Shown here piece after piece: positions 1 through 64,000 of a DNA stretch of 64,000 nt (position 1 is the first letter of the stretch; each line of letters opens with the position of its first letter). The notes below the pieces were generated by a model. That model was not told where the DNA came from. It ran no database searches and worked only from the letters and a program-made list of their open reading frames with translations. A program made the translations under genes and the position numbers. The stretch is from Candidatus Dormiibacterota bacterium (lineage in GTDB: Bacteria; Chloroflexota; Dormibacteria; Dormibacterales; Dormibacteraceae), in NCBI GenBank assembly GCA_024280995.1, contig JAMXLM010000009.1:1-64000 (forward strand), in the 5' to 3' direction.

Positions 1-50
1 CCGCAACCGGTAAGGACCGCGATCAGGACGAGGACAACCGCCAGGCGCAT
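1..50 (-). CDS. Lipoprotein, N-terminus only (runs off left edge)
   Basis: On the minus strand an ATG (complement of 48-50) opens a frame reading MRLAVVLVLIAVLTGC before the window ends. This is a typical bacterial lipoprotein signal: one basic residue, a hydrophobic stretch, and a lipobox LTGC with the lipidated cysteine at residue 16. Only 16 codons are visible, so the function cannot be told. It is divergent from the tRNA-Leu gene that starts at 89. The call rests on the signal peptide alone. Confidence 0.6.
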   Translation of the reverse strand, partial: MRLAVVLVLIAVLTGC

Positions 51-88
51 CGGCCAATGGTATGGTCGGAAGCCGTTCGGAGATCCGC

Positions 89-175
89 GCCGAGGTGGCG
101 GAACAGGCAGACGCGTCGGTCTCAAAAACCGATGTCCGCAAGGACGTGCGGGTTCGACTCCCGCTCTCGGCACCA
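89..175 (+). tRNA. tRNA-Leu (anticodon CAA)
   Basis: An 87-nt class II tRNA with the CCA end encoded (173-175). The 7-bp acceptor stem pairs 89-95 with 165-171 (one G-U pair) and the discriminator is A172. The anticodon loop reads CTCAAAA, giving anticodon CAA for UUG codons. A long variable arm precedes a TTCGACT T-loop closed by GCGGG/CCCGC. It is one of three tRNA-Leu genes in the window. Confidence 0.95.
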
Positions 176-250
176 CACCGGTATTCAACGGTCCGTTCAA
201 AGATAAGGTTGCGGCCAGGCTTGGAGGAACCGAGCACTTCGGAGATCGAG

Positions 251-661
251 ATGTCGCCGCGTGCGCGTACCCTCCTGCTCGCGCGGCGGATAGGCTCTGA
301 TGCGGTCGCCGACTGGTGCGCCGAGCTGCTTACAGGCGCGGTCGCCCACAAGGATGCAACGCGGCCGTCCATCAACTGGCTCGGTGGACGGCACGCCGCC
401 GCCGATCCTGGCCAGGACTACTGGTTTCGGGTCTGGGCGGCGCGCGGCCTTCTCTACGTTTGGGCTCCGACCGCCGAGACGGCCGTGCTTGCCGGCCTCC
501 ACGACCCAGCCTGGCGAGTGCGCGAGATGTGCGCAAAGGTGGTGCGCCGGCGAGCTCTCCGGCGCGCCGAGCCCGTCCTCGCCCATCTGCTCGACGACCG
601 CGTGGCGCGCGTCCGCGCGGCCGCCGAGTCGGCTCTCACCGAGATCACATCCGAAGGCTAG
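251..661 (+). CDS. HEAT-repeat protein, small
   Basis: A 136-residue soluble protein. The C-terminal half carries two HEAT/PBS-lyase-like helical repeats (around LAGLHDPAWRVREMCAKVV and LAHLLDDRVARVRAAAESAL), a scaffold used for protein-protein contacts. The ATG at 251 is preceded by GGAG at 241-244 with a 6-nt spacer. The frame stays open upstream through the tRNA gene, so that extension is not coding. It ends 7 nt before the stop of the convergent lactate permease. No catalytic motif is visible and the partner is unknown. Confidence 0.75.
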   Translation: MSPRARTLLLARRIGSDAVADWCAELLTGAVAHKDATRPSINWLGGRHAAADPGQDYWFRVWAARGLLYVWAPTAETAVLAGLHDPAWRVREMCAKVVRRRALRRAEPVLAHLLDDRVARVRAAAESALTEITSEG

Positions 662-668
662 AGCCGGC

Positions 669-2303
669 TCACACCTTCATCGCGCCGGGGAAGACGAAGT
701 AGAAGAGCAGACCGACGACGATCAGATAGCCGAGCAGGATCAGCGTCCAGCCCATGTTGTGCCGGATCACCAGGCCCTCGCGACGGACGTAGCTCGTCGT
801 CGAGACGCCAACGCTCGCGGTTTGCGGCGCCACCGGCTTGCCGACCTCCGCACCGACGGAGTTCAGGCTTGGCAGGAGCAGAACCGGGAAGCCGAGAATC
901 TGGCCGACCGTCTTCTGGAACGCGCCGAAAAGCGCGTTGGTGGACGTGTTGCTGCCCGACAGCGCCACACCGATCCAGCCGACTATCGCGACGATCAGGA
1001 TGTAGGCGGTGCCGATGCTGGAGAAGCCCTTCGCCATCGAGTTGGCCATGCCTGAGTAGTTGAAGACGTTCGCCAGTCCAAAGATGAAAACTCCGACCAG
1101 CAGCGCGCCCCAAATCTGCTTGAAGGTGGTGGCGAAGATCTTCGGCAGCGCCTCGGCCCAGTTGGTGCGAGTGACGATCATGGCGAAGATCACGATCAGC
1201 ACCCAGGACACCAGGATCGAGGTCCCCGCGATCCCGGGGTTCCAGCTGAACGTGACGTTTCCGGCCTTGTGGCTGATGGACGAGACAAAGGCGGCTGACG
1301 ACTTGAAAGCGACGGCCTTCGGAAGGTTCAGGAGCTGCGGGCTCGTCCAGAAGGTGACGACGATGATCAGGATGATGAACGGGGCCAGGCCGAGCCACAC
1401 GTCACGCTGGCCCACCTGGGGCGTGGATCCTCCCGCCACCGTCATCGGCCTCTCCACCGGTTTGCCGCCGTAGCCCAGCGTCTCGGCCGGCCTCCAGAAG
1501 CGAAGCAGGATCAGCAGCGCGATGAAGCACACCAGGGACCCGACCACGTCCGGAAGGTACGGGCCAAGAACCTGGGAGACGGGGAACTGGCCGGCGATGT
1601 AGGCCAGCGAGCCGACGACCGCCAGCGGCCAGCCTGTTCGGATGCCCTTCCAGCCGCTCACGAGATAGATCAGCACCCACGGCGGAAGCAGGGCCAGGAC
1701 GGCCACGATCTTGCCGACCGACGCCGACAGCGCCAGCAAGGGCAGGCCGGTCACCGCGGCGAGGCCGATGATCGGTGCACCGAGAGCTCCGTACGAGACC
1801 GGCGCGTTGTTGGCCAGCGCGGCGACACGGATCGCGTCGATCTCGATGATGCCGAACGCGATCAGCATCGGCGCCACCACCGCCCACGGGTAGCCAAAAC
1901 CGACGAGGCCCTCGAGCAGAGCTCCGAGCGCCCACGCCATCAGGATGGTCTGGACGCGAACGTCGCCGGTGGCCTGGACGATGAGCCAGTTCTTGAACTT
2001 CTCGAACAGGCCGGTGACGACCAGCGTGTTGAAGATGACGACGCCCCAGAAGGTGATCCAGTTCACGCTCCAGATGCCCGTCCCGGCGCCCAGCAGGTAG
2101 GCCTTGAATGCGCCATCCGAAGGGGCGCTCCAGACGAATATGCCGAGGAGCAAGGTGACGATCGAGCCGATGATCACCGCAAGCCAGGCGGTGACTCGGA
2201 ACACGGCCAGAAGCACGAGCAGCAAGGCGACAGGAATGAGCGCGACCAGCGTGGTCAAGAGCAGGCTGCCCGTGGGGTTGATGACCTGGGAAAACAGATA
2301 CAT
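669..2303 (-). CDS. lctP: L-lactate permease (LctP/LldP family)
   Basis: A 544-residue polytopic membrane protein with about 12-14 hydrophobic segments along its length, typical of the lactate permease family that imports L- or D-lactate or glycolate with protons. Family-like stretches include the ALLEGLVGFGYPWAVVAPML region near residue 130, the NAPVSYGALGAPIIGLA region near 165 and the SGSNTSTNALFGAFQ region in the C-terminal third. Length agrees with the family (about 530-560). It is a single gene, with no lactate dehydrogenase beside it. A palindromic element lies directly upstream (2314-2355). Confidence 0.92.
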   Translation of the reverse strand: MYLFSQVINPTGSLLLTTLVALIPVALLLVLLAVFRVTAWLAVIIGSIVTLLLGIFVWSAPSDGAFKAYLLGAGTGIWSVNWITFWGVVIFNTLVVTGLFEKFKNWLIVQATGDVRVQTILMAWALGALLEGLVGFGYPWAVVAPMLIAFGIIEIDAIRVAALANNAPVSYGALGAPIIGLAAVTGLPLLALSASVGKIVAVLALLPPWVLIYLVSGWKGIRTGWPLAVVGSLAYIAGQFPVSQVLGPYLPDVVGSLVCFIALLILLRFWRPAETLGYGGKPVERPMTVAGGSTPQVGQRDVWLGLAPFIILIIVVTFWTSPQLLNLPKAVAFKSSAAFVSSISHKAGNVTFSWNPGIAGTSILVSWVLIVIFAMIVTRTNWAEALPKIFATTFKQIWGALLVGVFIFGLANVFNYSGMANSMAKGFSSIGTAYILIVAIVGWIGVALSGSNTSTNALFGAFQKTVGQILGFPVLLLPSLNSVGAEVGKPVAPQTASVGVSTTSYVRREGLVIRHNMGWTLILLGYLIVVGLLFYFVFPGAMKV

Positions 2304-2313
2304 GACTCCCCCC

Positions 2314-2355
2314 TAACGAATCGCCGACTCGCGGTCGGTTCTTAACGATTCGTTA
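2314..2355. promoter_or_regulatory. Probable operator of the lactate permease gene
   Basis: A 13-bp perfect palindrome, TAACGATTCGTTA, lies at 2343-2355. A 10-bp half-site, TAACGAATCG, lies at 2314-2323 in inverted orientation, 11 bp upstream of the lctP start. Such paired sites usually bind a dimeric repressor of the GntR or TetR type. No regulator gene is adjacent, so the protein that binds here is unknown. Confidence 0.5.
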
Positions 2356-2361
2356 TCAAAT

Positions 2362-3063
2362 TCAATCCGAATCGGCCAAGGTTTGCAAGTTGCGCCTGCG
2401 CCAAAAAGTCACGGCGATGCCCGCAACCCAGAACACGACCGCCGCCGCCAGCAGCACCCACTCCGCCCCACGGGGGTAGGGCGCCGGCACGGCTCCGTAC
2501 TTGCCGAGGTCGGCGAACTCGGTCGAGTCGGGCGAGTCCGAGGAGGCGAAGTAGAGCGCCCCGATGAACAGGCTGGCCCACAGCCCTCCCTGGAACCAGC
2601 GGCCCATCCGGAGCAGGCCGAAGCCGGGCAGGGCCGTCAGCAGCCAGAAGTCCTCGCGCGGTGGCTCCCGCCGGCTGCGAAGCTCCCGGATGACCGCTCC
2701 GGCAGCGAACAGCAGCCCGCCGGCGGCCGCAAACCAGCCTGGCCCCATCAGGTCGGTGGGGGTGAAGGGAAACTGGATGGAGGTGAACCGAGGGGTCGTG
2801 ATGACCCACAACGCCCAACCGAACCAGGCCAGGAGGACGAGCTCGGTCAGGAAGACCGCGACGACCGCAAGCCGGATCTCGAGGATCAGGGTCGCGACCA
2901 GGCCTGCCACAGCGAGCCAGCAGGCAGGCGACTCGACCCCGAAGGTCTGCGTGAGGTGTGCAGGCTCGATTGCAATGGTCCATTCCGAGAGCAGTGAGAC
3001 GACCGCGGCCACGATCACGAGGGCGTCGAGGGGGCTCCGCGATCGCCTGCGAAGGGCGATCAT
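2362..3063 (-). CDS. Hypothetical integral membrane protein
   Basis: A 233-residue protein with about six hydrophobic segments (near residues 14-30, 48-66, 68-92, 108-127, 158-172 and 201-220) and short charged loops; the C-terminus RRRNLQ is probably cytoplasmic. No family recognised. It is transcribed away from typA and toward lctP but is separated from lctP by the operator region, so it is probably not in one transcript. Its start lies 30 bp from the divergent typA start, so the two genes share a very short promoter region. Confidence 0.7.
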   Translation of the reverse strand: MIALRRRSRSPLDALVIVAAVVSLLSEWTIAIEPAHLTQTFGVESPACWLAVAGLVATLILEIRLAVVAVFLTELVLLAWFGWALWVITTPRFTSIQFPFTPTDLMGPGWFAAAGGLLFAAGAVIRELRSRREPPREDFWLLTALPGFGLLRMGRWFQGGLWASLFIGALYFASSDSPDSTEFADLGKYGAVPAPYPRGAEWVLLAAAVVFWVAGIAVTFWRRRNLQTLADSD

Positions 3064-3093
3064 CTTCGTTCACCCGTATATTCCCAAGTCCAA

Positions 3094-4932
<1,839 letters not shown>

Positions 4933-4937
4933 CGGTC

Positions 4938-4947
4938 TGGGTATACT
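4938..4947 (+). promoter_or_regulatory. Promoter -10 region of the cold-shock gene
   Basis: The sequence TGGGTATACT lies just after the typA stop. TATACT (4942-4947) differs from the sigma-70 -10 consensus at one base, and the upstream TGG resembles an extended -10. The -35 is poor. Transcription would begin near 4954, giving a leader of about 100 nt before the cold-shock start. The same 10-mer occurs upstream of tRNA-Leu(CAG) at 24030-24039. Confidence 0.55.
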
Positions 4948-4997
4948 GCTTTCAGCCGGCGGAGCGCCGGCGCTCATAGTGGGGCTGCGATCTCTTT

Positions 4998-5039
4998 CTC
5001 GAACGGGCCTGGCTAGTTGAGTTAGACCCGCCGTTCGAG
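4998..5039 (+). promoter_or_regulatory. Leader hairpin abutting the cold-shock ribosome-binding site
   Basis: CTCGAACGG (4998-5006) and CCGTTCGAG (5031-5039) form a perfect 9-bp inverted repeat with a 24-nt loop. It ends five bases before the AGGAG Shine-Dalgarno sequence (5044-5048). Long structured leaders are a known means of temperature-dependent translation in cold-shock mRNAs; that use here is inferred from position only. Confidence 0.5.
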
Positions 5040-5054
5040 AGATAGGAGATGGAG

Positions 5055-5252
5055 ATGCCAACAGGCACCATCAAGAAGCTGGTTTCGGATCGCGGCTTTG
5101 GATTCATCAAGGCCGAGGACGGACAGGAATACTTTTTCCACCGCAGTGGCACCGAGGGCGACTTCGACGGCCTGCAGGGTGGCGAGAAGGTTTCGTTCGA
5201 AATCGAGTCGAGCCCGAAGGGCCCGCGCGCCAAGAGCGTCCGCGTCGCTTAA
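5055..5252 (+). CDS. Cold-shock protein, CspA family
   Basis: A 65-residue OB-fold RNA/DNA-binding protein. RNP1 is DRGFGFIK and RNP2 is QEYFFHRS, the two aromatic-rich motifs that stack on single-stranded nucleic acid. An in-frame ATG also lies at 5049, but the AGGAG at 5044-5048 touches it. The ATG at 5055 has a proper 6-nt spacer and gives the usual N-terminus MPTGTIKKL. The gene is monocistronic: its own promoter lies after typA and a strong terminator follows at 5266. Confidence 0.93.
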   Translation: MPTGTIKKLVSDRGFGFIKAEDGQEYFFHRSGTEGDFDGLQGGEKVSFEIESSPKGPRAKSVRVA

Positions 5253-5265
5253 GTCCTGAACCAGG

Positions 5266-5294
5266 AAAGCCCGGGCTTCGGCCCGGGCTTTTTT
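5266..5294 (+). terminator. Rho-independent terminator of the cold-shock gene
   Basis: An 11-bp stem (5266-5276 with 5281-5291), a TTCG tetraloop (5277-5280) and a run of six T (5289-5294). It begins 13 nt after the stop codon. The A tract on its left arm could let it serve the opposite strand as well, where the liv operon ends at 5358. Confidence 0.92.
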
Positions 5295-5300
5295 ATGTTC

Positions 5301-5335
5301 CTCCCCGTCTACGGGGAGGTGGCGGCGAAGCCGCC
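5301..5335. repeat. Double-hairpin element between convergent transcripts
   Basis: Two tight stem-loops in tandem: CTCCCCG/CGGGGAG (5301-5307 with 5312-5318) and GGCGGC/GCCGCC (5321-5326 with 5330-5335). They sit in the 63 bp between the cold-shock terminator and the end of livGF. The arrangement resembles short dispersed palindromic repeats of GC-rich genomes, but no second copy was found in this window. Confidence 0.4.
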
Positions 5336-5357
5336 GGAGGGGCTGGGCCGCTGTTCC

Positions 5358-6926
5358 TCAGCCGCCGAGGTACGCCCGCCGCACCGCCGGGTTGTGCAGC
5401 AGGTCGTCCCCCGACCCGCTGAGCAGGATCCGTCCAGTCTCGATCACATAAGCCCTGTCGGCGATCGCCAGTGCGCGCAGCGCGTTCTGCTCCACCAGAA
5501 GGATCGTCGTCCCGTCCTTGTGGATCTCCTCGATCGCCCGGAAGACCTCGTCCACCATCTGCGGCGCCAGGCCCAGCGACGGCTCGTCCAGCAGGAGCAG
5601 GCGGGGCCTGGCCAGCATTCCCCGCGCGATCGCCAGCATCTGCTGCTCGCCCCCGGAGAGCGACCCGGCGGACAGCGCCCGACGCTCGCCGAGGATCGGG
5701 AACCTCTTCAAGACGTCATCGATCTGCTTCCGTGTGCTCGCCCCGTCGTGTCGCGCCCAGGTCGCCAGCTCGAGGTTCTCGAGCACGGTTTGCCGAGCCA
5801 GGATCTCCCGACCCTCCGGCACCTGCACCAGGCCGTGGCGCACGATCGCCGACGCCTTGGCGTTCGCGAGGTCCAGCCCGTCGAAGTTCGCGCTGCCTGA
5901 CTGGGGGCGAATCAGGCCCGACAGCGTGTTCAGGATCGTCGACTTGCCCGCTCCGTTGGCGCCTATGAGGGCGACGATCTCGCCTGCCGCCACACGGAAC
6001 GAAACGCCGCGGACCGCGACGATCGCGCCGTAGGAGACGGTGAGGTCCTCGACGTCGAGGATCGCCTTCTCCGGCTCTTTGGCCGCCCGCGCCGAGAGTG
6101 CCGCCGCCTCCACGTCACGTTCCTCGTCGACGCCCGCCGCGCCCGGCGCGCTGCGGACCTCGCGCTCACCGCCGGTGCCGAGGTAGGCCTTGATCACGGT
6201 CGCGTCCGTCGAAACCTCGTCGGGAGTTCCGTCCGCGATCTTCTTGCCGAAGTTCAGCACCGCGACCCGCCGGCACACGCCCATCACCAGACGCATGTCG
6301 TGGTCGATGAGCAGGATGGTCATGCCGTCGGCATTGAGCCTTTCGATCAGCTCGCGCATGCCCTGCTTCTCCGAGGGGTTCATGCCGGCCGCGGGCTCGT
6401 CGAGTATCAGAAGGCGTGGCTCGAGAGCAAGCGCGCGTGCGATCTCGAGCCGGCGTTGATCGCCGTACGGCAGCGTGTTGGCCTGGCGATCGCCGATGGA
6501 GCGAGGCAGGCCGACCGTCTCGAGAAGCCTGTTGGTCTCCTCGATGCGGCTTTGCTCCTCGCGGCGGAAGAGCCTCAGGGTCGCGAGCTGCGCGAGCGTG
6601 TCGTCATGCCTGCGCACGTGCATGCCGACGAGCACGTTCTCGATCGCCGACAGATCCTTGAAAAGACGGATGTTCTGGAACGTGCGCCCGATGCCGAGGC
6701 CGGCGATGCGGTGCGCGGGCAGACCGGTCAGCTCATCGGACTCGAGCCACGCTTGGCCGGACTGCATGCGCGTGTAGCCCGTGACGACGTTGACGAGCGT
6801 CGTCTTGCCCGCGCCGTTCGGCCCGATCAGGCCCTGGATCGACCCTTTTTCGACCTCCAGCGACACACCGTCGACGGCGCGGACGCCGCCGAAGTGCCGC
6901 TGGACGTCAGCCAGGCGAAGGAGCAC
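5358..6926 (-). CDS. Fused branched-chain amino acid ABC ATPase (LivG-LivF in one chain)
   Basis: A 522-residue protein with two complete ABC ATPase domains, normally two separate subunits (LivG about 255 and LivF about 235 residues). Domain 1 (about 1-250) has Walker A GPNGAGKT, the LivG-type insert RTFQNIRLF and Walker B LLILDEPAAGMNP. A linker rich in Ala, Arg and Glu (about 253-288) joins domain 2, which has Walker A GANGAGKS, VPEGREIL, signature LSGGEQQ and Walker B LLLLDEPSLGL. Domain 1 has the degenerate signature LPYGDQRR usual for LivG. It energises the LivHM permease. The GTG start overlaps the livM end by 20 bp. Confidence 0.93.
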   Translation of the reverse strand: MLLRLADVQRHFGGVRAVDGVSLEVEKGSIQGLIGPNGAGKTTLVNVVTGYTRMQSGQAWLESDELTGLPAHRIAGLGIGRTFQNIRLFKDLSAIENVLVGMHVRRHDDTLAQLATLRLFRREEQSRIEETNRLLETVGLPRSIGDRQANTLPYGDQRRLEIARALALEPRLLILDEPAAGMNPSEKQGMRELIERLNADGMTILLIDHDMRLVMGVCRRVAVLNFGKKIADGTPDEVSTDATVIKAYLGTGGEREVRSAPGAAGVDEERDVEAAALSARAAKEPEKAILDVEDLTVSYGAIVAVRGVSFRVAAGEIVALIGANGAGKSTILNTLSGLIRPQSGSANFDGLDLANAKASAIVRHGLVQVPEGREILARQTVLENLELATWARHDGASTRKQIDDVLKRFPILGERRALSAGSLSGGEQQMLAIARGMLARPRLLLLDEPSLGLAPQMVDEVFRAIEEIHKDGTTILLVEQNALRALAIADRAYVIETGRILLSGSGDDLLHNPAVRRAYLGG

Positions 6927-7827
6927 TCAGTCGCGCGCGCGGCCACCAGGCCGGCCGGATGATCGCAAGGCCGCCGCGGCCGACGATGCCCTGCGGCCGG
7001 AAGATGATCACGGCGATCAGAAACGCGCCGGCGATGATGTTGATGTAGTCGCCCGCGCCTTCGAAGATGTACGGCAGCAGGGTCACGATCAGAGCACCTA
7101 CCAGTGGCCCGAGCACGTATCCGCTGCCGCCCAGGACGGCGAAGGTGAGGATCTGCACCGCCCGAGTCACGCCGTACTGCGTGTCGCCAGGGTCGACGAA
7201 GAAGTTGAGGTGCGCCTCGAGGGCTCCCGCGTAGGCGGCCAGCAATGCGCTCAGTACGAACGCGATCATCTTGTAGCGCGCGACGAAGATGCCCTGGCTC
7301 AACGCCGCGATCTCGTCCTGCCTGATGGCGGACCACGCGCTTCCCAGCCGTCCCCTGGTCAGGCGCCACACGACGAACAGGACGACGACCAGCGACACCA
7401 GGATGATCGGCACGCCGCCAAGGGGGTCTGCGTTCGGGTTCTTCAACCCGAGCCCTTCGCCGGTGATCGGCAGGTTCAGGATCACGCCCAGCCGCAGTGC
7501 TTCGATGAAACCGATGGTCGCGATCGCAAGGAACACGCCGCGCAACCGCAGCACCGGCAGGCCGACGAGCACGCCGACCACGCCGGCGAGCAGCACCGCG
7601 GCCACGACGTTCAGGACGAACGGCGTGTGCCAGTTGAGGTCCATCAGCACCGACGTGTAGGCGCCGATGGCCATGAACCCTGGCGCGGCGAGCGACAGCT
7701 GACCGGAGTAGAGCACCAGGAACATCGACGTGGCGACGATGCCATTGATCCCGATCTGCGAGATGAGCAGCGTGTGGGAGTTCCAGAACCCGACCGGGTC
7801 ACTGAACAGCGAGATGAAGAAATCCAT
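6907..7827 (-). CDS. livM: Branched-chain amino acid ABC transporter permease LivM
   Basis: A 306-residue inner-membrane permease with about nine hydrophobic segments and the family stretch GVFLAIATIGFIEALRLG near residue 105. The GEGLGLKNPNADPLGG loop and the ABC-coupling region around TRGRLGSAWSAIRQDEIAALSQGI (about 180-205) match LivM. With LivH it forms the channel for leucine, isoleucine, valine or related amino acids and amides. It starts 6 bp after livH ends and overlaps livGF by 20 bp, so translation is probably coupled. Confidence 0.93.
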   Translation of the reverse strand: MDFFISLFSDPVGFWNSHTLLISQIGINGIVATSMFLVLYSGQLSLAAPGFMAIGAYTSVLMDLNWHTPFVLNVVAAVLLAGVVGVLVGLPVLRLRGVFLAIATIGFIEALRLGVILNLPITGEGLGLKNPNADPLGGVPIILVSLVVVLFVVWRLTRGRLGSAWSAIRQDEIAALSQGIFVARYKMIAFVLSALLAAYAGALEAHLNFFVDPGDTQYGVTRAVQILTFAVLGGSGYVLGPLVGALIVTLLPYIFEGAGDYINIIAGAFLIAVIIFRPQGIVGRGGLAIIRPAWWPRARLSAPSPG

Positions 7828-7833
7828 TGGAGG

Positions 7834-8748
7834 TTAGATGCGCTCGCGCAGTCGCGTGCCGAACAAACCCTGCGGCCGCAGCACGAGCATCAGGAAGAGC
7901 GCCGCGAACGCCACTCCGCCGCTGGCGTTGCTGCCCAGCGTTACCAGGGCCACGATCTCGATGAGGCCGAGCAGGTAGCCGCCGATCACCGCGCCGGGGA
8001 TGCTGCCCATCCCGCCGAGCACGATGACCGCGAGCCCGCGCACCTCGACGTTGTCGCGCCCGATGTAGGGACTGATGTCGCCAAGCGCGAGCCCGAACAG
8101 GATGCCGGCGAGGCCGCCCAGCGCGGACGAGATGACGAGCGTGAGCAGGATCATCCGGTCCACGTCGAGGCCCATCAAACGCGCGGCACGGGGATTCTCG
8201 GCGACCGCCCTCAGCCCGCGGCCGACCTGGGTGAACCGCATCACGTAGCCAAGGACCAGCATCAGGGCGATCGAGATCGGGATGATCAGCACCTTCGTCG
8301 CCTCCAGGGTCAGGTCGCCGACGTGCCAGGTCGGGTTCGGGACCGTGCCCGCGGGGAAGGCGACCGAGTTCGCTCCGTCGACCCAGAGCCAGGAGAAGAA
8401 GCTGCCGACGTTGCCCTGCTCCACGGCGGCGACGATCACAAGCGCCAGCCCGATCGTGGATATCAGTGCGGCGATAGCTGGCGCCTGGCGCCTGCGCAGA
8501 GGGCGCAGGCAGATGTACTCGATCACCACGCCGATGAATGCAGAGGCCGCAAGCCCGACGAGGCAAGCGACCACGAACGACTGGCCGTGGTTGACCACCA
8601 TCGAGTAGGTGACCGCCGCGCCCAGCATGAACACGGCGCTGTGGGCCAGGTTGAGGATGTCGAGAATGCCGAAGACGAGCGTGTAACCGACCGCGAACAG
8701 CGCGTAGATGGATCCGATGAAGATCGCGTTGACGATCTGCTGATCCAT
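7834..8748 (-). CDS. livH: Branched-chain amino acid ABC transporter permease LivH
   Basis: A 304-residue permease with about eight membrane spans. It begins MDQQIVNAIFIGSIYALFAVGYTLVFGILDILNLAHS, in which the G-I-L-D-x-L-N-L-A-H motif is characteristic of LivH. The coupling helix region TQVGRGLRAVAENPRAARLMGLDVDR lies near residue 195. Second gene of the liv operon, separated from livK by a 59-bp spacer holding a strong hairpin. Confidence 0.93.
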   Translation of the reverse strand: MDQQIVNAIFIGSIYALFAVGYTLVFGILDILNLAHSAVFMLGAAVTYSMVVNHGQSFVVACLVGLAASAFIGVVIEYICLRPLRRRQAPAIAALISTIGLALVIVAAVEQGNVGSFFSWLWVDGANSVAFPAGTVPNPTWHVGDLTLEATKVLIIPISIALMLVLGYVMRFTQVGRGLRAVAENPRAARLMGLDVDRMILLTLVISSALGGLAGILFGLALGDISPYIGRDNVEVRGLAVIVLGGMGSIPGAVIGGYLLGLIEIVALVTLGSNASGGVAFAALFLMLVLRPQGLFGTRLRERI

Positions 8749-8768
8749 CTCTGACTGAGGTTATAAGG

Positions 8769-8795
8769 AAGGGGGCTCGCCACGCGAGCCCCCTT
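8769..8795 (-). terminator. Intra-operon hairpin between livK and livH
   Basis: A perfect 12-bp stem AAGGGGGCTCGC (8769-8780) pairing with 8784-8795 across a 3-nt loop. In the direction of transcription it is followed only by a weak T-rich tract (TTCCTTATAA). Such hairpins after a binding-protein gene commonly stop part of the transcripts and protect the upstream mRNA, so binding protein is made in excess over permease. Partial termination is inferred. Confidence 0.7.
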
Positions 8796-8807
8796 GGATA
8801 AGACCGA

Positions 8808-10016
8808 TTAGCTCGGCTGGATCGACTTGACCAGCGTGAAGCCGCCGGCGCCGTCCATCTGGATCACCCATACCGTCTGCTTGACGTCGTGGTCGGAGGT
8901 GAACTGGAACGGACCAAGCGGAGTTTGAATGTTGACCGACTCCATCGCGCCGCGCAGCTTGTCGCGGTCGCTCGCGAGGCTCGAGCTCGTGAGGCTCATG
9001 TTGGCGCGCTTGGCCGCGTCGGCCAGGATCAGCACTCCGGTGAATGCCTGAGCCGCGAACTGGTCGGGATCTTTGTTGAACTCCTTCCTGTAGGAGTCGA
9101 CGAAGTCCTTGTTCGTCGGGAACGTGTTGCCGATGTACCACGCGCTGGCGCTGCGCGCGCCCTTGCCTGCGGCGCCCGCCTGCTTGGACACCGTCGCGGT
9201 GTTGAAGCCGTTGCCGCCGAGGAACTGGCCCTGCCAGCCCTGGTTGCGCGCGCTGGTCATGATCTTGGCCGGGATGCCGCCCAGCGACGTGATGAAGATC
9301 ACGTCCGGCTTCAGCTGGACCGCCTGCGTGACGTAGGGGGAGAGGTCGGCGGTGGCCTTGGCGAACGGGATGGTCTTGAGCAGCTGGATGTTGTACTGGC
9401 CGACCGTTGCCTGCACGATCTTTCCGCCGTCACTCGAGAATTTGTCGTCCTGCGCGACGAGCAGCACGCCGGTCTTGGGGTGCGAGTCGTCGACGTAGGC
9501 CTTGATGTTGTCGGGGATGGCAGTCTGCTCGCCGAGGCTGTCCCTGAAGACGTACTTGCAAGGCGTGGTGTCGGGGAAGTTGCAGTCGGGCACGATGTGG
9601 ATGCCGGTGGTGCTCGTGGCGAGGATCGGGGTCTTGAGGTTCTCCGCCAGCGGGTGAACCGCGACCGCGGAGTTGGACAGCGTCGGACCGAGCACCGCCA
9701 GCACGTTGTCCTGCTGGATCAACGCCTGCGCCTTCTGCGCCGACTGAGCCTTGTCCGAGGCGTCGTCCTCGACCGTCAGGCTGATCTTGGCCCCGTTGAC
9801 GCCACCGCCGGCGTTGATCTGGTTGACGGCGAGCATCGCGCCATCGCGGCTCTGGGGGCCGTAGACGCCGCCGGCTCCGGTGATCGAGTAGACCGCGCCG
9901 AGCTTGATCGTCTTGCCCGCGTACGAGTTACCGCCTCCGCCACCTCCTCCGGTGGAGCCGCACGCGGCGACGAACAGGGTCACCACCAACAACGAGACGA
10001 GGCGTGAACGGTTCAT
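8808..10016 (-). CDS. livK: Branched-chain amino acid ABC transporter substrate-binding lipoprotein
   Basis: A 402-residue periplasmic-binding-fold protein (LivK/Peripla_BP_6). The signal peptide ends in the lipobox FVAAC with the lipidated cysteine at residue 19, followed by a Gly-rich tether. Mature motifs include the KLGAVYSITGAGGVYGPQ start, in which the STG-like loop binds the amino-acid backbone, and LGPTLSNSAVAVHPLAE near residue 113. It is first in the liv operon. The 47 bp upstream hold a perfect palindrome CTTTAA-CTAA-TTAAAG. The real ligand, which may be an amide or aromatic acid, cannot be read from sequence. Confidence 0.92.
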   Translation of the reverse strand: MNRSRLVSLLVVTLFVAACGSTGGGGGGGNSYAGKTIKLGAVYSITGAGGVYGPQSRDGAMLAVNQINAGGGVNGAKISLTVEDDASDKAQSAQKAQALIQQDNVLAVLGPTLSNSAVAVHPLAENLKTPILATSTTGIHIVPDCNFPDTTPCKYVFRDSLGEQTAIPDNIKAYVDDSHPKTGVLLVAQDDKFSSDGGKIVQATVGQYNIQLLKTIPFAKATADLSPYVTQAVQLKPDVIFITSLGGIPAKIMTSARNQGWQGQFLGGNGFNTATVSKQAGAAGKGARSASAWYIGNTFPTNKDFVDSYRKEFNKDPDQFAAQAFTGVLILADAAKRANMSLTSSSLASDRDKLRGAMESVNIQTPLGPFQFTSDHDVKQTVWVIQMDGAGGFTLVKSIQPS

Positions 10017-10063
10017 GTCACTCCCTCAAACCGAAACTTGGCGATTCTTTAACTAATTAAAGC

Positions 10064-10897
10064 CTATGCCTTCAATCGCTTCATCAGTCGTGGGATGTCG
10101 AGCTTGGGTCGCGGGAAGGTGGGGTTCATCTCCTGCAGCGTCTCGACGAGGATCCTTGTGATCGCCCAGTTGCGGTAGAGCTTGTCATTGGCCGGGATGA
10201 CGTACCACGGCGCCACGTCCGTCGAGCAGCGGGTGATCGCCACCCCGTATGCGCTCATGTAGTCGTCCCAGAAACCGCGCTCGTCGATGTCGTGCTCGTT
10301 GAACTTCCAGTTCTTGTCCGGGTCCTTGAGCCTGTCGATCAGCCGCTTGCGCTGCTCGGCGTAGGAGATGTCGAGGCAGAACTTGACCACCGTGGTGCCA
10401 GTCCGCGTGAGCTCTTTCTCGAAGGCGTTGATTTGCCCGTAGCGGCGGTCGATCACGTTTCGCGGCGCAAGGTTGTGGACGCGCGCGATGAGCACGTCCT
10501 CGTAGTGAGACCGGTTGAAGATGCCGATGAACCCCGGGTCCGGCAGCCGCTTGCGGATCCTCCAGAGAAAGCCGTGCCGCTTCTCGATCGGTGTTGGCTG
10601 CTTGAAGCTGGTGATCAGCACGCCCTCGGGGTTGAAGTTGCGCATGACGTGGGTGACCGTGCCGTCCTTGCCCGACGTGTCCATGCCCTGGAGGACGACG
10701 AGCAAAGAGCGTTTGCGCTCCGCGTATAGACGCCCGTGCAGGTCGAACAGGGTCGCCTTGCCGTTCTCGATGTCGCGTAAAGCCCTCTTCTTGCCGCCCT
10801 TCAGACCTGGGGTGGAAGCAGCGTCGACGCTCTCCATCCGGAACTGACCGTCGACCAGCCGGGCGCGTAATAGCTCGCGGATCTGTTTCTTCGCCAC
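10064..10897 (-). CDS. ppk2: Polyphosphate kinase 2 family protein
   Basis: A 277-residue P-loop kinase that transfers phosphate between polyphosphate and a nucleoside mono- or diphosphate. Walker A is GMDTSGKDG (about 71-79). The family Walker B stretch is FNRSHYEDVL, followed by a lid region with NVIDRRYGQINAFE. The single-domain length fits the short PPK2 classes that make ADP or ATP from polyphosphate; the exact class cannot be told. It lies 47 bp upstream of livK on the same strand, but the gap holds a palindrome and probably a new promoter. Confidence 0.93.
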   Translation of the reverse strand: MAKKQIRELLRARLVDGQFRMESVDAASTPGLKGGKKRALRDIENGKATLFDLHGRLYAERKRSLLVVLQGMDTSGKDGTVTHVMRNFNPEGVLITSFKQPTPIEKRHGFLWRIRKRLPDPGFIGIFNRSHYEDVLIARVHNLAPRNVIDRRYGQINAFEKELTRTGTTVVKFCLDISYAEQRKRLIDRLKDPDKNWKFNEHDIDERGFWDDYMSAYGVAITRCSTDVAPWYVIPANDKLYRNWAITRILVETLQEMNPTFPRPKLDIPRLMKRLKA

Positions 10898-11084
10898 GCG
10901 GGCGAAGTCTAGTCGGGTAAGGGGCCCTTGGAGCCGACGTCCCGATGCGACGGTAAGTCTGCCAGCCGGTTCTCAGATTGGCGCTGCGGTTGAACGTCCC
11001 CGATTCAAGGCTTCGCGACGCTCGTCGACAGGTCGCCAGGACTGACCCAATCTGCGGTCAGCACCGAGGCCAGTTGGGGTCTCA

Positions 11085-12551
11085 TCAACTCGGCTCACCC
11101 GGGCCGTCACTAGGCTCACGACCGCGTACTTCACTCGTTTCAGCGCCATTGCTCAGGCCGACGGCGGTGTCCTCAACGCGGAGAACTATCCGATCATCAT
11201 CCGGCCACTTGACTGGCAATCCGCGTGCTCTGGTGTCTTGGCGCAGCTCTTCAGAGAGCGGCCAGTCCAAAATTGGAGCTTCGCCCTCTTCTTCGATAAT
11301 GTGGGGTGCAAGCCGAAGCGCTTCGTCTAGGTCATCAACCAAACATGCGTACCCGAACCTATATCTATCGCTTAGCGCCGAAACATCGATAGCGGCAGCT
11401 CGGGCCCGCGCCTCACTGGAGCCTCTCAGTCTTTTGACGGCCAAGAACTCGTTTATCTGCATCACCGTTCTCGTGGCCTGGTCGACCGCCATCGTCTGGC
11501 CTACTCTCGTAACGATTTCAACTACCGCCCAGCGATCCTGTTTCATGTGTGTGTAAATGCGCTGATTCAGGTGTCTGTCGATGGCGGCGCGCTCGTCCGA
11601 GGCCCACTTCCACCAGCACTTAAGAGCGAGCAAAGTCCCCAAGATCTCGATTCGATCGATGGCCGATTGAAGGTACGCGGAAGTGACACTTAGTTGGTCC
11701 CCGACCTGGCGGTCGACACCGGTCTTGGCGAGGTAAAGCGCTGAGGCTCGTCCGGCGTTGTGAACTATTGCGTGGCGCCGCTGAATCACTTCTCGAAGTG
11801 CATCCAGATCGTCGGAGAGTTCATCAAAGCCGACGCCCAGCCGCTTCTGAAACCACGTGGCCCAGTCGTCGAAAGACTTCCAAAGCAATGCTTCGACTCG
11901 CCGATGTATGGCGGTATCCTCTGCATCCCTTACCGAGGCGAATCGGCGGAGGTCTGCCAGGGAGAATTCCTTTTCAGTGGCATCGATGTCGCCGTCGTGT
12001 CTCAGAAAGTGCTGCGTCATAAGGCCGCCGATAAGGACCTCTAGCCCGCCAACCAACAACGTGAGCAGCGATGCATTGAGCAGGAGACTCTTCACCGGAG
12101 CCTTTATCGCTGCTAGAAGGCGGTCGAGGCTCGTAAGAAATGCCACGGTCGAGTCTCCTAGCAGAGGGGATAGTGTAGTTGTCGAGAGAGTTAACGAACC
12201 ATCGCGAGCCTCCCCATGCAATTTATCGACGAACTCCTGGACAGTCTGGAACTCTTTCGAGTCTTCGTATTTCTTTGCGCCCGACGGCGAGAAAAGCAGG
12301 AGCAGCAGTAAGAGCGCGCGAAGTCTGTTGGTTCGGTCTACACCGATCGTCTCGAGGGTCGTCGCCCACTCGTGGATGCGTGCGTTGTCGAGCGCTTCGA
12401 CATGTGGCTTCAGGCTGTTGGCCATTTCCCTCACGGCGTCGACCGTGCCATGAAATTGGTCCAGTATCTGCGTGAAATCGGGATGTCGCTGGGTGTCTTC
12501 CTCGGAATCACCACCGAGATCGCCGTCGCCTGCTGAGGTCGGTTCGTCCAT
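11085..12551 (-). CDS. Hypothetical protein with HEPN-like RNase motif
   Basis: A 488-residue protein with no overall family recognised. Around residues 250-285 it reads ALREVIQRRHAIVHNAGR, an R-x4-6-H motif in a helix, followed by VGDQLSVTSAYLQSAIDRI. This pattern is seen in HEPN-superfamily proteins, many of which are RNases in abortive-infection or toxin systems. Residues 80-88 (seven leucines) and 155-178 are hydrophobic and may insert in membrane or pack inside. The G+C content is visibly lower than in flanking genes, and 187 bp without a recognisable gene separate it from ppk2. A TAACGAATCG motif lies at 12556-12565, just before the ATG. Whether it cuts RNA is inference. Confidence 0.65.
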   Translation of the reverse strand: MDEPTSAGDGDLGGDSEEDTQRHPDFTQILDQFHGTVDAVREMANSLKPHVEALDNARIHEWATTLETIGVDRTNRLRALLLLLLLFSPSGAKKYEDSKEFQTVQEFVDKLHGEARDGSLTLSTTTLSPLLGDSTVAFLTSLDRLLAAIKAPVKSLLLNASLLTLLVGGLEVLIGGLMTQHFLRHDGDIDATEKEFSLADLRRFASVRDAEDTAIHRRVEALLWKSFDDWATWFQKRLGVGFDELSDDLDALREVIQRRHAIVHNAGRASALYLAKTGVDRQVGDQLSVTSAYLQSAIDRIEILGTLLALKCWWKWASDERAAIDRHLNQRIYTHMKQDRWAVVEIVTRVGQTMAVDQATRTVMQINEFLAVKRLRGSSEARARAAAIDVSALSDRYRFGYACLVDDLDEALRLAPHIIEEEGEAPILDWPLSEELRQDTRARGLPVKWPDDDRIVLRVEDTAVGLSNGAETSEVRGREPSDGPGEPS

Positions 12552-12715
12552 GAGTTAACGAATCGTACGCGTTGAGTTGACGCGACGTCGGGTTCGATTG
12601 CTACCGGAGCAAGGAGAGGTGTGGTTCGTCGGCAATCGGCGTGCTGGCGGTGTTCTGCAGCTATGTTCCTGGTAGGCGTTGTGGGTAGGCGCGGAAAGCT
12701 TTTGTGGGGTGCTAG

Positions 12716-13663
12716 CTACTTCAGCTCGATAGGGACGACGTCCAGGCTCAGCAGCTGGTCCGCGCGCAGAACCGTGAGCGGAATCCGGGATCCGATCTTC
12801 GCCTCGACCATGAGCCGCTGCAGGTCTCCCGCCTTGCTCACTCCGACGTCGCCGACCGAGACGATGACGTCGCCGCCGCGCAGCTTTGCGTTCTCGGCGG
12901 GGCTGCCCGCCACGACCTCATGCACCTCGACTCCCGCCCTGCGGCCGAGCCGCTCGGCGACGCTGGGAGGAAGCGGGCGAGTGCCGCCGGCGATCCCGAG
13001 GTAGGCGCGCCGCACGCGACCGCTGCGCATCAGCGCTGAAAGGATGGCCTGCGTCGTCGAGTTGATCGGCACCGCAAGTCCGAGCCCCATCCCGGCGACG
13101 GCGGTGTTCACGCCGATGAGCTGGGCCTTCGAATCAGACAGCGCGCCACCCGAGTTGCCGGGGTTCAGGGCGGCGTCGGTCTGGATCACGTCCTCGACGA
13201 AGCGCCGGTGCCCGTTGCCGTCCGCGGTCGCCAGCGAGCGGCCTAACCCGCTGACGACCCCGGACGTGACGGAACCCGAAAAGCCCATGGGGTTGCCGAT
13301 CGCAACCACGAGCTGGCCGACGCGCAGCCTGTCCGCATCGCCGATGCGAGCGGGGTGGAGGTCGGCCGAGCGGGCGCGCACGATGGCGAGGTCGGACAGT
13401 GGATCGGCGCCGACGATGTCGACTTGATATTCGGTGCCGTCGATGAAGGTTGCGCTGGCCGTGCCGCCCGCCGCGACCACATGGGCCGAGGTGACGAGGA
13501 AGCCGTCGGGAGTGATCACGACGCCCGAGCCCGCCCCGCCCGATCCGCGTCCGCCGCGCCCGATGCGCAGGCTGGCGACAGAGGGAAGGACCTTCTCCGC
13601 GACGGAGGTCACGATCGTCGAATAAGCGTCTAGCGCGTCTTGCTCGGTGGGCGTCTCGATCAT
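12716..13663 (-). CDS. Trypsin-like serine protease with PDZ domain (HtrA/DegP-like)
   Basis: A 315-residue S1C-family protease. The catalytic triad is visible as His in TSAHVV, Asp in PLSDLAIV and Ser in NPGNSGGAL, followed by one C-terminal PDZ domain from about residue 220 (the RAYLGIAGG stretch, then GSPAENAKLRGGDVIVSVGD). Unlike most HtrA proteins, no signal peptide or membrane anchor precedes the protease domain: the N-terminus MIETPTEQDALDAYSTIV is polar. It is therefore probably cytoplasmic unless a start farther upstream is used. Single gene, no operon partner. Confidence 0.9.
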   Translation of the reverse strand: MIETPTEQDALDAYSTIVTSVAEKVLPSVASLRIGRGGRGSGGAGSGVVITPDGFLVTSAHVVAAGGTASATFIDGTEYQVDIVGADPLSDLAIVRARSADLHPARIGDADRLRVGQLVVAIGNPMGFSGSVTSGVVSGLGRSLATADGNGHRRFVEDVIQTDAALNPGNSGGALSDSKAQLIGVNTAVAGMGLGLAVPINSTTQAILSALMRSGRVRRAYLGIAGGTRPLPPSVAERLGRRAGVEVHEVVAGSPAENAKLRGGDVIVSVGDVGVSKAGDLQRLMVEAKIGSRIPLTVLRADQLLSLDVVPIELK

Positions 13664-13694
13664 GGTGTTACAAGATTACCAAGTAACAGACGAT

Positions 13695-15053
13695 CTAAAC
13701 GCGGGCCTTTGCTTTGAGCGTTTTGAACTCCTTTTCGAACTCGGCGACGACCTTCTCGGGGTCTTTGACCAGACCTTCGTCGGTGGCGACGCCGAGCATC
13801 ACGCCGCCCGCGTAGCTGAGGATGCTGATGCCCAGGCCGAGGTGTCCGGACTGAGGGACCCAGAACATGACCTGGTCGAGCTTCCTGCCGGCGAGGTACA
13901 GCGGCTCGCGTGGGCCGGGCACGTTGGTGAGCACCGCCGTGGCCTTGCTTCCGAAAAAGCGCAGGCCGAGGCGCTCGACCTCGACAGGCGTGACGCCCAT
14001 GACGTTGAGCACGGCAAAGGCGACCAGAGCCTCGGGTGACCGCTTGAGCTCATCCATCTCCCGTTTGATCGCGCGCAGGCGCTTGACCGGGTCCGCGATT
14101 CCGATCGGGAGGGTCAGGAAGACGAGCCCGAAGGCGTTGCCGAGTCGGTGCGCATCGTCCAGGGGCCGCAGATTGACCGGCACAGAGGCGCGGATCTCGA
14201 GGCCGGCCGTGTCCTCGCCACGCTGGTCGAGGTAGCGGCGGAGAGCGCCTGTCGTGGCCGCGACCAGGACGTCATTGACCGTCGCGTCGAAGGCTTTGCC
14301 GATGGCCTTGAAGTCCTCCAACGGCAGCGGTCGCGACGACCACGCCGCGCGCTTGCGACGTCCGAGCTCGCCCTTGAACACGGTCTCGGGATCGGGCGGC
14401 AGCAACACGAGCCGCCCAAGCCGGTACGCCCCCGCGGCGCCCAGCCGCGCGAGGTCCGCGAGGCGGCCTGGATTGTCGAGGATCTGCTGGCCGGTCGAAA
14501 CGCCGGTGCCTATCGCCGTGGACAGCCAGTCGAACGGACCGGTGTGGTTGTCGGGTTTGGCGCCCTTGCGCGCAGGCGTCGGGTTGGGCTTCGTGTCGGT
14601 GAGGGTCAGCATCACTCGCACCAGCGCTATGCCGTCGGCGATGCTGTGATGGATCCGCGCGAGGACCACCGAGCCGCGCTCGTGGCCGTCGATGAGGTGC
14701 ACGTGCCAGAGCGGTTTGGTCATGTCGAGGGGCGTGCTCATCAGCTCGCTGACCAGCCGGCGAAGAGCCCTGTCGCCGCCGGGGGGCGGGAGGGAGACGT
14801 GGCTGACGTGGTTGTCGATGTCGAAGCGGGCGTCGTCCTGCCAGTGGGGGAGGTTGCCCCGGGTTCGCGGGCGGACGACGCGCTGGTGGAAGCGGCCGAA
14901 GGTGGCGAGACGTTTGTCGAGAAGGGTGCGAAGGCGCGGCGGGTCGACGGTGCCTTCCAGAGCCAGGACGCCGGTGACCATCATCAGGTTGGTCGGGTCT
15001 TCCATACCCAACCACGCGGCGTCGACAGTGGACATGGGGACGAGGCGGGTCAT
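13695..15053 (-). CDS. Wax ester synthase / diacylglycerol acyltransferase (WS/DGAT family)
   Basis: A 452-residue acyl-CoA-dependent O-acyltransferase. The active-site motif HHxxxDG is present as HHSIADG near residue 137, with the family N-terminus MSTVDAAWLGMEDPTNLMMVTGVL and a C-terminal half carrying NVPGPREPLYLAG. It makes wax esters or triacylglycerol as storage lipid, or acts on other alcohols. Such genes are frequent in actinobacteria and other soil bacteria. Two acyl-CoA ligases elsewhere in the window could supply substrate, but they are not linked to it. Confidence 0.92.
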   Translation of the reverse strand: MTRLVPMSTVDAAWLGMEDPTNLMMVTGVLALEGTVDPPRLRTLLDKRLATFGRFHQRVVRPRTRGNLPHWQDDARFDIDNHVSHVSLPPPGGDRALRRLVSELMSTPLDMTKPLWHVHLIDGHERGSVVLARIHHSIADGIALVRVMLTLTDTKPNPTPARKGAKPDNHTGPFDWLSTAIGTGVSTGQQILDNPGRLADLARLGAAGAYRLGRLVLLPPDPETVFKGELGRRKRAAWSSRPLPLEDFKAIGKAFDATVNDVLVAATTGALRRYLDQRGEDTAGLEIRASVPVNLRPLDDAHRLGNAFGLVFLTLPIGIADPVKRLRAIKREMDELKRSPEALVAFAVLNVMGVTPVEVERLGLRFFGSKATAVLTNVPGPREPLYLAGRKLDQVMFWVPQSGHLGLGISILSYAGGVMLGVATDEGLVKDPEKVVAEFEKEFKTLKAKARV

Positions 15054-15093
15054 GGCTGGTGCGATCCTACGCGCCCGGGAATTTCACCCACCT

Positions 15094-15390
15094 TTCGCGG
15101 GCCCACCCTCCTCCCGCCGGATCCCACCCTCCGAGTCTCGCGACTGCGAGGGCCGCAGCAGATCCGCGGGATCAGCGGGCGGAGCCGAGGAAAGGGTGGC
15201 GCAAGGAGGAGTGCAGCTCACGCTGCATGACGACGAGCGCCGGGCCCCTTGACGATGGCTTCAGCGCCGCAAGCGCCCGCCCGCTTAGAACGCGGAGATG
15301 CGCGGACCTTCGTGGTCGCGAGGCTCAGACCGGCCGACCGTATCACGAGGCTAAACGGCGACCTTTACCGCCGCAAGCCAGCCTGTTAAG
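15094..15390. repeat. Non-coding repeat, long copy
   Basis: This 365-bp gap (15054-15418) holds no convincing gene. It opens with TTCGCGGGCCCACCCTC (15094-15110) and a similar continuation (TCCCG..GG.TCCCACCC), and ends with CCAGCCTGTTAAG (15378-15390). Both blocks recur in the same order at 20346-20362 and 20436-20448, where only about 75 bp separate them. The interior here is longer and not shared. It looks like a dispersed intergenic element with a variable middle. Confidence 0.5.
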
Positions 15391-15418
15391 GCCTCCGGTA
15401 AGCTCGGTCGAGCCAAAC

Positions 15419-15931
15419 ATGTCGGAAATGACCCGCGCCCGCAGCCACCTCGGGGACTGGATCTCCATTCACGCCCACGCCGGGCGCACGCCGCTGCGTT
15501 TCAAGCTGAGCTTCGGCTTCGGCGACCTTCCGGAGGGCTGGGCGTCGCCGCGCCACGGCGCTCGCCTGTGGACGGGCGTCGTTGGGCTGGCCTGCATCGC
15601 GCCTTTCATCGCGCTGATCGTCGCGGCGTCCCTCGACCGCGTCGGGCTGAGCCAGCTCTATGGGTGGCTCTCGAGCTCGTCACCCGCCATCCTCGCCGCG
15701 ACCATCAGCCTCTTCGTCGGCATTCCAGTGGCGATTGCGATCAACCTCTGGCGCATCACCCGCCTCGGCTTCCGCCGCGGCGCCGGCGTGATCGAAGGCC
15801 TGGTGGCGGTCGAATACGCGCCCCTGCACCTTGTCGTCGTCGTCGCTGCGGTGCTCTTCGGAGGTCTGTTCGTCGGCCACCTCGCCGCCGACACATACGC
15901 GTGCATCAACGGGGTCAAGTCCGCCTGCTGA
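15419..15931 (+). CDS. Hypothetical membrane protein
   Basis: A 170-residue protein with three hydrophobic segments (about 48-72, 92-110 and 135-158). The N-terminus reads MSEMTRARSHLGDWISIHAH and is polar. The frame stays open upstream into the repeat, but the ATG at 15419 is the first sensible start; a second ATG lies at 15428. No SD is clear. No family recognised. It lies 38 bp upstream of the DUF1800 gene on the same strand and may be co-transcribed with it. Confidence 0.65.
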   Translation: MSEMTRARSHLGDWISIHAHAGRTPLRFKLSFGFGDLPEGWASPRHGARLWTGVVGLACIAPFIALIVAASLDRVGLSQLYGWLSSSSPAILAATISLFVGIPVAIAINLWRITRLGFRRGAGVIEGLVAVEYAPLHLVVVVAAVLFGGLFVGHLAADTYACINGVKSAC

Positions 15932-15969
15932 CCGGCTGAGGCCGCTTACAAACTCTTCACACCCGGCTA

Positions 15970-17457
15970 ATGGCAAAGCCGCGGCGTGAGAGTTCAATGA
16001 ATCACGTGAGCGTCGCCCCAGCGCAAGACCAGGTCGAAGCACCTCGCGCCGTTCGCCGCGGCATCACTCGCCGCCAGGCACTGGCCGCCGCCGTCGCGAC
16101 CGGCCTCGGCGTGGGCGCCATCCGCTTGATCGGCGGCTCGATGCAGCGGATCGCGAGCCCTCGCACCGCGTCTGCAGGCGGTTGGATCTCGCCCCTGAAC
16201 AGCGAGGGGGCACGGGTCATGCAGCTCCTCCGGCGCACCTCGTTCGGCTACACCGCCTCGCAGCTGGAGGCCGCCCTTTCTGACGGATTCGCCAAGACCG
16301 TCGACCGCCTGGTCGAGACCAGGCCGGTCGAACCACCTGCGTTCGCGGCCGCCGCATCCCCCGGTGGCCGCTTTGCGATTCCCCAGCTGCAGCAGTGGTG
16401 GATCGACCACATGCTCAGCACCCCGACGCCGTTCGCCGAGCGGATGACGCTTTTCTGGCACGGCCACTTCACTTCGGACTACCGCAAGGTCGCCGACAAC
16501 ACCTTCGTCTACTGGCAGAACCTGACCTGGCGCCGGATGGCGATGACCAACCTGCGATCGATGCTCATGGAAGTCACGACCGACCCCGCGATGCTGCGTT
16601 ATCTCGACCTCGCGACCTCCACCGGGGCGAATCCGAATGAGAACTACTCCCGCGAGCTCATGGAGCTCTTCACCATGGGCGCCGGGAACTACACCGAGGA
16701 CGACGTCCGCGAGAGCGCCAAGGCGCTGGCGGGCTGGACGTTGCCGCAACCTGACTCGTTCGGGCTCGACCAGGGCAATCGACGCCTGCCGATCTACACC
16801 ACGCAGAAGTCAGGCGTCTTCAACCAGCGACGCGCGTATCGCGGCAGCGTCACCTACCTCGGCAAGACGGGATCGCTCGACACGCAGGGTGTCATCGATC
16901 GCATTCTCGCCCAGCCCGCGACCGCCAACCTCTTCGCGGCCCGGGTCGCGCAGCACTTCGTCACGGGTCAGCCCACCACCTCATTCGTCGCGGGCCTCGC
17001 CGAAACGTTCCGGCGCAGCAAGTACGACGTCAAAACGTTGATGCACGCCGTCTTCACTAGCGCCGAGTTCGTCGCGGACGCGAACTACCGCGGCTTGGTC
17101 AAATCACCGACTGAGTTCATGGTCGGCGCCGCGCGAGCGCTCGGCAACGCCTCGCTGGCCAAGGTGATCGCCGCATCCGGATCGGGCATGGGCCAGACGC
17201 TGTTCGATCCGCCCGATGTCAACGGCTGGCCAAACAATGAGTCCTGGATGTCCTCCAACACCGTGGTCGAACGGGTGAACTTCGCCACCGCCGCGATGAC
17301 GCAGTCGAATGGGAGCTTGCCTTCAGCATCCGACGCGGTCCACATCCACCTCGACGGAGTGCTCAGCTCGCAAACCGCGGATCTCCTGAACCAGGCGGCC
17401 GATGACCGCGCGCGCTGGTTCATCACCCTTGCCTCGCCGGAATTTCAGCTCAAGTAG
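15970..17457 (+). CDS. DUF1800 family Tat-exported protein
   Basis: A 495-residue DUF1800 protein. The N-terminal Tat signal is TRRQALAAAVATGLGVGAI, with the twin arginine near residues 38-39 counted from 15970. An ATG at 15997 would shorten the n-region and is equally possible. Family motifs are LLRRTSFGYTASQLEAAL, MTLFWHGHFTSDYRKV, ENYSRELMELFTMG and PPDVNGWP. DUF1800 proteins are exported and almost always paired with DUF1501, as here. Their biochemical role is not established. The DUF1501 gene follows 11 bp later. Confidence 0.9.
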   Translation: MAKPRRESSMNHVSVAPAQDQVEAPRAVRRGITRRQALAAAVATGLGVGAIRLIGGSMQRIASPRTASAGGWISPLNSEGARVMQLLRRTSFGYTASQLEAALSDGFAKTVDRLVETRPVEPPAFAAAASPGGRFAIPQLQQWWIDHMLSTPTPFAERMTLFWHGHFTSDYRKVADNTFVYWQNLTWRRMAMTNLRSMLMEVTTDPAMLRYLDLATSTGANPNENYSRELMELFTMGAGNYTEDDVRESAKALAGWTLPQPDSFGLDQGNRRLPIYTTQKSGVFNQRRAYRGSVTYLGKTGSLDTQGVIDRILAQPATANLFAARVAQHFVTGQPTTSFVAGLAETFRRSKYDVKTLMHAVFTSAEFVADANYRGLVKSPTEFMVGAARALGNASLAKVIAASGSGMGQTLFDPPDVNGWPNNESWMSSNTVVERVNFATAAMTQSNGSLPSASDAVHIHLDGVLSSQTADLLNQAADDRARWFITLASPEFQLK

Positions 17458-17468
17458 GTGCGCGAACG

Positions 17469-18764
17469 ATGAAGAAGGAACCTGGCATCAACCAGCTGAA
17501 GCGCCGCGACTTCTTGAAGGCCGGCCTGGTGTTCGGCGCCGGCGCGTCCGGCCTGGCGGCGGGCTACGCAGCGGTTCCCGACGCCTTCGCGCGCGCCGTC
17601 TACGCGGCGAAAAAGGAAGGAGTCGCCAACGACAACATCCTGGTCATGATCCAGCTCGCGGGCGGCAACGACGGTCTGCGCACGCTTGTGCCGCTGGCCG
17701 ACCCGGCGCTGTACGACCTGCGGCCGAAGCTTGCCGGTCCGATGGTCTCGAAGGCGCTGCCAATCAACTCCCAGTACGGCCTGAATCACAACCTCGGCGG
17801 CATCAAGGGCCTCTGGGACAAAGGCAAGGTCGCGATCGTCCAGGGCGTCGGCTATCCCAACCCCACCTTCTCGCATTTCGAGTCGATCCGGATCTGGGAG
17901 ACCGGCGACCCGACGCGGCGCCAGGTCGACGGCTGGCTCGGACGCACGCTGGCGACGAGCTACGACTCCAACGGGCATCCCTTGACCGGATGCGCGTGCG
18001 GCGCCACCGACGCACCGGGAGCGCTGCGGGACCTGCAGGCGACTCTGACGGTGATCCAGGACCAGAAGACGTTCGGATTCACGGGCGGCAGCGAGGTGGA
18101 GGCCGCGGTGGGCGCGCTGTACAAAGGCACGCCCGGCATCTACGGCGCGCTGTTCGACACTGCCATCGCGACAGCTACGGAGACGATGGCAACGCTGCGC
18201 ACGTCCGCTTCCAGCTATCAGCCGATGGCCGACTACAGCGACAAGGTCAAGCTCGTGTACTCGTCGAAGAACCAGCTTGCCGCCGCGTTGCAGCTGGCGG
18301 CCGAGCTGATCGTGACCGGCACCGGCGTGAAGCTGCTCCATGTAACGCTCGGCGGCTTCGATACGCACTACACCGAGCTGAACCGTCACGACGACCTGAT
18401 GGCCTACCTCGATTCAGCCGTGTCGGCTTTCTACACCGACCTGGCCGCGCACGACATGGCGGACAAGGTCCTGATCGCGACGTGGTCGGAATTTGGACGC
18501 CGGCCGAAGGAGAACGCGAGCGGAGGCACCGACCACGGTGCGGCCGCGCCATTGCTCTTGATCGGTGACCCGGTCAGTGGCGGCCTGTATGGATCGGAGC
18601 CAAGTCTCACGAGCCTCGACAACACGGGCAACCTCAAGTACTCAGTCGATTTCCGCTCCGTGTACCAGGAGATCTTGAGCGGCCACCTGGGCGCGGACGC
18701 GCAGAGGATTCTTGGGGCTTCGTACGACCACGTTCCATTCCTCAAAGCGCCGGTCGCCGTCTGA
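17469..18764 (+). CDS. DUF1501 family Tat-exported protein
   Basis: A 431-residue DUF1501 protein, related to the alkaline phosphatase/sulfatase fold. The Tat signal is RRDFLKAGLVFGAGASGLAAG (twin arginine at 12-13). Family motifs include VMIQLAGGNDGLRTLVPL, FSHFESIRIWETGDPTR and LLHVTLGGFDTHYTE, and a WSEFGRRPKENASGGTDHG metal-binding-like stretch near the C-terminus. It is the partner of the upstream DUF1800 gene and the two are probably translated from one mRNA. Function is unassigned in the family. Confidence 0.92.
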   Translation: MKKEPGINQLKRRDFLKAGLVFGAGASGLAAGYAAVPDAFARAVYAAKKEGVANDNILVMIQLAGGNDGLRTLVPLADPALYDLRPKLAGPMVSKALPINSQYGLNHNLGGIKGLWDKGKVAIVQGVGYPNPTFSHFESIRIWETGDPTRRQVDGWLGRTLATSYDSNGHPLTGCACGATDAPGALRDLQATLTVIQDQKTFGFTGGSEVEAAVGALYKGTPGIYGALFDTAIATATETMATLRTSASSYQPMADYSDKVKLVYSSKNQLAAALQLAAELIVTGTGVKLLHVTLGGFDTHYTELNRHDDLMAYLDSAVSAFYTDLAAHDMADKVLIATWSEFGRRPKENASGGTDHGAAAPLLLIGDPVSGGLYGSEPSLTSLDNTGNLKYSVDFRSVYQEILSGHLGADAQRILGASYDHVPFLKAPVAV

Positions 18765-18769
18765 TTTCG

Positions 18770-18985
18770 ATGCGGTCGCTGCTCCTCAAGATCGCGGCCA
18801 CCGTTCTGACCCTCGGCGCCACCGCGGCCTCGGCGGTCTATGTGACCTCGCACCTGAAGAACCCATCCGCGCCATTGCAGCCGGCAGTGCTGACGGGTAC
18901 GTCGGTGCTCGGTGGCGACGTCGTCGTGGGTCCGTCGGTGCAGCCGACCAACCAGCCGCCAATCACGTCTACATATGCGTCCTGA
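18770..18985 (+). CDS. Small exported protein
   Basis: A 71-residue protein that starts 5 bp after the DUF1501 stop and overlaps the apbE start by 11 bp, so it sits inside this operon. Residues 1-22 (MRSLLLKIAATVLTLGATAASA) form a signal peptide or single anchor. The rest is Pro-, Val- and Thr-rich with no Cys. No family recognised. Its position suggests a small periplasmic or surface subunit working with the neighbouring redox genes; that is inference. Confidence 0.6.
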   Translation: MRSLLLKIAATVLTLGATAASAVYVTSHLKNPSAPLQPAVLTGTSVLGGDVVVGPSVQPTNQPPITSTYAS

Positions 18986-19802
18986 CCCGACGGTGGCCGG
19001 TCAGCACTTCGAGGCCATGGGCACCGCTTGCGCCATCTTCGCCGTCGGTCGCGCGGCAACACCCGAGGCCGAGGCATGGGTGCACGAGATGGCTGCTCGG
19101 CTCACCCGGTTCGAATCCGACAGTGAGCTGTCCCGACTCAACGCTCACGCCGGCCATTGGGTGGATGTCACTCCGGTGCTCGAGGCCGTGCTTCGCGCGG
19201 CTGAGCGCGCTTATGTGATGAGCTCCGGCCTCGTGAATGCCGCGGTCCTGCCCTCCATGGTCTCAGCCGGGTACACGCGGACTTTCAGCGACGGCCCCAT
19301 GAGGATGACGCTCGACAGGCCCCAGCCCACTCCTGCGCTGCCGGCAGTTCTCGAGATTCGTCCGGGTCGAGCGAGGCTCGAACCCGGCGCGGGCCTGGAT
19401 CTCGGCGGGATCGCGAAAGGCTGGATGTGTGATCGGCTGTGCGAGCAGCTCGGTCCGAACGCCGTCGTCAACCTCGGCGGTGACCTGCGCGCGGTCGGCC
19501 CTGGTCCGCGCGGCGACGGTTGGCCCGTCGGGGTCGCCGGAGTGACGCTGCTGCTGCGCGACCAGGGAGCCGCGACGAGCAGTGTGCGGCGGCGGCGCTG
19601 GGAAGGTGCGCATCACGTCATCGACCCGCGGTCGGGCCAGCCCTCGGACTCGGGGCTCGAAGAAGTGTCGGTGGTCGCGGCGGATGGTTTCGAGGCCGAG
19701 GTCGTGGCGAAAACCGCGCTGCTGCTCGGTCCGGATCTTGCTCCGGCCTACTGCGCGCGTCACGCACTCGCGTGGTGGCTGGACGGCAGGCATGACGGCT
19801 GA
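18975..19802 (+). CDS. apbE: FAD:protein FMN transferase (ApbE family)
   Basis: A 275-residue ApbE protein, which attaches FMN covalently to Thr or Ser of target flavoproteins using FAD. Family motifs are FEAMGTACAIF at the N-terminus, ELSRLNAH, and LDLGGIAKGWMCDRL (about 135-149), followed by VVNLGGDLRAVG and the HHVIDPRSGQPS stretch. No signal peptide is evident at the ATG at 18975, which has MRPDPTVAGQHFEAMG. It is followed by a heme-binding membrane protein, which suggests joint work in a membrane electron-transfer chain. Confidence 0.9.
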   Translation: MRPDPTVAGQHFEAMGTACAIFAVGRAATPEAEAWVHEMAARLTRFESDSELSRLNAHAGHWVDVTPVLEAVLRAAERAYVMSSGLVNAAVLPSMVSAGYTRTFSDGPMRMTLDRPQPTPALPAVLEIRPGRARLEPGAGLDLGGIAKGWMCDRLCEQLGPNAVVNLGGDLRAVGPGPRGDGWPVGVAGVTLLLRDQGAATSSVRRRRWEGAHHVIDPRSGQPSDSGLEEVSVVAADGFEAEVVAKTALLLGPDLAPAYCARHALAWWLDGRHDG

Positions 19803-20331
19803 CCAGTTTTTCTGGGTGCTCGCGCGAGTCGCCGGACTCGGCTCCTACGCGGCGCTGGCGATCGCGCTGCTGACAGGGATTGCGCTCCGCACCGCCGTGC
19901 TGGACTGGTTGGGAAGCAACCGCGCGGTGCGCTCGCTGCACGAGTACACGACCGTGCTGTGGGTCCCGCTGGGTGCGGTGCACGTGCTGTCGCTGCTCTT
20001 CGATTCGACCGCGCGAATCGGCCCGCTGGACGTGGTCGTGCCATTTCATTCGTCGTACGGGACGCTCGCGATCGCCCTGGGTGCGTTGTCGCTCGATCTG
20101 CTGATGGTGGTCGCGGTCACCGCGTACATGAAGCGACGCATGCGCAAGGACGTTTGGCTGTGGGTGCACAGGCTTGCCTACGTGGCCTTCGCGCTGCTGT
20201 TCCTCCACGCGGTGCTGAGCGGGACCGATTTCAGCGATCCGGCGGTTTCGGCGATAACGTGGGGGGCGGCCGCGGGGCTGCTGACGCTGGGGTTGGCGAG
20301 GCTGCTGGGCGGCGGCCGGCTCCCGGCCTGA
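19792..20331 (+). CDS. Ferric reductase-like transmembrane cytochrome b protein
   Basis: A 179-residue membrane protein with five to six spans, in the ferric reductase-like/YedZ (MsrQ) superfamily. Two pairs of histidines are spaced as heme ligands: SLHEYTTVLW with GAVHVLSLLF, and WVHRLAYVAF with LFLHAVLSG. The ATG overlaps the end of apbE by 11 bp. Together with ApbE this suggests a flavin/heme membrane reductase, but the flavoprotein substrate is not in the window. The gene ends just before the second copy of the non-coding repeat. Confidence 0.82.
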   Translation: MTADQFFWVLARVAGLGSYAALAIALLTGIALRTAVLDWLGSNRAVRSLHEYTTVLWVPLGAVHVLSLLFDSTARIGPLDVVVPFHSSYGTLAIALGALSLDLLMVVAVTAYMKRRMRKDVWLWVHRLAYVAFALLFLHAVLSGTDFSDPAVSAITWGAAAGLLTLGLARLLGGGRLPA

Positions 20332-20345
20332 AAATTCTTCCCCGC

Positions 20346-20448
20346 TTCGCGGGCCCACCCTCTCCCGTTGGCTCCCACCCCCAAGCCTGCCGATCCTGAG
20401 TCCTGAGTCAACCAGAAAGAATCGCGCTCGGGAACCCAGCCTGTTAAG
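20346..20448. repeat. Non-coding repeat, short copy
   Basis: TTCGCGGGCCCACCCTC (20346-20362) is identical to 15094-15110, and CCAGCCTGTTAAG (20436-20448) is identical to 15378-15390. The left part also forms a small CCCGC-TTC-GCGGG hairpin (20341-20353) that could end the preceding transcript. The right end covers the stop codon of the convergent prsW-like gene. The 15.4-20.3 kb gene cluster lies between the two copies. Confidence 0.5.
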
Positions 20449-21826
20449 ACGCCGGAACCCAGTGCCGGAGCTGGATGACCCGCTCCCGCAACTTCTGCTC
20501 CGCCTCGAGCGGGGTATCGAGCTCTTTCCGCTCGCGATGCCACCGCTCCATCGCGAGGTCGAGCTGCGCGGTCTGCAGTCGCGAGACCTTGAAGTACCCC
20601 GCGATGCCAACCCTGTTCATCGCCTGCAGCCGCTGCCGCAGCCGGCGCCACGGGCTCGCAAGCACCGGCACCTCCTCGGGCAGGATCGCGCCCGTGCCGC
20701 TGGCCGCCTCCTTCGTCATCTGGTCGACGAGATTCCGGCCCTCATAGCGGATGCCGACGATCAACAACGCGATCAGGCCGGCCGTGAACGGTCCGTTCAT
20801 CACCAGCGTCCGCAGGTGCACGGCGACGATCCCGGGCAGCGCGTTGGGGATGGGGAACAGGTTGACCCACGCGTCCCACGTGAAGTGGGCGGCGATGGCG
20901 ATGATGAAGCCGCCGACGATGGCGAGCACCTTCTGGCGCCGCGCCGGCAGCTGGCGCGCGATGCCGACGCCGGCGCCGATGTAGGCGGTGTACGTCGCAT
21001 GACCGAAGAACAGGCCGAGGACCTGGCGGTTGTACCACTGGATTCCGGCCGCGATCGCACCCTGGTGCTCCGGCGCGAAGATCGAATACAGGTTGGTCAT
21101 GTAGCTCACCGACTCCATGAAGTTGAAGCCCAGGCCCACAGCGGCCCCGTAGACGATCCCATCGACGACGTCGTCGAACTCGCTCCGCATGACGAGGAAC
21201 AGCAGCACCACGGCGAGGCCTTTCGCGATCTCCTCCAGCGTGCCGGCCATGAAAGCCAGCGACGTGTCGAGGCCGGGCCCGGGCACGAGTGCGTGTTGGG
21301 CCGACGCCTCCCAAACCGTCTCTCCCCACACGACCAGGCTCGTGGCCACGATCGCACCCCACGCGGCGGCAACCAGCACCAGCCGCCAGGGCTCCTTGTG
21401 ATTGCGGTCCAGGCGCCTGACCACGAGCAAGCCGAACCCCGTCGTCGGCAGGCAGGCGAGTGCACACGCGGCGGCGACGGCGGGGCCGGCCGACTGGGTG
21501 TAGAGGAAAACGTCGATGACGAGCAGCCACAGCAGGACGCCAAGACCGATGAGCACCCCCGCGCGAATCAGGTGGTTGCGACGGGTCGCGCGGTCGCGGT
21601 CGAACGCGCGCACCAGGATGTAAGTCCCGAGCGTGATCGACGCGACGGCGAGCAGACCGTACAGGGAAGCGCGGCCCGGAATCGTGTCGAGATAGACGTA
21701 GTTGAGGATCGAGCTCGCGATCAACGCGACGACGACAAGGCCGGCGACGGCAAGCGCAAACCCGTAGCGGCGCGGCCGGAGCGCGGACGCCGGGTCGGCC
21801 GCCGGCGGGGTGGTCGCGGTGATCAT
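20444..21826 (-). CDS. PrsW-family intramembrane metalloprotease
   Basis: A 460-residue polytopic protein. The PrsW signature motifs are all present: TLEEIAKG (the EExxK pair), GFNFMESVSYM, GHATYTAYIGAG and AHFTWDAWVN, giving the predicted metal ligands. About ten hydrophobic segments precede a soluble C-terminal tail (about 380-460) that is not part of the protease core. PrsW proteases cut membrane anti-sigma factors in Bacillus; the target here is unknown. Its start codon overlaps the upstream gene (TGATG), so the two are coupled. Confidence 0.88.
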   Translation of the reverse strand: MITATTPPAADPASALRPRRYGFALAVAGLVVVALIASSILNYVYLDTIPGRASLYGLLAVASITLGTYILVRAFDRDRATRRNHLIRAGVLIGLGVLLWLLVIDVFLYTQSAGPAVAAACALACLPTTGFGLLVVRRLDRNHKEPWRLVLVAAAWGAIVATSLVVWGETVWEASAQHALVPGPGLDTSLAFMAGTLEEIAKGLAVVLLFLVMRSEFDDVVDGIVYGAAVGLGFNFMESVSYMTNLYSIFAPEHQGAIAAGIQWYNRQVLGLFFGHATYTAYIGAGVGIARQLPARRQKVLAIVGGFIIAIAAHFTWDAWVNLFPIPNALPGIVAVHLRTLVMNGPFTAGLIALLIVGIRYEGRNLVDQMTKEAASGTGAILPEEVPVLASPWRRLRQRLQAMNRVGIAGYFKVSRLQTAQLDLAMERWHRERKELDTPLEAEQKLRERVIQLRHWVPAS

Positions 21827-22317
21827 CAGCGATCGACCAGCACGAACCTGCGGGCGAGCACCTCGACCGGGACGCCATCCTCATCCAGGCGCTCGACCAC
21901 GAACGTGTAGCGCCCTGGAAGGACGAAGTGAAGGTCCGGCGGGACCTTTACCGGGACCACGCTGTACGCGGTCAGGTCGCCGGGATGCCCGGGTCCGACC
22001 TCACCGCGAAGAGAGCCAAACGTGTCGTACCAGCGCGCGCCAACGACCAGCTGGGAGGGCACCGACGACCAGTCCACGATCGCGGCGAAGACGTCGGTAC
22101 GGGGAAACTCCGAGCGATCAGGACCGATCGTCTTCATCGTCACGGGGTCGAACTGGAACACCCCGACGATGTGCGCCTTGACGCCCGTCTCCTCACCGGG
22201 GCGCTCGAAGTAGACGAACTGGACGAGGCCGATCGAGAGGATGACGGCGCCCGCGGTGGCGAACACCAGGAGCATTCGGTAGAGGGTGTGGAGCTGGTCG
22301 TACGAACTCGTGCTCAA
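21826..22317 (-). CDS. Hypothetical protein with one N-terminal membrane span
   Basis: A 163-residue protein with one membrane span (about 15-35, LLVFATAGAVILSIGLVQFV) and an extracytoplasmic domain of beta-rich character, ending VEVLARRFVLVDR. The pattern FxFDPVTM...YTFVVERLDEDG resembles small Ig-like or carbohydrate-binding folds, but no family is recognised. It is translationally coupled to the downstream PrsW protease and may be its substrate or cofactor; that is inference. Confidence 0.65.
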   Translation of the reverse strand: MSTSSYDQLHTLYRMLLVFATAGAVILSIGLVQFVYFERPGEETGVKAHIVGVFQFDPVTMKTIGPDRSEFPRTDVFAAIVDWSSVPSQLVVGARWYDTFGSLRGEVGPGHPGDLTAYSVVPVKVPPDLHFVLPGRYTFVVERLDEDGVPVEVLARRFVLVDR

Positions 22318-22382
22318 GCTCGCTCAGTCGAATGGATTTGCCGGCGCGTTGTCAAGGCAGAAAGGACAAGGAGGATCTCGGC

Positions 22383-22709
22383 ATGCCAGAACGCGCCTGG
22401 AGCGACAAGCGTGAACGCCAGTACGAGCACATCAAGGAAGGCCTGCTTGAACGCGGGAGGACCGAGGACACCGCCGAGGAGATCGCGGCTCGCACCGTCA
22501 ACAAGGAGCGCGCTCAGCACGGTGAGGCAAAGGAATCAAGCCCGAGCTCCGTTCACGACATTTCCGCTGGTCGCCGGGGCGGGCTCAGGTCGCACAGTGG
22601 ATCCGGCGGCCGGACCTACGACCAGCTGCGCAACGAGGCCAAGCAGCGCGGGATCAAGGGCCGCTCGCGGATGAACAAGCGGCAGCTGGAGGAAGTCCTC
22701 AGCCGCTAA
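22383..22709 (+). CDS. Small basic protein with Rho N-terminal-like motif
   Basis: A 108-residue hydrophilic protein. The N-terminal half ([43 protein letters not shown]) matches small proteins often labelled plasmid stabilisation protein. The C-terminal half ([29 protein letters not shown]) is a SAP/Rho-N-like helix-extended-loop-helix that may bind nucleic acid. The ATG lies after an AAGGAGG-like stretch. Its stop overlaps the stop of the convergent aminopeptidase by 4 bp. A chromosomal role is unknown. Confidence 0.8.
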
Positions 22710-23905
22710 CCGATCTGGAATTCGTTGTTGCGAAGCACGGCGACCCAAGCGCCGCCGGGCTCGCGGCCGTCGATCTCGACGTCCGGGCCTCCGACCATGA
22801 AGTCCGTGTGAACAGCCGACTGATTCAAACCGTCGCGTCGGTCGGCTTCATCTTCTACGCAGAAGTCGAGACCCGCGCCGTACGCGATGTGGCACGTCGC
22901 GTTTTCGTCGAAGAGGGTGTTGGCGAAGGTAAGGCCGAGCTTGCCCACCGCAGAGGATCCATCGACCAGGGCGAGCTCACCAAGGTGGCGAGCGCCCGCG
23001 TCGGCTTCCAGCTCGGCGCGCACCACGTCCTCGCCCGAGCTCGCGGCGACGTTCAGGATCCGTCCGTCGCGGAGCTCGAACTCCAGGTTGTGAATCATCG
23101 CGCCCCGCAGGGACAGCGGGCGGGTGGAACGAATATGGCCGTCGGCTCGCCGGCGGTCAGGTGAGGTGAAGACCTCCTCAGTGGGAAGGTTCGCGACGAA
23201 GCTGATGCCGGCGCTCGTGCGTTCTTCGCCTCCATCCCAGTGCGAGCTCGGAAGCAGACCGACGGCCAGGTCGGTACCGGGACCGCGATACCGAAGCGTG
23301 TCAAGGCGCCTCTCATTCAGGGCGGCCGCGATGTGCCTGAGGCGCGCGAGGTGCTCTCGCCACGCGGCCACCGGATCGGGGCGGTCCAGGCGCAGGGCGC
23401 TCTCGACGGCTTGCCAGAGCGCGTCGACGTCGGGCCGGCCGAAGACCTGCCGCGCCCACTCCGGCACTGGATCGGGAACGATCGTCCAGTTCACCGCGCC
23501 GTCGCCGACCATCCGGATCCACTCGGCGAGGTAATCGCGCGGCGCGGCTCTGCCCACGCGATCTCCTGGGAGATCCGCGAGCAGGTCCGGCTCGGGGTCA
23601 CCCGAAACCTGGATGTAGCAGCCGTCCCTTTCGCGAAGCGTCCGCAGCATGTTCATGTGCCAGTCGACCGTCGTCCCCAACGCCTCGTCAGGCCCGAGCT
23701 CGATGAGGGCGCGGGTGAAGTGGCGGTCGAAGTAGAGCGGCTCGACCCGCAGCGCCCCGGCGCGATAGGCCGCCCGCGCGATCGCCTGCATCATGGGTGC
23801 GTTGCCGGGGTAGCCGTTGATGACGACCAGCTGCCGGGGCTGGATGTTTGCGCCGACTGTCACCGCCAGCTCCGCGAGTCGATCGATCCGCGCGTCGTCA
23901 GCCAT
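22706..23905 (-). CDS. M29 family aminopeptidase
   Basis: A 399-residue metallopeptidase of the thermophilic aminopeptidase family (AmpS, PepS, aminopeptidase T), which removes N-terminal residues with a two-metal site. Family features are the N-terminal [16 protein letters not shown] block, the [18 protein letters not shown] stretch that supplies a metal-binding Glu, then ASSGEDVV, and near the C-terminus the [10 protein letters not shown] and [13 protein letters not shown] blocks, which carry the remaining ligands. Length is normal for the family. It lies directly downstream of tRNA-Leu(CAG), same strand. Confidence 0.9.
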
Positions 23906-23925
23906 GAACGTTGAGGCTAATCCGA

Positions 23926-24011
23926 TGGTGCGGCGGAGAGGAGTTGAACCTCCACGACCTTGCGGTCACTAGCTCCTGAAACTAGCGCGTCTGCCATTCC
24001 GCCACCGCCGC
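23926..24011 (-). tRNA. tRNA-Leu (anticodon CAG)
   Basis: An 86-nt class II tRNA on the minus strand with encoded CCA (complement of 23926-23928). The acceptor stem pairs GCGGCGG with CCGCCGC, and the anticodon loop is TTCAGGA within a CTAG-closed stem, giving CAG for CUG codons. The long variable arm and GGTTCAACTC T-arm are intact. A promoter box lies upstream at 24030-24039. Confidence 0.95.
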
Positions 24012-24029
24012 AAAACGAGGCGAAACGTG

Positions 24030-24039
24030 AGTATACCCA
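24030..24039 (-). promoter_or_regulatory. Promoter -10 region of tRNA-Leu(CAG)
   Basis: On the minus strand this reads TGGGTATACT, identical to the box upstream of the cold-shock gene. It lies 19 bp before the tRNA 5' end. No good -35 is seen, as expected for extended -10 promoters. Confidence 0.5.
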
Positions 24040-24066
24040 CGCGTTGATTGCAGGCAGATCGGCCCG

Positions 24067-26856
24067 CTAGGACGCGACGAACAGCGTGTTCCAGGCCGCC
24101 TCGACCAGCTCCGGCGTCAGCTGCGGCCGCACGCCGCGGGCCGAGGACACGTCCACCAACCTCTCCAGCAGGTCCCTCGGGTGAACGCCGCGCAGCGGCC
24201 TCCCGCCGTACAGCGACTGGATCATCTGGAGCGCCTCCTGGGCCGGCGGGATCGTCAACCGGTCCCGCTCGCGCTCGAAGATCCGCACCCACATGTCCCA
24301 CGTCGGGTCGGGCATCAGCACCTTGTACGCCAGTCGTCTCAGGTATGCCTCGTCCAGCAGCTCGGCCGGCTTGAGGTTGGTCGACAGCACCAGCTGCGCG
24401 CGGAAGGGGATCTCGACCTTGCGTCCGGACGACGTGAGGTTCAGGAAATCCGTGTCCTGCTCCAGGGGCACCAGCAGGCGGTCGAGGATCTGCTTCGGGG
24501 ACACGCGCTGGCGGCCGAGGTCGTCGATCAGGAGCACGCCACCGTTGGCCTTCATCTGCAATGGCGCGCCGTATGTCCGGCTCCCTGCTTCCCACGTCGG
24601 ATCGAACATCTCGAGCTGAAACTCGCCGCCGACCTGGACGAGCGGCCTCGACACTCGCCGCCACCGCTTGTCGGCCGGCTGGTTTGCCTCCAGGTGATGG
24701 ACGGCGGCATCGAAGACCGACATCACCTCGCCGCCACCGATGTCGAGCGCGACGGGCAGCACGATCGCCCCGCCGAGCAGGGAAGGGATTCGCCGCGCCA
24801 GCGTGGTCTTGCCGTTGCCGGGCGCGCCGTAGATGAAGATCGATGAGCGGGAGTTGACCGCCGCGCGCACCGCCTCCATCACGCCCGGCGCCATCTCGAT
24901 GCCGGACAGTGCGAGGGAGACCTTGACGAGGTCCAGCGTTCCCGGCTTCGCCGCCTCCGAGAGCACCGCCTTGTACTCCTGCATCGAGACGGGCGCGGGT
25001 CCGAGGTAGCGGGTGCTTGCGTCGGCCAGCTGGTCGCTCTGCGACCGCCCCTGCTTGGTGATCGAGTACGCCATTCGCTCCGGAAGCGGCCGGCCTTGCC
25101 ACGGCCCCTGCTCCTGGGCGATGCCCAGCGCGTCCAGGAAGTTGGCGCTCGTGAGTGACTTGAGGATTGGCTCGATGGCCGCAAAAGGCAGCGCGAGCAC
25201 GTCGGCGAACTCGAAACCGGTGACCTTCGTCGCGCCGCCGGCGATGCGCAGCACCATTCCCTCGATCAGCCCGCGGTTGATCTCCGGCGGCGGCGGCGGC
25301 TCGATCTGCCGGCTGCTGGTCGCGGGCGTCGAGGACGTGACGGGCCGCGGCGAGTCGACCTGCTCGAGGATCGCGGCGAACAGCTTCTTCCCGAAGCGCG
25401 CCCTGTCGGCGTGGTCGGGCGACTCGCCTTCGCGCCGGCGCGTGATCCAGTCCGGGATGTCCTTGAACACGACCGTGTTCCCGATGAGCAGCTGGACGAT
25501 GTCCGGCTCCTCCGCCGACACGCGCACGGCGATCTTGATGAGGTAGCCCTGGCTCTTCAGCGCCGCCCAGCTTCGTTCCCACGCGACGTCCTTCTGTCCG
25601 GACCACGTCTGGCGCACCGTGCGGTCGCGCGCGATGGTCACGTCCTTCCTGTTCTGATAGCGGCGCCGGACCAGCTCGGTCACGTCCTTGTCGACGTCCT
25701 CCGCGACCAGAGCGGCCAGGGGCAGCGCGCGGTCGTCGACGGCCGGACGGTTCTTGATCTCGAAGATCGTGTTGGCGGTCGGCGCCAGCGCCCTGATGAC
25801 CGATGCGTGGCGCGGGCAGAACGGCGTTCGCTCGATGAACTGGATGTGGCGCCTGCACCACCACGTGTTGCACTTTCGTCCCGTCATGTCGGTGTAGGCG
25901 CAGGCCCAGCCACGTCTTTCCTGGCAGTCGCTGTAGGTGCAGACGCCCGCGGGTTTCTGTCCGTCGGCGTGGGCGGGAGCGGCCCTGTGCTCGTGGACCT
26001 CCTCGTCCATCGCAACCTCTTCGGCGACGGCCTCCGGCGGCGGGTGCACGGCCGCGGCTTTCTGCATGTAATGGAAGGCCCCCGCGAACTCCTCGCAGGA
26101 TCGGAAGCGTTGAGTGGCGTCCTTCGCCGTCGCCTTCCAGATGATCTCCATGATCGGCGGCGGGATCGCTGTGGACGCCCGCGGCCGGTCGAACACCTGC
26201 GAGTGCAGCACCGTCGGCAGCTGGCCGGTGAAAGGCGGCTCGCCGTGCAGGAGCTCGTACAGGATCATGCCGAGCGAATAGATGTCCGCGGTGGCGTCGA
26301 CCGGCTCGCCCTTCACCTGCTCTGGCGCCATGTACGCGGGCGTCCCGACCATGCTGCCGGTGGCGGTGAGTCGGTGCTTGTCGTCGATCAGCTTCGAGAT
26401 GCCGAAGTCGAGGATCTTGGTCTTGCCGCGGTTGGAGATCAGGATGTTGTCGGGCTTCAGGTCGCGGTGCACCACCTGGAAGTCGTGGGCCACGCCGACC
26501 GCGGACAGGAGCTGCTGGATGAGGTCGACCGAGACGTCGACCGAGAAGCGCCCGTACTCGTCCAACCACGACCGCATCGACCGGCCGTCGACCCACTCCA
26601 TGACGATGAAAAGGACCGGGCCGTCCTCGTCGAAGTCGTAGACCCGGACGATGCCCGGGTGGTTCAGGGCGGCGACCGTAGCCGCCTCGCGGTGGAACCG
26701 CTGGCGGAACGCCGGGTCGCTCGAATACTGGTCGGACAGGACCTTGATCGCGACCGGAATCTCGAGCCGAGGATGCGTGGAGCGGTAGACCACTCCCATC
26801 GCCCCCCGCCCCAGCTCGGCCTCGATCGGGTACCGCCCCAGCTGTGTGGTGCTCAA
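24067..26856 (-). CDS. Ser/Thr protein kinase - Cys cluster - AAA ATPase fusion
   Basis: A 929-residue three-part protein. Residues 1-275 form a complete Hanks-type kinase: glycine loop GRGAMGVVY (16-24), Lys38, HRD 130-132, DFG 150-152, and GTPAYMAPE. Residues about 308-356 hold a Cys/His cluster (CTYSDC, WAC, KCNTWWCRRH, FCPRH) that could bind two zinc ions. The middle (about 380-650) is mixed, with winged-helix-like stretches. Residues about 650-929 form an AAA ATPase with Walker A GAPGNGKTT (677-685), Walker B GVLLIDD and an arginine-rich C-terminal part. There is no membrane span, unlike most bacterial PknB kinases. Single gene. Confidence 0.85.
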   Translation of the reverse strand: MSTTQLGRYPIEAELGRGAMGVVYRSTHPRLEIPVAIKVLSDQYSSDPAFRQRFHREAATVAALNHPGIVRVYDFDEDGPVLFIVMEWVDGRSMRSWLDEYGRFSVDVSVDLIQQLLSAVGVAHDFQVVHRDLKPDNILISNRGKTKILDFGISKLIDDKHRLTATGSMVGTPAYMAPEQVKGEPVDATADIYSLGMILYELLHGEPPFTGQLPTVLHSQVFDRPRASTAIPPPIMEIIWKATAKDATQRFRSCEEFAGAFHYMQKAAAVHPPPEAVAEEVAMDEEVHEHRAAPAHADGQKPAGVCTYSDCQERRGWACAYTDMTGRKCNTWWCRRHIQFIERTPFCPRHASVIRALAPTANTIFEIKNRPAVDDRALPLAALVAEDVDKDVTELVRRRYQNRKDVTIARDRTVRQTWSGQKDVAWERSWAALKSQGYLIKIAVRVSAEEPDIVQLLIGNTVVFKDIPDWITRRREGESPDHADRARFGKKLFAAILEQVDSPRPVTSSTPATSSRQIEPPPPPEINRGLIEGMVLRIAGGATKVTGFEFADVLALPFAAIEPILKSLTSANFLDALGIAQEQGPWQGRPLPERMAYSITKQGRSQSDQLADASTRYLGPAPVSMQEYKAVLSEAAKPGTLDLVKVSLALSGIEMAPGVMEAVRAAVNSRSSIFIYGAPGNGKTTLARRIPSLLGGAIVLPVALDIGGGEVMSVFDAAVHHLEANQPADKRWRRVSRPLVQVGGEFQLEMFDPTWEAGSRTYGAPLQMKANGGVLLIDDLGRQRVSPKQILDRLLVPLEQDTDFLNLTSSGRKVEIPFRAQLVLSTNLKPAELLDEAYLRRLAYKVLMPDPTWDMWVRIFERERDRLTIPPAQEALQMIQSLYGGRPLRGVHPRDLLERLVDVSSARGVRPQLTPELVEAAWNTLFVAS

Positions 26857-26909
26857 TTAGGTTCTATGGGCATGCCAGTATGCCCGAGAGGTAGCCCGGT
26901 TTCGGCTCG

Positions 26910-27866
26910 CTACGAGAAGACGCTGAGCGGCAGGTAGAACGAAACTCCCCAGTTCGGTTGGTCGACTATCTGGCTGATCCGAAGGTCTCCGGCCAGGCTG
27001 CACAGGATGTAGGCGTCCTCGCGGCTCAGCGCGTGGTCCGCCACCAGCCAGTCGATGGTGTACCGGACCGCGTTGCGTGCGTTTTCCATGAGGTCCGGAC
27101 CCAGCGCGCAGACCGAGTGGTAGCCGGCAGCGTCGCTGCGCGGCTGCAGCGGTTGCGCGGGCGTCAAAAAGTGGTAGCTCCAGGGGCGTGGGGCGCCGCC
27201 CTTGACCACTCCAAACCGGAGTGAGAACGTCATCGGGCATTCGATCCCCGTAACGCAGACCTCGCCGTCTCCCTGCGCGGCATGGCAGTCCCCCGCCGAG
27301 AACATCCCGCCGGGCACGAAGACCGGCAGGTAGAGCTTGGTCCCGGCGGTCAGGTGCCTGGTGTCGACGTTGCCGGCGCCCTTGGTCGGCGGCAGCACGT
27401 CGATCGGGCCGGATTCGTCGGTGGCCACGCCCATCGTGCCGCAGAAGGGCGCGATCGGGATGTGGATGTCATGGCGAAGCTCGGCGGTGGCGCGGTCACC
27501 CAGGTCGAAGTAACGCACGTAGGGCTCTGGGAAATCGGAGGCGAGCAGCCCGAGCCCAGGCAGGATCGCGCTCCAGCCCCAGGCGCCGGGCTTCAGCTCG
27601 AGGATCTCGACCTCGAGGGCGTCGCCAGGCTCGGCGCCACGGACGAAGACCGGTCCGCCCAGGGGGTACAGCCGGTCGAAGTCCAACTGGCCCAGCTTCG
27701 ACGCCGGGTCGCCCTGGTGAAGCTGCCCCGCGGTGACCTCGTCGGTGTCGAAGTGGACGACGTCGCCAGGGTCGACCTCGACCGCGGGCGGAAGTGAGTT
27801 GTCCCACTTGAAATGGAACCGGTCGCGCCCGATCCGGTGCTCCTTCACGCCCGGCCGGACGCTCAC
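26910..27866 (-). CDS. Acetamidase/formamidase family amidohydrolase
   Basis: A 318-residue protein of the FmdA/AmdA family, which hydrolyses formamide or short amides to acid and ammonia. Features are FKWDNSLPPAVEVDPGDVV near the N-terminus, then LTGPVFV-like LGGPVFVRGAEPGDALEVEI, the PFCGTMGVA block, GTKLYLPVFVPGGMFSAGDCHAAQGDGEVCVTGIE and a C-terminal DLRISQIVD. The GTG at 27866 overlaps the stop of the acyl-CoA ligase gene (GTGA). An internal GTG at 27848 is an alternative. Co-translation with an acyl-CoA ligase is unusual; a joint pathway is not evident. Confidence 0.9.
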   Translation of the reverse strand: MSVRPGVKEHRIGRDRFHFKWDNSLPPAVEVDPGDVVHFDTDEVTAGQLHQGDPASKLGQLDFDRLYPLGGPVFVRGAEPGDALEVEILELKPGAWGWSAILPGLGLLASDFPEPYVRYFDLGDRATAELRHDIHIPIAPFCGTMGVATDESGPIDVLPPTKGAGNVDTRHLTAGTKLYLPVFVPGGMFSAGDCHAAQGDGEVCVTGIECPMTFSLRFGVVKGGAPRPWSYHFLTPAQPLQPRSDAAGYHSVCALGPDLMENARNAVRYTIDWLVADHALSREDAYILCSLAGDLRISQIVDQPNWGVSFYLPLSVFS

Positions 27867-29503
27867 TTCCGGGCCTCTTGTGTGACGCCCTCCTTTATCG
27901 GGGTCGCGCCCGCGCGCAGGACCTTCTTGTCGAACTTGCCGACCGAGGTCTTCGGCACCTCGTCGATAAACCGCACCTCGTCGGGCAGCCACCACTTCGC
28001 GACCTTGCCCTTGAGGAACTCTCTGACCTCCTCCTCGGTGACTTGGCCCTTGAACTCGGGCCGGACGACCGCGTACACGACAGGCCGCTCGTCCCACTTC
28101 GGGTGGGGCAGGCCGATCACGGCCGCTTCCATGATCTTGGGGTGGGCCATGACCGCGTTCTCGAGCTCGACCGACGAGATCCACTCGCCGCCGGACTTGA
28201 TCACGTCCTTGGTCCGGTCGACGATCTGGATGTAGCCGTCGGCGTCGATCCGCGCCACGTCGCCGGTGCGGAACCAACCGTCCTCGGTCAGCTTGTCCGG
28301 GTCGTAGCCGTTGTGATAGCCGCGGGCGATCCACGGCCCGCGCACCTGGATTTCGCCGAATGCGACGCCGTCCCACGGAAGCTCTTCTCCGGTGGCGGGA
28401 TCGGTGATGCGGATCTCGACGCCGGGGGCGACCCGCCCCTGGGTCAGGCGCAGCCGGAGCGCTTCCTCGGGCGTGTGGCCGCCGTAGACGCGCGCGACGC
28501 TGCCGAGCGGCGAGGTCTCGGTCATGCCCCAGGCGTGCAGGATGCGGAGTCCGAGCGAGTCCATCGTCTCCATGAGCGCCTGCGGCACGGCTGAGCCGCC
28601 GCACACGACCGTGCTGACCTTGGGCAGGCGCTTGCCCGACTCCTTCAGGTAATTGGCGAGGCCGATCCAGACCGTCGGGACTCCGGCCAGGAAGGTGACG
28701 TCCTCCTGCTCCGAGAGCTCGACGATCGACTTCGGGTCGGCGGAGAACCGCCCGGCGAACACGACCTTTGCCCCGGCCATCCCGATCGCGTAAGGCAGCC
28801 CCCAGCTGTTGGCGTGGAACATCGGGACGACCGGCAGGATGGCGTCGTTCTCCGTGACTCCGAGGTTGTCTCCCTGGAGCACACCCATCGTGTGGATGAA
28901 CTGCGAGCGGTGGGAGTAGACGACCCCCTTCGGGTTGCCTGTGGTGCCCGACGTGTAGCACATGGCCGCCGCCATCCGCTCCGAGATCTTCGGCCACGGG
29001 TAGTCGTCGCTCTCGGCCGCGAGCAGGGTCTCGTAGTCCTCCATCTCCGGAAAGCCGTCGAGGGCGGGGGCCGGGCCTTCGGCCATCAGGACCATGGTCT
29101 TGATGCTCGGAATCTTGCCGAGCAGCGGCTTCAGCAGCGGAAGAATCGACTGGTCGACAAATAAAACCTTGTCTTCCGCGTCATTGATGATGAATTCCAG
29201 GTGTTGGGGAAAAAGCCGGAGGTTCAGCGTGTGTAGGACGGCGCCCATGCAGGGCACCGCGTAGTACAGCTCGAGATGCCGGTCGTTGTTCCAGGCGAGC
29301 GTGGCGACGCGGTCGCCGGGCTTGACCCCGATGCGTTTCAGGGCACCCGCGAGGCGATTGATGCGCGGCACCATCTCGCCGTACGTGGTGCGGTGGACAC
29401 CGTCGTCCCACTTCGTCACCACCTCTTTCTTCTGGTGCAGTCGCTCAATCCGCCAGAGCACGTGCTGGAGACTGAGCTCGTAGTCCTGCATCAAGCCTTC
29501 CAC
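27863..29503 (-). CDS. Long-chain fatty acid--CoA ligase (AMP-forming)
   Basis: A 546-residue ANL-superfamily enzyme. The P-loop-like motif is YTSGTTGNPKG; the later motifs are the HAWGMTETSP stretch, the WFRTGDVARID hinge and the C-terminal KFDKKVLR lysine. It activates a fatty or related acid to acyl-AMP and then acyl-CoA. The GTG at 29503 has GGAGG 8 nt upstream. An ATG at 29491 is an alternative, and the frame is open farther up to 29584 without support. The downstream amidase gene overlaps its stop codon. Confidence 0.92.
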   Translation of the reverse strand: MEGLMQDYELSLQHVLWRIERLHQKKEVVTKWDDGVHRTTYGEMVPRINRLAGALKRIGVKPGDRVATLAWNNDRHLELYYAVPCMGAVLHTLNLRLFPQHLEFIINDAEDKVLFVDQSILPLLKPLLGKIPSIKTMVLMAEGPAPALDGFPEMEDYETLLAAESDDYPWPKISERMAAAMCYTSGTTGNPKGVVYSHRSQFIHTMGVLQGDNLGVTENDAILPVVPMFHANSWGLPYAIGMAGAKVVFAGRFSADPKSIVELSEQEDVTFLAGVPTVWIGLANYLKESGKRLPKVSTVVCGGSAVPQALMETMDSLGLRILHAWGMTETSPLGSVARVYGGHTPEEALRLRLTQGRVAPGVEIRITDPATGEELPWDGVAFGEIQVRGPWIARGYHNGYDPDKLTEDGWFRTGDVARIDADGYIQIVDRTKDVIKSGGEWISSVELENAVMAHPKIMEAAVIGLPHPKWDERPVVYAVVRPEFKGQVTEEEVREFLKGKVAKWWLPDEVRFIDEVPKTSVGKFDKKVLRAGATPIKEGVTQEARK

Positions 29504-29586
29504 GGCCGACACCTCCACCTTTCGTTCGCTGAGAGGTCGCTGTAAGTAGGTCGATGGTAAGACCGCCGAGCGTAGGATGCACACCC

Positions 29587-30279
29587 ATGCCTTCGCGGGG
29601 TCGGGCCGACCTTCATATGCATACGACGTTCAGCGACGGTTGGCCCGAGCCTTCGGAGCTGGTCGACCACGCGTGGAACGCAGGGCTCGACGTCATTGCG
29701 GTGACGGACCACGACACCATCGAAGGCGCGCTGCGCGCGGCCGAGCACGCCGGTAGGCGTCGCGGGGTCGAGGTGATCGTCGGGGAGGAGATCTCCAGCC
29801 GCAACGGCCACATCGTCGGCCTGTTCCTCGAGCGTCGAGTGCGGCCGGGGATGTCGGCGGCTGCGACCGTGCACGCGATCCACGACCAGGGCGGCCTTGC
29901 CGTGGCGGTGCATCCCTTCTGGCGGACGCAGCGCCGCGCCGGGGCGGGCGTGGTCCACGGCGTCGGCTGGCTCGCGGCGGAGCTCGACTTCGACGCCGTC
30001 GAGATCGAGAACGCCACTCCCGGCCTCTACTTCTTCAACCAGCTGGCTCGGCGCTTGAACGCCGGCCTTCGATCCGCCGAGACCGGCGGGTCCGACGCGC
30101 ACATCCTCGATGCGGTCGGTCGGGCCTACACCGAGTTTCCAGGCCGGACGAGAAAGGCGCTCAGGACGGCAATCGAAACGGGCAAGACCGAGGCGGGAAG
30201 GCGGCGCTACCGGGCGATGGGTTTGATGCGCTACGCCGCCTGGGGACTCAACCACGAGAGGTACGTGGCGGTAGTCTGA
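29587..30279 (+). CDS. PHP-domain metal-dependent phosphoesterase
   Basis: A 230-residue stand-alone PHP domain, similar to the YciV/RNase AM-type and TrpH proteins. Metal-binding motifs are DLHMHTTFSDG, AVTDHDT, the GEEIS block, AVHPFW and GGSDAHI. Members hydrolyse phosphoesters such as nucleoside 3',5'-bisphosphates or act as 5'-3' exonucleases on short RNA; the substrate here is not known. A TAGGAT box lies 8 bp before the ATG, pointing to a leaderless mRNA. It is divergent from the acyl-CoA ligase and ends 36 bp before tRNA-Arg. Confidence 0.85.
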   Translation: MPSRGRADLHMHTTFSDGWPEPSELVDHAWNAGLDVIAVTDHDTIEGALRAAEHAGRRRGVEVIVGEEISSRNGHIVGLFLERRVRPGMSAAATVHAIHDQGGLAVAVHPFWRTQRRAGAGVVHGVGWLAAELDFDAVEIENATPGLYFFNQLARRLNAGLRSAETGGSDAHILDAVGRAYTEFPGRTRKALRTAIETGKTEAGRRRYRAMGLMRYAAWGLNHERYVAVV

Positions 30280-30315
30280 CGTCGCCAAGGTGCGCTCTGA
30301 GCGCTCCGGGCGCGT

Positions 30316-30389
30316 GCCCGCTTAGCTCAGCGGACTAGAGCATCTGTCTTCGGAACAGAGGGTCGGGGGTTCGAATCCCTCAGCGGGCA
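30316..30389 (+). tRNA. tRNA-Arg (anticodon TCG)
   Basis: A 74-nt tRNA. The acceptor stem GCCCGCT pairs with AGCGGGC, the D-arm is GCTCAGCGGACTAGAGC, and the anticodon loop CTTCGGA gives TCG for CGA codons. The T-arm is GGGGGTTCGAATCCCTC. The 3' sequence after the discriminator is CCT, so CCA is not fully encoded, unlike the three tRNA-Leu genes here. The CCA-adding enzyme at 52.3 kb would complete it. Confidence 0.95.
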
Positions 30390-30405
30390 CCTACGCGGCA
30401 ACGCG

Positions 30406-31659
30406 TCAGCGCGCAGGCGTCGCCGCCGCGACCGCCGCGGTCGATATGGGCATCTGCGTCGCCAGCTCGAGGTTGGCGCCCTCGACCTCGGTGTCCAGGA
30501 TGTCCTCGACCATGTCGTCGAGGCGGTCGGTGACTCGGTGGATGTCCGCCGCCAGGCGCCGGACCTCTTCGACGTTGAGGGGCTCGGCGTCGCGGATCAT
30601 CTTGCTGAGCCGCTCGACCTCGACCAGGGCCGTCCGGAAGTCCCTCTGGAGCGTGGCGTGCGAGGACTGGATCTCGGTCAGCATCTCGAGGAACTCCTTG
30701 CGCTCGATGACCATGTTCACGGTCAGGAGGACCGCGAGCGTGGCGGTCAGCGAGGACATGAACGGATCGAGCTCATGCCCGGTAAGCGCCGAATAGACGT
30801 CGCCGGCCGAGGCCAGAAGGAGGGTCATCCAGGGCAGCGCCAGCTGCCACAAATCGAGGGCCGCCGGCCTCGTCGTCGCCTTCGGGGCGGTCACGGGGTA
30901 GGTGGCGGCCAAGGCGACCAGCAGGAAGCCGGCGAACCAGCCGGTGTTCAGGACGTGGCCGACCGACGCAAACGTGCCCTCGGCCGAGAGATAGGCGAAG
31001 GCGCTGTCCGCGATCGAGTACGCCGCGACGCCGGCGAGCAGCAGCGCCATGCGTCCGGCCTGCTGCTGCGTGGCTCGCCGAATGGCGAGGATCAGCACCG
31101 TGCCGACGAGGATGTCGCTGACCGGATACGCAAGGTCGAGGAGCTTGGTCGATGAGCTCGTCTCCCAAACCGTGCGCAGGCCGAATGCCCACGCCGTGGA
31201 GGTGAGCGCGATGGCGACGATCACGCCGTCGAACCAGACCCGCCAGCGCGTCGACGTGCCTCTGGCCGCATCGCTCCAGAACGCCCGGATGCCGAGGATC
31301 GCGAAAGGAACCGCGGTCAGAAATCCGACGTCCGCGAGCGAGGGATAAGGCGTCACGCCGTATCCGACCTCGTTGATCGACCAGACGATTTCGCCCGCCG
31401 ACCACAGGCCGGTCGAGATGCTCATGAACGCCCAGCCGAGCCGCTCCCTTCCGTGGCTCCGGACCGCGGCCCACGCGCACGCGGCCGAGGCCGTCGCTGC
31501 CGCCAGTGCCTCGCCGATGTCGTCGATGGCGGTCACGGCGCGGTCGCCGAAGATCCCGTAGCGAAGGATCAGCGCATAAGCCACGGAGGCGGCGGCGACC
31601 ACCGCGACTGCGACCGCAAACGTCCGGTGCCGGCGGTCCCACGCCTTCCAGGAGCTCAT
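30406..31659 (-). CDS. Multi-span membrane protein with C-terminal coiled coil
   Basis: A 417-residue protein with nine to ten hydrophobic segments up to about residue 310, then a soluble helical tail (about 315-385) with heptad-like spacing (FLEMLTEIQSSHATLQRDFRTALVEVERLSKMI). The membrane part resembles the sensor modules that precede GGDEF/EAL domains in actinobacteria and Chloroflexota (VWSINEVGYGVTPYPSLADVGFL), but no catalytic output domain follows. It may pass a signal through its coiled coil to another protein. It lies downstream of and convergent with tRNA-Arg. Confidence 0.7.
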   Translation of the reverse strand: MSSWKAWDRRHRTFAVAVAVVAAASVAYALILRYGIFGDRAVTAIDDIGEALAAATASAACAWAAVRSHGRERLGWAFMSISTGLWSAGEIVWSINEVGYGVTPYPSLADVGFLTAVPFAILGIRAFWSDAARGTSTRWRVWFDGVIVAIALTSTAWAFGLRTVWETSSSTKLLDLAYPVSDILVGTVLILAIRRATQQQAGRMALLLAGVAAYSIADSAFAYLSAEGTFASVGHVLNTGWFAGFLLVALAATYPVTAPKATTRPAALDLWQLALPWMTLLLASAGDVYSALTGHELDPFMSSLTATLAVLLTVNMVIERKEFLEMLTEIQSSHATLQRDFRTALVEVERLSKMIRDAEPLNVEEVRRLAADIHRVTDRLDDMVEDILDTEVEGANLELATQMPISTAAVAAATPAR

Positions 31660-31744
31660 TTGCGCAGGGAAGTTAAGCAGTGTGTAGAGGAATTTCCTGC
31701 GATTAATGACGTCAAAAGTTGCGCTGGATGGTTAGTCTTGCGAC

Positions 31745-31843
31745 GGAATCGAGGAGCAACGGGCTCTGATACCCGCCACACCCTCGCCCTTCCTCTCGAT
31801 CCAGGCCGCCGAACGGGGAATCCGCTAGGCGGCCTGGCTTTTT
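31745..31843 (+). ncRNA. Probable small RNA with intrinsic terminator
   Basis: No gene lies upstream on this strand, yet a textbook terminator is present: a perfect 10-bp stem CCAGGCCGCC (31801-31810) with GGCGGCCTGG (31828-31837), a 17-nt loop and CTTTTTA (31838-31844). A TAGTCT box at 31733-31738 could start an RNA of about 100 nt. A second stem pairs ATCGAG (31748-31753) with CTCGAT just before the terminator stem. The sequence does not match SRP RNA, tmRNA or 6S RNA as far as can be seen. The 5' end is an estimate. Confidence 0.5.
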
Positions 31844-32036
31844 ACTCCTCTTCTGAAGAGTCGTAGTGCGAAACCATCTCGGCGCGGATCAGGTTCCGCT
31901 GCAGCTTCACCACGCGCCGCCGCAGGTCTGGTTTGAGGTAATTGAGGGCCAGGACGTGGTCGATCACGACGAGGAATCTCCCGGCGTCGCGGGCGATGTA
32001 GTCGCTGATCGGATGCGGCGGCTCCGGTGAAGCCAT
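31842..32036 (-). CDS. Small hypothetical protein
   Basis: A 64-residue protein, [19 protein letters not shown]...[16 protein letters not shown], with a central amphipathic helix ([29 protein letters not shown]) and an acidic tail. An upstream TTG at 32057 is an alternative start. No SD is clear. The composition looks like a real protein rather than a shadow frame, and no larger gene overlaps it. It is convergent with the small-RNA candidate and shares its terminator base pairs. No family recognised. Confidence 0.5.
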
Positions 32037-32141
32037 GGACTGCACCGTACGCGACAACCGCTAGTTTCTCGTCGTGCAATTGGAGTAGGCCGCGAAGGTG
32101 GCGGGGTATCCGACCGGTCGGTAGAATCAACCGGCCAAGCT

Positions 32142-32226
32142 GGGCGGCTGGCGGAACTGGTAGACGCGCACGTTTGAGGGGCGTGTGGGGTAACCCATCC
32201 GGGTTCGAGTCCCGGGTCGCCCACCA
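32142..32226 (+). tRNA. tRNA-Leu (anticodon GAG), integration target
   Basis: An 85-nt class II tRNA with encoded CCA (32224-32226). The acceptor stem GGGCGGC pairs with GTCGCCC, and the anticodon loop TTGAGGG gives GAG for CUC/CUU codons. A TAGAAT box at 32122-32127 would start transcription about 7 bp before the tRNA. Its last 15 bases plus the next A (32212-32227) are repeated exactly at 34425-34440, the mark of integrase-mediated insertion into a tRNA gene. Confidence 0.95.
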
Positions 32227-32237
32227 AAGTTGACCCG

Positions 32238-32297
32238 ATTCCGCACTTTTCCGCCGTCTGATGCGGAATCCGAGCTGTTATTCCGCACTTTTCCGCC
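32238..32297. repeat. 18-bp direct repeat next to the tRNA (possible arm-type sites)
   Basis: ATTCCGCACTTTTCCGCC occurs at 32238-32255 and, identically, at 32280-32297, a period of 42 bp. TGCGGAAT between them is the inverse of the repeat start. Repeats of this kind just inside an attachment core are typical integrase arm-type binding sites of tyrosine-recombinase elements. There are only two copies, so it is not a CRISPR array. Confidence 0.7.
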
Positions 32298-32315
32298 ATA
32301 ACGTGCCGAATGTTC

Positions 32316-32343
32316 GGTTCGCGTCACGGAAACTACGGCCCAC
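32316..32343. repeat. 28-bp repeat, left copy
   Basis: GGTTCGCGTCACGGAAACTA plus CGGCCCAC matches 33718-33745 at 26 of 28 positions, in the same orientation. The two copies flank the lipoprotein gene 32463-33563 inside the tRNA-bounded segment. Confidence 0.65.
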
Positions 32344-32462
32344 TTTGACAGACACCTTCCACCCGATCATGTCCATGAGTCGCGACGTTGCAAGACTGCC
32401 GTCCGCTTTGCGGGCGGTCAGGTTTCCTGCACTCCGGTCTCTGGACGCCGGGCCGTCGACGC

Positions 32463-33563
32463 TTGGATAACTGGCGCAAGGCAGCCATCGTTTACGCAGC
32501 TGTGAGAGCTCTTGTGCTGGCCGTGCTGCTCGAGCTCACGGCCTGTGGGACGGCATCGACCGCGCCCCAGTCGCCCCCCTCGGCAAGCAGTATGTTGCCG
32601 ACTCAGGCAGCGAGCCCGTCCCGTAGTGTGCCGCCGTCTGGCGTGGTAGCCATGCCCAGTCCGCGACAGGGCGCGGCGTTCGCGTGGGACCCCAAGGACG
32701 GCTACCTATTGATGTTTGGGGGCAGCACGGGCGACCCCGATAGGGCCGTATTTGGTGACACCTGGGCATGGATCGGCTCTGAGTGGCTTCAGCTGCATCC
32801 CCAGACATCTCCTCCCGCGCGGGGCGAGGGCGCGCTGGGCTATGACCCAGAGAGTCAGAGAATGATCCTGTACGGCGGCGGCGATAACTTCTACCTCCAA
32901 GCCACGGACCCGCAGCGGAATGACACATGGGCGTGGGACGGCACGAACTGGACGGAGTTGCATCCGGCACATACACCAACCCCAGCGGTCTGCTGCAGCG
33001 AGGTCGAAATGGCGTACGACGAAGGCAAGCCGGGATTATGGCTCACGCTCGGCCTGCTGAAGACATGGGCGTGGACCGGGTCGGACTGGACTCTGATGGC
33101 ACCCGCAGCCCGTCCGCCGGAGCGCTTTCTCTTCGGCTTTGCCTACGACAGTGAGTTGCGAGGGACGATCGCAGTCTCCGGCTACGCGGGCGAAGGCACG
33201 GCGGCACCCGGGGAGGCGGCACCGTCTCACGACGACACGTGGCTCTGGACTTCGGGTCGGTGGGTCGAGCTCCGCCCCTTGGTCAATCCCGCAAGGGGGC
33301 CATGCGTGGCGGCCTTCGACAAAGCCCGCCGCGTATTGGTGCTCTTTTCGGCTGACGGCTCCACCTGGATATTTGACGGGACGACCTGGCTCAAGCAGCA
33401 CGCACTGCACTCTCCACCGTCCGGCCTGAGCGGCGACTCAATCGCGTATGACCCCGTCACAGGGTCGGTTGTCTTTTTTGGCGGGGCTGACAGTGTGCAA
33501 GCCCAGCCCTACTTCAACCAGACGTGGAGCTGGGACGGTTCAGACTGGTCCAGGCTGACCTAA
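32463..33563 (+). CDS. Kelch-like beta-propeller lipoprotein
   Basis: About 366 residues from a TTG at 32463; a GTG at 32502 is an alternative, and the frame is open from 32388. The N-terminus carries a short basic region and a hydrophobic stretch ending in the lipobox LTAC. After a Ser/Pro-rich tether come five to six propeller-blade repeats, each with a Gly-rich strand and a D-[TQ]-W-x-W pattern (FGDTWAWIGSEW, NDTWAWDGTNW, KTWAWTGSDW, DDTWLWTSGRW, NQTWSWDGSDW). Proteins of this type sit outside the membrane and bind ligands; the function is unknown. It lies inside the tRNA-bounded island and its G+C is lower than in neighbouring genes. Confidence 0.78.
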   Translation: MDNWRKAAIVYAAVRALVLAVLLELTACGTASTAPQSPPSASSMLPTQAASPSRSVPPSGVVAMPSPRQGAAFAWDPKDGYLLMFGGSTGDPDRAVFGDTWAWIGSEWLQLHPQTSPPARGEGALGYDPESQRMILYGGGDNFYLQATDPQRNDTWAWDGTNWTELHPAHTPTPAVCCSEVEMAYDEGKPGLWLTLGLLKTWAWTGSDWTLMAPAARPPERFLFGFAYDSELRGTIAVSGYAGEGTAAPGEAAPSHDDTWLWTSGRWVELRPLVNPARGPCVAAFDKARRVLVLFSADGSTWIFDGTTWLKQHALHSPPSGLSGDSIAYDPVTGSVVFFGGADSVQAQPYFNQTWSWDGSDWSRLT

Positions 33564-33717
33564 GCCGCTTCACGAGCGGCCGGGGCAACTTGCCTCTGTC
33601 ATTAGGTCGGCGCTATCGGGTCACGCTTGCCTCTGGGACGTGATATCGGGCGCCAGGTACCGCGTTAGATGCGGTAATAGCCCTTCAGGCTGAGGTGCCG
33701 ACCGAGCACCATCGGTA

Positions 33718-33745
33718 GGTTCGCGTTACGGAAACTACAGCCCAC
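33718..33745. repeat. 28-bp repeat, right copy, with inverted arm
   Basis: The second copy of the 28-bp sequence at 32316-32343. AGGTTCGCGT (33717-33726) also has an exact inverted copy, ACGCGAACCT, at 33770-33779, making a possible hairpin of about 63 bp. Apart from this element, the 259-bp gap 33564-33822 holds nothing that looks like a gene. Confidence 0.6.
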
Positions 33746-33822
33746 CATCAGATCGGCGAGCTTTCCATGACGCGAACCTCCCACCAACGGCAGCTCAGGC
33801 CGGTTGGTTAGGATTCCGCGCA

Positions 33823-34407
33823 ATGAGCCGCAGCTTGATGCTCTGGTCGTTGCTTGTCGGGTCTGCGATCGGTCTGACCGAGGCCATCGTGGAGACAGTT
33901 TCGCCAAGATGGGCTGAATCGGTCGGCGACCATTGGACCGGGCTGGTGGCGATGTCCCTGGTGGTCCTGGGTCTGTGGGTGGTATCTCACTCGTTCACCA
34001 GACCGACGCGCGGCATCCGGATCACGCTAGGAGTCGTCATCTTCTCCTACGCGATGATGGGCATCGTTCAGAACATCGCCGAGCTGATCGACTACGACGC
34101 CGTCGTAAACGGCAATGTCGGACTGATCTTCCTCGTCTTCAGCGTCGTCCTCGCCGTGTCGAGCATCGTCCTTGGCGTGAGAGCATGGCGCCAGGCCGCC
34201 TGGCCGCGTTGGACGAACGCGATCGTCGTGGCGTCGCCGCTCGGCGCCACCGTTCCCATCGCGCCACTGCTGCTCGCGGCGCACTTCCCGAATGAGCTCC
34301 TTCACGTGTTCTTCTTCGCCGGTCCGTTGGCCCTTGCTGTGGGCAACTGGGGATTGAGCCGTCAGCCGGCCTCGACGACGCCTGATCCTCTGCGCATTAC
34401 CGCGTGA
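33823..34407 (+). CDS. Hypothetical five- to six-span membrane protein
   Basis: A 194-residue membrane protein with hydrophobic segments near 5-20, 40-55, 66-85, 98-118, 136-152 and 160-175, and short loops. The N-terminus MSRSLMLWSLLVGSAIGL starts at an ATG with no strong SD. No family recognised. It lies inside the tRNA-Leu-bounded segment, ending 17 bp before the attR-like sequence. No partner gene is evident. Confidence 0.65.
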   Translation: MSRSLMLWSLLVGSAIGLTEAIVETVSPRWAESVGDHWTGLVAMSLVVLGLWVVSHSFTRPTRGIRITLGVVIFSYAMMGIVQNIAELIDYDAVVNGNVGLIFLVFSVVLAVSSIVLGVRAWRQAAWPRWTNAIVVASPLGATVPIAPLLLAAHFPNELLHVFFFAGPLALAVGNWGLSRQPASTTPDPLRITA

Positions 34408-34424
34408 CGGCTGCCTAAGCGAAT

Positions 34425-34440
34425 CCGGGTCGCCCACCAA
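34425..34440 (+). mobile_element. attR-like copy of the tRNA-Leu 3' end
   Basis: CCGGGTCGCCCACCAA is identical to 32212-32227, the 3' end of tRNA-Leu(GAG) including CCA and one following base. The bases before it (GCGAAT) resemble a tRNA T-loop but do not match this tRNA. The 2,197 bp between the two copies would be the inserted or residual element. No integrase gene lies between them. Confidence 0.75.
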
Positions 34441-34446
34441 GAAACG

Positions 34447-35115
34447 TCAACGGACTCGGTCGTTGAACGCGCGCACGACGATGAACGCACCCATGACCAC
34501 GACCATCGCCGCACCCGGGTAGTCGGCGAGGCGCTCCCAGACTCCTGACGGCAAGCCCGGAGCCTTGATCAGGAACATCGCCAGGCTGATCAGCCCGACG
34601 ACTCCGGCCACGGTGGCTCCGAGGCCGAGAGGCCTGACTCTCTCGAGCAGCACCGAGCCGAGCAACATCATGCTCACGTTCAGGCTGACGAGCCCGACGA
34701 GCGCCCCGAACCGATGCATGTCTGGGGCGACGTCCTCCGGAAACGTCCCCGCGAAGATCAAGCCCCATCCCGCCAGCGCAAGTAGGCTCAACCCGGCCCG
34801 ACTCCGAATCCCTCCCGGCCAGGCGCGCCACGTCGCTGCCGCGCCGGACCAGTGCAGGACGCCGACCACGATGAACGTCCCGTTCATCAAATCGTGCAGC
34901 GGCGAGCACAACGCGGCGCTGCAAGTCGTGTTGCCCAGATCGCTGATCAGGTTGGTTGTCAGGCTGAACGGCCGCACGGATGCGGCCTGGGCGATGCCCT
35001 GGACCACGAAGAAGACGACGGAAAGAGTCCACGCGGCACCCCCAAACACGACGGCGGGCGCGAGAGTTGTCGGGAACGCTTCGCCCATGGCGGGACGGGA
35101 GGCTGGGCTCATCAA
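34447..35115 (-). CDS. DUF998 family membrane protein
   Basis: A 222-residue protein with six membrane spans. The DUF998 signature loop is clear: SLTTNLISDLGNTTC followed by CSPLHDLMNGTFIVVG, and later a GTFPEDVAPDMHRFGALVGL loop. The family's role is not established. It lies just outside the island boundary and is divergent from the methyltransferase gene, with 30 bp between starts. Confidence 0.82.
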   Translation of the reverse strand: MMSPASRPAMGEAFPTTLAPAVVFGGAAWTLSVVFFVVQGIAQAASVRPFSLTTNLISDLGNTTCSAALCSPLHDLMNGTFIVVGVLHWSGAAATWRAWPGGIRSRAGLSLLALAGWGLIFAGTFPEDVAPDMHRFGALVGLVSLNVSMMLLGSVLLERVRPLGLGATVAGVVGLISLAMFLIKAPGLPSGVWERLADYPGAAMVVVMGAFIVVRAFNDRVR

Positions 35116-35145
35116 CCTCGGGAGTTATACAGTCCGCACAGCACG

Positions 35146-36000
35146 ATGACCGCAGTCGCCCGGGGACCGAGTCGCACCGCGGTGCTGACGGCAGCGGCGA
35201 GGGCGCTGCACCGAGAGGAACCGCCGCCCTGGGTGCTCGACGATCCGCTCGCGATCGGGCTGGCCGGCGACGAGGGCCTCGCGCTGATGCAGCGGATGCG
35301 CACCGAGCTGTCGCGTGAGTCGCTGCTCGACTTCACCCGCTGGGTCTGCACGCGAGGCCGTTATGTCGAGGACCTGGTCGAAGAGGAAGCTGCGCGGGGG
35401 ATTGATCAGTACGCCATCCTGGGCGCGGGCCTGGACTCCTTCGCGTATCGCCATGGCAATCTGCTCGAACGGCTTCGAGTTTTCGAGGTCGATCAACATG
35501 AGTCGCAGGCATGGAAGCGCCGGCGTCTCGCCGAGATCGGTGTTGCCGCGCCTCCAAACCTGACGTTCGCGCCGGTCGACTTCGAGACGGAGACCCTCGA
35601 GGACGGCCTCGCGGCGGCTGGTTTCGACTGGTCGGCTCCCGCAACGTTCTCGTGGATCGGGGTGACGATGTATCTCACGCGGGGAGCCATCGACGCCACC
35701 TTGTCCGCAATCGTGAAAGGCGCGCCGCGGAGCTCGCTGGTGCTCACCTACAACCTGCCGATGTCTGAGCTCAGCGGCCTGGCCGCCGAGACGAGCGGCG
35801 CGATGCGCGCCATCGCGGCGGAGATGGGCGAGCCATTCGTGAGCCTCTTCCTTCCGGATGAAATCGAAGCGCTCCTGCGGAGCCACGGATACTCCGACAT
35901 CATCCATTTCTCCCCCGAGGAGGCTTTGCGGCGGTACTTCCCTGACCGAAGCGATGTCCAGCTCGGAGGAGCGCAGCGGATCGTGGTCGGGCGCGTCTGA
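35146..36000 (+). CDS. SAM-dependent methyltransferase, PPM1/LCMT-like family
   Basis: A 284-residue class I methyltransferase of the leucine-carboxyl-methyltransferase-like family common in actinobacteria (TIGR00027 type). Features are the N-terminal SRTAVLTAAARALH stretch, the SAM-binding YAILGAGLDSFAYR motif, the acidic VFEVDQ loop, and FSWIGVTMYLTRGAIDATL. Family members methylate diverse small molecules and the substrate is unknown. The ATG at 35146 gives the usual N-terminus. The following sigma factor gene starts 40 bp downstream. Confidence 0.9.
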   Translation: MTAVARGPSRTAVLTAAARALHREEPPPWVLDDPLAIGLAGDEGLALMQRMRTELSRESLLDFTRWVCTRGRYVEDLVEEEAARGIDQYAILGAGLDSFAYRHGNLLERLRVFEVDQHESQAWKRRRLAEIGVAAPPNLTFAPVDFETETLEDGLAAAGFDWSAPATFSWIGVTMYLTRGAIDATLSAIVKGAPRSSLVLTYNLPMSELSGLAAETSGAMRAIAAEMGEPFVSLFLPDEIEALLRSHGYSDIIHFSPEEALRRYFPDRSDVQLGGAQRIVVGRV

Positions 36001-36040
36001 AGCCGCTTCAGATGTGGAACCTGCCGTCAAACTATCGGCC

Positions 36041-36592
36041 GTGACCGAGGGCGGTCAGCTCGATCCCAAGACCCAGTTTCGGCAGCTGTACGACCAGGAG
36101 TACAACTCCGTCTACCGCGCGATCCGCGCGGTGATCCTGGACACGGCCGCGGCCGAAGACCTCACGCAGGAGACGTTCGTGCGTGCATACCGCGCGCGCA
36201 ATCGATACACCCCGACGGCGCCGCCCGGCGCCTGGCTGCGCCGGATCGGCGTCAACCTGGCCATCTCCCATCTACGCCGCCAGAAGCTCGCCCGCTTCTT
36301 GCCCGCCAGGCTGTACGTCGCGCCGGACCGCCGCGACTACGACCGCGCGGAAGCCCGTGACGTCGTCGAGAAGGCCCTCCTGACCCTTAGCCCCAAGCTC
36401 CGCGCCGCCATCGTCCTTCATTACTACGAGGGATTGACCCGCGAGGAGATCGCCGACGTGCTCAGCGTTCCGGCCGGGACGGTGGCCTCGAGGATCGCCA
36501 AGGCGGTGGCGATCATGAGAAAAGCGATGGGGAGCGATCAGCAGGGCGAGACCGAGCGTTCGAGAAGTGAAGGTGCCCTACGTGGAAGATAA
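36041..36592 (+). CDS. ECF-type RNA polymerase sigma factor
   Basis: A 183-residue sigma-70-family factor. Region 2 spans about residues 12-80 (FRQLYDQEYNSVYRAIRAVI, then AAEDLTQETFVRAYR), and region 4 about 110-165 (LSPKLRAAIVLHYYEGLTREEIADVL, VPAGTVASRIAKA helix-turn-helix). The GTG at 36041 is chosen; a GTG at 36014 is possible. The downstream gene overlaps by 26 bp and encodes a small one-span protein, the usual place for an anti-sigma factor. Confidence 0.9.
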   Translation: MTEGGQLDPKTQFRQLYDQEYNSVYRAIRAVILDTAAAEDLTQETFVRAYRARNRYTPTAPPGAWLRRIGVNLAISHLRRQKLARFLPARLYVAPDRRDYDRAEARDVVEKALLTLSPKLRAAIVLHYYEGLTREEIADVLSVPAGTVASRIAKAVAIMRKAMGSDQQGETERSRSEGALRGR

Positions 36593-36857
36593 AACCACTC
36601 GGGGAGGGCAAGCCGCGCCCTCCGAAGCAGAGGTCAGCCGGATGGTCCGGGCAGAGGTCGATACCTGGAAACCCCGGCGCGGCCCGGACTGGGCGGACAT
36701 GATGATCCGTCTTGCCGCCTCCGGGCCATCGCCGTGGGTGGTCTACACGACCGCAAGCGCAGCCCTCGTCGTGATCCTCGTCACGGCCTTCATTCTTGGC
36801 TCGTGGCTGCAGATCGGGGCGCTGGCCCCGCAGCCCTCGAGCTTCACCGGCCACTAG
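36567..36857 (+). CDS. Small one-span membrane protein, putative anti-sigma partner
   Basis: A 96-residue protein from a GTG overlapping the sigma gene. A polar N-terminal half (about 1-52) precedes one membrane span (VVYTTASAALVVILVTAFILGSW) and a short outer tail. The layout, cytoplasmic helix plus one span encoded directly after an ECF sigma gene, is that of an anti-sigma factor, but it is shorter than most and has no zinc-binding HxxxCxxC motif. The assignment rests on position. Confidence 0.6.
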   Translation: MKVPYVEDKTTRGGQAAPSEAEVSRMVRAEVDTWKPRRGPDWADMMIRLAASGPSPWVVYTTASAALVVILVTAFILGSWLQIGALAPQPSSFTGH

Positions 36858-36873
36858 CGGCCGGACAAAGGCC

Positions 36874-37827
36874 TCAGACCAGGAACTCGATCTCTTCGTA
36901 GCTCCCGCGCCGGCGGGCTTCGGTGACGACGACCGAGGCCGCCGCAAGGTCCCAGAGCGCGATCCCGTGCGACTCGAACAGCGTGATCCCGGGGCGGTCG
37001 GGCGGCTCCCACCGGCCCGCCACCACCGCGCCCAGCTCGACCGCCTCGTGCCAGTCGAACTTGCCCGCCTCGGCCGCCTGGATCAGGTCGCCGCTTTCGA
37101 GCTGCGCGGCGATCAGCTGGTCCACCACGACGGTCTGCGCGCGCGCCACCAGCTCGGGCCGAACCTCCGCCCGGTTGCGGTAGTTCGAGCCGACCGCGGC
37201 GACGAAGGCGTGGGGCTCGACCCACTTCGACTCCAGCACCGGTTCGTGGCTTGTGGTCACAGTGACGACGATGTCCGCCCCGCGAACGGCTTTCTCGGCC
37301 GTCGGCGAGTCGACCACGGCGATCCCGAGGTGCTCCGCCTGTTCGGCGGCAAAGATCGCGCGCTTGTCCGCATTGCGGCTGAACACTCGCATCTCGTCGA
37401 TCTCGACGACCCGCGTCAGCGCCAATGCCTGAGTGGCGGCCTGCCACCCGGTCCCGATCAACGCGACCTTGGACGGCCGCCTGGTGCCAACCGCCTTCGC
37501 CGCGATCGCCGTCGCCGCACCGGTGCGGTAGGCGCCCATGAAGTCTGCTTCGACCAGCGCGTCCAGCGCACCGTCGAGGCGGAACACCGCGACCATGAAT
37601 CGCACGTGCCCGTCGCTGACTGTGTAGGCCTTGAGGCCCGTGCAGTTGCCATTCGGGTAGGAGGCGAACATCACGTTGAGCAGGCCGCCGGGGGCAAACG
37701 CCCTGCGGCGGGGCTCGTTGTGGGCGTCGCCCTCGCCGAGCTGGCGCATCGCGTCTTCGACCGCCGCGATCACGTCGTCCATCTCGATCAGGTCCTGGAC
37801 GTCGCTCTCACGGAGGATCAGCGCCAT
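36874..37827 (-). CDS. Ornithine cyclodeaminase / mu-crystallin family protein
   Basis: A 317-residue NAD(P)-binding protein. The N-terminal domain has MRQLGEGDAHNEPRR and the substrate-binding NCTGLKAYT stretch (Lys66 area). The Rossmann motif is ALIGTGWQAATQALAL, followed by VFSRNADKRAIFAAE and later VVTVTTSHEPVL. Members are ornithine cyclodeaminases, alanine dehydrogenases, ketimine reductases or 2,3-diaminopropionate synthases; the reaction cannot be chosen from sequence. It is divergent from the hom operon with 24 bp between starts. Confidence 0.88.
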   Translation of the reverse strand: MALILRESDVQDLIEMDDVIAAVEDAMRQLGEGDAHNEPRRRAFAPGGLLNVMFASYPNGNCTGLKAYTVSDGHVRFMVAVFRLDGALDALVEADFMGAYRTGAATAIAAKAVGTRRPSKVALIGTGWQAATQALALTRVVEIDEMRVFSRNADKRAIFAAEQAEHLGIAVVDSPTAEKAVRGADIVVTVTTSHEPVLESKWVEPHAFVAAVGSNYRNRAEVRPELVARAQTVVVDQLIAAQLESGDLIQAAEAGKFDWHEAVELGAVVAGRWEPPDRPGITLFESHGIALWDLAAASVVVTEARRRGSYEEIEFLV

Positions 37828-37851
37828 GAAACGGCAGAATAACGGCCTCAC

Positions 37852-39141
37852 ATGTCCCGCCCATTGAGCGTCGGCCTCATCGGCCTCGGCACGGTCGGCT
37901 CCCAGGTCGCGGAGCGAATGCTTTCCTGGGGTCCGCAGCTGTCGCGCCGCGCGGGCGTGGAGCTGTGCTTGAAGAAGGTCCTGGTCCGCGACGTCAACAA
38001 GCGCCGCCCGCTCAATGTCGCGCACGAGCTGCTGACCGACGAACCGGCGGAGCTGCTCGACGACCCGTCGATCGAGGTCGTGATCGAGGTGGCCGGCGGC
38101 GACGAGCCCATGCGGTCGTACATCCAGCTCGCGATCGAGGCCGGCAAGCACGTGATCACCGCGAACAAGGTCGTCATGGCCAGGCACGGACCCGAGCTGC
38201 TGGATCTCGCGGCCGAGAGGAACGTCGACGTCTACTTCGAGGCCGCCGTGGGCGGCGGCATCCCGCTCATCAGCACCTTCCGCGTCGACCTGCAGGCGAA
38301 TCGCATCGAGCGCGTGTCAGCGGTCATCAACGGAACCACGAACTACGTCCTCGGCCGGATGGCGTCCGCCGGACTGACGATGCCGGACGCGGTGCGCGAG
38401 GCCCAGGAGGCGGGCTACGCGGAGGCCGACCCGACCGACGACGTCGCGGGCTTCGACGCCACCTACAAGCTCGCGATCCTCGCGTCGATCGCCTATGAGA
38501 TCAAGGTTCGACCCGACGACATCTATCGTGAGGGCATCGACGGCGTCGAGCCGGTCGACTTCCGCTACGCGCGCGAGCTCGGGTACGCGATCAAGCTCGT
38601 CGCCCACACCCAGCGTCACACCGGCCGCGTCGAGGCGCGGGTGCACCCGGCGATGGTGCCCGTGGACCATCCGCTCGCGCGGGTCGAGGGCCCGGAGAAC
38701 GCCGTCTTCGTCGAGGGCGACCTGGTCGGCCAGGTGCTGCTCGTCGGGCAGGGCGCGGGCGGCCGGCCCACCGCTTCGGCGGTCGTCGGCGACCTGATCG
38801 ACCTCGCACGCTCCATCCGGCGCGGGGTGCAGAGCCGTCCGTCGTTCAGCTTCGACGACCGCATCGGCGTCGTGCCGATCGGCGAGGTGAAGACGCGCGC
38901 TTATTTCCGGTTGCGGGTCGAGGACCGCGCCGGCGTGGTCGCGGCGATCGGCCAGGTCTTCGCCGAGGAGGGCGTGAGCATCTCGAGCTTCATACAGAAG
39001 GACGCGTGGTCGCACGACCAGACGGCAGAGCTCGTCGTGACGACGCATCCCGCGCTCGACGCGAGCCTGCAGCGGGCGCGAGAGAAGATGTCCGCGCTCG
39101 AGCCGGTGCGCGCGGTGTCGTCCTTCCTCCGCGTCTTCTAG
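37852..39141 (+). CDS. hom: Homoserine dehydrogenase
   Basis: A 429-residue enzyme reducing aspartate semialdehyde to homoserine with NAD(P)H. In order: nucleotide-binding GLGTVGSQVA, the VIEVAGGDEP loop, VITANKVVMARHG with the catalytic-region lysine, AAVGGGIPLI, NGTTNYVLGRM, EADPTDDVAGFDATYKLAILA, and a C-terminal ACT domain (about 350-425, RLRVEDRAGVVAAIGQVFAEEGV) that usually senses threonine. It is first in the hom-thrC-thrB-lysC operon. Confidence 0.96.
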   Translation: MSRPLSVGLIGLGTVGSQVAERMLSWGPQLSRRAGVELCLKKVLVRDVNKRRPLNVAHELLTDEPAELLDDPSIEVVIEVAGGDEPMRSYIQLAIEAGKHVITANKVVMARHGPELLDLAAERNVDVYFEAAVGGGIPLISTFRVDLQANRIERVSAVINGTTNYVLGRMASAGLTMPDAVREAQEAGYAEADPTDDVAGFDATYKLAILASIAYEIKVRPDDIYREGIDGVEPVDFRYARELGYAIKLVAHTQRHTGRVEARVHPAMVPVDHPLARVEGPENAVFVEGDLVGQVLLVGQGAGGRPTASAVVGDLIDLARSIRRGVQSRPSFSFDDRIGVVPIGEVKTRAYFRLRVEDRAGVVAAIGQVFAEEGVSISSFIQKDAWSHDQTAELVVTTHPALDASLQRAREKMSALEPVRAVSSFLRVF

Positions 39142-39151
39142 AGGAGTGCCG

Positions 39152-40222
39152 GTGGGCGTCATCGCTCGCTACCGCGCGCATTTGCCGATCGGCCCATCGA
39201 CGCCGGAGGTCGACCTGAGCGAGGGCTCGACTCCCCTCATCCGGAGCCGCAACATCGGCCGCGCGCTTGGCTTGAGGCACCTCTACTTCAAGTACGAGGG
39301 GCTCAACCCGACCGGATCTTTCAAGGACCGCGGCATGGTCGTCGCGGTTGCCAGGGCCCTCGAATCCGGAAGCAAAGTGTTCATGTGCGCGTCAACCGGC
39401 AACACGTCTGCGTCGATGGCCGCTTACGCCGCCCGGACCGGAGCTCGGGCGATCGTGGTCGTGCCCTCGGGCGCCGGGCGCGCGCAGGGCTCACAACCTC
39501 AGATCGCGATGAACAAGCTCTCCCAGGCGCTGATGTACGGGGCAAAGGTCATAGCCCTCAGGGGCAACTTCGATTTTGCGTTGGAGACCGTTCGCGACCT
39601 GACCAGCCACTACCCTGTCGCGCTGATGAACTCGGTCAATCCCGCCCGCATCGAGGGCCAGAAGACGGCGGCCTTCGAGATCGTCGATGCGCTCGGCGAC
39701 GCGCCTGACTACGTCGTCCTGCCCGTCGGAAACGCGGGCAACATCACCGCCTACTGGAAGGGGTTTCGCGAGTACCACGCGGCGGGGAAGGCGACGCGCC
39801 TGCCGCGGATGGTCGGCGCCCAGGCCGAAGGCGCGGCGCCCATCGTCGATGGCGCGCCCGTGGCCGATCCGAAGACGGTCGCTTCCGCCATCCGGATCGG
39901 CAACCCGGCGTCGTGGGAGGGAGCGACATCGGCTCGCGACGAGTCGGGAGGAACCATCGCCGCCGTCACCGACACCGAGATCCTGTCCGCGCAGATCCGC
40001 TTGGCGGGCAGCGAGGGCCTCTTCGCCGAGCCGGCGTCGGCCGCCCCGCTGGCGCTTCTGATCCGCCTTGTTCGCGACGGCAAGGTCGAGAAGGAGGCGG
40101 TGACGGTCGTCGTGCTTACAGGATCTGGGCTCAAAGACCCCGACGTGGCGCTGAAAAACGTCGAACCGCCCGTCGAGCTGGACGGAGACGCCCGCACACT
40201 CGCTAAGGTCTTGAAGCTGTAA
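39152..40222 (+). CDS. thrC: Threonine synthase
   Basis: A 356-residue PLP enzyme converting O-phosphohomoserine to threonine. The PLP lysine lies in NPTGSFKDRGM. Other landmarks are CASTGNTSASMAAYAARTG, the PVGNAGNITAYWKGF phosphate-binding loop and the C-terminal VVLTGSGLKD. The GTG at 39152 has GAGGA 6 nt upstream; a GTG at 39146 would leave no spacer. The length matches the short class of ThrC. It lies 10 bp after hom and 7 bp before thrB. Confidence 0.95.
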   Translation: MGVIARYRAHLPIGPSTPEVDLSEGSTPLIRSRNIGRALGLRHLYFKYEGLNPTGSFKDRGMVVAVARALESGSKVFMCASTGNTSASMAAYAARTGARAIVVVPSGAGRAQGSQPQIAMNKLSQALMYGAKVIALRGNFDFALETVRDLTSHYPVALMNSVNPARIEGQKTAAFEIVDALGDAPDYVVLPVGNAGNITAYWKGFREYHAAGKATRLPRMVGAQAEGAAPIVDGAPVADPKTVASAIRIGNPASWEGATSARDESGGTIAAVTDTEILSAQIRLAGSEGLFAEPASAAPLALLIRLVRDGKVEKEAVTVVVLTGSGLKDPDVALKNVEPPVELDGDARTLAKVLKL

Positions 40223-40229
40223 ATCCCGA

Positions 40230-41042
40230 ATGAGAATCAAAGTCCCAGCATCCATCGCGAACATCGGCCCGGGTTTCGATTGCATGGCCATGGCGATCGA
40301 CCTGTGGCTCGAGGTCGAGGCCAGCGAGGCCGAGAGGCCGTCGTGGGACTACGAGGGCGAGGGCGCCGACTACCTCTACGCTCACGAGAACCCGTTCACC
40401 CGCCTGAACATGAAGGGACGGGTGCGGAGCGAGATCCCGATGGGGGTCGGGCTCGGCAGCAGTGCCGCGGCCCGGCTCGCGGCGTCGGCTCTGATGAGCC
40501 CCTGGGACGTGAAGAGCCATGTCATCGACGCCGGCGCCGACGAGGGCCACTACGACAACGTCGCGGCGTCCGCCTCCGGTGGGATCCGCATCGTGTCGGA
40601 GAAGGTCGACGAGAAGCTTCCCAACCCTGGTTGGGGCATTGCGCTCTTCATCGCCCACCAGCCGCTCCCGACCGAGAAGGCGAGGTCCGTGCTTCCCGCG
40701 GAGGTGCCGCTGAGCGACGCGTCCTTCAACGCCTCACGCACCGCTCTGCTGGTCCGATCGATCGTCTCCAAGCGAGCATCGCTCCTGGGCGAGGCGCTCC
40801 GCGACCGTTTGCATCAGCCACACCGACTCCACCTCTACCCGTGGGTCGAAGAGGTGATCCACGTCGCCGAGGCGTCGGGCGCGTACGGCGCAGCGATCTG
40901 CGGCGCCGGCCCCAGCATCTTCGCGTTCTGCGCGCCGTCGCAGGCAAAGCGCATCGCCGATGCGATGGCCGAAGCGCATCCGCTTCGCGGCCGCGCGGTC
41001 GTCACCAAGATCACCGACAAGGGCATGTTCCGTACGCTCTGA
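40230..41042 (+). CDS. thrB: Homoserine kinase
   Basis: A 270-residue GHMP-family kinase making O-phosphohomoserine. Motif 1 is VPASIANIGPGFDCMAMAID, motif 2 is PMGVGLGSSAAARLAA (the ATP loop), and motif 3 is SGAYGAAICGAGPSIFAF. It is slightly shorter than typical ThrB (about 300), mainly in the middle. It lies between thrC and lysC with 7- and 4-bp gaps. Confidence 0.94.
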   Translation: MRIKVPASIANIGPGFDCMAMAIDLWLEVEASEAERPSWDYEGEGADYLYAHENPFTRLNMKGRVRSEIPMGVGLGSSAAARLAASALMSPWDVKSHVIDAGADEGHYDNVAASASGGIRIVSEKVDEKLPNPGWGIALFIAHQPLPTEKARSVLPAEVPLSDASFNASRTALLVRSIVSKRASLLGEALRDRLHQPHRLHLYPWVEEVIHVAEASGAYGAAICGAGPSIFAFCAPSQAKRIADAMAEAHPLRGRAVVTKITDKGMFRTL

Positions 41043-41046
41043 CGCC

Positions 41047-42264
<1,218 letters not shown>

Positions 42265-43278
42265 TTGCCGGTCAACGTAGCCATCGTCGGCCCGGCCGGC
42301 GCCGGCAAGACGACGCTGTTCGACGCCATGACCGCCGGCCGCGGCGCGGACGGTGTTGGCATGGTCGACATCCCGGACGAGCGTCTGACGCGACTCGCCG
42401 ATGCCGTTCACCCGGCCAAGACCACGCCCGCACAGGTCCGGGTCGAGGACTCACCGCCCGGCAGCCGCGCGCAGCGCGTCGCATTCGCGCGCCAGTCGGA
42501 CGTCCTGCTGAAGGTCGCGCGCTGCTTCGGCCCCGACCCGAATCCGATCGTCGAGCTCGAGGAATTCGCGCTCGACCTGGTGCTCGCGGACCTGTCCTCA
42601 GTCGAGAAGCGCCTCGAGGTCGTGGGCAAGGAAGCGCGCGCCGGCAAGAAGGACGCCGCCGCCGAGACCGAAGTGCTGACCGCCGCGAAGGCGCACCTCG
42701 ACGCGGGCAAGCAGCTGCGCACGATGTCGCTCGAGCCTGACCAGCGGGCGATGCTCCTCAACATCTTCCCGGTGACCCTCAAGCCCTCGGTTTACGTTGC
42801 CAACTGCGCGGAGGAGCTCCTGCCGTCCGGTGGCGAGCCCGCGGCGAAAGTTCGCAAGCTCGGCGACATCGACGTCGTACCGTCGATCGCTCTGTCGGCC
42901 CGCCTCGAGGCGGAGCTGGCCGAGCTCAAACCCGACGAGCAGGCGGAGATGCGCGCCGGGTACGGCATCGACGAGGCAGGGCTCGGCCGGATCGCCCGCG
43001 CGGTCTGGGAGGCCGGCGGCCTGATCACCTACTTCACTGCGGGCGAACCGGAGGTTCGCGCATGGCCTTGCGAGAAGGACGCGCCCGCGCCGATCGCGGC
43101 GTCGAAGATTCACACCGACTTCGAGAAGCACTTCATCCGCGCCGAGGTGACCTCGGTCGACGAGCTGGTCGCGGCGGGCTCGATGGAGGCGCTGCGAGCG
43201 GCGGGGAAGCTTCGGATCGAGGGCCGCGAGTACCGGGTCAAGGATGGCGACGTCATCTTCTTCCGCATCGGGAGGTAG
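42265..43278 (+). CDS. ychF: Divergent YchF/OLA1-family GTPase
   Basis: A 337-residue protein matching YchF over its length: P-loop GPAGAGKTTLFDAMT, the DIPDERLTRLADAVHPAKTTPAQVRVED stretch, VARCFGPDPNP, and the C-terminal TGS-like domain ending EYRVKDGDVIFFRIGR. Usual YchF has about 363 residues and a G3 motif D-I-A-G-L-V-K-G-A; here that place reads EDSPPGSRAQR, so the DxxG spacing and the following loop are lost. The TTG start immediately follows the lysC stop. ATP or GTP hydrolysis may therefore be altered. Confidence 0.85.
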   Translation: MPVNVAIVGPAGAGKTTLFDAMTAGRGADGVGMVDIPDERLTRLADAVHPAKTTPAQVRVEDSPPGSRAQRVAFARQSDVLLKVARCFGPDPNPIVELEEFALDLVLADLSSVEKRLEVVGKEARAGKKDAAAETEVLTAAKAHLDAGKQLRTMSLEPDQRAMLLNIFPVTLKPSVYVANCAEELLPSGGEPAAKVRKLGDIDVVPSIALSARLEAELAELKPDEQAEMRAGYGIDEAGLGRIARAVWEAGGLITYFTAGEPEVRAWPCEKDAPAPIAASKIHTDFEKHFIRAEVTSVDELVAAGSMEALRAAGKLRIEGREYRVKDGDVIFFRIGR

Positions 43279-43290
43279 ATTTTCTTTGGC

Positions 43291-43665
43291 GTGATGGGTG
43301 TGAGGTTCAGCCCCGCGCACCTCTGGGTGCGGGCGGAGGGCGGAGACGCGGTGATCGGCTTGAGCGACTACCTCCAGGACCAGATGGGGGACATCACGGC
43401 GCTCGAGCTGCCGGACGTGGGCGACGTGCTGCGGGCGAGCCGGAGGATGGGTGCGGTCGAATCCGACGACGCGTCGTCGCCGATCGACGCCCCGATATCG
43501 GGTGAGGTGATCGAGGTCAACGCCGACGCTTTGGAGAACCCGGACCTGGTGAACAGCGACCCCTATGCGGCGGGCTGGCTGATCCGTGTCCGCATGGACG
43601 ACCCGGGCGAGCTCGACGACCTGATCGCGGAAGAGGAGTACGCGGAGCTCACCACCGAGGTCTAA
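43291..43665 (+). CDS. GcvH-like protein without the lipoyl lysine
   Basis: A 124-residue lipoyl-domain protein aligned to glycine cleavage H protein: FSPAHLWVRAEGGDAVIGLSDYLQDQMGDITALELPDVG, then DAPISGEVIEVN, NSDPYAAGWLIRVRM and a helical C-terminus. In H proteins the lipoyl lysine lies in ESVKAAS; here the segment is ESDDASS (57-63), so Asp60 replaces it. It cannot carry lipoate at the usual place. No gcvT or gcvP is nearby. It lies 12 bp after ychF and could be co-transcribed. The start is a GTG (43291) or the next ATG. Confidence 0.82.
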   Translation: MMGVRFSPAHLWVRAEGGDAVIGLSDYLQDQMGDITALELPDVGDVLRASRRMGAVESDDASSPIDAPISGEVIEVNADALENPDLVNSDPYAAGWLIRVRMDDPGELDDLIAEEEYAELTTEV

Positions 43666-43673
43666 CCGGAGGT

Positions 43674-44063
43674 CTAAGGGACTCCGTACGCCTCCCGCGT
43701 CTGGCGGCGCAGCAACACGGCAAGCACCGGGATGCCGATCAGGACCAGCGACCAGCCCGCGGACGCGACCGTCGCCGCCGCCCAGCCCCAGGCTCGGAAT
43801 CTGCGCAGCCCGTAGTAGGCCGCGGCGTTGACGGCGATGGCGCAGGCCTCGAAGAAGACGATGAACACAGACCCGACCACCAGGATCCCTTCGGCGTTGC
43901 GTGTGAGCCCGCTGTTCGCAAGGCTCTGCAGGAACTGATCGCGCCACACGGGTGCGGACAGCTCGGCCGCGAACTGGGTCAGCAGGATGAGCCAGAAAAC
44001 CGCGCCGGCGGCGAAGAACCAGGGCAGCCACTGGAGGCGGTTGCCAGGCGACGAATTACTCAT
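43674..44063 (-). CDS. Small hypothetical membrane protein
   Basis: A 129-residue protein with three membrane spans (about 15-35, 62-85 and 92-115), an N-terminus MSNSSPGNRLQWLPWFFAAG and a basic C-terminus RRQTREAYGVP. The ATG at 44063 is chosen over a start 15 bp upstream. No family recognised. It is convergent with the GcvH-like gene and divergent from the strong promoter at 44069. Confidence 0.65.
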   Translation of the reverse strand: MSNSSPGNRLQWLPWFFAAGAVFWLILLTQFAAELSAPVWRDQFLQSLANSGLTRNAEGILVVGSVFIVFFEACAIAVNAAAYYGLRRFRAWGWAAATVASAGWSLVLIGIPVLAVLLRRQTREAYGVP

Positions 44064-44068
44064 CGACC

Positions 44069-44097
44069 TTGACAACACCTATATTCAGGGTTATAAC
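44069..44097 (+). promoter_or_regulatory. Near-consensus sigma-70 promoter
   Basis: TTGACA (44069-44074), a 17-bp spacer and TATAAC (44092-44097): a perfect -35 with one mismatch in the -10 and optimal spacing. This is exceptional in such GC-rich DNA. Transcription would start near 44104, over 160 bp before the next start codon, so the product begins with a long non-coding stretch. Confidence 0.75.
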
Positions 44098-44103
44098 TGC
44101 ACC

Positions 44104-44235
44104 CGGGACACAACATATCGTAGCCAACGTCTCAGCCCGTTGAGTCCCAGGCCCAACGACAGCCAGGCGGAACCCCTTCCCGAGTCGCAGCCCACGACCC
44201 AGCAACAGCTCTCCTGACCGCCTGGCTGTCATGAC
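44104..44235 (+). ncRNA. Probable structured RNA or long leader
   Basis: RNA expected from the strong promoter at 44069. A perfect 13-bp inverted repeat, GACAGCCAGGCGG (44158-44170) with CCGCCTGGCTGTC (44218-44230), would close a 47-nt loop. There is no T-run directly after, so the 3' end is uncertain and the RNA could continue into the gene at 44265. That gene has its own TAGACT box (44250-44255) 9 bp before its ATG, which favours a separate RNA upstream. No known RNA family is recognised. Confidence 0.45.
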
Positions 44236-44264
44236 ACACAAACCCTCTCTAGACTTGCAGATCT

Positions 44265-44633
44265 ATGAGTCGCAAGGGCAAGAAGAGGGTCAAGGGCAAG
44301 TACCGCGTGCCGATGCGCCAGCCGGGGCCGCTTACCCCGGTTGCCGGCAGCACCGCAGCACCGACGGTGACCACGCAGCAGAAGAGCGTCTCTCAGGCCC
44401 GAGTCGGCGGCGATCAGGCGATGGTCAGGGCGGTAGAGATGTCGCTCGGCGCGCGCAACCAGATCGTCAAGGGCCGCGGCGGGCGCTTCATCGTCGAGTC
44501 GAGCGACCCGTCGATCCCGCTCGACCGCGTGCCGTACTTCACCAGGGACCTGGTCAGGCTGCTCGTGGTCGGCGCGGCGATGCTGGTCCTGCTGGGCGTC
44601 GGTTCCTTCGCGATCCCGCAGCTGGTCAAGTAA
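44265..44633 (+). CDS. Small hypothetical protein with C-terminal membrane anchor
   Basis: A 122-residue protein. The N-terminus is highly basic (MSRKGKKRVKGKYRVPMRQPG), the middle polar and Ser/Thr-rich, and one membrane span lies near the end (LVRLLVVGAAMLVLLGVGSFAIPQL). The TAGACT box 9 bp before the ATG suggests a leaderless mRNA. The basic tail would face the cytoplasm and could contact nucleic acid or lipid head groups. No family recognised. Confidence 0.7.
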   Translation: MSRKGKKRVKGKYRVPMRQPGPLTPVAGSTAAPTVTTQQKSVSQARVGGDQAMVRAVEMSLGARNQIVKGRGGRFIVESSDPSIPLDRVPYFTRDLVRLLVVGAAMLVLLGVGSFAIPQLVK

Positions 44634-44680
44634 ACCTGTAGCGAGCGGCGTCCGGAACTGTAGAGTTTCGGCCGCAAACA

Positions 44681-45238
44681 ATGTCGATTCGGACCAGCGA
44701 CACCGGGCGGCTCGCGACGAAGGAAACACTTCAGCGCCGTAAGGCGAGGTCTGCCGACCACTCACATCCCGTCAACGTCGTCCATCACGACGAGGCGACG
44801 TTTGGCGAGCGGCTCGCTGACGCTATCGCCTCCGGCATCGGGTCGTGGAAGTTTTTGATCGTGCAGACGGCCGCGGTCTTGATGTGGGTGAGCCTCAACA
44901 TCGTCGGCCTGGTCAACCACTGGGACCCCTTCCCGTTCATCCTCCTCAACCTTCTCTTCAGCGTGCAGGCCGCGTACACCGGGCCGGTCCTGCTTCTTGC
45001 GGGCAACCGCCAGGCGCAGAAAGACCGGCTGACGCTAGAGCACGCCGCCACCGAGGCCGACAAGGCTGACATGCAGAACGTACAGATCCTCAAGGCGATC
45101 GAGAAGAACACAGAGATCAGCGAAAGGAACATCGAGGTGGCGCTCCAGATCCTCACCCACCTGCAGACGCAGGTCGAAGGGCACATGGCGACTGACGCGG
45201 CCAAGGCTGCGGGACAGGCGGGACAGAGCCAAACGTAG
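44681..45238 (+). CDS. DUF1003 family membrane protein
   Basis: A 185-residue DUF1003 protein. Two membrane spans (about 64-82 and 90-108) lie in the signature region FGERLADAIASGIGSWKFLIVQTAAVLMWVSLNI...DPFPFILLNLLFSVQAAYTGPVLLLAGNRQ. A long helical tail with coiled-coil character follows (DRLTLEHAATEADKADMQNVQILKAIEKNTEI). The family's role is unknown. A TAGAGT box lies 14 bp before the ATG. The ArsA-type ATPase gene begins 12 bp downstream. Confidence 0.87.
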   Translation: MSIRTSDTGRLATKETLQRRKARSADHSHPVNVVHHDEATFGERLADAIASGIGSWKFLIVQTAAVLMWVSLNIVGLVNHWDPFPFILLNLLFSVQAAYTGPVLLLAGNRQAQKDRLTLEHAATEADKADMQNVQILKAIEKNTEISERNIEVALQILTHLQTQVEGHMATDAAKAAGQAGQSQT

Positions 45239-45250
45239 ACTGACGCCCGT

Positions 45251-46429
45251 ATGAGGGTGATCCTCTTCACGGGGAAGGGTGGCGTCGGCAAGACCTCTGT
45301 CGCAGCGTCCACCGCGGTTCGCTGCGCGGCCGCCGGCTACAGGACGGTCGTGATGAGCACGGACCCGGCGCACTCGCTCGGCGACTCGTTCGACATCGAG
45401 CTGGGCACCGAGGCCACGAAGGTCGGCAAGAACCTGGTCGCGCACGAGGTCTCCTCGCTCCACGAGATGCAGCGGCACTGGGCGAAGCTGCACGAGTACG
45501 CGGTCGAGGTCTTCTCCACGCAGGGCCTGGACGAGGTCCTGGCCGACGAGGTCGCCAACCCGCCAGGCATGGACGAAGTCGCTTCGCTGATGTGGATCAA
45601 GCATTACGCCCAGCGCGCGGAGCACGACGTCCTGATCGTCGATTGCGCTCCGACCGGCGAGACGCTGCAGCTGCTCACGTTCCCGGATGCGGCGAAGTGG
45701 TGGCTCGACAAGATCTACCCCTGGTCGCGCCGGGCGATGAGGGTCGCCCGCCCGGTCCTGCAGCCGATGTTGAACATGCCCCTGCCGTCCGACGAGGTCT
45801 ACGCCTCGCTCAAGGACCTCCTGCTCGACCTAGACGGCATGCGCAAGGTGCTGACCGATCCGGAGGTCACGACGGTCCGCATCGTCCTCAACCTGGAAAA
45901 GATGGTGGTCAAGGAAGCCAAGCGGGCGTACACGTACCTGAGCCTGTTCGGCTACGTCACCGACGGGGTGATCGTGAACCGCCTGCTCCCGCCCGATCTC
46001 CACGACCAGCTTTTCCAGAACTGGCACCGCATCCACCAGCGCTACCAGGTCGAGGTCGAAGAATCCTTCGCCGGCATCCCGATCTTCAACGTGCCGTTGT
46101 TCGACCGCGAGGTGGTCGGAGAGAAGATGCTGTTGCGCATGGCTCGAGCGATCTACGGCGACGAAGACCCTGCGCAGCGCTTCGCGACCTCAAACGCGCA
46201 GCGCATAGATAAGGACGGCACGGACTACGTCCTGGCGCTCAAAGTACCTTTCGTGGACAAGTCCGCCGTCGACCTCAGCCGGCATGACGGCGAGCTCTAC
46301 GTGACCGTTGGCAACTACCGGCGCGAGATCACGCTGCCCCGTGTGCTGGCCCGGCGCGACACGGCGGGGGCTTCGATCGAGGATGGCGAGCTGAAGGTGC
46401 GGTTTTCGCCGAGGGCCGTCAAGCAGTGA
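45251..46429 (+). CDS. ArsA/GET3-family ATPase
   Basis: A 392-residue SIMIBI-class ATPase. The deviant Walker A is TGKGGVGKTSVAA (7-19), switch I is STDPAHSLGDSF, switch II is VDCAPTGETLQLL, and VNRLLPPD supplies the base-contact region. A C-terminal beta-rich domain (about 315-390, DLSRHDGELYVTVGNYRREITLP) resembles the Hsp20-like tail in some bacterial ArsA homologues. One ATPase domain, as in GET3, rather than the two of ArsA. No arsB, arsR or arsD is nearby, so arsenite efflux is doubtful. Confidence 0.88.
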   Translation: MRVILFTGKGGVGKTSVAASTAVRCAAAGYRTVVMSTDPAHSLGDSFDIELGTEATKVGKNLVAHEVSSLHEMQRHWAKLHEYAVEVFSTQGLDEVLADEVANPPGMDEVASLMWIKHYAQRAEHDVLIVDCAPTGETLQLLTFPDAAKWWLDKIYPWSRRAMRVARPVLQPMLNMPLPSDEVYASLKDLLLDLDGMRKVLTDPEVTTVRIVLNLEKMVVKEAKRAYTYLSLFGYVTDGVIVNRLLPPDLHDQLFQNWHRIHQRYQVEVEESFAGIPIFNVPLFDREVVGEKMLLRMARAIYGDEDPAQRFATSNAQRIDKDGTDYVLALKVPFVDKSAVDLSRHDGELYVTVGNYRREITLPRVLARRDTAGASIEDGELKVRFSPRAVKQ

Positions 46430-46701
46430 GCCGCGACGGCGAGCGCGTCATCGAGCTGATCAACGAGCTGGGCTCGCGCGTGAGTCACGCATTTTCGGAC
46501 ATGGTCCCGCCGGCGGCCCAGGTCCATCTGCTGAACGCGCAGCGCGAGCTGATAACGGCGCTGATGATGATCTACGAGAACCGCGTCGCCCCAGAGCCGG
46601 CGACGCGACGCTCCGGGCGGAGCGGGCGCGTCCAGGGCGCACCGTCAAGCCAGACGCGCCGGCGGTCGACCAGGCGCGACTCGAAAATCAAGATCGATTG
46701 A
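46426..46701 (+). CDS. Small basic hypothetical protein
   Basis: A 91-residue protein from a GTG overlapping the stop of the ArsA-type gene (GTGA). An N-terminal helical half (VIELINELGSRVSHAFSDMVPPAAQVHLLNAQRELITAL) is followed by a very basic, Arg/Ser-rich disordered tail. Tight coupling to the ATPase suggests they act together. Similar small proteins follow ArsA-like genes in some actinobacterial genomes, but no function is known to me. Confidence 0.65.
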   Translation: MSRDGERVIELINELGSRVSHAFSDMVPPAAQVHLLNAQRELITALMMIYENRVAPEPATRRSGRSGRVQGAPSSQTRRRSTRRDSKIKID

Positions 46702-47408
46702 GCCCACTCTTAGTCATCGTCGTCGGCCTCATCCTGCTGGTCCCTGCGATCGCCATCGCAATCCCGGTCCACGAGATGGGCCACGCCGCCGCCGCCTACC
46801 TGCTGGGCGATCGGTCGGTGCGCTACTTCGGCTACTTCAGCATCGACCCACGCCGCTTCGTCGAGCCGATAGGGGTGCTGGCCGTATTTCTCGCCCTGGT
46901 CGGATGGGGCCGTCGGGTCCCGATCCAGGCCAACCGGATCAACACCACGCCGAAGAAGGTGCTCTACGAGCTTGGAGGCCCGGGAGCCAACCTGCTGGTG
47001 GCGCTGGTGGTGGGCCAGGTCGTCCGCGTCATGCTCCAGCACGGGTACCGTCTGGACTTCCTCGATCCGCAGGCGGTGCTGCTCGGATTCATCTACGTGA
47101 TCGTGTTCTTGAATCTCTCGCTTTTTGCCTTCAACCTGCTGCCGGTCCCCGGTCTCGATGGATGGAACATCATCGAGAACCTGTTTCGCAGCCGCTGGCC
47201 GCGCTTTTTCTTCGAGGTGCACGTGCGGCAGCGCGAGATCTGGGCGGGCGTGGTCCTGATCGTGATCCTGTTCAACTTCTTCAACCACGTGAATCTGCTG
47301 AACCCGATCATGTCGCCCTTCTTTCAGCCCGCAAGCCTAATCTCAACGGGAGCATGCCTTCCGTACGGCGTCCCGTACATAAACTTCCTGGTTCCCTGCC
47401 TGCTGTAG
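46698..47408 (+). CDS. Site-2 protease family (M50) zinc metalloprotease
   Basis: A 236-residue polytopic protein. The zinc-binding motif is HEMGH (about 25-29) in the first span and the third ligand region is NLLPVPGLDGWNI in a later span, as in S2P/FtsW-type Rip proteases without PDZ domain. About five spans. The start is a TTG overlapping the upstream stop (TTGA). The last 55 bp overlap the selA start in another frame, and the extreme C-terminus (after about residue 210) may not be conserved. The substrate is unknown. Confidence 0.86.
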   Translation: MSPLLVIVVGLILLVPAIAIAIPVHEMGHAAAAYLLGDRSVRYFGYFSIDPRRFVEPIGVLAVFLALVGWGRRVPIQANRINTTPKKVLYELGGPGANLLVALVVGQVVRVMLQHGYRLDFLDPQAVLLGFIYVIVFLNLSLFAFNLLPVPGLDGWNIIENLFRSRWPRFFFEVHVRQREIWAGVVLIVILFNFFNHVNLLNPIMSPFFQPASLISTGACLPYGVPYINFLVPCLL

Positions 47409-48705
47409 GCACGCTGGTGAACGAGCCGGCCTACGCCGAGCTCGTCAGGGAGCACGGACGGGAACGCGTGGTGAAGGCGATCCGAACGCAGATCGCCGCC
47501 GAAAGGCAGAACGGCGCAAACGAGGAGACCAGACGCGAAGCGGTCGCGGCCCGTCTGCGCGCCGAGGTCGCGCCCCGGTTGCGGCGGGTGATCAACGCGA
47601 CCGGCGTGATCCTCCACACGAACCTTGGCCGGTCGCCGCTATCCAGGGCCGCAATCGAAGCGCTGTCCGTGGCCGCCGGCTACAGCAACGTCGAGCTCGA
47701 CCTCGAGACCGGCAAACGCGGCGAGCGGGCCTCACTGATCGAAGGTCTGCTGAGGTCGTTGTTCGGCGGTGAGGCGGCGCTCGCGGTCAACAACAATGCC
47801 GCCGCCGTGCTGCTGGCGCTGACGGCGCTTGCAAAAGGCAAAGAGGTCGTCGTGTCGCGCGGCCAGCTCGTCGAGATCGGCGGCTCGTTTCGCATGCCGG
47901 ACGTGATGCGCCTTTCGGGCGCGCGCATGGTCGAGGTCGGCACGACCAACCGGACGCGTGCGTCCGACTACGAGCAGGCGATCTCGCCGCGCACCGGCGC
48001 CCTGCTGCGGGTGCACACGTCGAACTACCGAGTCACGGGATTCACCGAGGCCGCCTCGCTGGCGGAGATGGCCTCGATCGCGCGCAAGCACGGCATCCAA
48101 TTGATCGACGACCTCGGCAGCGGCGCCACCGAGCGCGTCGGCGACGAGCCGACGGTGGCCGAGTCGGTGCCGCTCTCGGACGTGGTGACCTTCTCGGGCG
48201 ACAAGCTGCTCGGCGGTCCGCAGGCGGGCATCGTCATCGGCCGAGCCGAGCCCGTGCGCAAGATGGCCCGCCACCCGCTCGCGCGGGCGGTGCGGATCGA
48301 CAAGCTGACCCTCGCCGCGCTCGAGGCCACCCTCCGCCAGCGCCTGACCGGCCACGCCGACGTGCTTCCGGTGGAGCGGATGCTCCTCGCGCCGGCAGCG
48401 GAGATGCGCCGCAGGGCGGCGTTCTGGGCGGTGAAGCTTGCCGACCGCGGCGTCGAGACAGAGCTGCTGGAGGACTCGTCCGCGGTCGGAGGCGGATCAC
48501 TTCCAGGCCACCCCGTGCCGACCGTGCTCCTGGCCGTCAAAGGTCCGGCGTCAAGGCTGACTGCCGCTCTGCGCAACGGCGTTCCGCCGGTGATCGCCAG
48601 GGTTGAGAACGACACTTGCTGCCTCGATCCGCGGACCGTCCTAAAAGGGGAGGATGAGGAGCTCGTCGACGCTGTCGAGGTGGCCGCAGCGGCAGTTCGA
48701 CGGCG

Positions 48706-48709
<4 letters not shown>
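47354..48709 (+). CDS. selA: L-seryl-tRNA(Sec) selenium transferase
   Basis: A 451-residue PLP enzyme converting seryl-tRNA(Sec) to selenocysteinyl-tRNA(Sec) with selenophosphate. Landmarks: N-terminal LPAVGTLVNEPAYAELVREHGR, INATGVILHTNLGRSPLS, YSNVELDLETGKRG, the NNNAAAVLLAL loop and FSGDKLLGGPQAGIVIG carrying the PLP lysine. The ATG at 47354 follows GGGAG and keeps the conserved N-terminal tRNA-binding segment, even though it overlaps the M50 gene by 55 bp. It overlaps selB by 4 bp (ATGA). Confidence 0.95.
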
Positions 48710-50511
<1,802 letters not shown>

Positions 50512-50524
50512 AGTTCCCGAACCG

Positions 50525-51397
50525 ATGCGAATTGCCGACATGCTGGCCCGGAGCAAGCCGACGGTCTCGTTCGAGTTCATGGCGCCGCGCGACGACAGCG
50601 AGGTCGACGTCCTGGAGCGCACCGTCGCCACGCTCGCGGGCCACGCTCCGGACTGGGTCTCGGTCACGTACCGATTGCGCACCGGCGACAAGACGCTCGA
50701 GCTGGTCACGCGGATCAAGCGCCACTACCACATTGAGGCGATGGCCCACCTCACGTGCGCCAACGATCCGGACCGCACGCGGCGGATCCTCAACTGGATG
50801 GAGCGGGAGGGAGTGGCCAACGTGCTGGCGCTACGCGGCGACGACCCGGCCGCGAACGAGAGGTTCACTTCCGCGGACCCTTACCTCGAGCACGCGAGCG
50901 ACCTCATCACGTTGGTCAAGCGCAGCGGCTACCGCTTTGGCGTCGGCGCGGCGTGCAGCGCCGAGAAGCACCCGGAGAGTCCCAACCTCGACCACGAGAT
51001 GCGCTACATGCGGTTCAAGGTCGAGTGCGGCGCCGATTTCCTCATCACGCAGCTGTTCTTCGACAACGCGTTCTACTTCGACCTGATCCGGCGCGCTCGC
51101 GACGAAGGCATCAAGGTGCCCATCGTGCCGGGCCTGATGCCCATCCCGAGCCGGCGCTCGCTGAACGTGATGACCGCGATGTCAGGCGCGAGCGTCCCGC
51201 ACGCGCTGCAGCAGGCGATCGACGAGGCACCCGACGACGACGCGATCCGGGCGCTGGGCGTTCGCCACTGCATAGAGCAGTGCGCCGAGCTCCTGGAGAC
51301 CGGCGTGCCGGGCCTGCACTTCTACACCTTCAACCGCGCGAAAGCGCCGACCGAGATCCTCGAAGCGCTGCGCGGTCAGCAGCTGCTGGCTTCGTAA
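50525..51397 (+). CDS. metF: 5,10-methylenetetrahydrofolate reductase
   Basis: A 290-residue flavoprotein reducing methylene-THF to methyl-THF. Landmarks are VSFEFMAPRDDSEVDVLERTV, the AHLTCANDPDRTRRIL stretch, NVLALRGDDP, FGVGAACSAEKHPES and the FLITQLFFDNAFYFDLIRRA block followed by PIVPGLMPI. Length matches bacterial MetF. It starts 13 bp after selB, so it is probably in the same transcript; a link between selenocysteine use and C1 metabolism (for example formate dehydrogenase) is plausible but not shown. Confidence 0.95.
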   Translation: MRIADMLARSKPTVSFEFMAPRDDSEVDVLERTVATLAGHAPDWVSVTYRLRTGDKTLELVTRIKRHYHIEAMAHLTCANDPDRTRRILNWMEREGVANVLALRGDDPAANERFTSADPYLEHASDLITLVKRSGYRFGVGAACSAEKHPESPNLDHEMRYMRFKVECGADFLITQLFFDNAFYFDLIRRARDEGIKVPIVPGLMPIPSRRSLNVMTAMSGASVPHALQQAIDEAPDDDAIRALGVRHCIEQCAELLETGVPGLHFYTFNRAKAPTEILEALRGQQLLAS

Positions 51398-51476
51398 AGC
51401 GCCGGGCGCGGCAGGGCACACTGGAGCGCCGGAGCGCGCGCAGGGCGCACCTCAGACCGATAACCTAGTCGGCGCC

Positions 51477-52349
51477 ATGCTGGCGGGAATCGACCTCGGC
51501 GGTACCCAGGTGCGCGTCGCACTGGCTCGTTCCGACGGCCGCCTGGTCGAAAGCATCAAGACCAAGACGCATCTGCTGCCGACGCCGCAGGCGATGGTCG
51601 ACTGGGCCGCGACCGAGATCGACCGCCACCGCGGACGCGAGAAGGTCCGCAGCATCACGATCGCCGCGCCGGGCCCCATCGACCTGAAGCGCGGCGTCCT
51701 GGTCAACCCGCCCAACCTTCCGTGGCAGAACGTGCCGCTCGTCGCCTTGATGGGTCAGGCCACGGGCGCCAAGGTCCACCTCGCCAACGACGCCGATATG
51801 GCCGGGCTTGGCGAGTTCCACCACGGCGCGGGCCGCGGGACCCAGAACATGGTCTACATCACGTGGTCGACCGGCGTCGGCGGCGGTCTGATCATCGACG
51901 GCAAGCTGCGTCGCGGAGCTCACGGGACCGCGGGCGAGGTCGGACACATGATCATCGACCCCAACGGCCCGCTCGACAACTGCGGGCAGCGCGGCTGCCT
52001 CGAGGCATTTGTCAGCGGCACTGCGCTGGCTCGCGAGACCGGCCGGCCGGCGGCCGAGCTCTTCGCCGCCGCCAAGCGCGGCGACCGCGCGGCTCGCGCG
52101 GTGGTCGAGAAGGCCGCGCGTTACATGGGCATCGCCTTGATCAGCCTCACCAACGCGCTCGACCCCGAGATGTTCGTCGTCGGCGGCGGGGTGTCGCGCT
52201 CGTGGAGCCTGATCTACCCGACGATGATCGCGACCCTGCGCTCATCGCCGTTCATCAAGCCCGCCCGCCGGCCACGCCTCCGTCGCGCACGCCTGGGCGA
52301 TCGCGCCGGGCAGGTGGGAGCGGTGGAATGGGCGCGGATCAACCAGTAG
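51477..52349 (+). CDS. ROK family sugar kinase (glucokinase-like)
   Basis: A 290-residue ROK protein. The ATP-binding start is GIDLGGTQVRVAL, then TIAAPGPIDLKRGVLVNPPNLPW, ANDADMAGLGEFHHGAG with the catalytic Asp, TWSTGVGGGLIIDGKL, and GEVGHMIIDPNGP. The zinc motif CxCGxxGCxE is present as DNCGQRGCLE, so the first Cys is replaced by Asp. Substrate is glucose or another hexose. There is no N-terminal DNA-binding domain, so it is a kinase rather than a repressor. Its end overlaps the CCA-adding enzyme start by 22 bp. Confidence 0.88.
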   Translation: MLAGIDLGGTQVRVALARSDGRLVESIKTKTHLLPTPQAMVDWAATEIDRHRGREKVRSITIAAPGPIDLKRGVLVNPPNLPWQNVPLVALMGQATGAKVHLANDADMAGLGEFHHGAGRGTQNMVYITWSTGVGGGLIIDGKLRRGAHGTAGEVGHMIIDPNGPLDNCGQRGCLEAFVSGTALARETGRPAAELFAAAKRGDRAARAVVEKAARYMGIALISLTNALDPEMFVVGGGVSRSWSLIYPTMIATLRSSPFIKPARRPRLRRARLGDRAGQVGAVEWARINQ

Positions 52350-53680
52350 GCCTGGCCGAAGAAGAGCTCCTCGGCCTTCTGAGACGCGCGAGCTCGGAGC
52401 TGGGCGCGAGGGCCTGGATCGTCGGCGGCTACGTGCGCGACCGCCTTCTCGGCCGGCCTCACCTCGACCTCGACATCGTCGTCGAGAACGGCGACGCGCT
52501 CGAGGTCGCCCGCCGCTTCGCCCGGCTGGCCGGCGCCCCCGCGCCGGTCACCTTCGAGCGCTTCGGCACCGCGCAGGTGACGCTGCCCGGCCGGTTGGTT
52601 GAATTCGTCGCCGCGCGGGCCGAGTCCTACGCCCCCGACTCACGCAAGCCCGACGTGCGGCCCGCGACCCTCGAGGAGGACCTCCGGCGGCGCGACTTCA
52701 CTGTCAACGCTCTGCTCATGGACCTGGATGGGCGCATCCACGACCCGCTGGGCGGCCGCGCGGACCTCGAAGCCGGAGTTCTCCGCACACCGGCCGAGCC
52801 GGCGCAGACCTTCAGCGACGACCCGCTGCGGATGCTCCGCGCGATCCGGTTCGCTGCTCAGCTTGGTTTCACGCCGGCGCCAGACCTCCTGCCGGCCATG
52901 CGCAACCTCCGCGCGAGGCTCGCCCCGCCCGTCATCTCGGTCGAGAGGATCGCGGACGAGCTGCGCAAGATGCTGACGTCTGAACGTCCGAAGCTGGCGC
53001 TCGAGCTCCTGGACGAAGCAGGCCTCCTCGAGGTGATCCTGCCCGAGGTGGCGGCCTGCAAGGGCGTCGCGCAGACCGGCTACCACACCCACGACGTCTT
53101 CGGCCACACGCTGCTGGCCGTCGCGCACACCGGCCCGGACCTGCTCCTCCGCCTGGCGGCGCTGTTCCACGATGTCGGCAAACCCGCGACCGCCAAGGGT
53201 GACGGCACGTTCCTCGGCCACGAGGAGGTAGGGGCCGAAATCGCCCGGGCGGCCCTGGAGAGGCTGCGTTTCGCTCAGCGCGAGATCGACGTCGTCACCC
53301 GGCTGGTTCGCCTCCACCTGCGCCCGGTGTTCTACCGCTCGGAGTGGACCGACGGCGCCGTCCGCCGCCTTGCACGCGACTCCGGGCCCGAGCTCGAGCG
53401 ACTCATGGCGCTCGGCCGCGCCGACATCGCCGCCTCGGCGTATCCAGCGCCCGAGAAGCTCGACGAGCTGCAGGCCCGCCTGGACGCGGTCCAGGCCGAG
53501 CGGCCGTCCCGCCTCGAACCGCTGATCACCGGGGACGAGATCATGCGCGCCAGGGGCATCGGGCCAGGCCCCGAGGTGGGCCGGATCAAGCAGAAGCTCG
53601 AAGAGCTCGTGATCGACGGCGACATCGCGCCCGAGCGCGCGGCGCTAATCGATTACTTATCAAAGCACCCGGATCTATAG
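52328..53680 (+). CDS. cca: CCA-adding tRNA nucleotidyltransferase / poly(A) polymerase family
   Basis: A 450-residue class II nucleotidyltransferase. The head has IVGGYVRDRLLGRPHLDLDIVVE (the GG motif and the DLD metal pair), RRRDFTVNALLMDLDG and DPLRMLRAIRFAAQLGF. An HD domain follows (HTHDVFGHTLLAV...LAALFHDVGKP, GHEEVGAEIA), then the C-terminal tail GRIKQKLEELVIDGDIAPERAALIDYL. It adds or repairs the tRNA 3' CCA; tRNA-Arg in this window lacks an encoded CCA. Some relatives act only in A-addition. Confidence 0.93.
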   Translation: MGADQPVGLAEEELLGLLRRASSELGARAWIVGGYVRDRLLGRPHLDLDIVVENGDALEVARRFARLAGAPAPVTFERFGTAQVTLPGRLVEFVAARAESYAPDSRKPDVRPATLEEDLRRRDFTVNALLMDLDGRIHDPLGGRADLEAGVLRTPAEPAQTFSDDPLRMLRAIRFAAQLGFTPAPDLLPAMRNLRARLAPPVISVERIADELRKMLTSERPKLALELLDEAGLLEVILPEVAACKGVAQTGYHTHDVFGHTLLAVAHTGPDLLLRLAALFHDVGKPATAKGDGTFLGHEEVGAEIARAALERLRFAQREIDVVTRLVRLHLRPVFYRSEWTDGAVRRLARDSGPELERLMALGRADIAASAYPAPEKLDELQARLDAVQAERPSRLEPLITGDEIMRARGIGPGPEVGRIKQKLEELVIDGDIAPERAALIDYLSKHPDL

Positions 53681-53763
53681 CGAAATTCCCAGCAGCCGCT
53701 ATGCTGCGAAAGGAGAGAAGCCGCCCAGAGGGGAGGGGCGGGTGTCCGGGGAGGGTTTTGACC

Positions 53764-54273
53764 ATGCCAGAAGTAGCCGTTGAAAAGGCGCCGGGGGCTG
53801 GTGCCAACGGGGATTCGGATCCGCTCGGAATCGAGCCCAAAGCGACTGTTTTGGCGCGCGACGACTCGCTGTCGGGCAAGCTCGCGCTGAAGGGGACGGG
53901 CCAGGTGCTCGGCAACTTCACCGGCCAGATCGAATGCGACGGAGACCTGATGATCGGGCCCGAAGCCCACGTCGAGGCGGACATCAAAGGCAACCGCATC
54001 ACGGTGTCGGGGCTCGTTCGCGGCAACGTGATCGCCGCCAACCGGCTGAAGATCACGAGCACCGGACGCCTCGAGGGTGACGCCACGGTGGGCGCGCTCG
54101 TGGTCCAGGAGGGTGGCGTTCACTACGGAGTGATCCGGGTCCACCCCGAGGGGATTCCGGACACACCGCCCGAGCGCATGGCCCAGGTGCCGGCCCAGTC
54201 GACCGTCGTAACTTTGGGGCCTGGCCCCAACGCCGTGGGCAGGGTCAGAAAATTCTGGGGTGAGTTCTTCTAA
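53764..54273 (+). CDS. Bactofilin (polymer-forming cytoskeletal protein)
   Basis: A 169-residue bactofilin. The core (about 40-125) is a right-handed beta-helix with repeating short strands (LSGKLALKGTGQVLGNFTGQIECDGDLMIGPEAHVEADIKGNRITVSGLVRGNV), flanked by flexible tails. Bactofilins polymerise on membranes without nucleotide and position cell-wall or motility proteins. The ATG at 53764 follows GGGGAGG. The next gene starts 14 bp before its end. No peptidoglycan hydrolase is beside it. Confidence 0.9.
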   Translation: MPEVAVEKAPGAGANGDSDPLGIEPKATVLARDDSLSGKLALKGTGQVLGNFTGQIECDGDLMIGPEAHVEADIKGNRITVSGLVRGNVIAANRLKITSTGRLEGDATVGALVVQEGGVHYGVIRVHPEGIPDTPPERMAQVPAQSTVVTLGPGPNAVGRVRKFWGEFF

Positions 54274-54742
54274 GAAGCCGTCCAAGAAGCCGGCGCGGGC
54301 CCGAGGCGAGGCGCCCCGGCCTGTACCGAAGAAGCCTTCGGCGGGGCCGGCGGCGCGGCCGGTCCCGCTTCCGACCCCCAAGCCGCTCCCGGCAAAGCCG
54401 GCCGTTCCCGCGCCGCGCCCCGGCATCAGGCTGGCAGGTTCGGCTTCGTCCCGCCTCACCATCAAGCCAAGCCCACAGACGGGCCCTCGGCCCCAGCTCC
54501 AGCTGTCGACCAAGGTCAGGCCCGGCGGTCAGCGTCCCCTGAGCCAGGTCGAGCTCGACGAGGACGAGGTCCTGATCGACGGCTTCGACGCGGTGCTGCG
54601 AGAGGAGAAGGTGCGGATCACGGCCGTCCTCGAACGGACGTGCGTTTATGTCGACCGGAGCGGCGACCGCAAGCTTGCGCGCAAGGAAGAACTGCTGGTG
54701 GAAGCCGACAAATTGCCCATCAGGCGCCGCGGCCTCGGTTAA
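54260..54742 (+). CDS. Hypothetical protein with Lys/Pro-rich N-terminal tail
   Basis: A 160-residue protein from a GTG overlapping the bactofilin gene. Residues 1-90 are low-complexity and rich in Lys, Pro, Ala and Arg (SKKPSKKPARARGEAP and similar), so disordered and positively charged. Residues 95-160 look like a small folded domain (EDEVLIDGFDAVLREEKVRITAVLERTCVYVDRSG). The overlap suggests it works with the bactofilin, perhaps linking it to membrane or nucleic acid; that is inference. No family recognised. Confidence 0.7.
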   Translation: MSSSKKPSKKPARARGEAPRPVPKKPSAGPAARPVPLPTPKPLPAKPAVPAPRPGIRLAGSASSRLTIKPSPQTGPRPQLQLSTKVRPGGQRPLSQVELDEDEVLIDGFDAVLREEKVRITAVLERTCVYVDRSGDRKLARKEELLVEADKLPIRRRGLG

Positions 54743-54754
54743 GTTTTCTCTTCC

Positions 54755-55759
54755 ATGATCGAAGAGCCCAAGATCAACCGTAACCTCGCGCTCGAGCTGC
54801 TTCGGGTCACCGAGGCGGGCGCGCTGGCCGCCGCACCGCTGCAGGGCCGTGGCAACAAGATCGCCGCCGACCAGCGGGCGGTCGAGGCGATGCGCGAATC
54901 GCTTGCCTCAGTCGACATGAAGGGCACCGTCGTGATCGGCGAAGGCGAGAAGGACGAGGCGCCGATGCTGTTCTTCGGCGAGCAGATCGGGAACGGTCTC
55001 GAGCCCGAGGTCGACGTGGCCGTCGACCCGATCGAAGGGACCAGCCTGACGGCGTCCGGCCTGCCGGGGGCGATCTCGGTCGTGGCCCTGGCCGAGCGGG
55101 GGACCATGTTCACGACCCACGTCCACTACATGCTGAAGCTGGTCGTCGGGCGCAAGGCGCGTGGCGTGATCGACCTCGAGATGCCGGTCGAGTGGAACCT
55201 CCGTCGAATCGCCAAGGCCGAGGGGCTGCCGGTGCAGGAGCTGACGGTCGTCGTCCTCGACCGCGACCGCAACAAGGAGATCATCGGCCAGATCCGCGAC
55301 ACGGGCGCACGGATCAAGCTCATCACCGCGGGCGACGTCGCCGGCGCGCTCGAGGCCGCGCTGGAGACACGCTTTGGGATCCACTGCATGATGGGGTCCG
55401 GCGGCGCGACCGAGGGCGTGCTCGCGGCGTGCGCGATCAAGACGATCGGCGGCGACATTCAGGCGAAGCTCTTCCTCAAAGACGACAAGGAGCGCCAGCT
55501 CGCCGTCAGCGAGGGCCACAAGCCGGACAAGGTCCTGTGCATCGACGACCTGGTCGCCGGCAAGGATGTCTTCTTCGCCGCCACCGGGATCACCACCGGC
55601 GAGCTCTTGAAGGGCGTCCGCTACGAAGACGTGTATGCGTACACGCAATCGATGGTTTTGCGCTCGGCTTCAGGCACCATGCGCATCGTGGACGCGTACC
55701 ACCCGATCGACAAGCTCCGCATTAAGGGGCTGCTGCCCGAGCAGGTCAGGGTCCGCTGA
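54755..55759 (+). CDS. glpX: Class II fructose-1,6-bisphosphatase
   Basis: A 334-residue GlpX enzyme removing the C1 phosphate in gluconeogenesis or the Calvin cycle. Landmarks are KGTVVIGEGEKDEAPMLF, VDPIEGTS (metal binding), KARGVIDLEMPVEWNL, VVVLDRDRNKEII, GSGGATEGVLAACAIK and FAATGITTGELLKGVRY. Length agrees with the family. It starts 12 bp after the preceding gene. No other FBPase is in the window. Confidence 0.95.
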   Translation: MIEEPKINRNLALELLRVTEAGALAAAPLQGRGNKIAADQRAVEAMRESLASVDMKGTVVIGEGEKDEAPMLFFGEQIGNGLEPEVDVAVDPIEGTSLTASGLPGAISVVALAERGTMFTTHVHYMLKLVVGRKARGVIDLEMPVEWNLRRIAKAEGLPVQELTVVVLDRDRNKEIIGQIRDTGARIKLITAGDVAGALEAALETRFGIHCMMGSGGATEGVLAACAIKTIGGDIQAKLFLKDDKERQLAVSEGHKPDKVLCIDDLVAGKDVFFAATGITTGELLKGVRYEDVYAYTQSMVLRSASGTMRIVDAYHPIDKLRIKGLLPEQVRVR

Positions 55760-55845
55760 GCGCGACGGAGGCGGGGCAGTTTCTGACTGCCGCGGCGAAG
55801 GCCCTCGGGCCGGCGCAGTGGGAGTGGATCGCGACGGCCCGAATC

Positions 55846-56562
55846 GTGGCCAGGCAGCGCGCGTCGACCGGCGCCGTCGAGGACGTTCTCGACGGCCTGC
55901 TCTCGGGCGCGGACCAGGCCATGGTCAACGCGTTCACGAGCGGCTTTCGCGTCACCCAGGCCAAGGCGGCGATCTCCAAGTCGCTGCCCGACGAGACCGC
56001 TACCGCGGCGGCGCTCGAGTCGGCGCAGGTCGTGGCCCTGGGGATCCTCGTGCGTGAGGAGATGCAGCAGGCGCAGTTCGAGGCCGTCTACCGGCCGTTC
56101 GCCTCGATCCTGCCCGGTCCGACCTACCGCGCACCGGCGCCGATCGACCAGCAGATCGCCGCATTCCTTCGCCTGCTGCCGACGTTGACCGGCGATGTGG
56201 AGGCCGAGATCTCGACCGTCGCCAAAGCACTGACCCAGCCGGCCAGGCCGGCCGTGTCTGCACCCGCGGCCGCGGGCGGAGTTGGAGTGCTCGCCCAGCC
56301 GACCGGTATCGACCCGGCGGCCAGCTACACCGCCGCCTGGAAGCATGTCATCGCCACCGCCAACCAGATCGGCCGGACCCAGGCGTTCCGGGCGATGCAG
56401 GACAGCGCCGAGCAGGCGGCTCCGCACGACGGCCTTGGCATCGTCGGATTCGCGGGCGTCGCCGCCGGCGCGATCTTCATGCGCGACGCTCTGCCGATCG
56501 AAAAGGTCCTGTTGCTCTACGAACCCTTCGCGTCCGCGTTCCCGTACGAGGCTCTCGCCTAG
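55846..56562 (+). CDS. Hypothetical helical protein, start uncertain
   Basis: A 238-residue soluble protein from the first standard start, a GTG at 55846. The sequence begins mid-helix there, and the same frame is open back to 55726 with protein-like residues ([30 protein letters not shown]). A CTG at 55756, overlapping the glpX stop, may be the true start and would add 30 residues. The protein is almost all alpha-helical, Ala-rich, with a central Pro/Ala linker near residues 135-145. No family recognised. It ends in a 4-bp overlap with the convergent acyl-CoA ligase. Confidence 0.65.
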
Positions 56563-58199
56563 GCCGTTCGGACTCCCGCGGCGCTCTCGAGCCCGAGCTC
56601 GGCGATCGACGTCTCGCGCATCTTGAACTTCTGGATCTTGCCCGTCACGGTCATCGGGAACGCGTCGACGAACTTCCAAAGCCGCGGGATCTTGTAGCTC
56701 GCGATCTTGCCCTTTGACCAGGCGGCCAGCTCGTCGCCGCTCGTCTTTGCGCCCTCGCGCAGCTTGACCCAGGCCATGACCTCCTCGCCGTACTTCTCCG
56801 AGGGCACGCCGATGACCTGCACGTCGGCGATGTCAGGGTGCGTGTAGAGGAACTCCTCGACCTCGCGCGGGTACACGTTCTCGCCGCCCCGGATGATCAT
56901 GTCCTTGATTCGGCCGACGATGTTGATGTAACCCTCGCCGTCCATCGTGGCCAGGTCGCCTGTGTGCATCCAGCGCGCCGGATCGATGGCCTGGCGAGTC
57001 GCCTCTTCGTTGTTCCAGTAGCCGAGCATGACGATGTAGCCCCGGCTGCACAGCTCGCCTGGCGTCCCACGCGGCGCGACGGCTCCGCTCTCCGGGTCGA
57101 CGATCTTGATCTCGACGTGCGGATGCACACGCCCGACGGTCGAGACGCGCCTGTCGAGCGGGTCGTCCGTGGTGCACATCGTCGAAACGGGCGAAGTCTC
57201 CGTCATGCCGTACGCGATGGTCATCTCGGGGATGTGCATGACCGTCTGCACCTTCTTCATCACCTCGACCGGGCACGGCGAGCCGGCCATGATGCCGGTT
57301 CGCAGTGAGCTGAAGTCGAACTCGCCGAAACGAGGGTGCTCGAGCTCGCCTATGAACATCGTCGGCACGCCGTAGAGCGAAGTGCATCGCTCCCGCTGAA
57401 CAGTCTGCATGGTGAGGATCGGATCGAACGCCTCCGCCGGGACGACCATCGTGGCGCCGTGCGTGGTGCACGCGAGGTTGCCGAGCACCATGCCGAAGCA
57501 GTGATAGAAGGGCACCGGGATGCACACGCGGTCGCTCTCGCTGTACTTCAGCGTCTCGCCGATGAAGTAGCCGTTGTTGAGGATGTTGTGGTGGGTGAGC
57601 GTCGCGCCCTTGGGGAACCCGGTCGTGCCTGACGTGTACTGGATGTTGATCGCGTCGTCGAACTGCAAAGTGGATTCGACCTCGTGCAGCTTTTCGGTGC
57701 TGACCTTCACCGCGTCGCGCTTCAGCGCCCCCCAGCCGTCCTCGAGCACCAGCGCCTCGCGCAGGGACGGGCAGCGGCCTTTGACCTCCGCGAGCATGGC
57801 CCTGTAATCGGCCCGTCGGAATGCAGCCGCCAGGATCAGGAATGTGATCCCCGACTGGTTGAGCGCGTACTCGAGCTCGGAGGTCCGATACGCCGGGTTG
57901 ATGTTGACGAGGATGGCGCCGATCGCCGCGGTCGCGTACTGGACGACGACCCACTCGTAGCGATTCGGGCTCCAGATGCCGACCCGGTCGCCCTTCGCGA
58001 CGCCACGCGCCATCAGGCCCCTGGCGATCTCTTCACACTGCTCAACGAGCTCGCCATAAGACGCTCGATAACCCTGGTGCGCGGAGACCAGCGCCTCGCG
58101 GTCGCCGAACCGCGCCGCGGTGCGACGCAGGTTGCTGAAGATCGGTTCACCAAGGAGCGGCTTGTCGCTCGCGCCGTGTACGTAGCTCAGCTCTTTCAT
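56559..58199 (-). CDS. Medium/long-chain acyl-CoA synthetase (AMP-forming)
   Basis: A 546-residue ANL-superfamily ligase. The phosphate-binding loop is [18 protein letters not shown], followed by [70 protein letters not shown] and the C-terminal [13 protein letters not shown] with the catalytic lysine. The pattern is close to FadD-type or AlkK-like enzymes that activate fatty acids for beta-oxidation. The ATG at 58199 gives [17 protein letters not shown] with a GGGGG stretch upstream; the frame is open farther but not protein-like. It differs from the ligase at 27.9 kb. Confidence 0.93.
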
Positions 58200-58212
58200 A
58201 ACCAAAACCCCC

Positions 58213-58404
58213 TTGACATTGTCCTCGCTTCGTCGCAGGCTGGAGTCAATTCGTTCTCCGTCCGGGTCCACCGACAGTTCGCGCAAAGGTTGGCCTCCAA
58301 AAGTAGGCAACGGCCGTAAAGCGGCGCAGAAAACCAGAAGCGTGTCACCCGGTGAGAGCCCGGTCGAGGCGGTGTCCGCTGCAGGCGCCGCCTCGTTTGT
58401 TTGT
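58213..58404 (+). promoter_or_regulatory. Structured leader ending in a terminator, upstream of the GT87 gene
   Basis: A consensus -35 TTGACA (58213-58218) with only a weak -10 could start an RNA near 58247. The RNA ends in an intrinsic terminator: a 10-bp stem (58365-58374 with 58386-58395, one G-U pair), an 11-nt loop and TTTGTTTGT (58396-58404), 36 bp before the GTG of the glycosyltransferase gene. A terminator just before a start codon is the layout of a riboswitch or attenuator. The aptamer class is not recognised. Confidence 0.45.
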
Positions 58405-58440
58405 CTGAGACTCGCCATCCCAAGCCGATAATTCGCGCTC

Positions 58441-59733
58441 GTGGCCGCGCTTCGGAACCGCCGCTTTCGCACCGTTCTGCTCGCGATCTCGGGCGTGCCG
58501 GTGGTGCTGCTCTACTTCTGGCAGGCGCTGATCTCGCCGATCTTCCTGGGCGGCTATCTCGGCGACTTCCAGGAGAGCTACCTGCGCGCCGCGACCCGCA
58601 TCGCGTCGGGCCAGGACCCCTACGACCTCTGCGCGACGATGGGCTGCCTCGAGCCCACCGGGCCGCAGTACGTTATGCCGCCTGTGCTGGCGTGGATGCT
58701 GCAGCCGTTGATCGGTGTGAACTCGCATGCGATCACCGTCGGCGCGGTGCTGGTCATGAATGCATCGCTGCTCGTTTTCCTCTGGCTGACGCTTCGGGCA
58801 CTCAAGGTCGGCGACTGGCAGCTCTCGGCGCTCCTGGTGATCACGGCGCTGGCGTTCGAGCCGGTGACCGGCAACATCGCCGAGGGCCAGGTGAACCTCG
58901 TGCTCCTAGGGCTGTCCGGAATCTGGTTCGCGGCCTGGATGGACCGTGGGCAGTGGTGGGGTGGCGCCGCCCTCGGCGCGGCGATCGCGATCAAGCTCAT
59001 CCAGGGACCGGTAGTCCTGCTCGTGCTCTGGGCGCGCCGCTGGGCGATGTTCGCGGCCGCCGCGGTGGCCGGTCTCTTGCTCTGGCTGGTCGGCGCGCCG
59101 CAGTACCTCTTCGAATACCTCTTCAAAGTGCTGCCGGCCGTCAGCGCCGGCACCGGCTTCTTTGAAAACCACTCGCCTGGCGGCACGCTTGCACGGCTGT
59201 TCGACCCGAACACCTTCGTGGTGGTGCGGGGCAGCCCGACCCCGGCACGAATTCTCACGACCCTTCTCGGCGTGGCGGTGCTGGTGGTCACCCTGGCCGC
59301 GATTCGCTCCTCGAGCAACCGCGCGCTCGACGCCGCGGCAATCGTCGCGGCGACGCCGTTGATCGCGTCCTACTCGTGGGGCACGCACCTCGTGCTGCTG
59401 CTGCTGCCGATGATGGTCCTGATCGCATGGGCTCTCCCACGCCACGACTGGCCTGCTCTGTCGCTGGTGGCCGCGAGCTGGCTCCTCATCGGGCCCGTCC
59501 ACAAGCTCCTTCAGTTCCTGCTTGTGTCGGGCTACCCGAACGGCGTCGTGCTCAGGGTCCTCGCCGAGGCCGGCGTCGCCGGGCTCGCCGCGCTGTGGAT
59601 CGCGACGCTGATCGCCGCCCGGCGCTCAGCGCACCGTCTTGATGCGGCTCACGAAGACGGTGCCGAGGATCATGAACACGACCGCGCTCGAGAACACGAT
59701 GCGGTAACCGCCGTTCCCGTGCGGACCGTTTAA
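58441..59733 (+). CDS. GT87-like membrane glycosyltransferase (DUF2029)
   Basis: A 430-residue polytopic protein with about ten spans, similar to the GT-C glycosyltransferases of family 87 that use polyprenyl-phosphate-linked mannose or arabinose. Features are the early periplasmic loop with [12 protein letters not shown]...[11 protein letters not shown], the [15 protein letters not shown] stretch, and [18 protein letters not shown] near residue 185. The last 35 residues ([19 protein letters not shown] onward) are highly charged and lie antisense to the MFS gene, so the natural end may be atypical. The start is a GTG. Confidence 0.82.
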
Positions 59734-60897
59734 CGCGTCGATCAGGGGCCCGGTGAAGAACGGGATGATCGCCTGCGGGAAAGTGAGCGCGATGTGGAAG
59801 AGTCCCATGTCCTTGGCGGATTGCCTCTTGTCGGGGAGCGTGTCACAGGCGAGCGCCCAGTCGACGGCCTGATAGAGGCCATAGCCAACGCCGTACGCGA
59901 CCGCCAGAGCGATGACGATGCCCTGCGCGCTGGGGTAGAAGAGGATGAAGACCAACGCGACCAGCGACTGCGCCGCCCCTGCCGCGTAGACGAAGATCTT
60001 GCGGCGCCGCAGGCGATCGGAAAGGAGGCCGCCGAAGAAGCCGAAAGGCACTGCCGACACGACCATCACGAGCAGCCAGATGGCGGTGAAGGTGTCGGCC
60101 TTCGCACCCCCGAGGACTACGTCCTTGAAGAAGTTGAGCAGGTTGACCTGGACCACGGTCACACCGGCCGAGACCATGAGCCGCGTGAATATCACCCACG
60201 CGAGGTCGCCTTCGTGAAGCGGGCGGAAAAATTCGGCCACCCTGGCCCGGAAAGGCATCGCGGGCGCCCTGTACACCGGAGTCCTGCCCTCGTCCTGCGC
60301 CGCCCACAGCATCGGCACCAGCGAGACCAGGACGACGACGGCGATGATCACGTACATCAGGGGGACGTCGCCGAGAATCGACGTCACGCCGGTTCCCGCG
60401 CCGATGCCGAGCAGCGTCATGGTGCCGAGGAATCCACTCGCCTTGCCGAACTGCTGGGCCGGAACGACGTCGGGGACGACGCCGGCGTAGGCGGCTCCGG
60501 CGGCGTTGAAGAAGAACTGGACGATCGCGTAGCCGACCAGCAGCTCGGTGTAGCTGGAAGCGGCCATGATCAGGAAGAGCCCGGGCATCGTCAGCACGGA
60601 GCCAAGGACGATGATCGGCCGCCGGCGGCCGTATCGCGTCTTCAAGCGGTCCGACCAGGCGCCGACGATCGGCGGAACCGTGACCGCGAGAATTCCGCCA
60701 ATTCCGGCGGCGACGCCGACCCCAGTGTTCTGAAGGCCGTGCTGCGGGATGAGGTGGTCGACCCGGCTCTGGAGGAGGACTGTCGTCAGCGGGATCCAGA
60801 GGAAGAAGCTCCCGAACCAGAAGCTGCTGAGGGCGGTGTGCCACAGGTTCCCGAACCCCGCCTCGACAGGTACTTCCGTTGCGGTCGCCGCGGCCAT
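59626..60897 (-). CDS. MFS transporter
   Basis: A 423-residue major facilitator with 12 predicted spans. The loop 2-3 motif reads GAWSDRLKTRYGRRRPIIVLG, as in MFS sugar or SLC45/GPH-like porters, and the loop 8-9 copy is GGLLSDRLRRRKIFV. Substrate is unknown; nucleoside, sugar or drug transport are all possible. The C-terminus overlaps the convergent GT87 gene by 108 bp. It starts 69 bp from the divergent DUF1232 gene. Confidence 0.9.
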   Translation of the reverse strand: MAAATATEVPVEAGFGNLWHTALSSFWFGSFFLWIPLTTVLLQSRVDHLIPQHGLQNTGVGVAAGIGGILAVTVPPIVGAWSDRLKTRYGRRRPIIVLGSVLTMPGLFLIMAASSYTELLVGYAIVQFFFNAAGAAYAGVVPDVVPAQQFGKASGFLGTMTLLGIGAGTGVTSILGDVPLMYVIIAVVVLVSLVPMLWAAQDEGRTPVYRAPAMPFRARVAEFFRPLHEGDLAWVIFTRLMVSAGVTVVQVNLLNFFKDVVLGGAKADTFTAIWLLVMVVSAVPFGFFGGLLSDRLRRRKIFVYAAGAAQSLVALVFILFYPSAQGIVIALAVAYGVGYGLYQAVDWALACDTLPDKRQSAKDMGLFHIALTFPQAIIPFFTGPLIDALNGPHGNGGYRIVFSSAVVFMILGTVFVSRIKTVR

Positions 60898-60966
60898 GGC
60901 GGAAGGCTACTGTTAATAGGCTTTCTTGGGCGACCCGGAAAGCTGTAGGCTCTACCGGCCCACCCC

Positions 60967-61380
60967 ATGCCATCCATCTTTTCGCGGGCAAAAACCGTAC
61001 TGCTCGATCTGCCGGGCCGCGGCAAGCTGGCCTACTGCCTGCTGCGCGATCCCCGCGTGCCCCGCGCCCCGAAGGTGGTGCTGCTCGCCGCGCTCGGCGT
61101 CATCGTCAGCCCGATCGACTTTCCCGGCTGGGTGCCGGTGCTGGGCGAGCTCGACATGATCGCCCTCGGCATCCTCGCCGTCGAGACGTTCATCGAGGCA
61201 TGCCCGCCCGCGATCCGGCGCGAGCAGCAGGATCTGCTCGCCGCCAAGCAGAGCGTGTGGGATCGCGACGTCCGCGATACTGTTGCCATCGCACGGCACG
61301 GGGTGAGGAACCTTTTCGGTCGAATCCGTTCGCGAGTCCGCCACCGCGACGAGTACCAATCCATGTCGGAGGTCGGGTGA
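60967..61380 (+). CDS. DUF1232 family membrane protein
   Basis: A 137-residue DUF1232 (YkvA-like) protein. The signature is the span VVLLAALGVIVSPIDFPGWVPVLGELDMIALGILAVETFI, with the typical P-I-D-x-x-P motif between two membrane-associated helices, followed by a basic C-terminal tail. Function unknown in the family. It lies 1 bp before the TTG of rplI, so it is probably co-transcribed with rplI and dnaB. In most bacteria this place is held by rpsR or nothing. Confidence 0.85.
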   Translation: MPSIFSRAKTVLLDLPGRGKLAYCLLRDPRVPRAPKVVLLAALGVIVSPIDFPGWVPVLGELDMIALGILAVETFIEACPPAIRREQQDLLAAKQSVWDRDVRDTVAIARHGVRNLFGRIRSRVRHRDEYQSMSEVG

Positions 61381-61381
61381 A

Positions 61382-61831
61382 TTGCGGGTCTTGCTGACGA
61401 AGGACGTTGAGAACGTCGGCCGCGCGGGCGACGTGAAGGAGGTCGCGGACGGTTATGGCCGCAACTTCCTGCTGCCGCGCAAGCTGGCGGTGGCGGCGGG
61501 GACGGGGGCCGAAGCCGAAGCCAGGCGCCTGCGTGAGGCCGCGCAGAAGCGCGAAACGAAGGATCGAAACGAGGCGCAGGCGGTCGCGGACGAGATCGAC
61601 AACAAGACGGTCGTGGTGCGCTTGAAGGTCGGGGCCGAAGACAAGGCGTTCGGCTCCATCACCAACCAGGACATTGCCGCGGCTTTGAAGGCGCAGCATC
61701 GCGTCGAGATCGACCGGCACAAGATCGACTTGAAGGAGCCGATCAAGGCGCTGGGCGAGCACCAGGTGGCGCTGAAGCTGCACCGTGACGTGGACGCCCA
61801 CGTCAACGTGATCGTCACGCAGGACCGCTAG
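61382..61831 (+). CDS. rplI: Ribosomal protein bL9
   Basis: A 149-residue bL9. The N-terminal domain is MRVLLTKDVENVGRAGDVKEVADGYGRNFLLPRKLAV, which contacts 23S rRNA. A long connecting helix (about 40-75, EAEARRLREAAQKRETKDRNEAQ) and the C-terminal domain with FGSITNQDIAAAL follow. The start is a TTG at 61382. The rplI-dnaB order is widely conserved; rpsF, ssb and rpsR are not directly upstream here. Confidence 0.96.
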   Translation: MRVLLTKDVENVGRAGDVKEVADGYGRNFLLPRKLAVAAGTGAEAEARRLREAAQKRETKDRNEAQAVADEIDNKTVVVRLKVGAEDKAFGSITNQDIAAALKAQHRVEIDRHKIDLKEPIKALGEHQVALKLHRDVDAHVNVIVTQDR

Positions 61832-61842
61832 CAGGGCTCGGC

Positions 61843-64000
61843 GTGGCGACCACGATTCCACTCGCCGCAGGGCGGATACCACCGCACGACCTCGACGCGG
61901 AGATCTCGGTTCTCGGATCGATCCTTATCGACCCGCTGTCGATCGCCAAGGTGCTGCAGTTCCTGCACGCCGACGACTTCTATCGCGAGAACAACGGGCA
62001 GATCTATCGCGCGGCGCTGGACCTGTTCGCCGGCGGCGAGCCCATCGACAACGTCACGCTTGCGTCGCAGCTCCAGTCGATGGGGCTGCTCGACCGTGTC
62101 GGCGGCCGGGCGCAGCTTGCGTCCATGCAGAGCGCGGTGCCAACCGCGGCGAACATCGAGTACTACGGCCGCATCGTCAAGGAGAAGGCGTACAAGCGCC
62201 GGCTGATCTCGGCGGGCGGAAACATCGCCGGCTTCGGCTATGACGACTCGGTCGAGGCCGAGGACGCGATCAACCAGGCACAGTCGCTGGTGTTCGGCGT
62301 CGCCGACGACCGCGATCAGCGCGAGCTGGCGCGCCTCTACGACCTGCTGGGTCCGGCGATGGAGCGGATCTCGGTGCTCATGGAGAGCGGGCAGGGCGTG
62401 GTGGGCATCCCATCCGGGTTTCACGACCTCGACCGGATGACCGGCGGGTTCAAGGACAGCGACCTGATCATCGTCGCGGGCCGGCCCTCGATGGGCAAGA
62501 CGTCCCTGGCTCTGAACGTCGGTCTGCACGCTGCGCTGGAAGGCAAGAAGTCGGTCGCGATCTTCAGTCTCGAGATGTCGAAGGAACAGCTGACCGAGCG
62601 ACTGCTGACCGAACAGGCGCAGATCGACGCTCAGCGGCTGCACCGTGGGCTGCTGACAGAGGCCGAGTTCGACCGGGTATCCAACGCACTCGGCCCGTTG
62701 GGCGAAGCGCACATCTACATCGACGACACGCCGGTCATGGATGAGCTGACCCTGCAGCTGAAGGCGCGCCAGGCCAAGCTGCGCCACAACGTCGACATCA
62801 TCCTCATCGACTACATGCAGCTGATGCACGGCCGACGCCACGGTGGGGAGGACAACCGCGTTCAGGAGGTTTCGGCGATATCGCGAGCGCTGAAGGGTCT
62901 CGCGCGTGAGCTGCGGATCCCTGTCATAGCGCTGTCGCAGCTGAGCCGCGCGCCCGAGCAGCGGCCGGACAAGCGACCGATCCTGAGCGACCTTCGTGAA
63001 TCGGGCTGCATCACTGGCGATACGCCTGTGTACTTGCCCGACTCAGGCACCTACGCGCCGATCCGCGAGCTCGTCGGCAAGACCGGTTTCAACGTTCTGG
63101 CGCTGGACCAGGGCTGGTGGCGGATGGATTCCAGGCGCGTGACGAATGTGTTCGCCACCGGCACGAAGCCCGTGTTCAAGCTGACGACCCAGCTCGGGCG
63201 CTTCGTGCGCGCGACCGCGAACCACAAGTTCCTGACGATGGAAGGCTGGCGCCGGCTCGACGAGCTAAAGATCGGAGACCATATCGCGTTACCGAGAATT
63301 CTTCAGGGCCCGGTCGAGGACACGATGACCCGCGAAGAGCTCGGGCTGCTAGGCCATCTCATTGGTGATGGCTGCACCCTGCCGAGACACGCGATCCAGT
63401 ACACGACCAAGGATCCGATCCTCGCCGACGAGGTCGTCCGCCTCGCCAAGGATGTATTCGGTGACGCGGTCCGACCCCGGATCCACAACGAGCGTGACTG
63501 GATCCAGGTGTATTTGCCGTCGACTCGCCACCTCACCCAGGGCGTCCGAAATCCAATCAGGGTCTGGCTCGAAGAGTTGGGGTCGTTCGGGTTGCGTTCG
63601 TATGAGAAGCGCGTTCCGCAGCGGGTTTTTAGCCAGTCAATTGCCGGTATCGCGACCTTTCTGCGTCATCTGTGGGCCACCGATGGTTGCGTCAGGTTGA
63701 CCAAGGACCACTACGCGTCGATCTACTACGCGTCGAGCAGCGAGCAGCTGGCGTTTGACGTTCAATCGCTGCTGCTTCGACTTGGAATTAATGCACGGCT
63801 CAGCAGACACCGCCAGGGTTCGAAGGGTCGCGATCAGTTTCATGTAACCGTCTCCGGCCGCAACGAGATGCTCGTGTTCTTGACGGTCGTCGGAGTGGTG
63901 GGCGCGGAGAAAGTCCGACACAAAGAGCTCGTTATTGAATACCTGGCAAGCCGAGAAGGCAAAACGAATCGAGACATCATTCCGTCGTCAGCGTGGCCAT
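61843..64000 (+). CDS. dnaB: Replicative DNA helicase DnaB, split by an intein, incomplete at right edge
   Basis: The GTG at 61843 opens VATTIPLAAGRIPPHDLDAEISVLGSILID, the DnaB N-terminal domain. The RecA-like domain follows, with Walker A AGRPSMGKTS, IFSLEMSKEQLTERLL, Walker B DIILIDYMQLM and ALSQLSRAPEQRPDKRPILSDLRESG. At codon 389 (63007) the DnaB sequence stops and an intein begins. The frame is open to the window end with no stop. DnaB unwinds the replication fork, and splicing is needed to give the working protein. It lies 11 bp after rplI. Confidence 0.95.
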   Translation, partial: MATTIPLAAGRIPPHDLDAEISVLGSILIDPLSIAKVLQFLHADDFYRENNGQIYRAALDLFAGGEPIDNVTLASQLQSMGLLDRVGGRAQLASMQSAVPTAANIEYYGRIVKEKAYKRRLISAGGNIAGFGYDDSVEAEDAINQAQSLVFGVADDRDQRELARLYDLLGPAMERISVLMESGQGVVGIPSGFHDLDRMTGGFKDSDLIIVAGRPSMGKTSLALNVGLHAALEGKKSVAIFSLEMSKEQLTERLLTEQAQIDAQRLHRGLLTEAEFDRVSNALGPLGEAHIYIDDTPVMDELTLQLKARQAKLRHNVDIILIDYMQLMHGRRHGGEDNRVQEVSAISRALKGLARELRIPVIALSQLSRAPEQRPDKRPILSDLRESGCITGDTPVYLPDSGTYAPIRELVGKTGFNVLALDQGWWRMDSRRVTNVFATGTKPVFKLTTQLGRFVRATANHKFLTMEGWRRLDELKIGDHIALPRILQGPVEDTMTREELGLLGHLIGDGCTLPRHAIQYTTKDPILADEVVRLAKDVFGDAVRPRIHNERDWIQVYLPSTRHLTQGVRNPIRVWLEELGSFGLRSYEKRVPQRVFSQSIAGIATFLRHLWATDGCVRLTKDHYASIYYASSSEQLAFDVQSLLLRLGINARLSRHRQGSKGRDQFHVTVSGRNEMLVFLTVVGVVGAEKVRHKELVIEYLASREGKTNRDIIPSSAWP
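63007..64000 (+). mobile_element. Intein with LAGLIDADG homing endonuclease in DnaB (partial)
   Basis: At least 331 residues. Splicing block A begins with the nucleophile Cys in CITGDTPVYLPDSG, directly after RESG of DnaB. Block B is VRATANHKFLTMEGW with the TxxH histidine. Two LAGLIDADG motifs follow: LGLLGHLIGDG (63340-63372) and FLRHLWATDG (63658-63687), each ending in the metal-binding Asp. The C-terminal splice blocks lie beyond the edge. The insertion point is the same as that of the Synechocystis and Rhodothermus DnaB inteins. Confidence 0.92.

What the first reader, a model, noticed from the sequence alone, without database searches (positions are those of the whole stretch)
32142..34440. 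Decayed genomic island in tRNA-Leu(GAG), with att-type repeat but no integrase
The last bases of tRNA-Leu(GAG), CCGGGTCGCCCACCAA (32212-32227), recur exactly at 34425-34440. A 16-bp copy of a tRNA 3' end is what tyrosine integrases leave behind. The 2.2 kb between holds a propeller lipoprotein, a membrane protein and several repeats, with lower G+C than the flanks, and no recombinase. It is either a remnant or a very small element moved by a recombinase elsewhere.
Basis: partly seen in the sequence, partly recalled or inferred. Interest (0 to 1): 0.75.

Follow-up and report, generated by a model that had tools for sequence, protein, structure and literature searches.

The report
tRNA-anchored gene cassettes, serine-recombinase type
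Behind a tRNA gene in an uncultured bacterium lies a short row of small mobile gene cassettes, of a kind that relatives collect at the ends of several tRNA genes, probably with a serine recombinase that only some of the elements encode.

Summary
The 16-bp repeat of the tRNA-Leu(GAG) 3' end is real (32212-32227, 34425-34440), and the locus is an insertion hotspot: in 4 of 12 relatives the ECF-sigma gene follows the tRNA within about 150 bp; in the window 3.8 kb intervene. More telling is a second repeat: an attachment half-site (R end, GGTTCGCGTTACGGAAACTACGGCCCACCA) at 32316 and 33718, with an inverted partner (L arm) at 33762. Its arm occurs in 22 of 37 genomes of this bacterial family, in arrays behind tRNA-Ile(GAT), tRNA-Leu(GAG) and once tRNA-Val(TAC), all ending GCCCACCA. 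Junctions lie about 1 kb apart. Cassettes recur across genera beside different tRNA ends or half-sites, homology often ending at GGCCCAC. The likely enzyme is a large serine recombinase, not a tyrosine integrase: in G026 (two copies) its gene's 3' end contains the L arm, abutting a tRNA-Ile 3' half; in a metagenomic contig a relative abuts tRNA-Leu(GAG) of this locus. R ends carry what looks like its C-terminal tail, conserved codon-wise. No serine-recombinase gene was found in the window's assembly, so its cassettes look non-autonomous and partly decayed. Closest known: Dehalococcoides ssrA islands (DsiB); integrons/CALINs by way of working.

The parts
32142..32226 (+). tRNA-Leu(GAG), the attachment gene (3' end GGTCGCCCACCA)
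   Evidence: ARAGORN; 92-100% matches in 17 of 22 other family genomes; a 97.6% identical gene is joined to a recombinase-bearing L end in L174
32212..32227 (+). 16-bp repeat, copy in the tRNA
32238..32311 (+). Twin copies (42 bp apart) of a dispersed intergenic repeat; they interrupt the left part of the first R end
   Evidence: 17 pattern places in the own genome, control 0; truncated tail
32316..32343 (+). R end 1 (attachment half-site: arm 32316-32332, core GGCCCAC 32337-32343); its cassette to the left is reduced to the repeat stub
32344..33747 (+). Cassette 1, from the core of R end 1 to the core of R end 2
   Evidence: half-sites
32502..33563 (+). Kelch-type beta-propeller lipoprotein gene (GTG start and lipobox LTAC by eye), cargo
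   Evidence: Pfam Kelch models below cut-off, E 6e-11; a homologue in G007:C50, a contig with an R end
33718..33747 (+). R end 2 (arm 33718-33734, core AGCCCACCA 33739-33747)
33762..33778 (-). L arm, inverted partner of R end 2; together a full attP-like site
33748..34440 (+). Cassette 2, from the full site to the tRNA-Leu 3' end copy
33823..34407 (+). 194-aa protein, membrane-like by eye, no Pfam match, cargo
34425..34440 (+). 16-bp repeat, displaced tRNA-Leu 3' end
34441..36000 (.). Older inserted segment: DUF998 (34447-35115, -) and LCM-type methyltransferase (35146-36000, +)
   Evidence: absent from empty sites; LCM also in G016 and G009, remnant in G001; Pfam
36041..36592 (+). ECF sigma factor, first conserved chromosomal gene on the right
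   Evidence: Pfam; follows tRNA-Leu within about 150 bp in four relatives

Best explanation
The segment is a short, partly decayed array of small gene cassettes that entered at the 3' end of tRNA-Leu(GAG) by site-specific recombination. Each cassette carries a conserved right half-site (R end: 17-bp arm, CTAC, core GGCCCACCA); some also carry a left half-site (L arm, the inverted arm) just inside the core. In the free, circular form R and L would meet and make a symmetric attP-like site of 50-60 bp. A large serine recombinase, encoded only by autonomous relatives of these cassettes, recombines it with the GCCCACC stretch at the end of tRNA-Leu(GAG), tRNA-Ile(GAT) or tRNA-Val(TAC), or with another cassette's core, so arrays grow from the tRNA outward. 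Shown by sequence: half-sites, arrays, shared cassettes with edges at the core, empty sites, the recombinase gene whose 3' end holds the L arm next to tRNA sequence, and a conserved reading frame in R ends that continues that gene's frame. Inferred: circular intermediates, catalysis by this recombinase, supply in trans, direction of growth, and the exact crossover.
For: Arm motif in 22 of 37 family genomes (80 places; reversed control 2 places) and 2 of 24 others (2 places; control 2); R core in 14 of 23 family genomes and 1 of 377 others of the phylum, control 0. 85 distinct R ends; conservation collapses right after the core. 86 junction-to-junction intervals, median 1.03 kb. Of 10 shared cassettes inspected, 8 have at least one homology edge at the core, next to tRNA-Ile ends, tRNA-Leu ends or other R ends. 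Cassette DNA mostly 88-95% identical where core genes are 79-84%. Empty sites. Recombinase PF00239+PF07508+PF13408 in G026 twice (93.5% identical), each between an L arm and an R end about 4.4 kb apart. Broken copy in G019:C2, remnants at L arms in G019:C33 and G010:C99. Contig L174: relative (79%) with L arm joined to tRNA-Leu(GAG) preceded by tRNA-Arg(TCG), as at the window's locus. R-end frame: stops 0.7% per codon, then enriched; same frame as the recombinase at GTG-GGC.
Against: The own genome has no PF00239 match, so the enzyme is not on hand in this assembly (94% complete). tRNA-Ile and tRNA-Pro 3' halves (about 41-45 bp) make up many junctions in the same arrays and are not explained by crossover at the core; a phrog_1-type tyrosine integrase goes with the Pro halves. 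The long L arms (15-nt spacing, 19 of 36) are in another frame than the recombinase's short L arm. Two of 10 shared cassettes (c2, c3) have no edge at the core, and many other edges fall inside the cassette. No window cassette is among the shared pairs listed, and the window's left cassette is a stub.
Confidence: 0.84

Rival explanations
1. A tyrosine integrase made the array (host XerC-like protein, or an integrase element at tRNA genes); the half-sites are its arm or core sites.
For: tRNA 3' ends are classic tyrosine-integrase targets; tRNA-Ile 3' halves of about 41 bp recur many times in the arrays; a phrog_1 integrase lies in G022:C12 on a contig with an Ile half, a degenerate arm and a Pro half, with remnants beside Pro halves in G009:C361 and G007:C22; an integrase remnant in G018:C196 lies about 3 kb from an Ile half; the XerC-like gene is the only PF00589 gene in the own genome.
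Against: Of 58 PF00589 places only one shares a contig with an exact arm, though contigs are short; the gene that does overlap the L arm is a serine recombinase, in four contigs of three sources. A PF00589 gene of the XerC kind is also present in relatives where no arms were seen.
Confidence: 0.12
2. Integron cassette array without integrase (CALIN): the R/L sites are attC sites moved by an IntI.
For: About 1-kb cassettes, one site per cassette, inverted-repeat full sites.
Against: attC consensus found in 0 of 84 R-end contexts; no conserved fold in the R ends; anchored at tRNA genes; no integron integrase in the own genome (the one PF00589 gene scores 81 bits against a cut-off of 265 for TIGR02249).
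Confidence: 0.03
3. Dispersed repeat or miniature transposable element that happens to sit near tRNA genes, not a recombination site.
For: Short, repeated, inverted arms; another dispersed repeat (32238-32311) lies right beside it.
Against: Homology between shared cassettes starts or stops at the core in 8 of 10 inspected; neighbours swap between tRNA ends and R ends; arms overlap the recombinase gene end.
Confidence: 0.03

Closest known systems
Dehalococcoides ssrA genomic islands with DsiB/DsiA serine recombinases (same phylum; PMC3146451, passages read)
   Same: Tandem islands behind an RNA gene, bounded by copies of its 3' end; a motif beside each repeat that does not align with the RNA gene; large serine recombinase whose gene overlaps attL at its 3' end and stops only beyond it; about half the islands lack the module (16 with, 15 without).
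   Different: Target is tmRNA, not tRNA; islands carry reductive dehalogenase genes. Here junctions are about 1 kb apart, several tRNA targets are used, and half-sites far outnumber the recombinase genes seen on the fetched stretches.
Integrons and CALINs (PMC8618304, PMC11389934, passages read)
   Same: Cassettes with one recombination site each, serial capture in an array; arrays without the enzyme.
   Different: Integrons use a tyrosine recombinase and folded attC sites; here the candidate is a serine recombinase, the site is a symmetric sequence without conserved fold, the tRNA 3' end takes the place of attI, and the attC consensus is absent.
Additive flexible genomic islands / tRNA-direct-repeat islands (PMC7771536, PMC10872708, PMC5217437, passages read)
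   Same: Gene cassettes added at tRNA genes with copies of the tRNA end; exchange between genera.
   Different: Their enzyme and site are not defined in the passages read; here a dedicated half-site and a candidate enzyme are seen.
SCC elements with Ccr serine recombinases
   Same: NCBIfam's best models for the recombinase are CcrB and CcrC (165-172 and 150-152 bits).
   Different: Far below the cut-offs of 900 bits; other target and cargo.
cis-mobilizable elements (CIMEs) and accretion
   Same: Elements with att sites but no recombinase, moved with or by neighbours (as quoted for Dehalococcoides in PMC3146451).
   Different: Here most units of the arrays read are of this kind, and single units are shared across genera.

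Membership tests
Large-serine-recombinase RNA-gene islands (DsiB type) | Serine recombinase (Resolvase, Recombinase, Zn-ribbon) encoded in the element | tested here: met
   Met for the G026 elements; not met for the window's own cassettes, and no PF00239 match in its genome
Large-serine-recombinase RNA-gene islands (DsiB type) | Recombinase gene 3' end overlaps the att site | tested here: met
   L167, L168, L055, L174
Large-serine-recombinase RNA-gene islands (DsiB type) | Sequence relationship to DsiB/DsiA and a second, smaller serine recombinase | not tested
   No DsiB sequence compared; the 2.8 kb next to the gene in L167 gave only low-scoring short ORFs, which were not searched
Large-serine-recombinase RNA-gene islands (DsiB type) | Catalysis at this site | not testable with these tools
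   needs an assay
Integron / CALIN | attC sites (RYYYAAC...GTTRRRY) | tested here: not met
   0 of 84 R-end contexts; consensus recalled
Integron / CALIN | IntI integrase | tested here: not met
   own genome: one PF00589 gene, XerC-like, 81 bits to the integron model, cut-off 265
Tyrosine-integrase tRNA island | Integrase next to the tRNA or att site | tested here: not met
   Window: none. 58 PF00589 places in 20 array genomes, one on a contig with an exact arm
Tyrosine-integrase tRNA island | Copy of the tRNA 3' end at the far side | tested here: met
   16 bp at 34425
Tycheposon | 4-200 kb cargo element with tRNA and xerD-like tyrosine recombinase | tested here: not met
   definition from PMC10872708; here about 1 kb units without recombinase
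Additive flexible genomic island | Variable cassettes at a tRNA gene, repeats of the tRNA end, empty sites in relatives | tested here: met

The most novel reading that the evidence does not exclude
A serine-recombinase counterpart of the integron: short cassettes, each with one half-site, are captured one after another at tRNA 3' ends (tRNA as the attI) by a recombinase made elsewhere, and are traded between genera. The recombinase's own C-terminal tail is encoded across the att site: the circular form supplies a conserved tail from the R end (VGRSFRNANQ..TV.G..ISL), integration replaces it by tRNA-antisense residues, so the enzyme is rewritten each time its element moves, a possible switch between integration and excision. 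The conserved tail frame in R ends of cassettes without the gene suggests that they descend from, or still recombine with, autonomous copies.
Probability: 0.4. Interest if true: 0.85.

Novelty: new variant of a known kind. Interest (0 to 1): 0.72.

Why it matters
Integrons are the textbook case of bacteria stockpiling genes as cassettes. Here a family of uncultured Chloroflexota appears to do the same with a different class of enzyme and with tRNA genes as the landing site. It gives a ready-made set of about 85 attachment half-sites, a candidate enzyme and empty and filled sites, so the question of how 'additive' gene islands at tRNA genes grow without an integrase of their own becomes testable in a simple plasmid assay. 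A recombinase whose last residues change with integration would also bear on how serine recombinases control direction.

Tried and rejected
Only the G009:C361 remnant shares a contig with an exact arm, and it goes with tRNA-Pro copies. I read the surroundings of 30 of the 58 places.

Host XerC as the mover: seven of the eight listed relatives of the own protein are 83-91% identical (the eighth 70.7% over a longer stop-to-stop frame), so it looks like a core gene; no positive evidence for a role.

attC / integron: consensus absent; RNAalifold gave no structure on the R ends.

R end as a mimic of the tRNA-Ile 3' half (shared CTGAT, GGTTCG, GGCCCACCA): GAT was enriched (74% against 28%), but the block is better explained as coding for I-S-L of a recombinase tail, its position differing by multiples of three in 32 of 35.

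Virus as carrier: R-core and L-core patterns gave no match in viral contigs; the recombinase gave two, one of them a tRNA locus like the window's, the other 42% identical and without arms.

Hits outside the family, kept in the counts: G094, R end on a 4.9-kb contig with a tRNA-Leu(GAG) identical to the window's over 83 nt, judged likely contamination; G054, a true R end with a cassette 90.6% like G017's, transfer or contamination not resolved; G042, looks like chance.

The codon-position values include the last base of the arm; without that codon they are lower (see the full report).

Rows dropped before counts: R ends with less than 90 bases upstream or 60 downstream; for codon statistics 85 R ends were reduced to 75 with under 60% identity upstream; intervals counted only between neighbouring junctions on one strand and at most 6 kb apart, on 38 contigs I chose, two of which overlap by 0.9 kb. 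The gaps rest on tblastn edges, good to about 30 bp; the ECF match in G020 is only 60% identical.
Full report
WHAT WAS CLAIMED AND WHAT IS THERE. The repeat is exact and far beyond chance (expected 1.3e-5 per 10 kb; no other tRNA end in the window recurs). The segment is slightly poorer in G+C (63.4% against 66.7% and 68.3%). It holds a kelch-type lipoprotein gene and a 194-aa protein without Pfam match and no recombinase.

THE LOCUS IN RELATIVES. The genome is a 3.0-Mb assembly in 46 contigs, 94% complete. I fetched the tRNA-Leu(GAG) locus from relatives. On 13 stretches (window and 12 relatives) that hold both the tRNA and the ECF-sigma gene, the gap is about 65 bp (G022), 75 (G015), 130 (G005), 150 (G010), 600 (G003), then 2.3 kb (G018), 2.5 (G001), 3.0 (G017), 3.8 (window), 4.0 (G004), 8.6 (G019), 11.4 (G020, where the ECF match is weak) and 12.5 kb (G014). 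So tRNA-Leu(GAG) to ECF sigma is probably the old neighbourhood and what lies between is added. In the window that includes the DUF998 and methyltransferase genes up to 36000. The larger inserts of G004, G019 and G020 showed no clear half-site, so not everything at this hotspot is of the kind described below.

A SECOND REPEAT: THE HALF-SITE. The sequence GGTTCGCGTYACGGAAACTACRGCCCAC lies at 32316 and 33718, with an inverted arm at 33762-33778. Elsewhere in the genome the arm occurs once in C15 and otherwise in one stretch of contig C37, downstream of tRNA-Ile(GAT), where five R ends, four L arms (two degenerate) and three copies of the tRNA-Ile 3' half lie within about 10 kb. Across relatives the arm is found in 22 of 37 genomes of the family (80 places) and 2 of 24 outside (2 places); the backwards control gave 2 and 2 places. 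Of the two outside, one (G054) is a true R end. The 28-nt R core with up to two mismatches is found in 14 of 23 family genomes sampled and 1 of 377 other genomes of the phylum, that one probably contamination; control zero. A search of 84,980 species genomes for full two-arm sites gave four contigs, all titled Chloroflexi MAGs.

ANATOMY. Among 80 R ends in a first set and 85 in a second, conservation is strong over GGTTCGCGTTACGGAAACTACGGCCCAC (about 1-2 bits per position), weaker over the last CA, and falls to nothing right after it. L arms (36 found) are the same arm inverted, 15 nt from GCCCAC in 19 and 5 nt in 7. Where R and L meet they form a symmetric site, 53-60 bp long in the four contigs. 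In 38 array contigs there were 72 R ends, 50 tRNA-Ile ends (genes included) and 4 tRNA-Pro halves; 86 junction-to-junction intervals have a median of 1.03 kb; 48 hold one predicted gene, 32 none by my strict gene caller, 6 two or more; 41 of 63 genes point away from the core. Of 29 proteins from array stretches that I scanned against Pfam, 10 had no match at E 0.01; the others include TetR, cupin, Fic, P450, glycoside hydrolases, methyltransferase, SUKH, adenylate cyclase, antitoxin, MFS, an IS21 pair and an integrase.

LANDING SITES. Arrays start at tRNA-Ile(GAT), tRNA-Leu(GAG) and, once, tRNA-Val(TAC). Among the tRNA genes on the fetched stretches these are, with one tRNA-Tyr, the only ones with GCCCAC at the 3' end; tRNA-Arg, Trp, Leu(CAG) and others lack it.

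CASSETTES MOVE. The same cassettes occur in different species and genera. One follows an R end in G010 and a tRNA-Ile 3' half in G003; another follows an R end in G010 and a tRNA-Leu copy in G009; another follows tRNA-Leu(GAG) in G016, a tRNA-Ile-like end in G018 and the tRNA-Ile(GAT) gene in G031; a P450 cassette ends with the same variant R end in G010 and G003 but is followed by different DNA. I inspected 10 cassettes in 11 comparisons, chosen by eye: in 8 at least one edge of homology falls at the core (within about 8 nt); in two (c2, c3) none does, and many remaining edges fall inside the cassette. Identity tends to exceed that of core genes: G016-G018 94.6% against 80.1% (ECF only); G017-G009 90.2% against 79.5-80.1%; G003-G018 91.1% against 78.6% (ECF only); G010-G003 90.3 and 94.5% against 82.5-82.8%; G010-G009 88.9 and 93.5% against 84.0-84.4%; G010-G008 92.0% against 82.7-84.5%; least so G017-G014 85.5% against 82.3% (ECF only).

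THE ENZYME. The own genome has one PF00589 gene, XerC-like, and no PF00239 match. A crude motif scan of the fetched stretches for serine recombinases gave one hit, inside an array contig of G019. Its relatives in G026:C1 and G026:C29 are open over 523 and 541 codons and carry Resolvase, Recombinase and Zn-ribbon domains. The 3' end of the gene contains the L arm and runs through the core into the antisense of a tRNA-Ile 3' half. From there to the R end is about 4.4 kb in each; the 2.8 kb beside the gene aligns between the two at 97.4% and 87.4%, the proteins at 93.5%. An interrupted copy (G019:C2) and C-terminal remnants (G019:C33, G010:C99) sit at L arms; a 34-residue match at C15 of the own genome is mostly arm and tRNA sequence. 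An IMG/VR contig, L174, has a relative (79% identity, not open throughout) whose L arm is joined to a tRNA-Leu(GAG) 97.6% identical to the window's, itself preceded by tRNA-Arg(TCG) as at the window's locus.

A TAIL WRITTEN ACROSS THE SITE. On the reverse strand, 75 non-redundant R ends share a reading frame with 0.7% stops per codon over 11 codons after the arm (1.3-7.9% in the other five frames), then a stop within the next nine codons in 48% (20-23% in the two other reverse frames). Information at codon positions 1, 2, 3 is 0.43, 0.33, 0.16 bits; leaving out the codon that begins in the arm it is 0.29, 0.29, 0.17, against 0.04-0.07 further in. It reads VGRSFRNANQ..TV.G..ISL, and the frame at GTG-GGC is the one in which the G026 gene crosses the core. 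So in the circle the R end would supply the end of the recombinase; after integration tRNA-antisense residues (VGRGGLEPPTSA) take its place. For Dehalococcoides, PMC3146451 reports that dsiB overlaps attL at its 3' end and stops only outside the island (passages).

THE WINDOW READ THIS WAY. tRNA-Leu(GAG); a stub holding twin copies of a dispersed repeat that cut into R end 1 (its tail is interrupted); cassette 1 with the kelch lipoprotein, closed by R end 2; an L arm opening cassette 2 with the membrane protein, closed by the 16-bp tRNA-Leu copy; then an older DUF998-methyltransferase segment; then ECF sigma. The 16-mer is thus one junction of several.

WHAT REMAINS OPEN. Junctions made of 41-bp tRNA-Ile or 45-bp tRNA-Pro halves are as frequent as R ends in some arrays and are not explained by a crossover at the core; a tyrosine integrase (phrog_1) is linked to the Pro halves and two systems may share landing sites. 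The long L arms are out of frame with the recombinase. PF00239 could not be searched across the family.

LITERATURE. I searched the held PMC library for cassettes at tRNA genes, tycheposons, additive islands, Chloroflexi integrons or islands, and CIMEs and read passages of PMC10872708, PMC11389934, PMC8618304, PMC7771536, PMC5217437 and PMC3146451. In those listings and passages I found no description of this half-site or of these arrays; most subscription papers are not held.

VERDICT. Observation confirmed; interpretation partly supported. A new variant of a known kind: serine-recombinase islands at an RNA gene, here shrunk to integron-like cassettes at several tRNA genes.

Noticed in passing
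window 32238-32311; G000 C1, C5, C12, C18, C20, C33, C43, C45: A dispersed intergenic repeat, often two units about 42 bp apart (ATTCCGCACTTTTCCGCC...GCGGAAT, often able to form a hairpin), behind genes and a tRNA-Met; 17 pattern places, control 0. It may be a terminator or REP-like element. A similar pair follows tRNA-Leu in the empty site of G005.
   Followed up: partly
G003:C13 (L066), G007:C22 and C50 (L068, L070), G009:C361 (L127), G022:C12 (L154): tRNA-Pro-like 3' ends of 45 bp repeated up to four times per contig; a phrog_1-type tyrosine integrase or its remnants lie on three of these contigs: a second array system sharing contigs with the R ends.
   Followed up: partly
G010:C99 (L060, L158): An array of about 24 kb behind tRNA-Ile(GAT) with nine tRNA 3' ends (gene included), seven R ends and two L arms, some degenerate.
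   Followed up: partly
G000:C15:36545-36609 (L021): A tRNA-Ile 3' end with an L arm next to tRNA-Asn, far from the tRNA-Ile gene: perhaps a landing at another place.
   Followed up: no
L065:1321-1532: Group II intron (D1-D4-6) match on a cassette-array contig of G003.
   Followed up: no
L054:7418-9627: IS21-type transposase pair inside the G019:C33 array.
   Followed up: no
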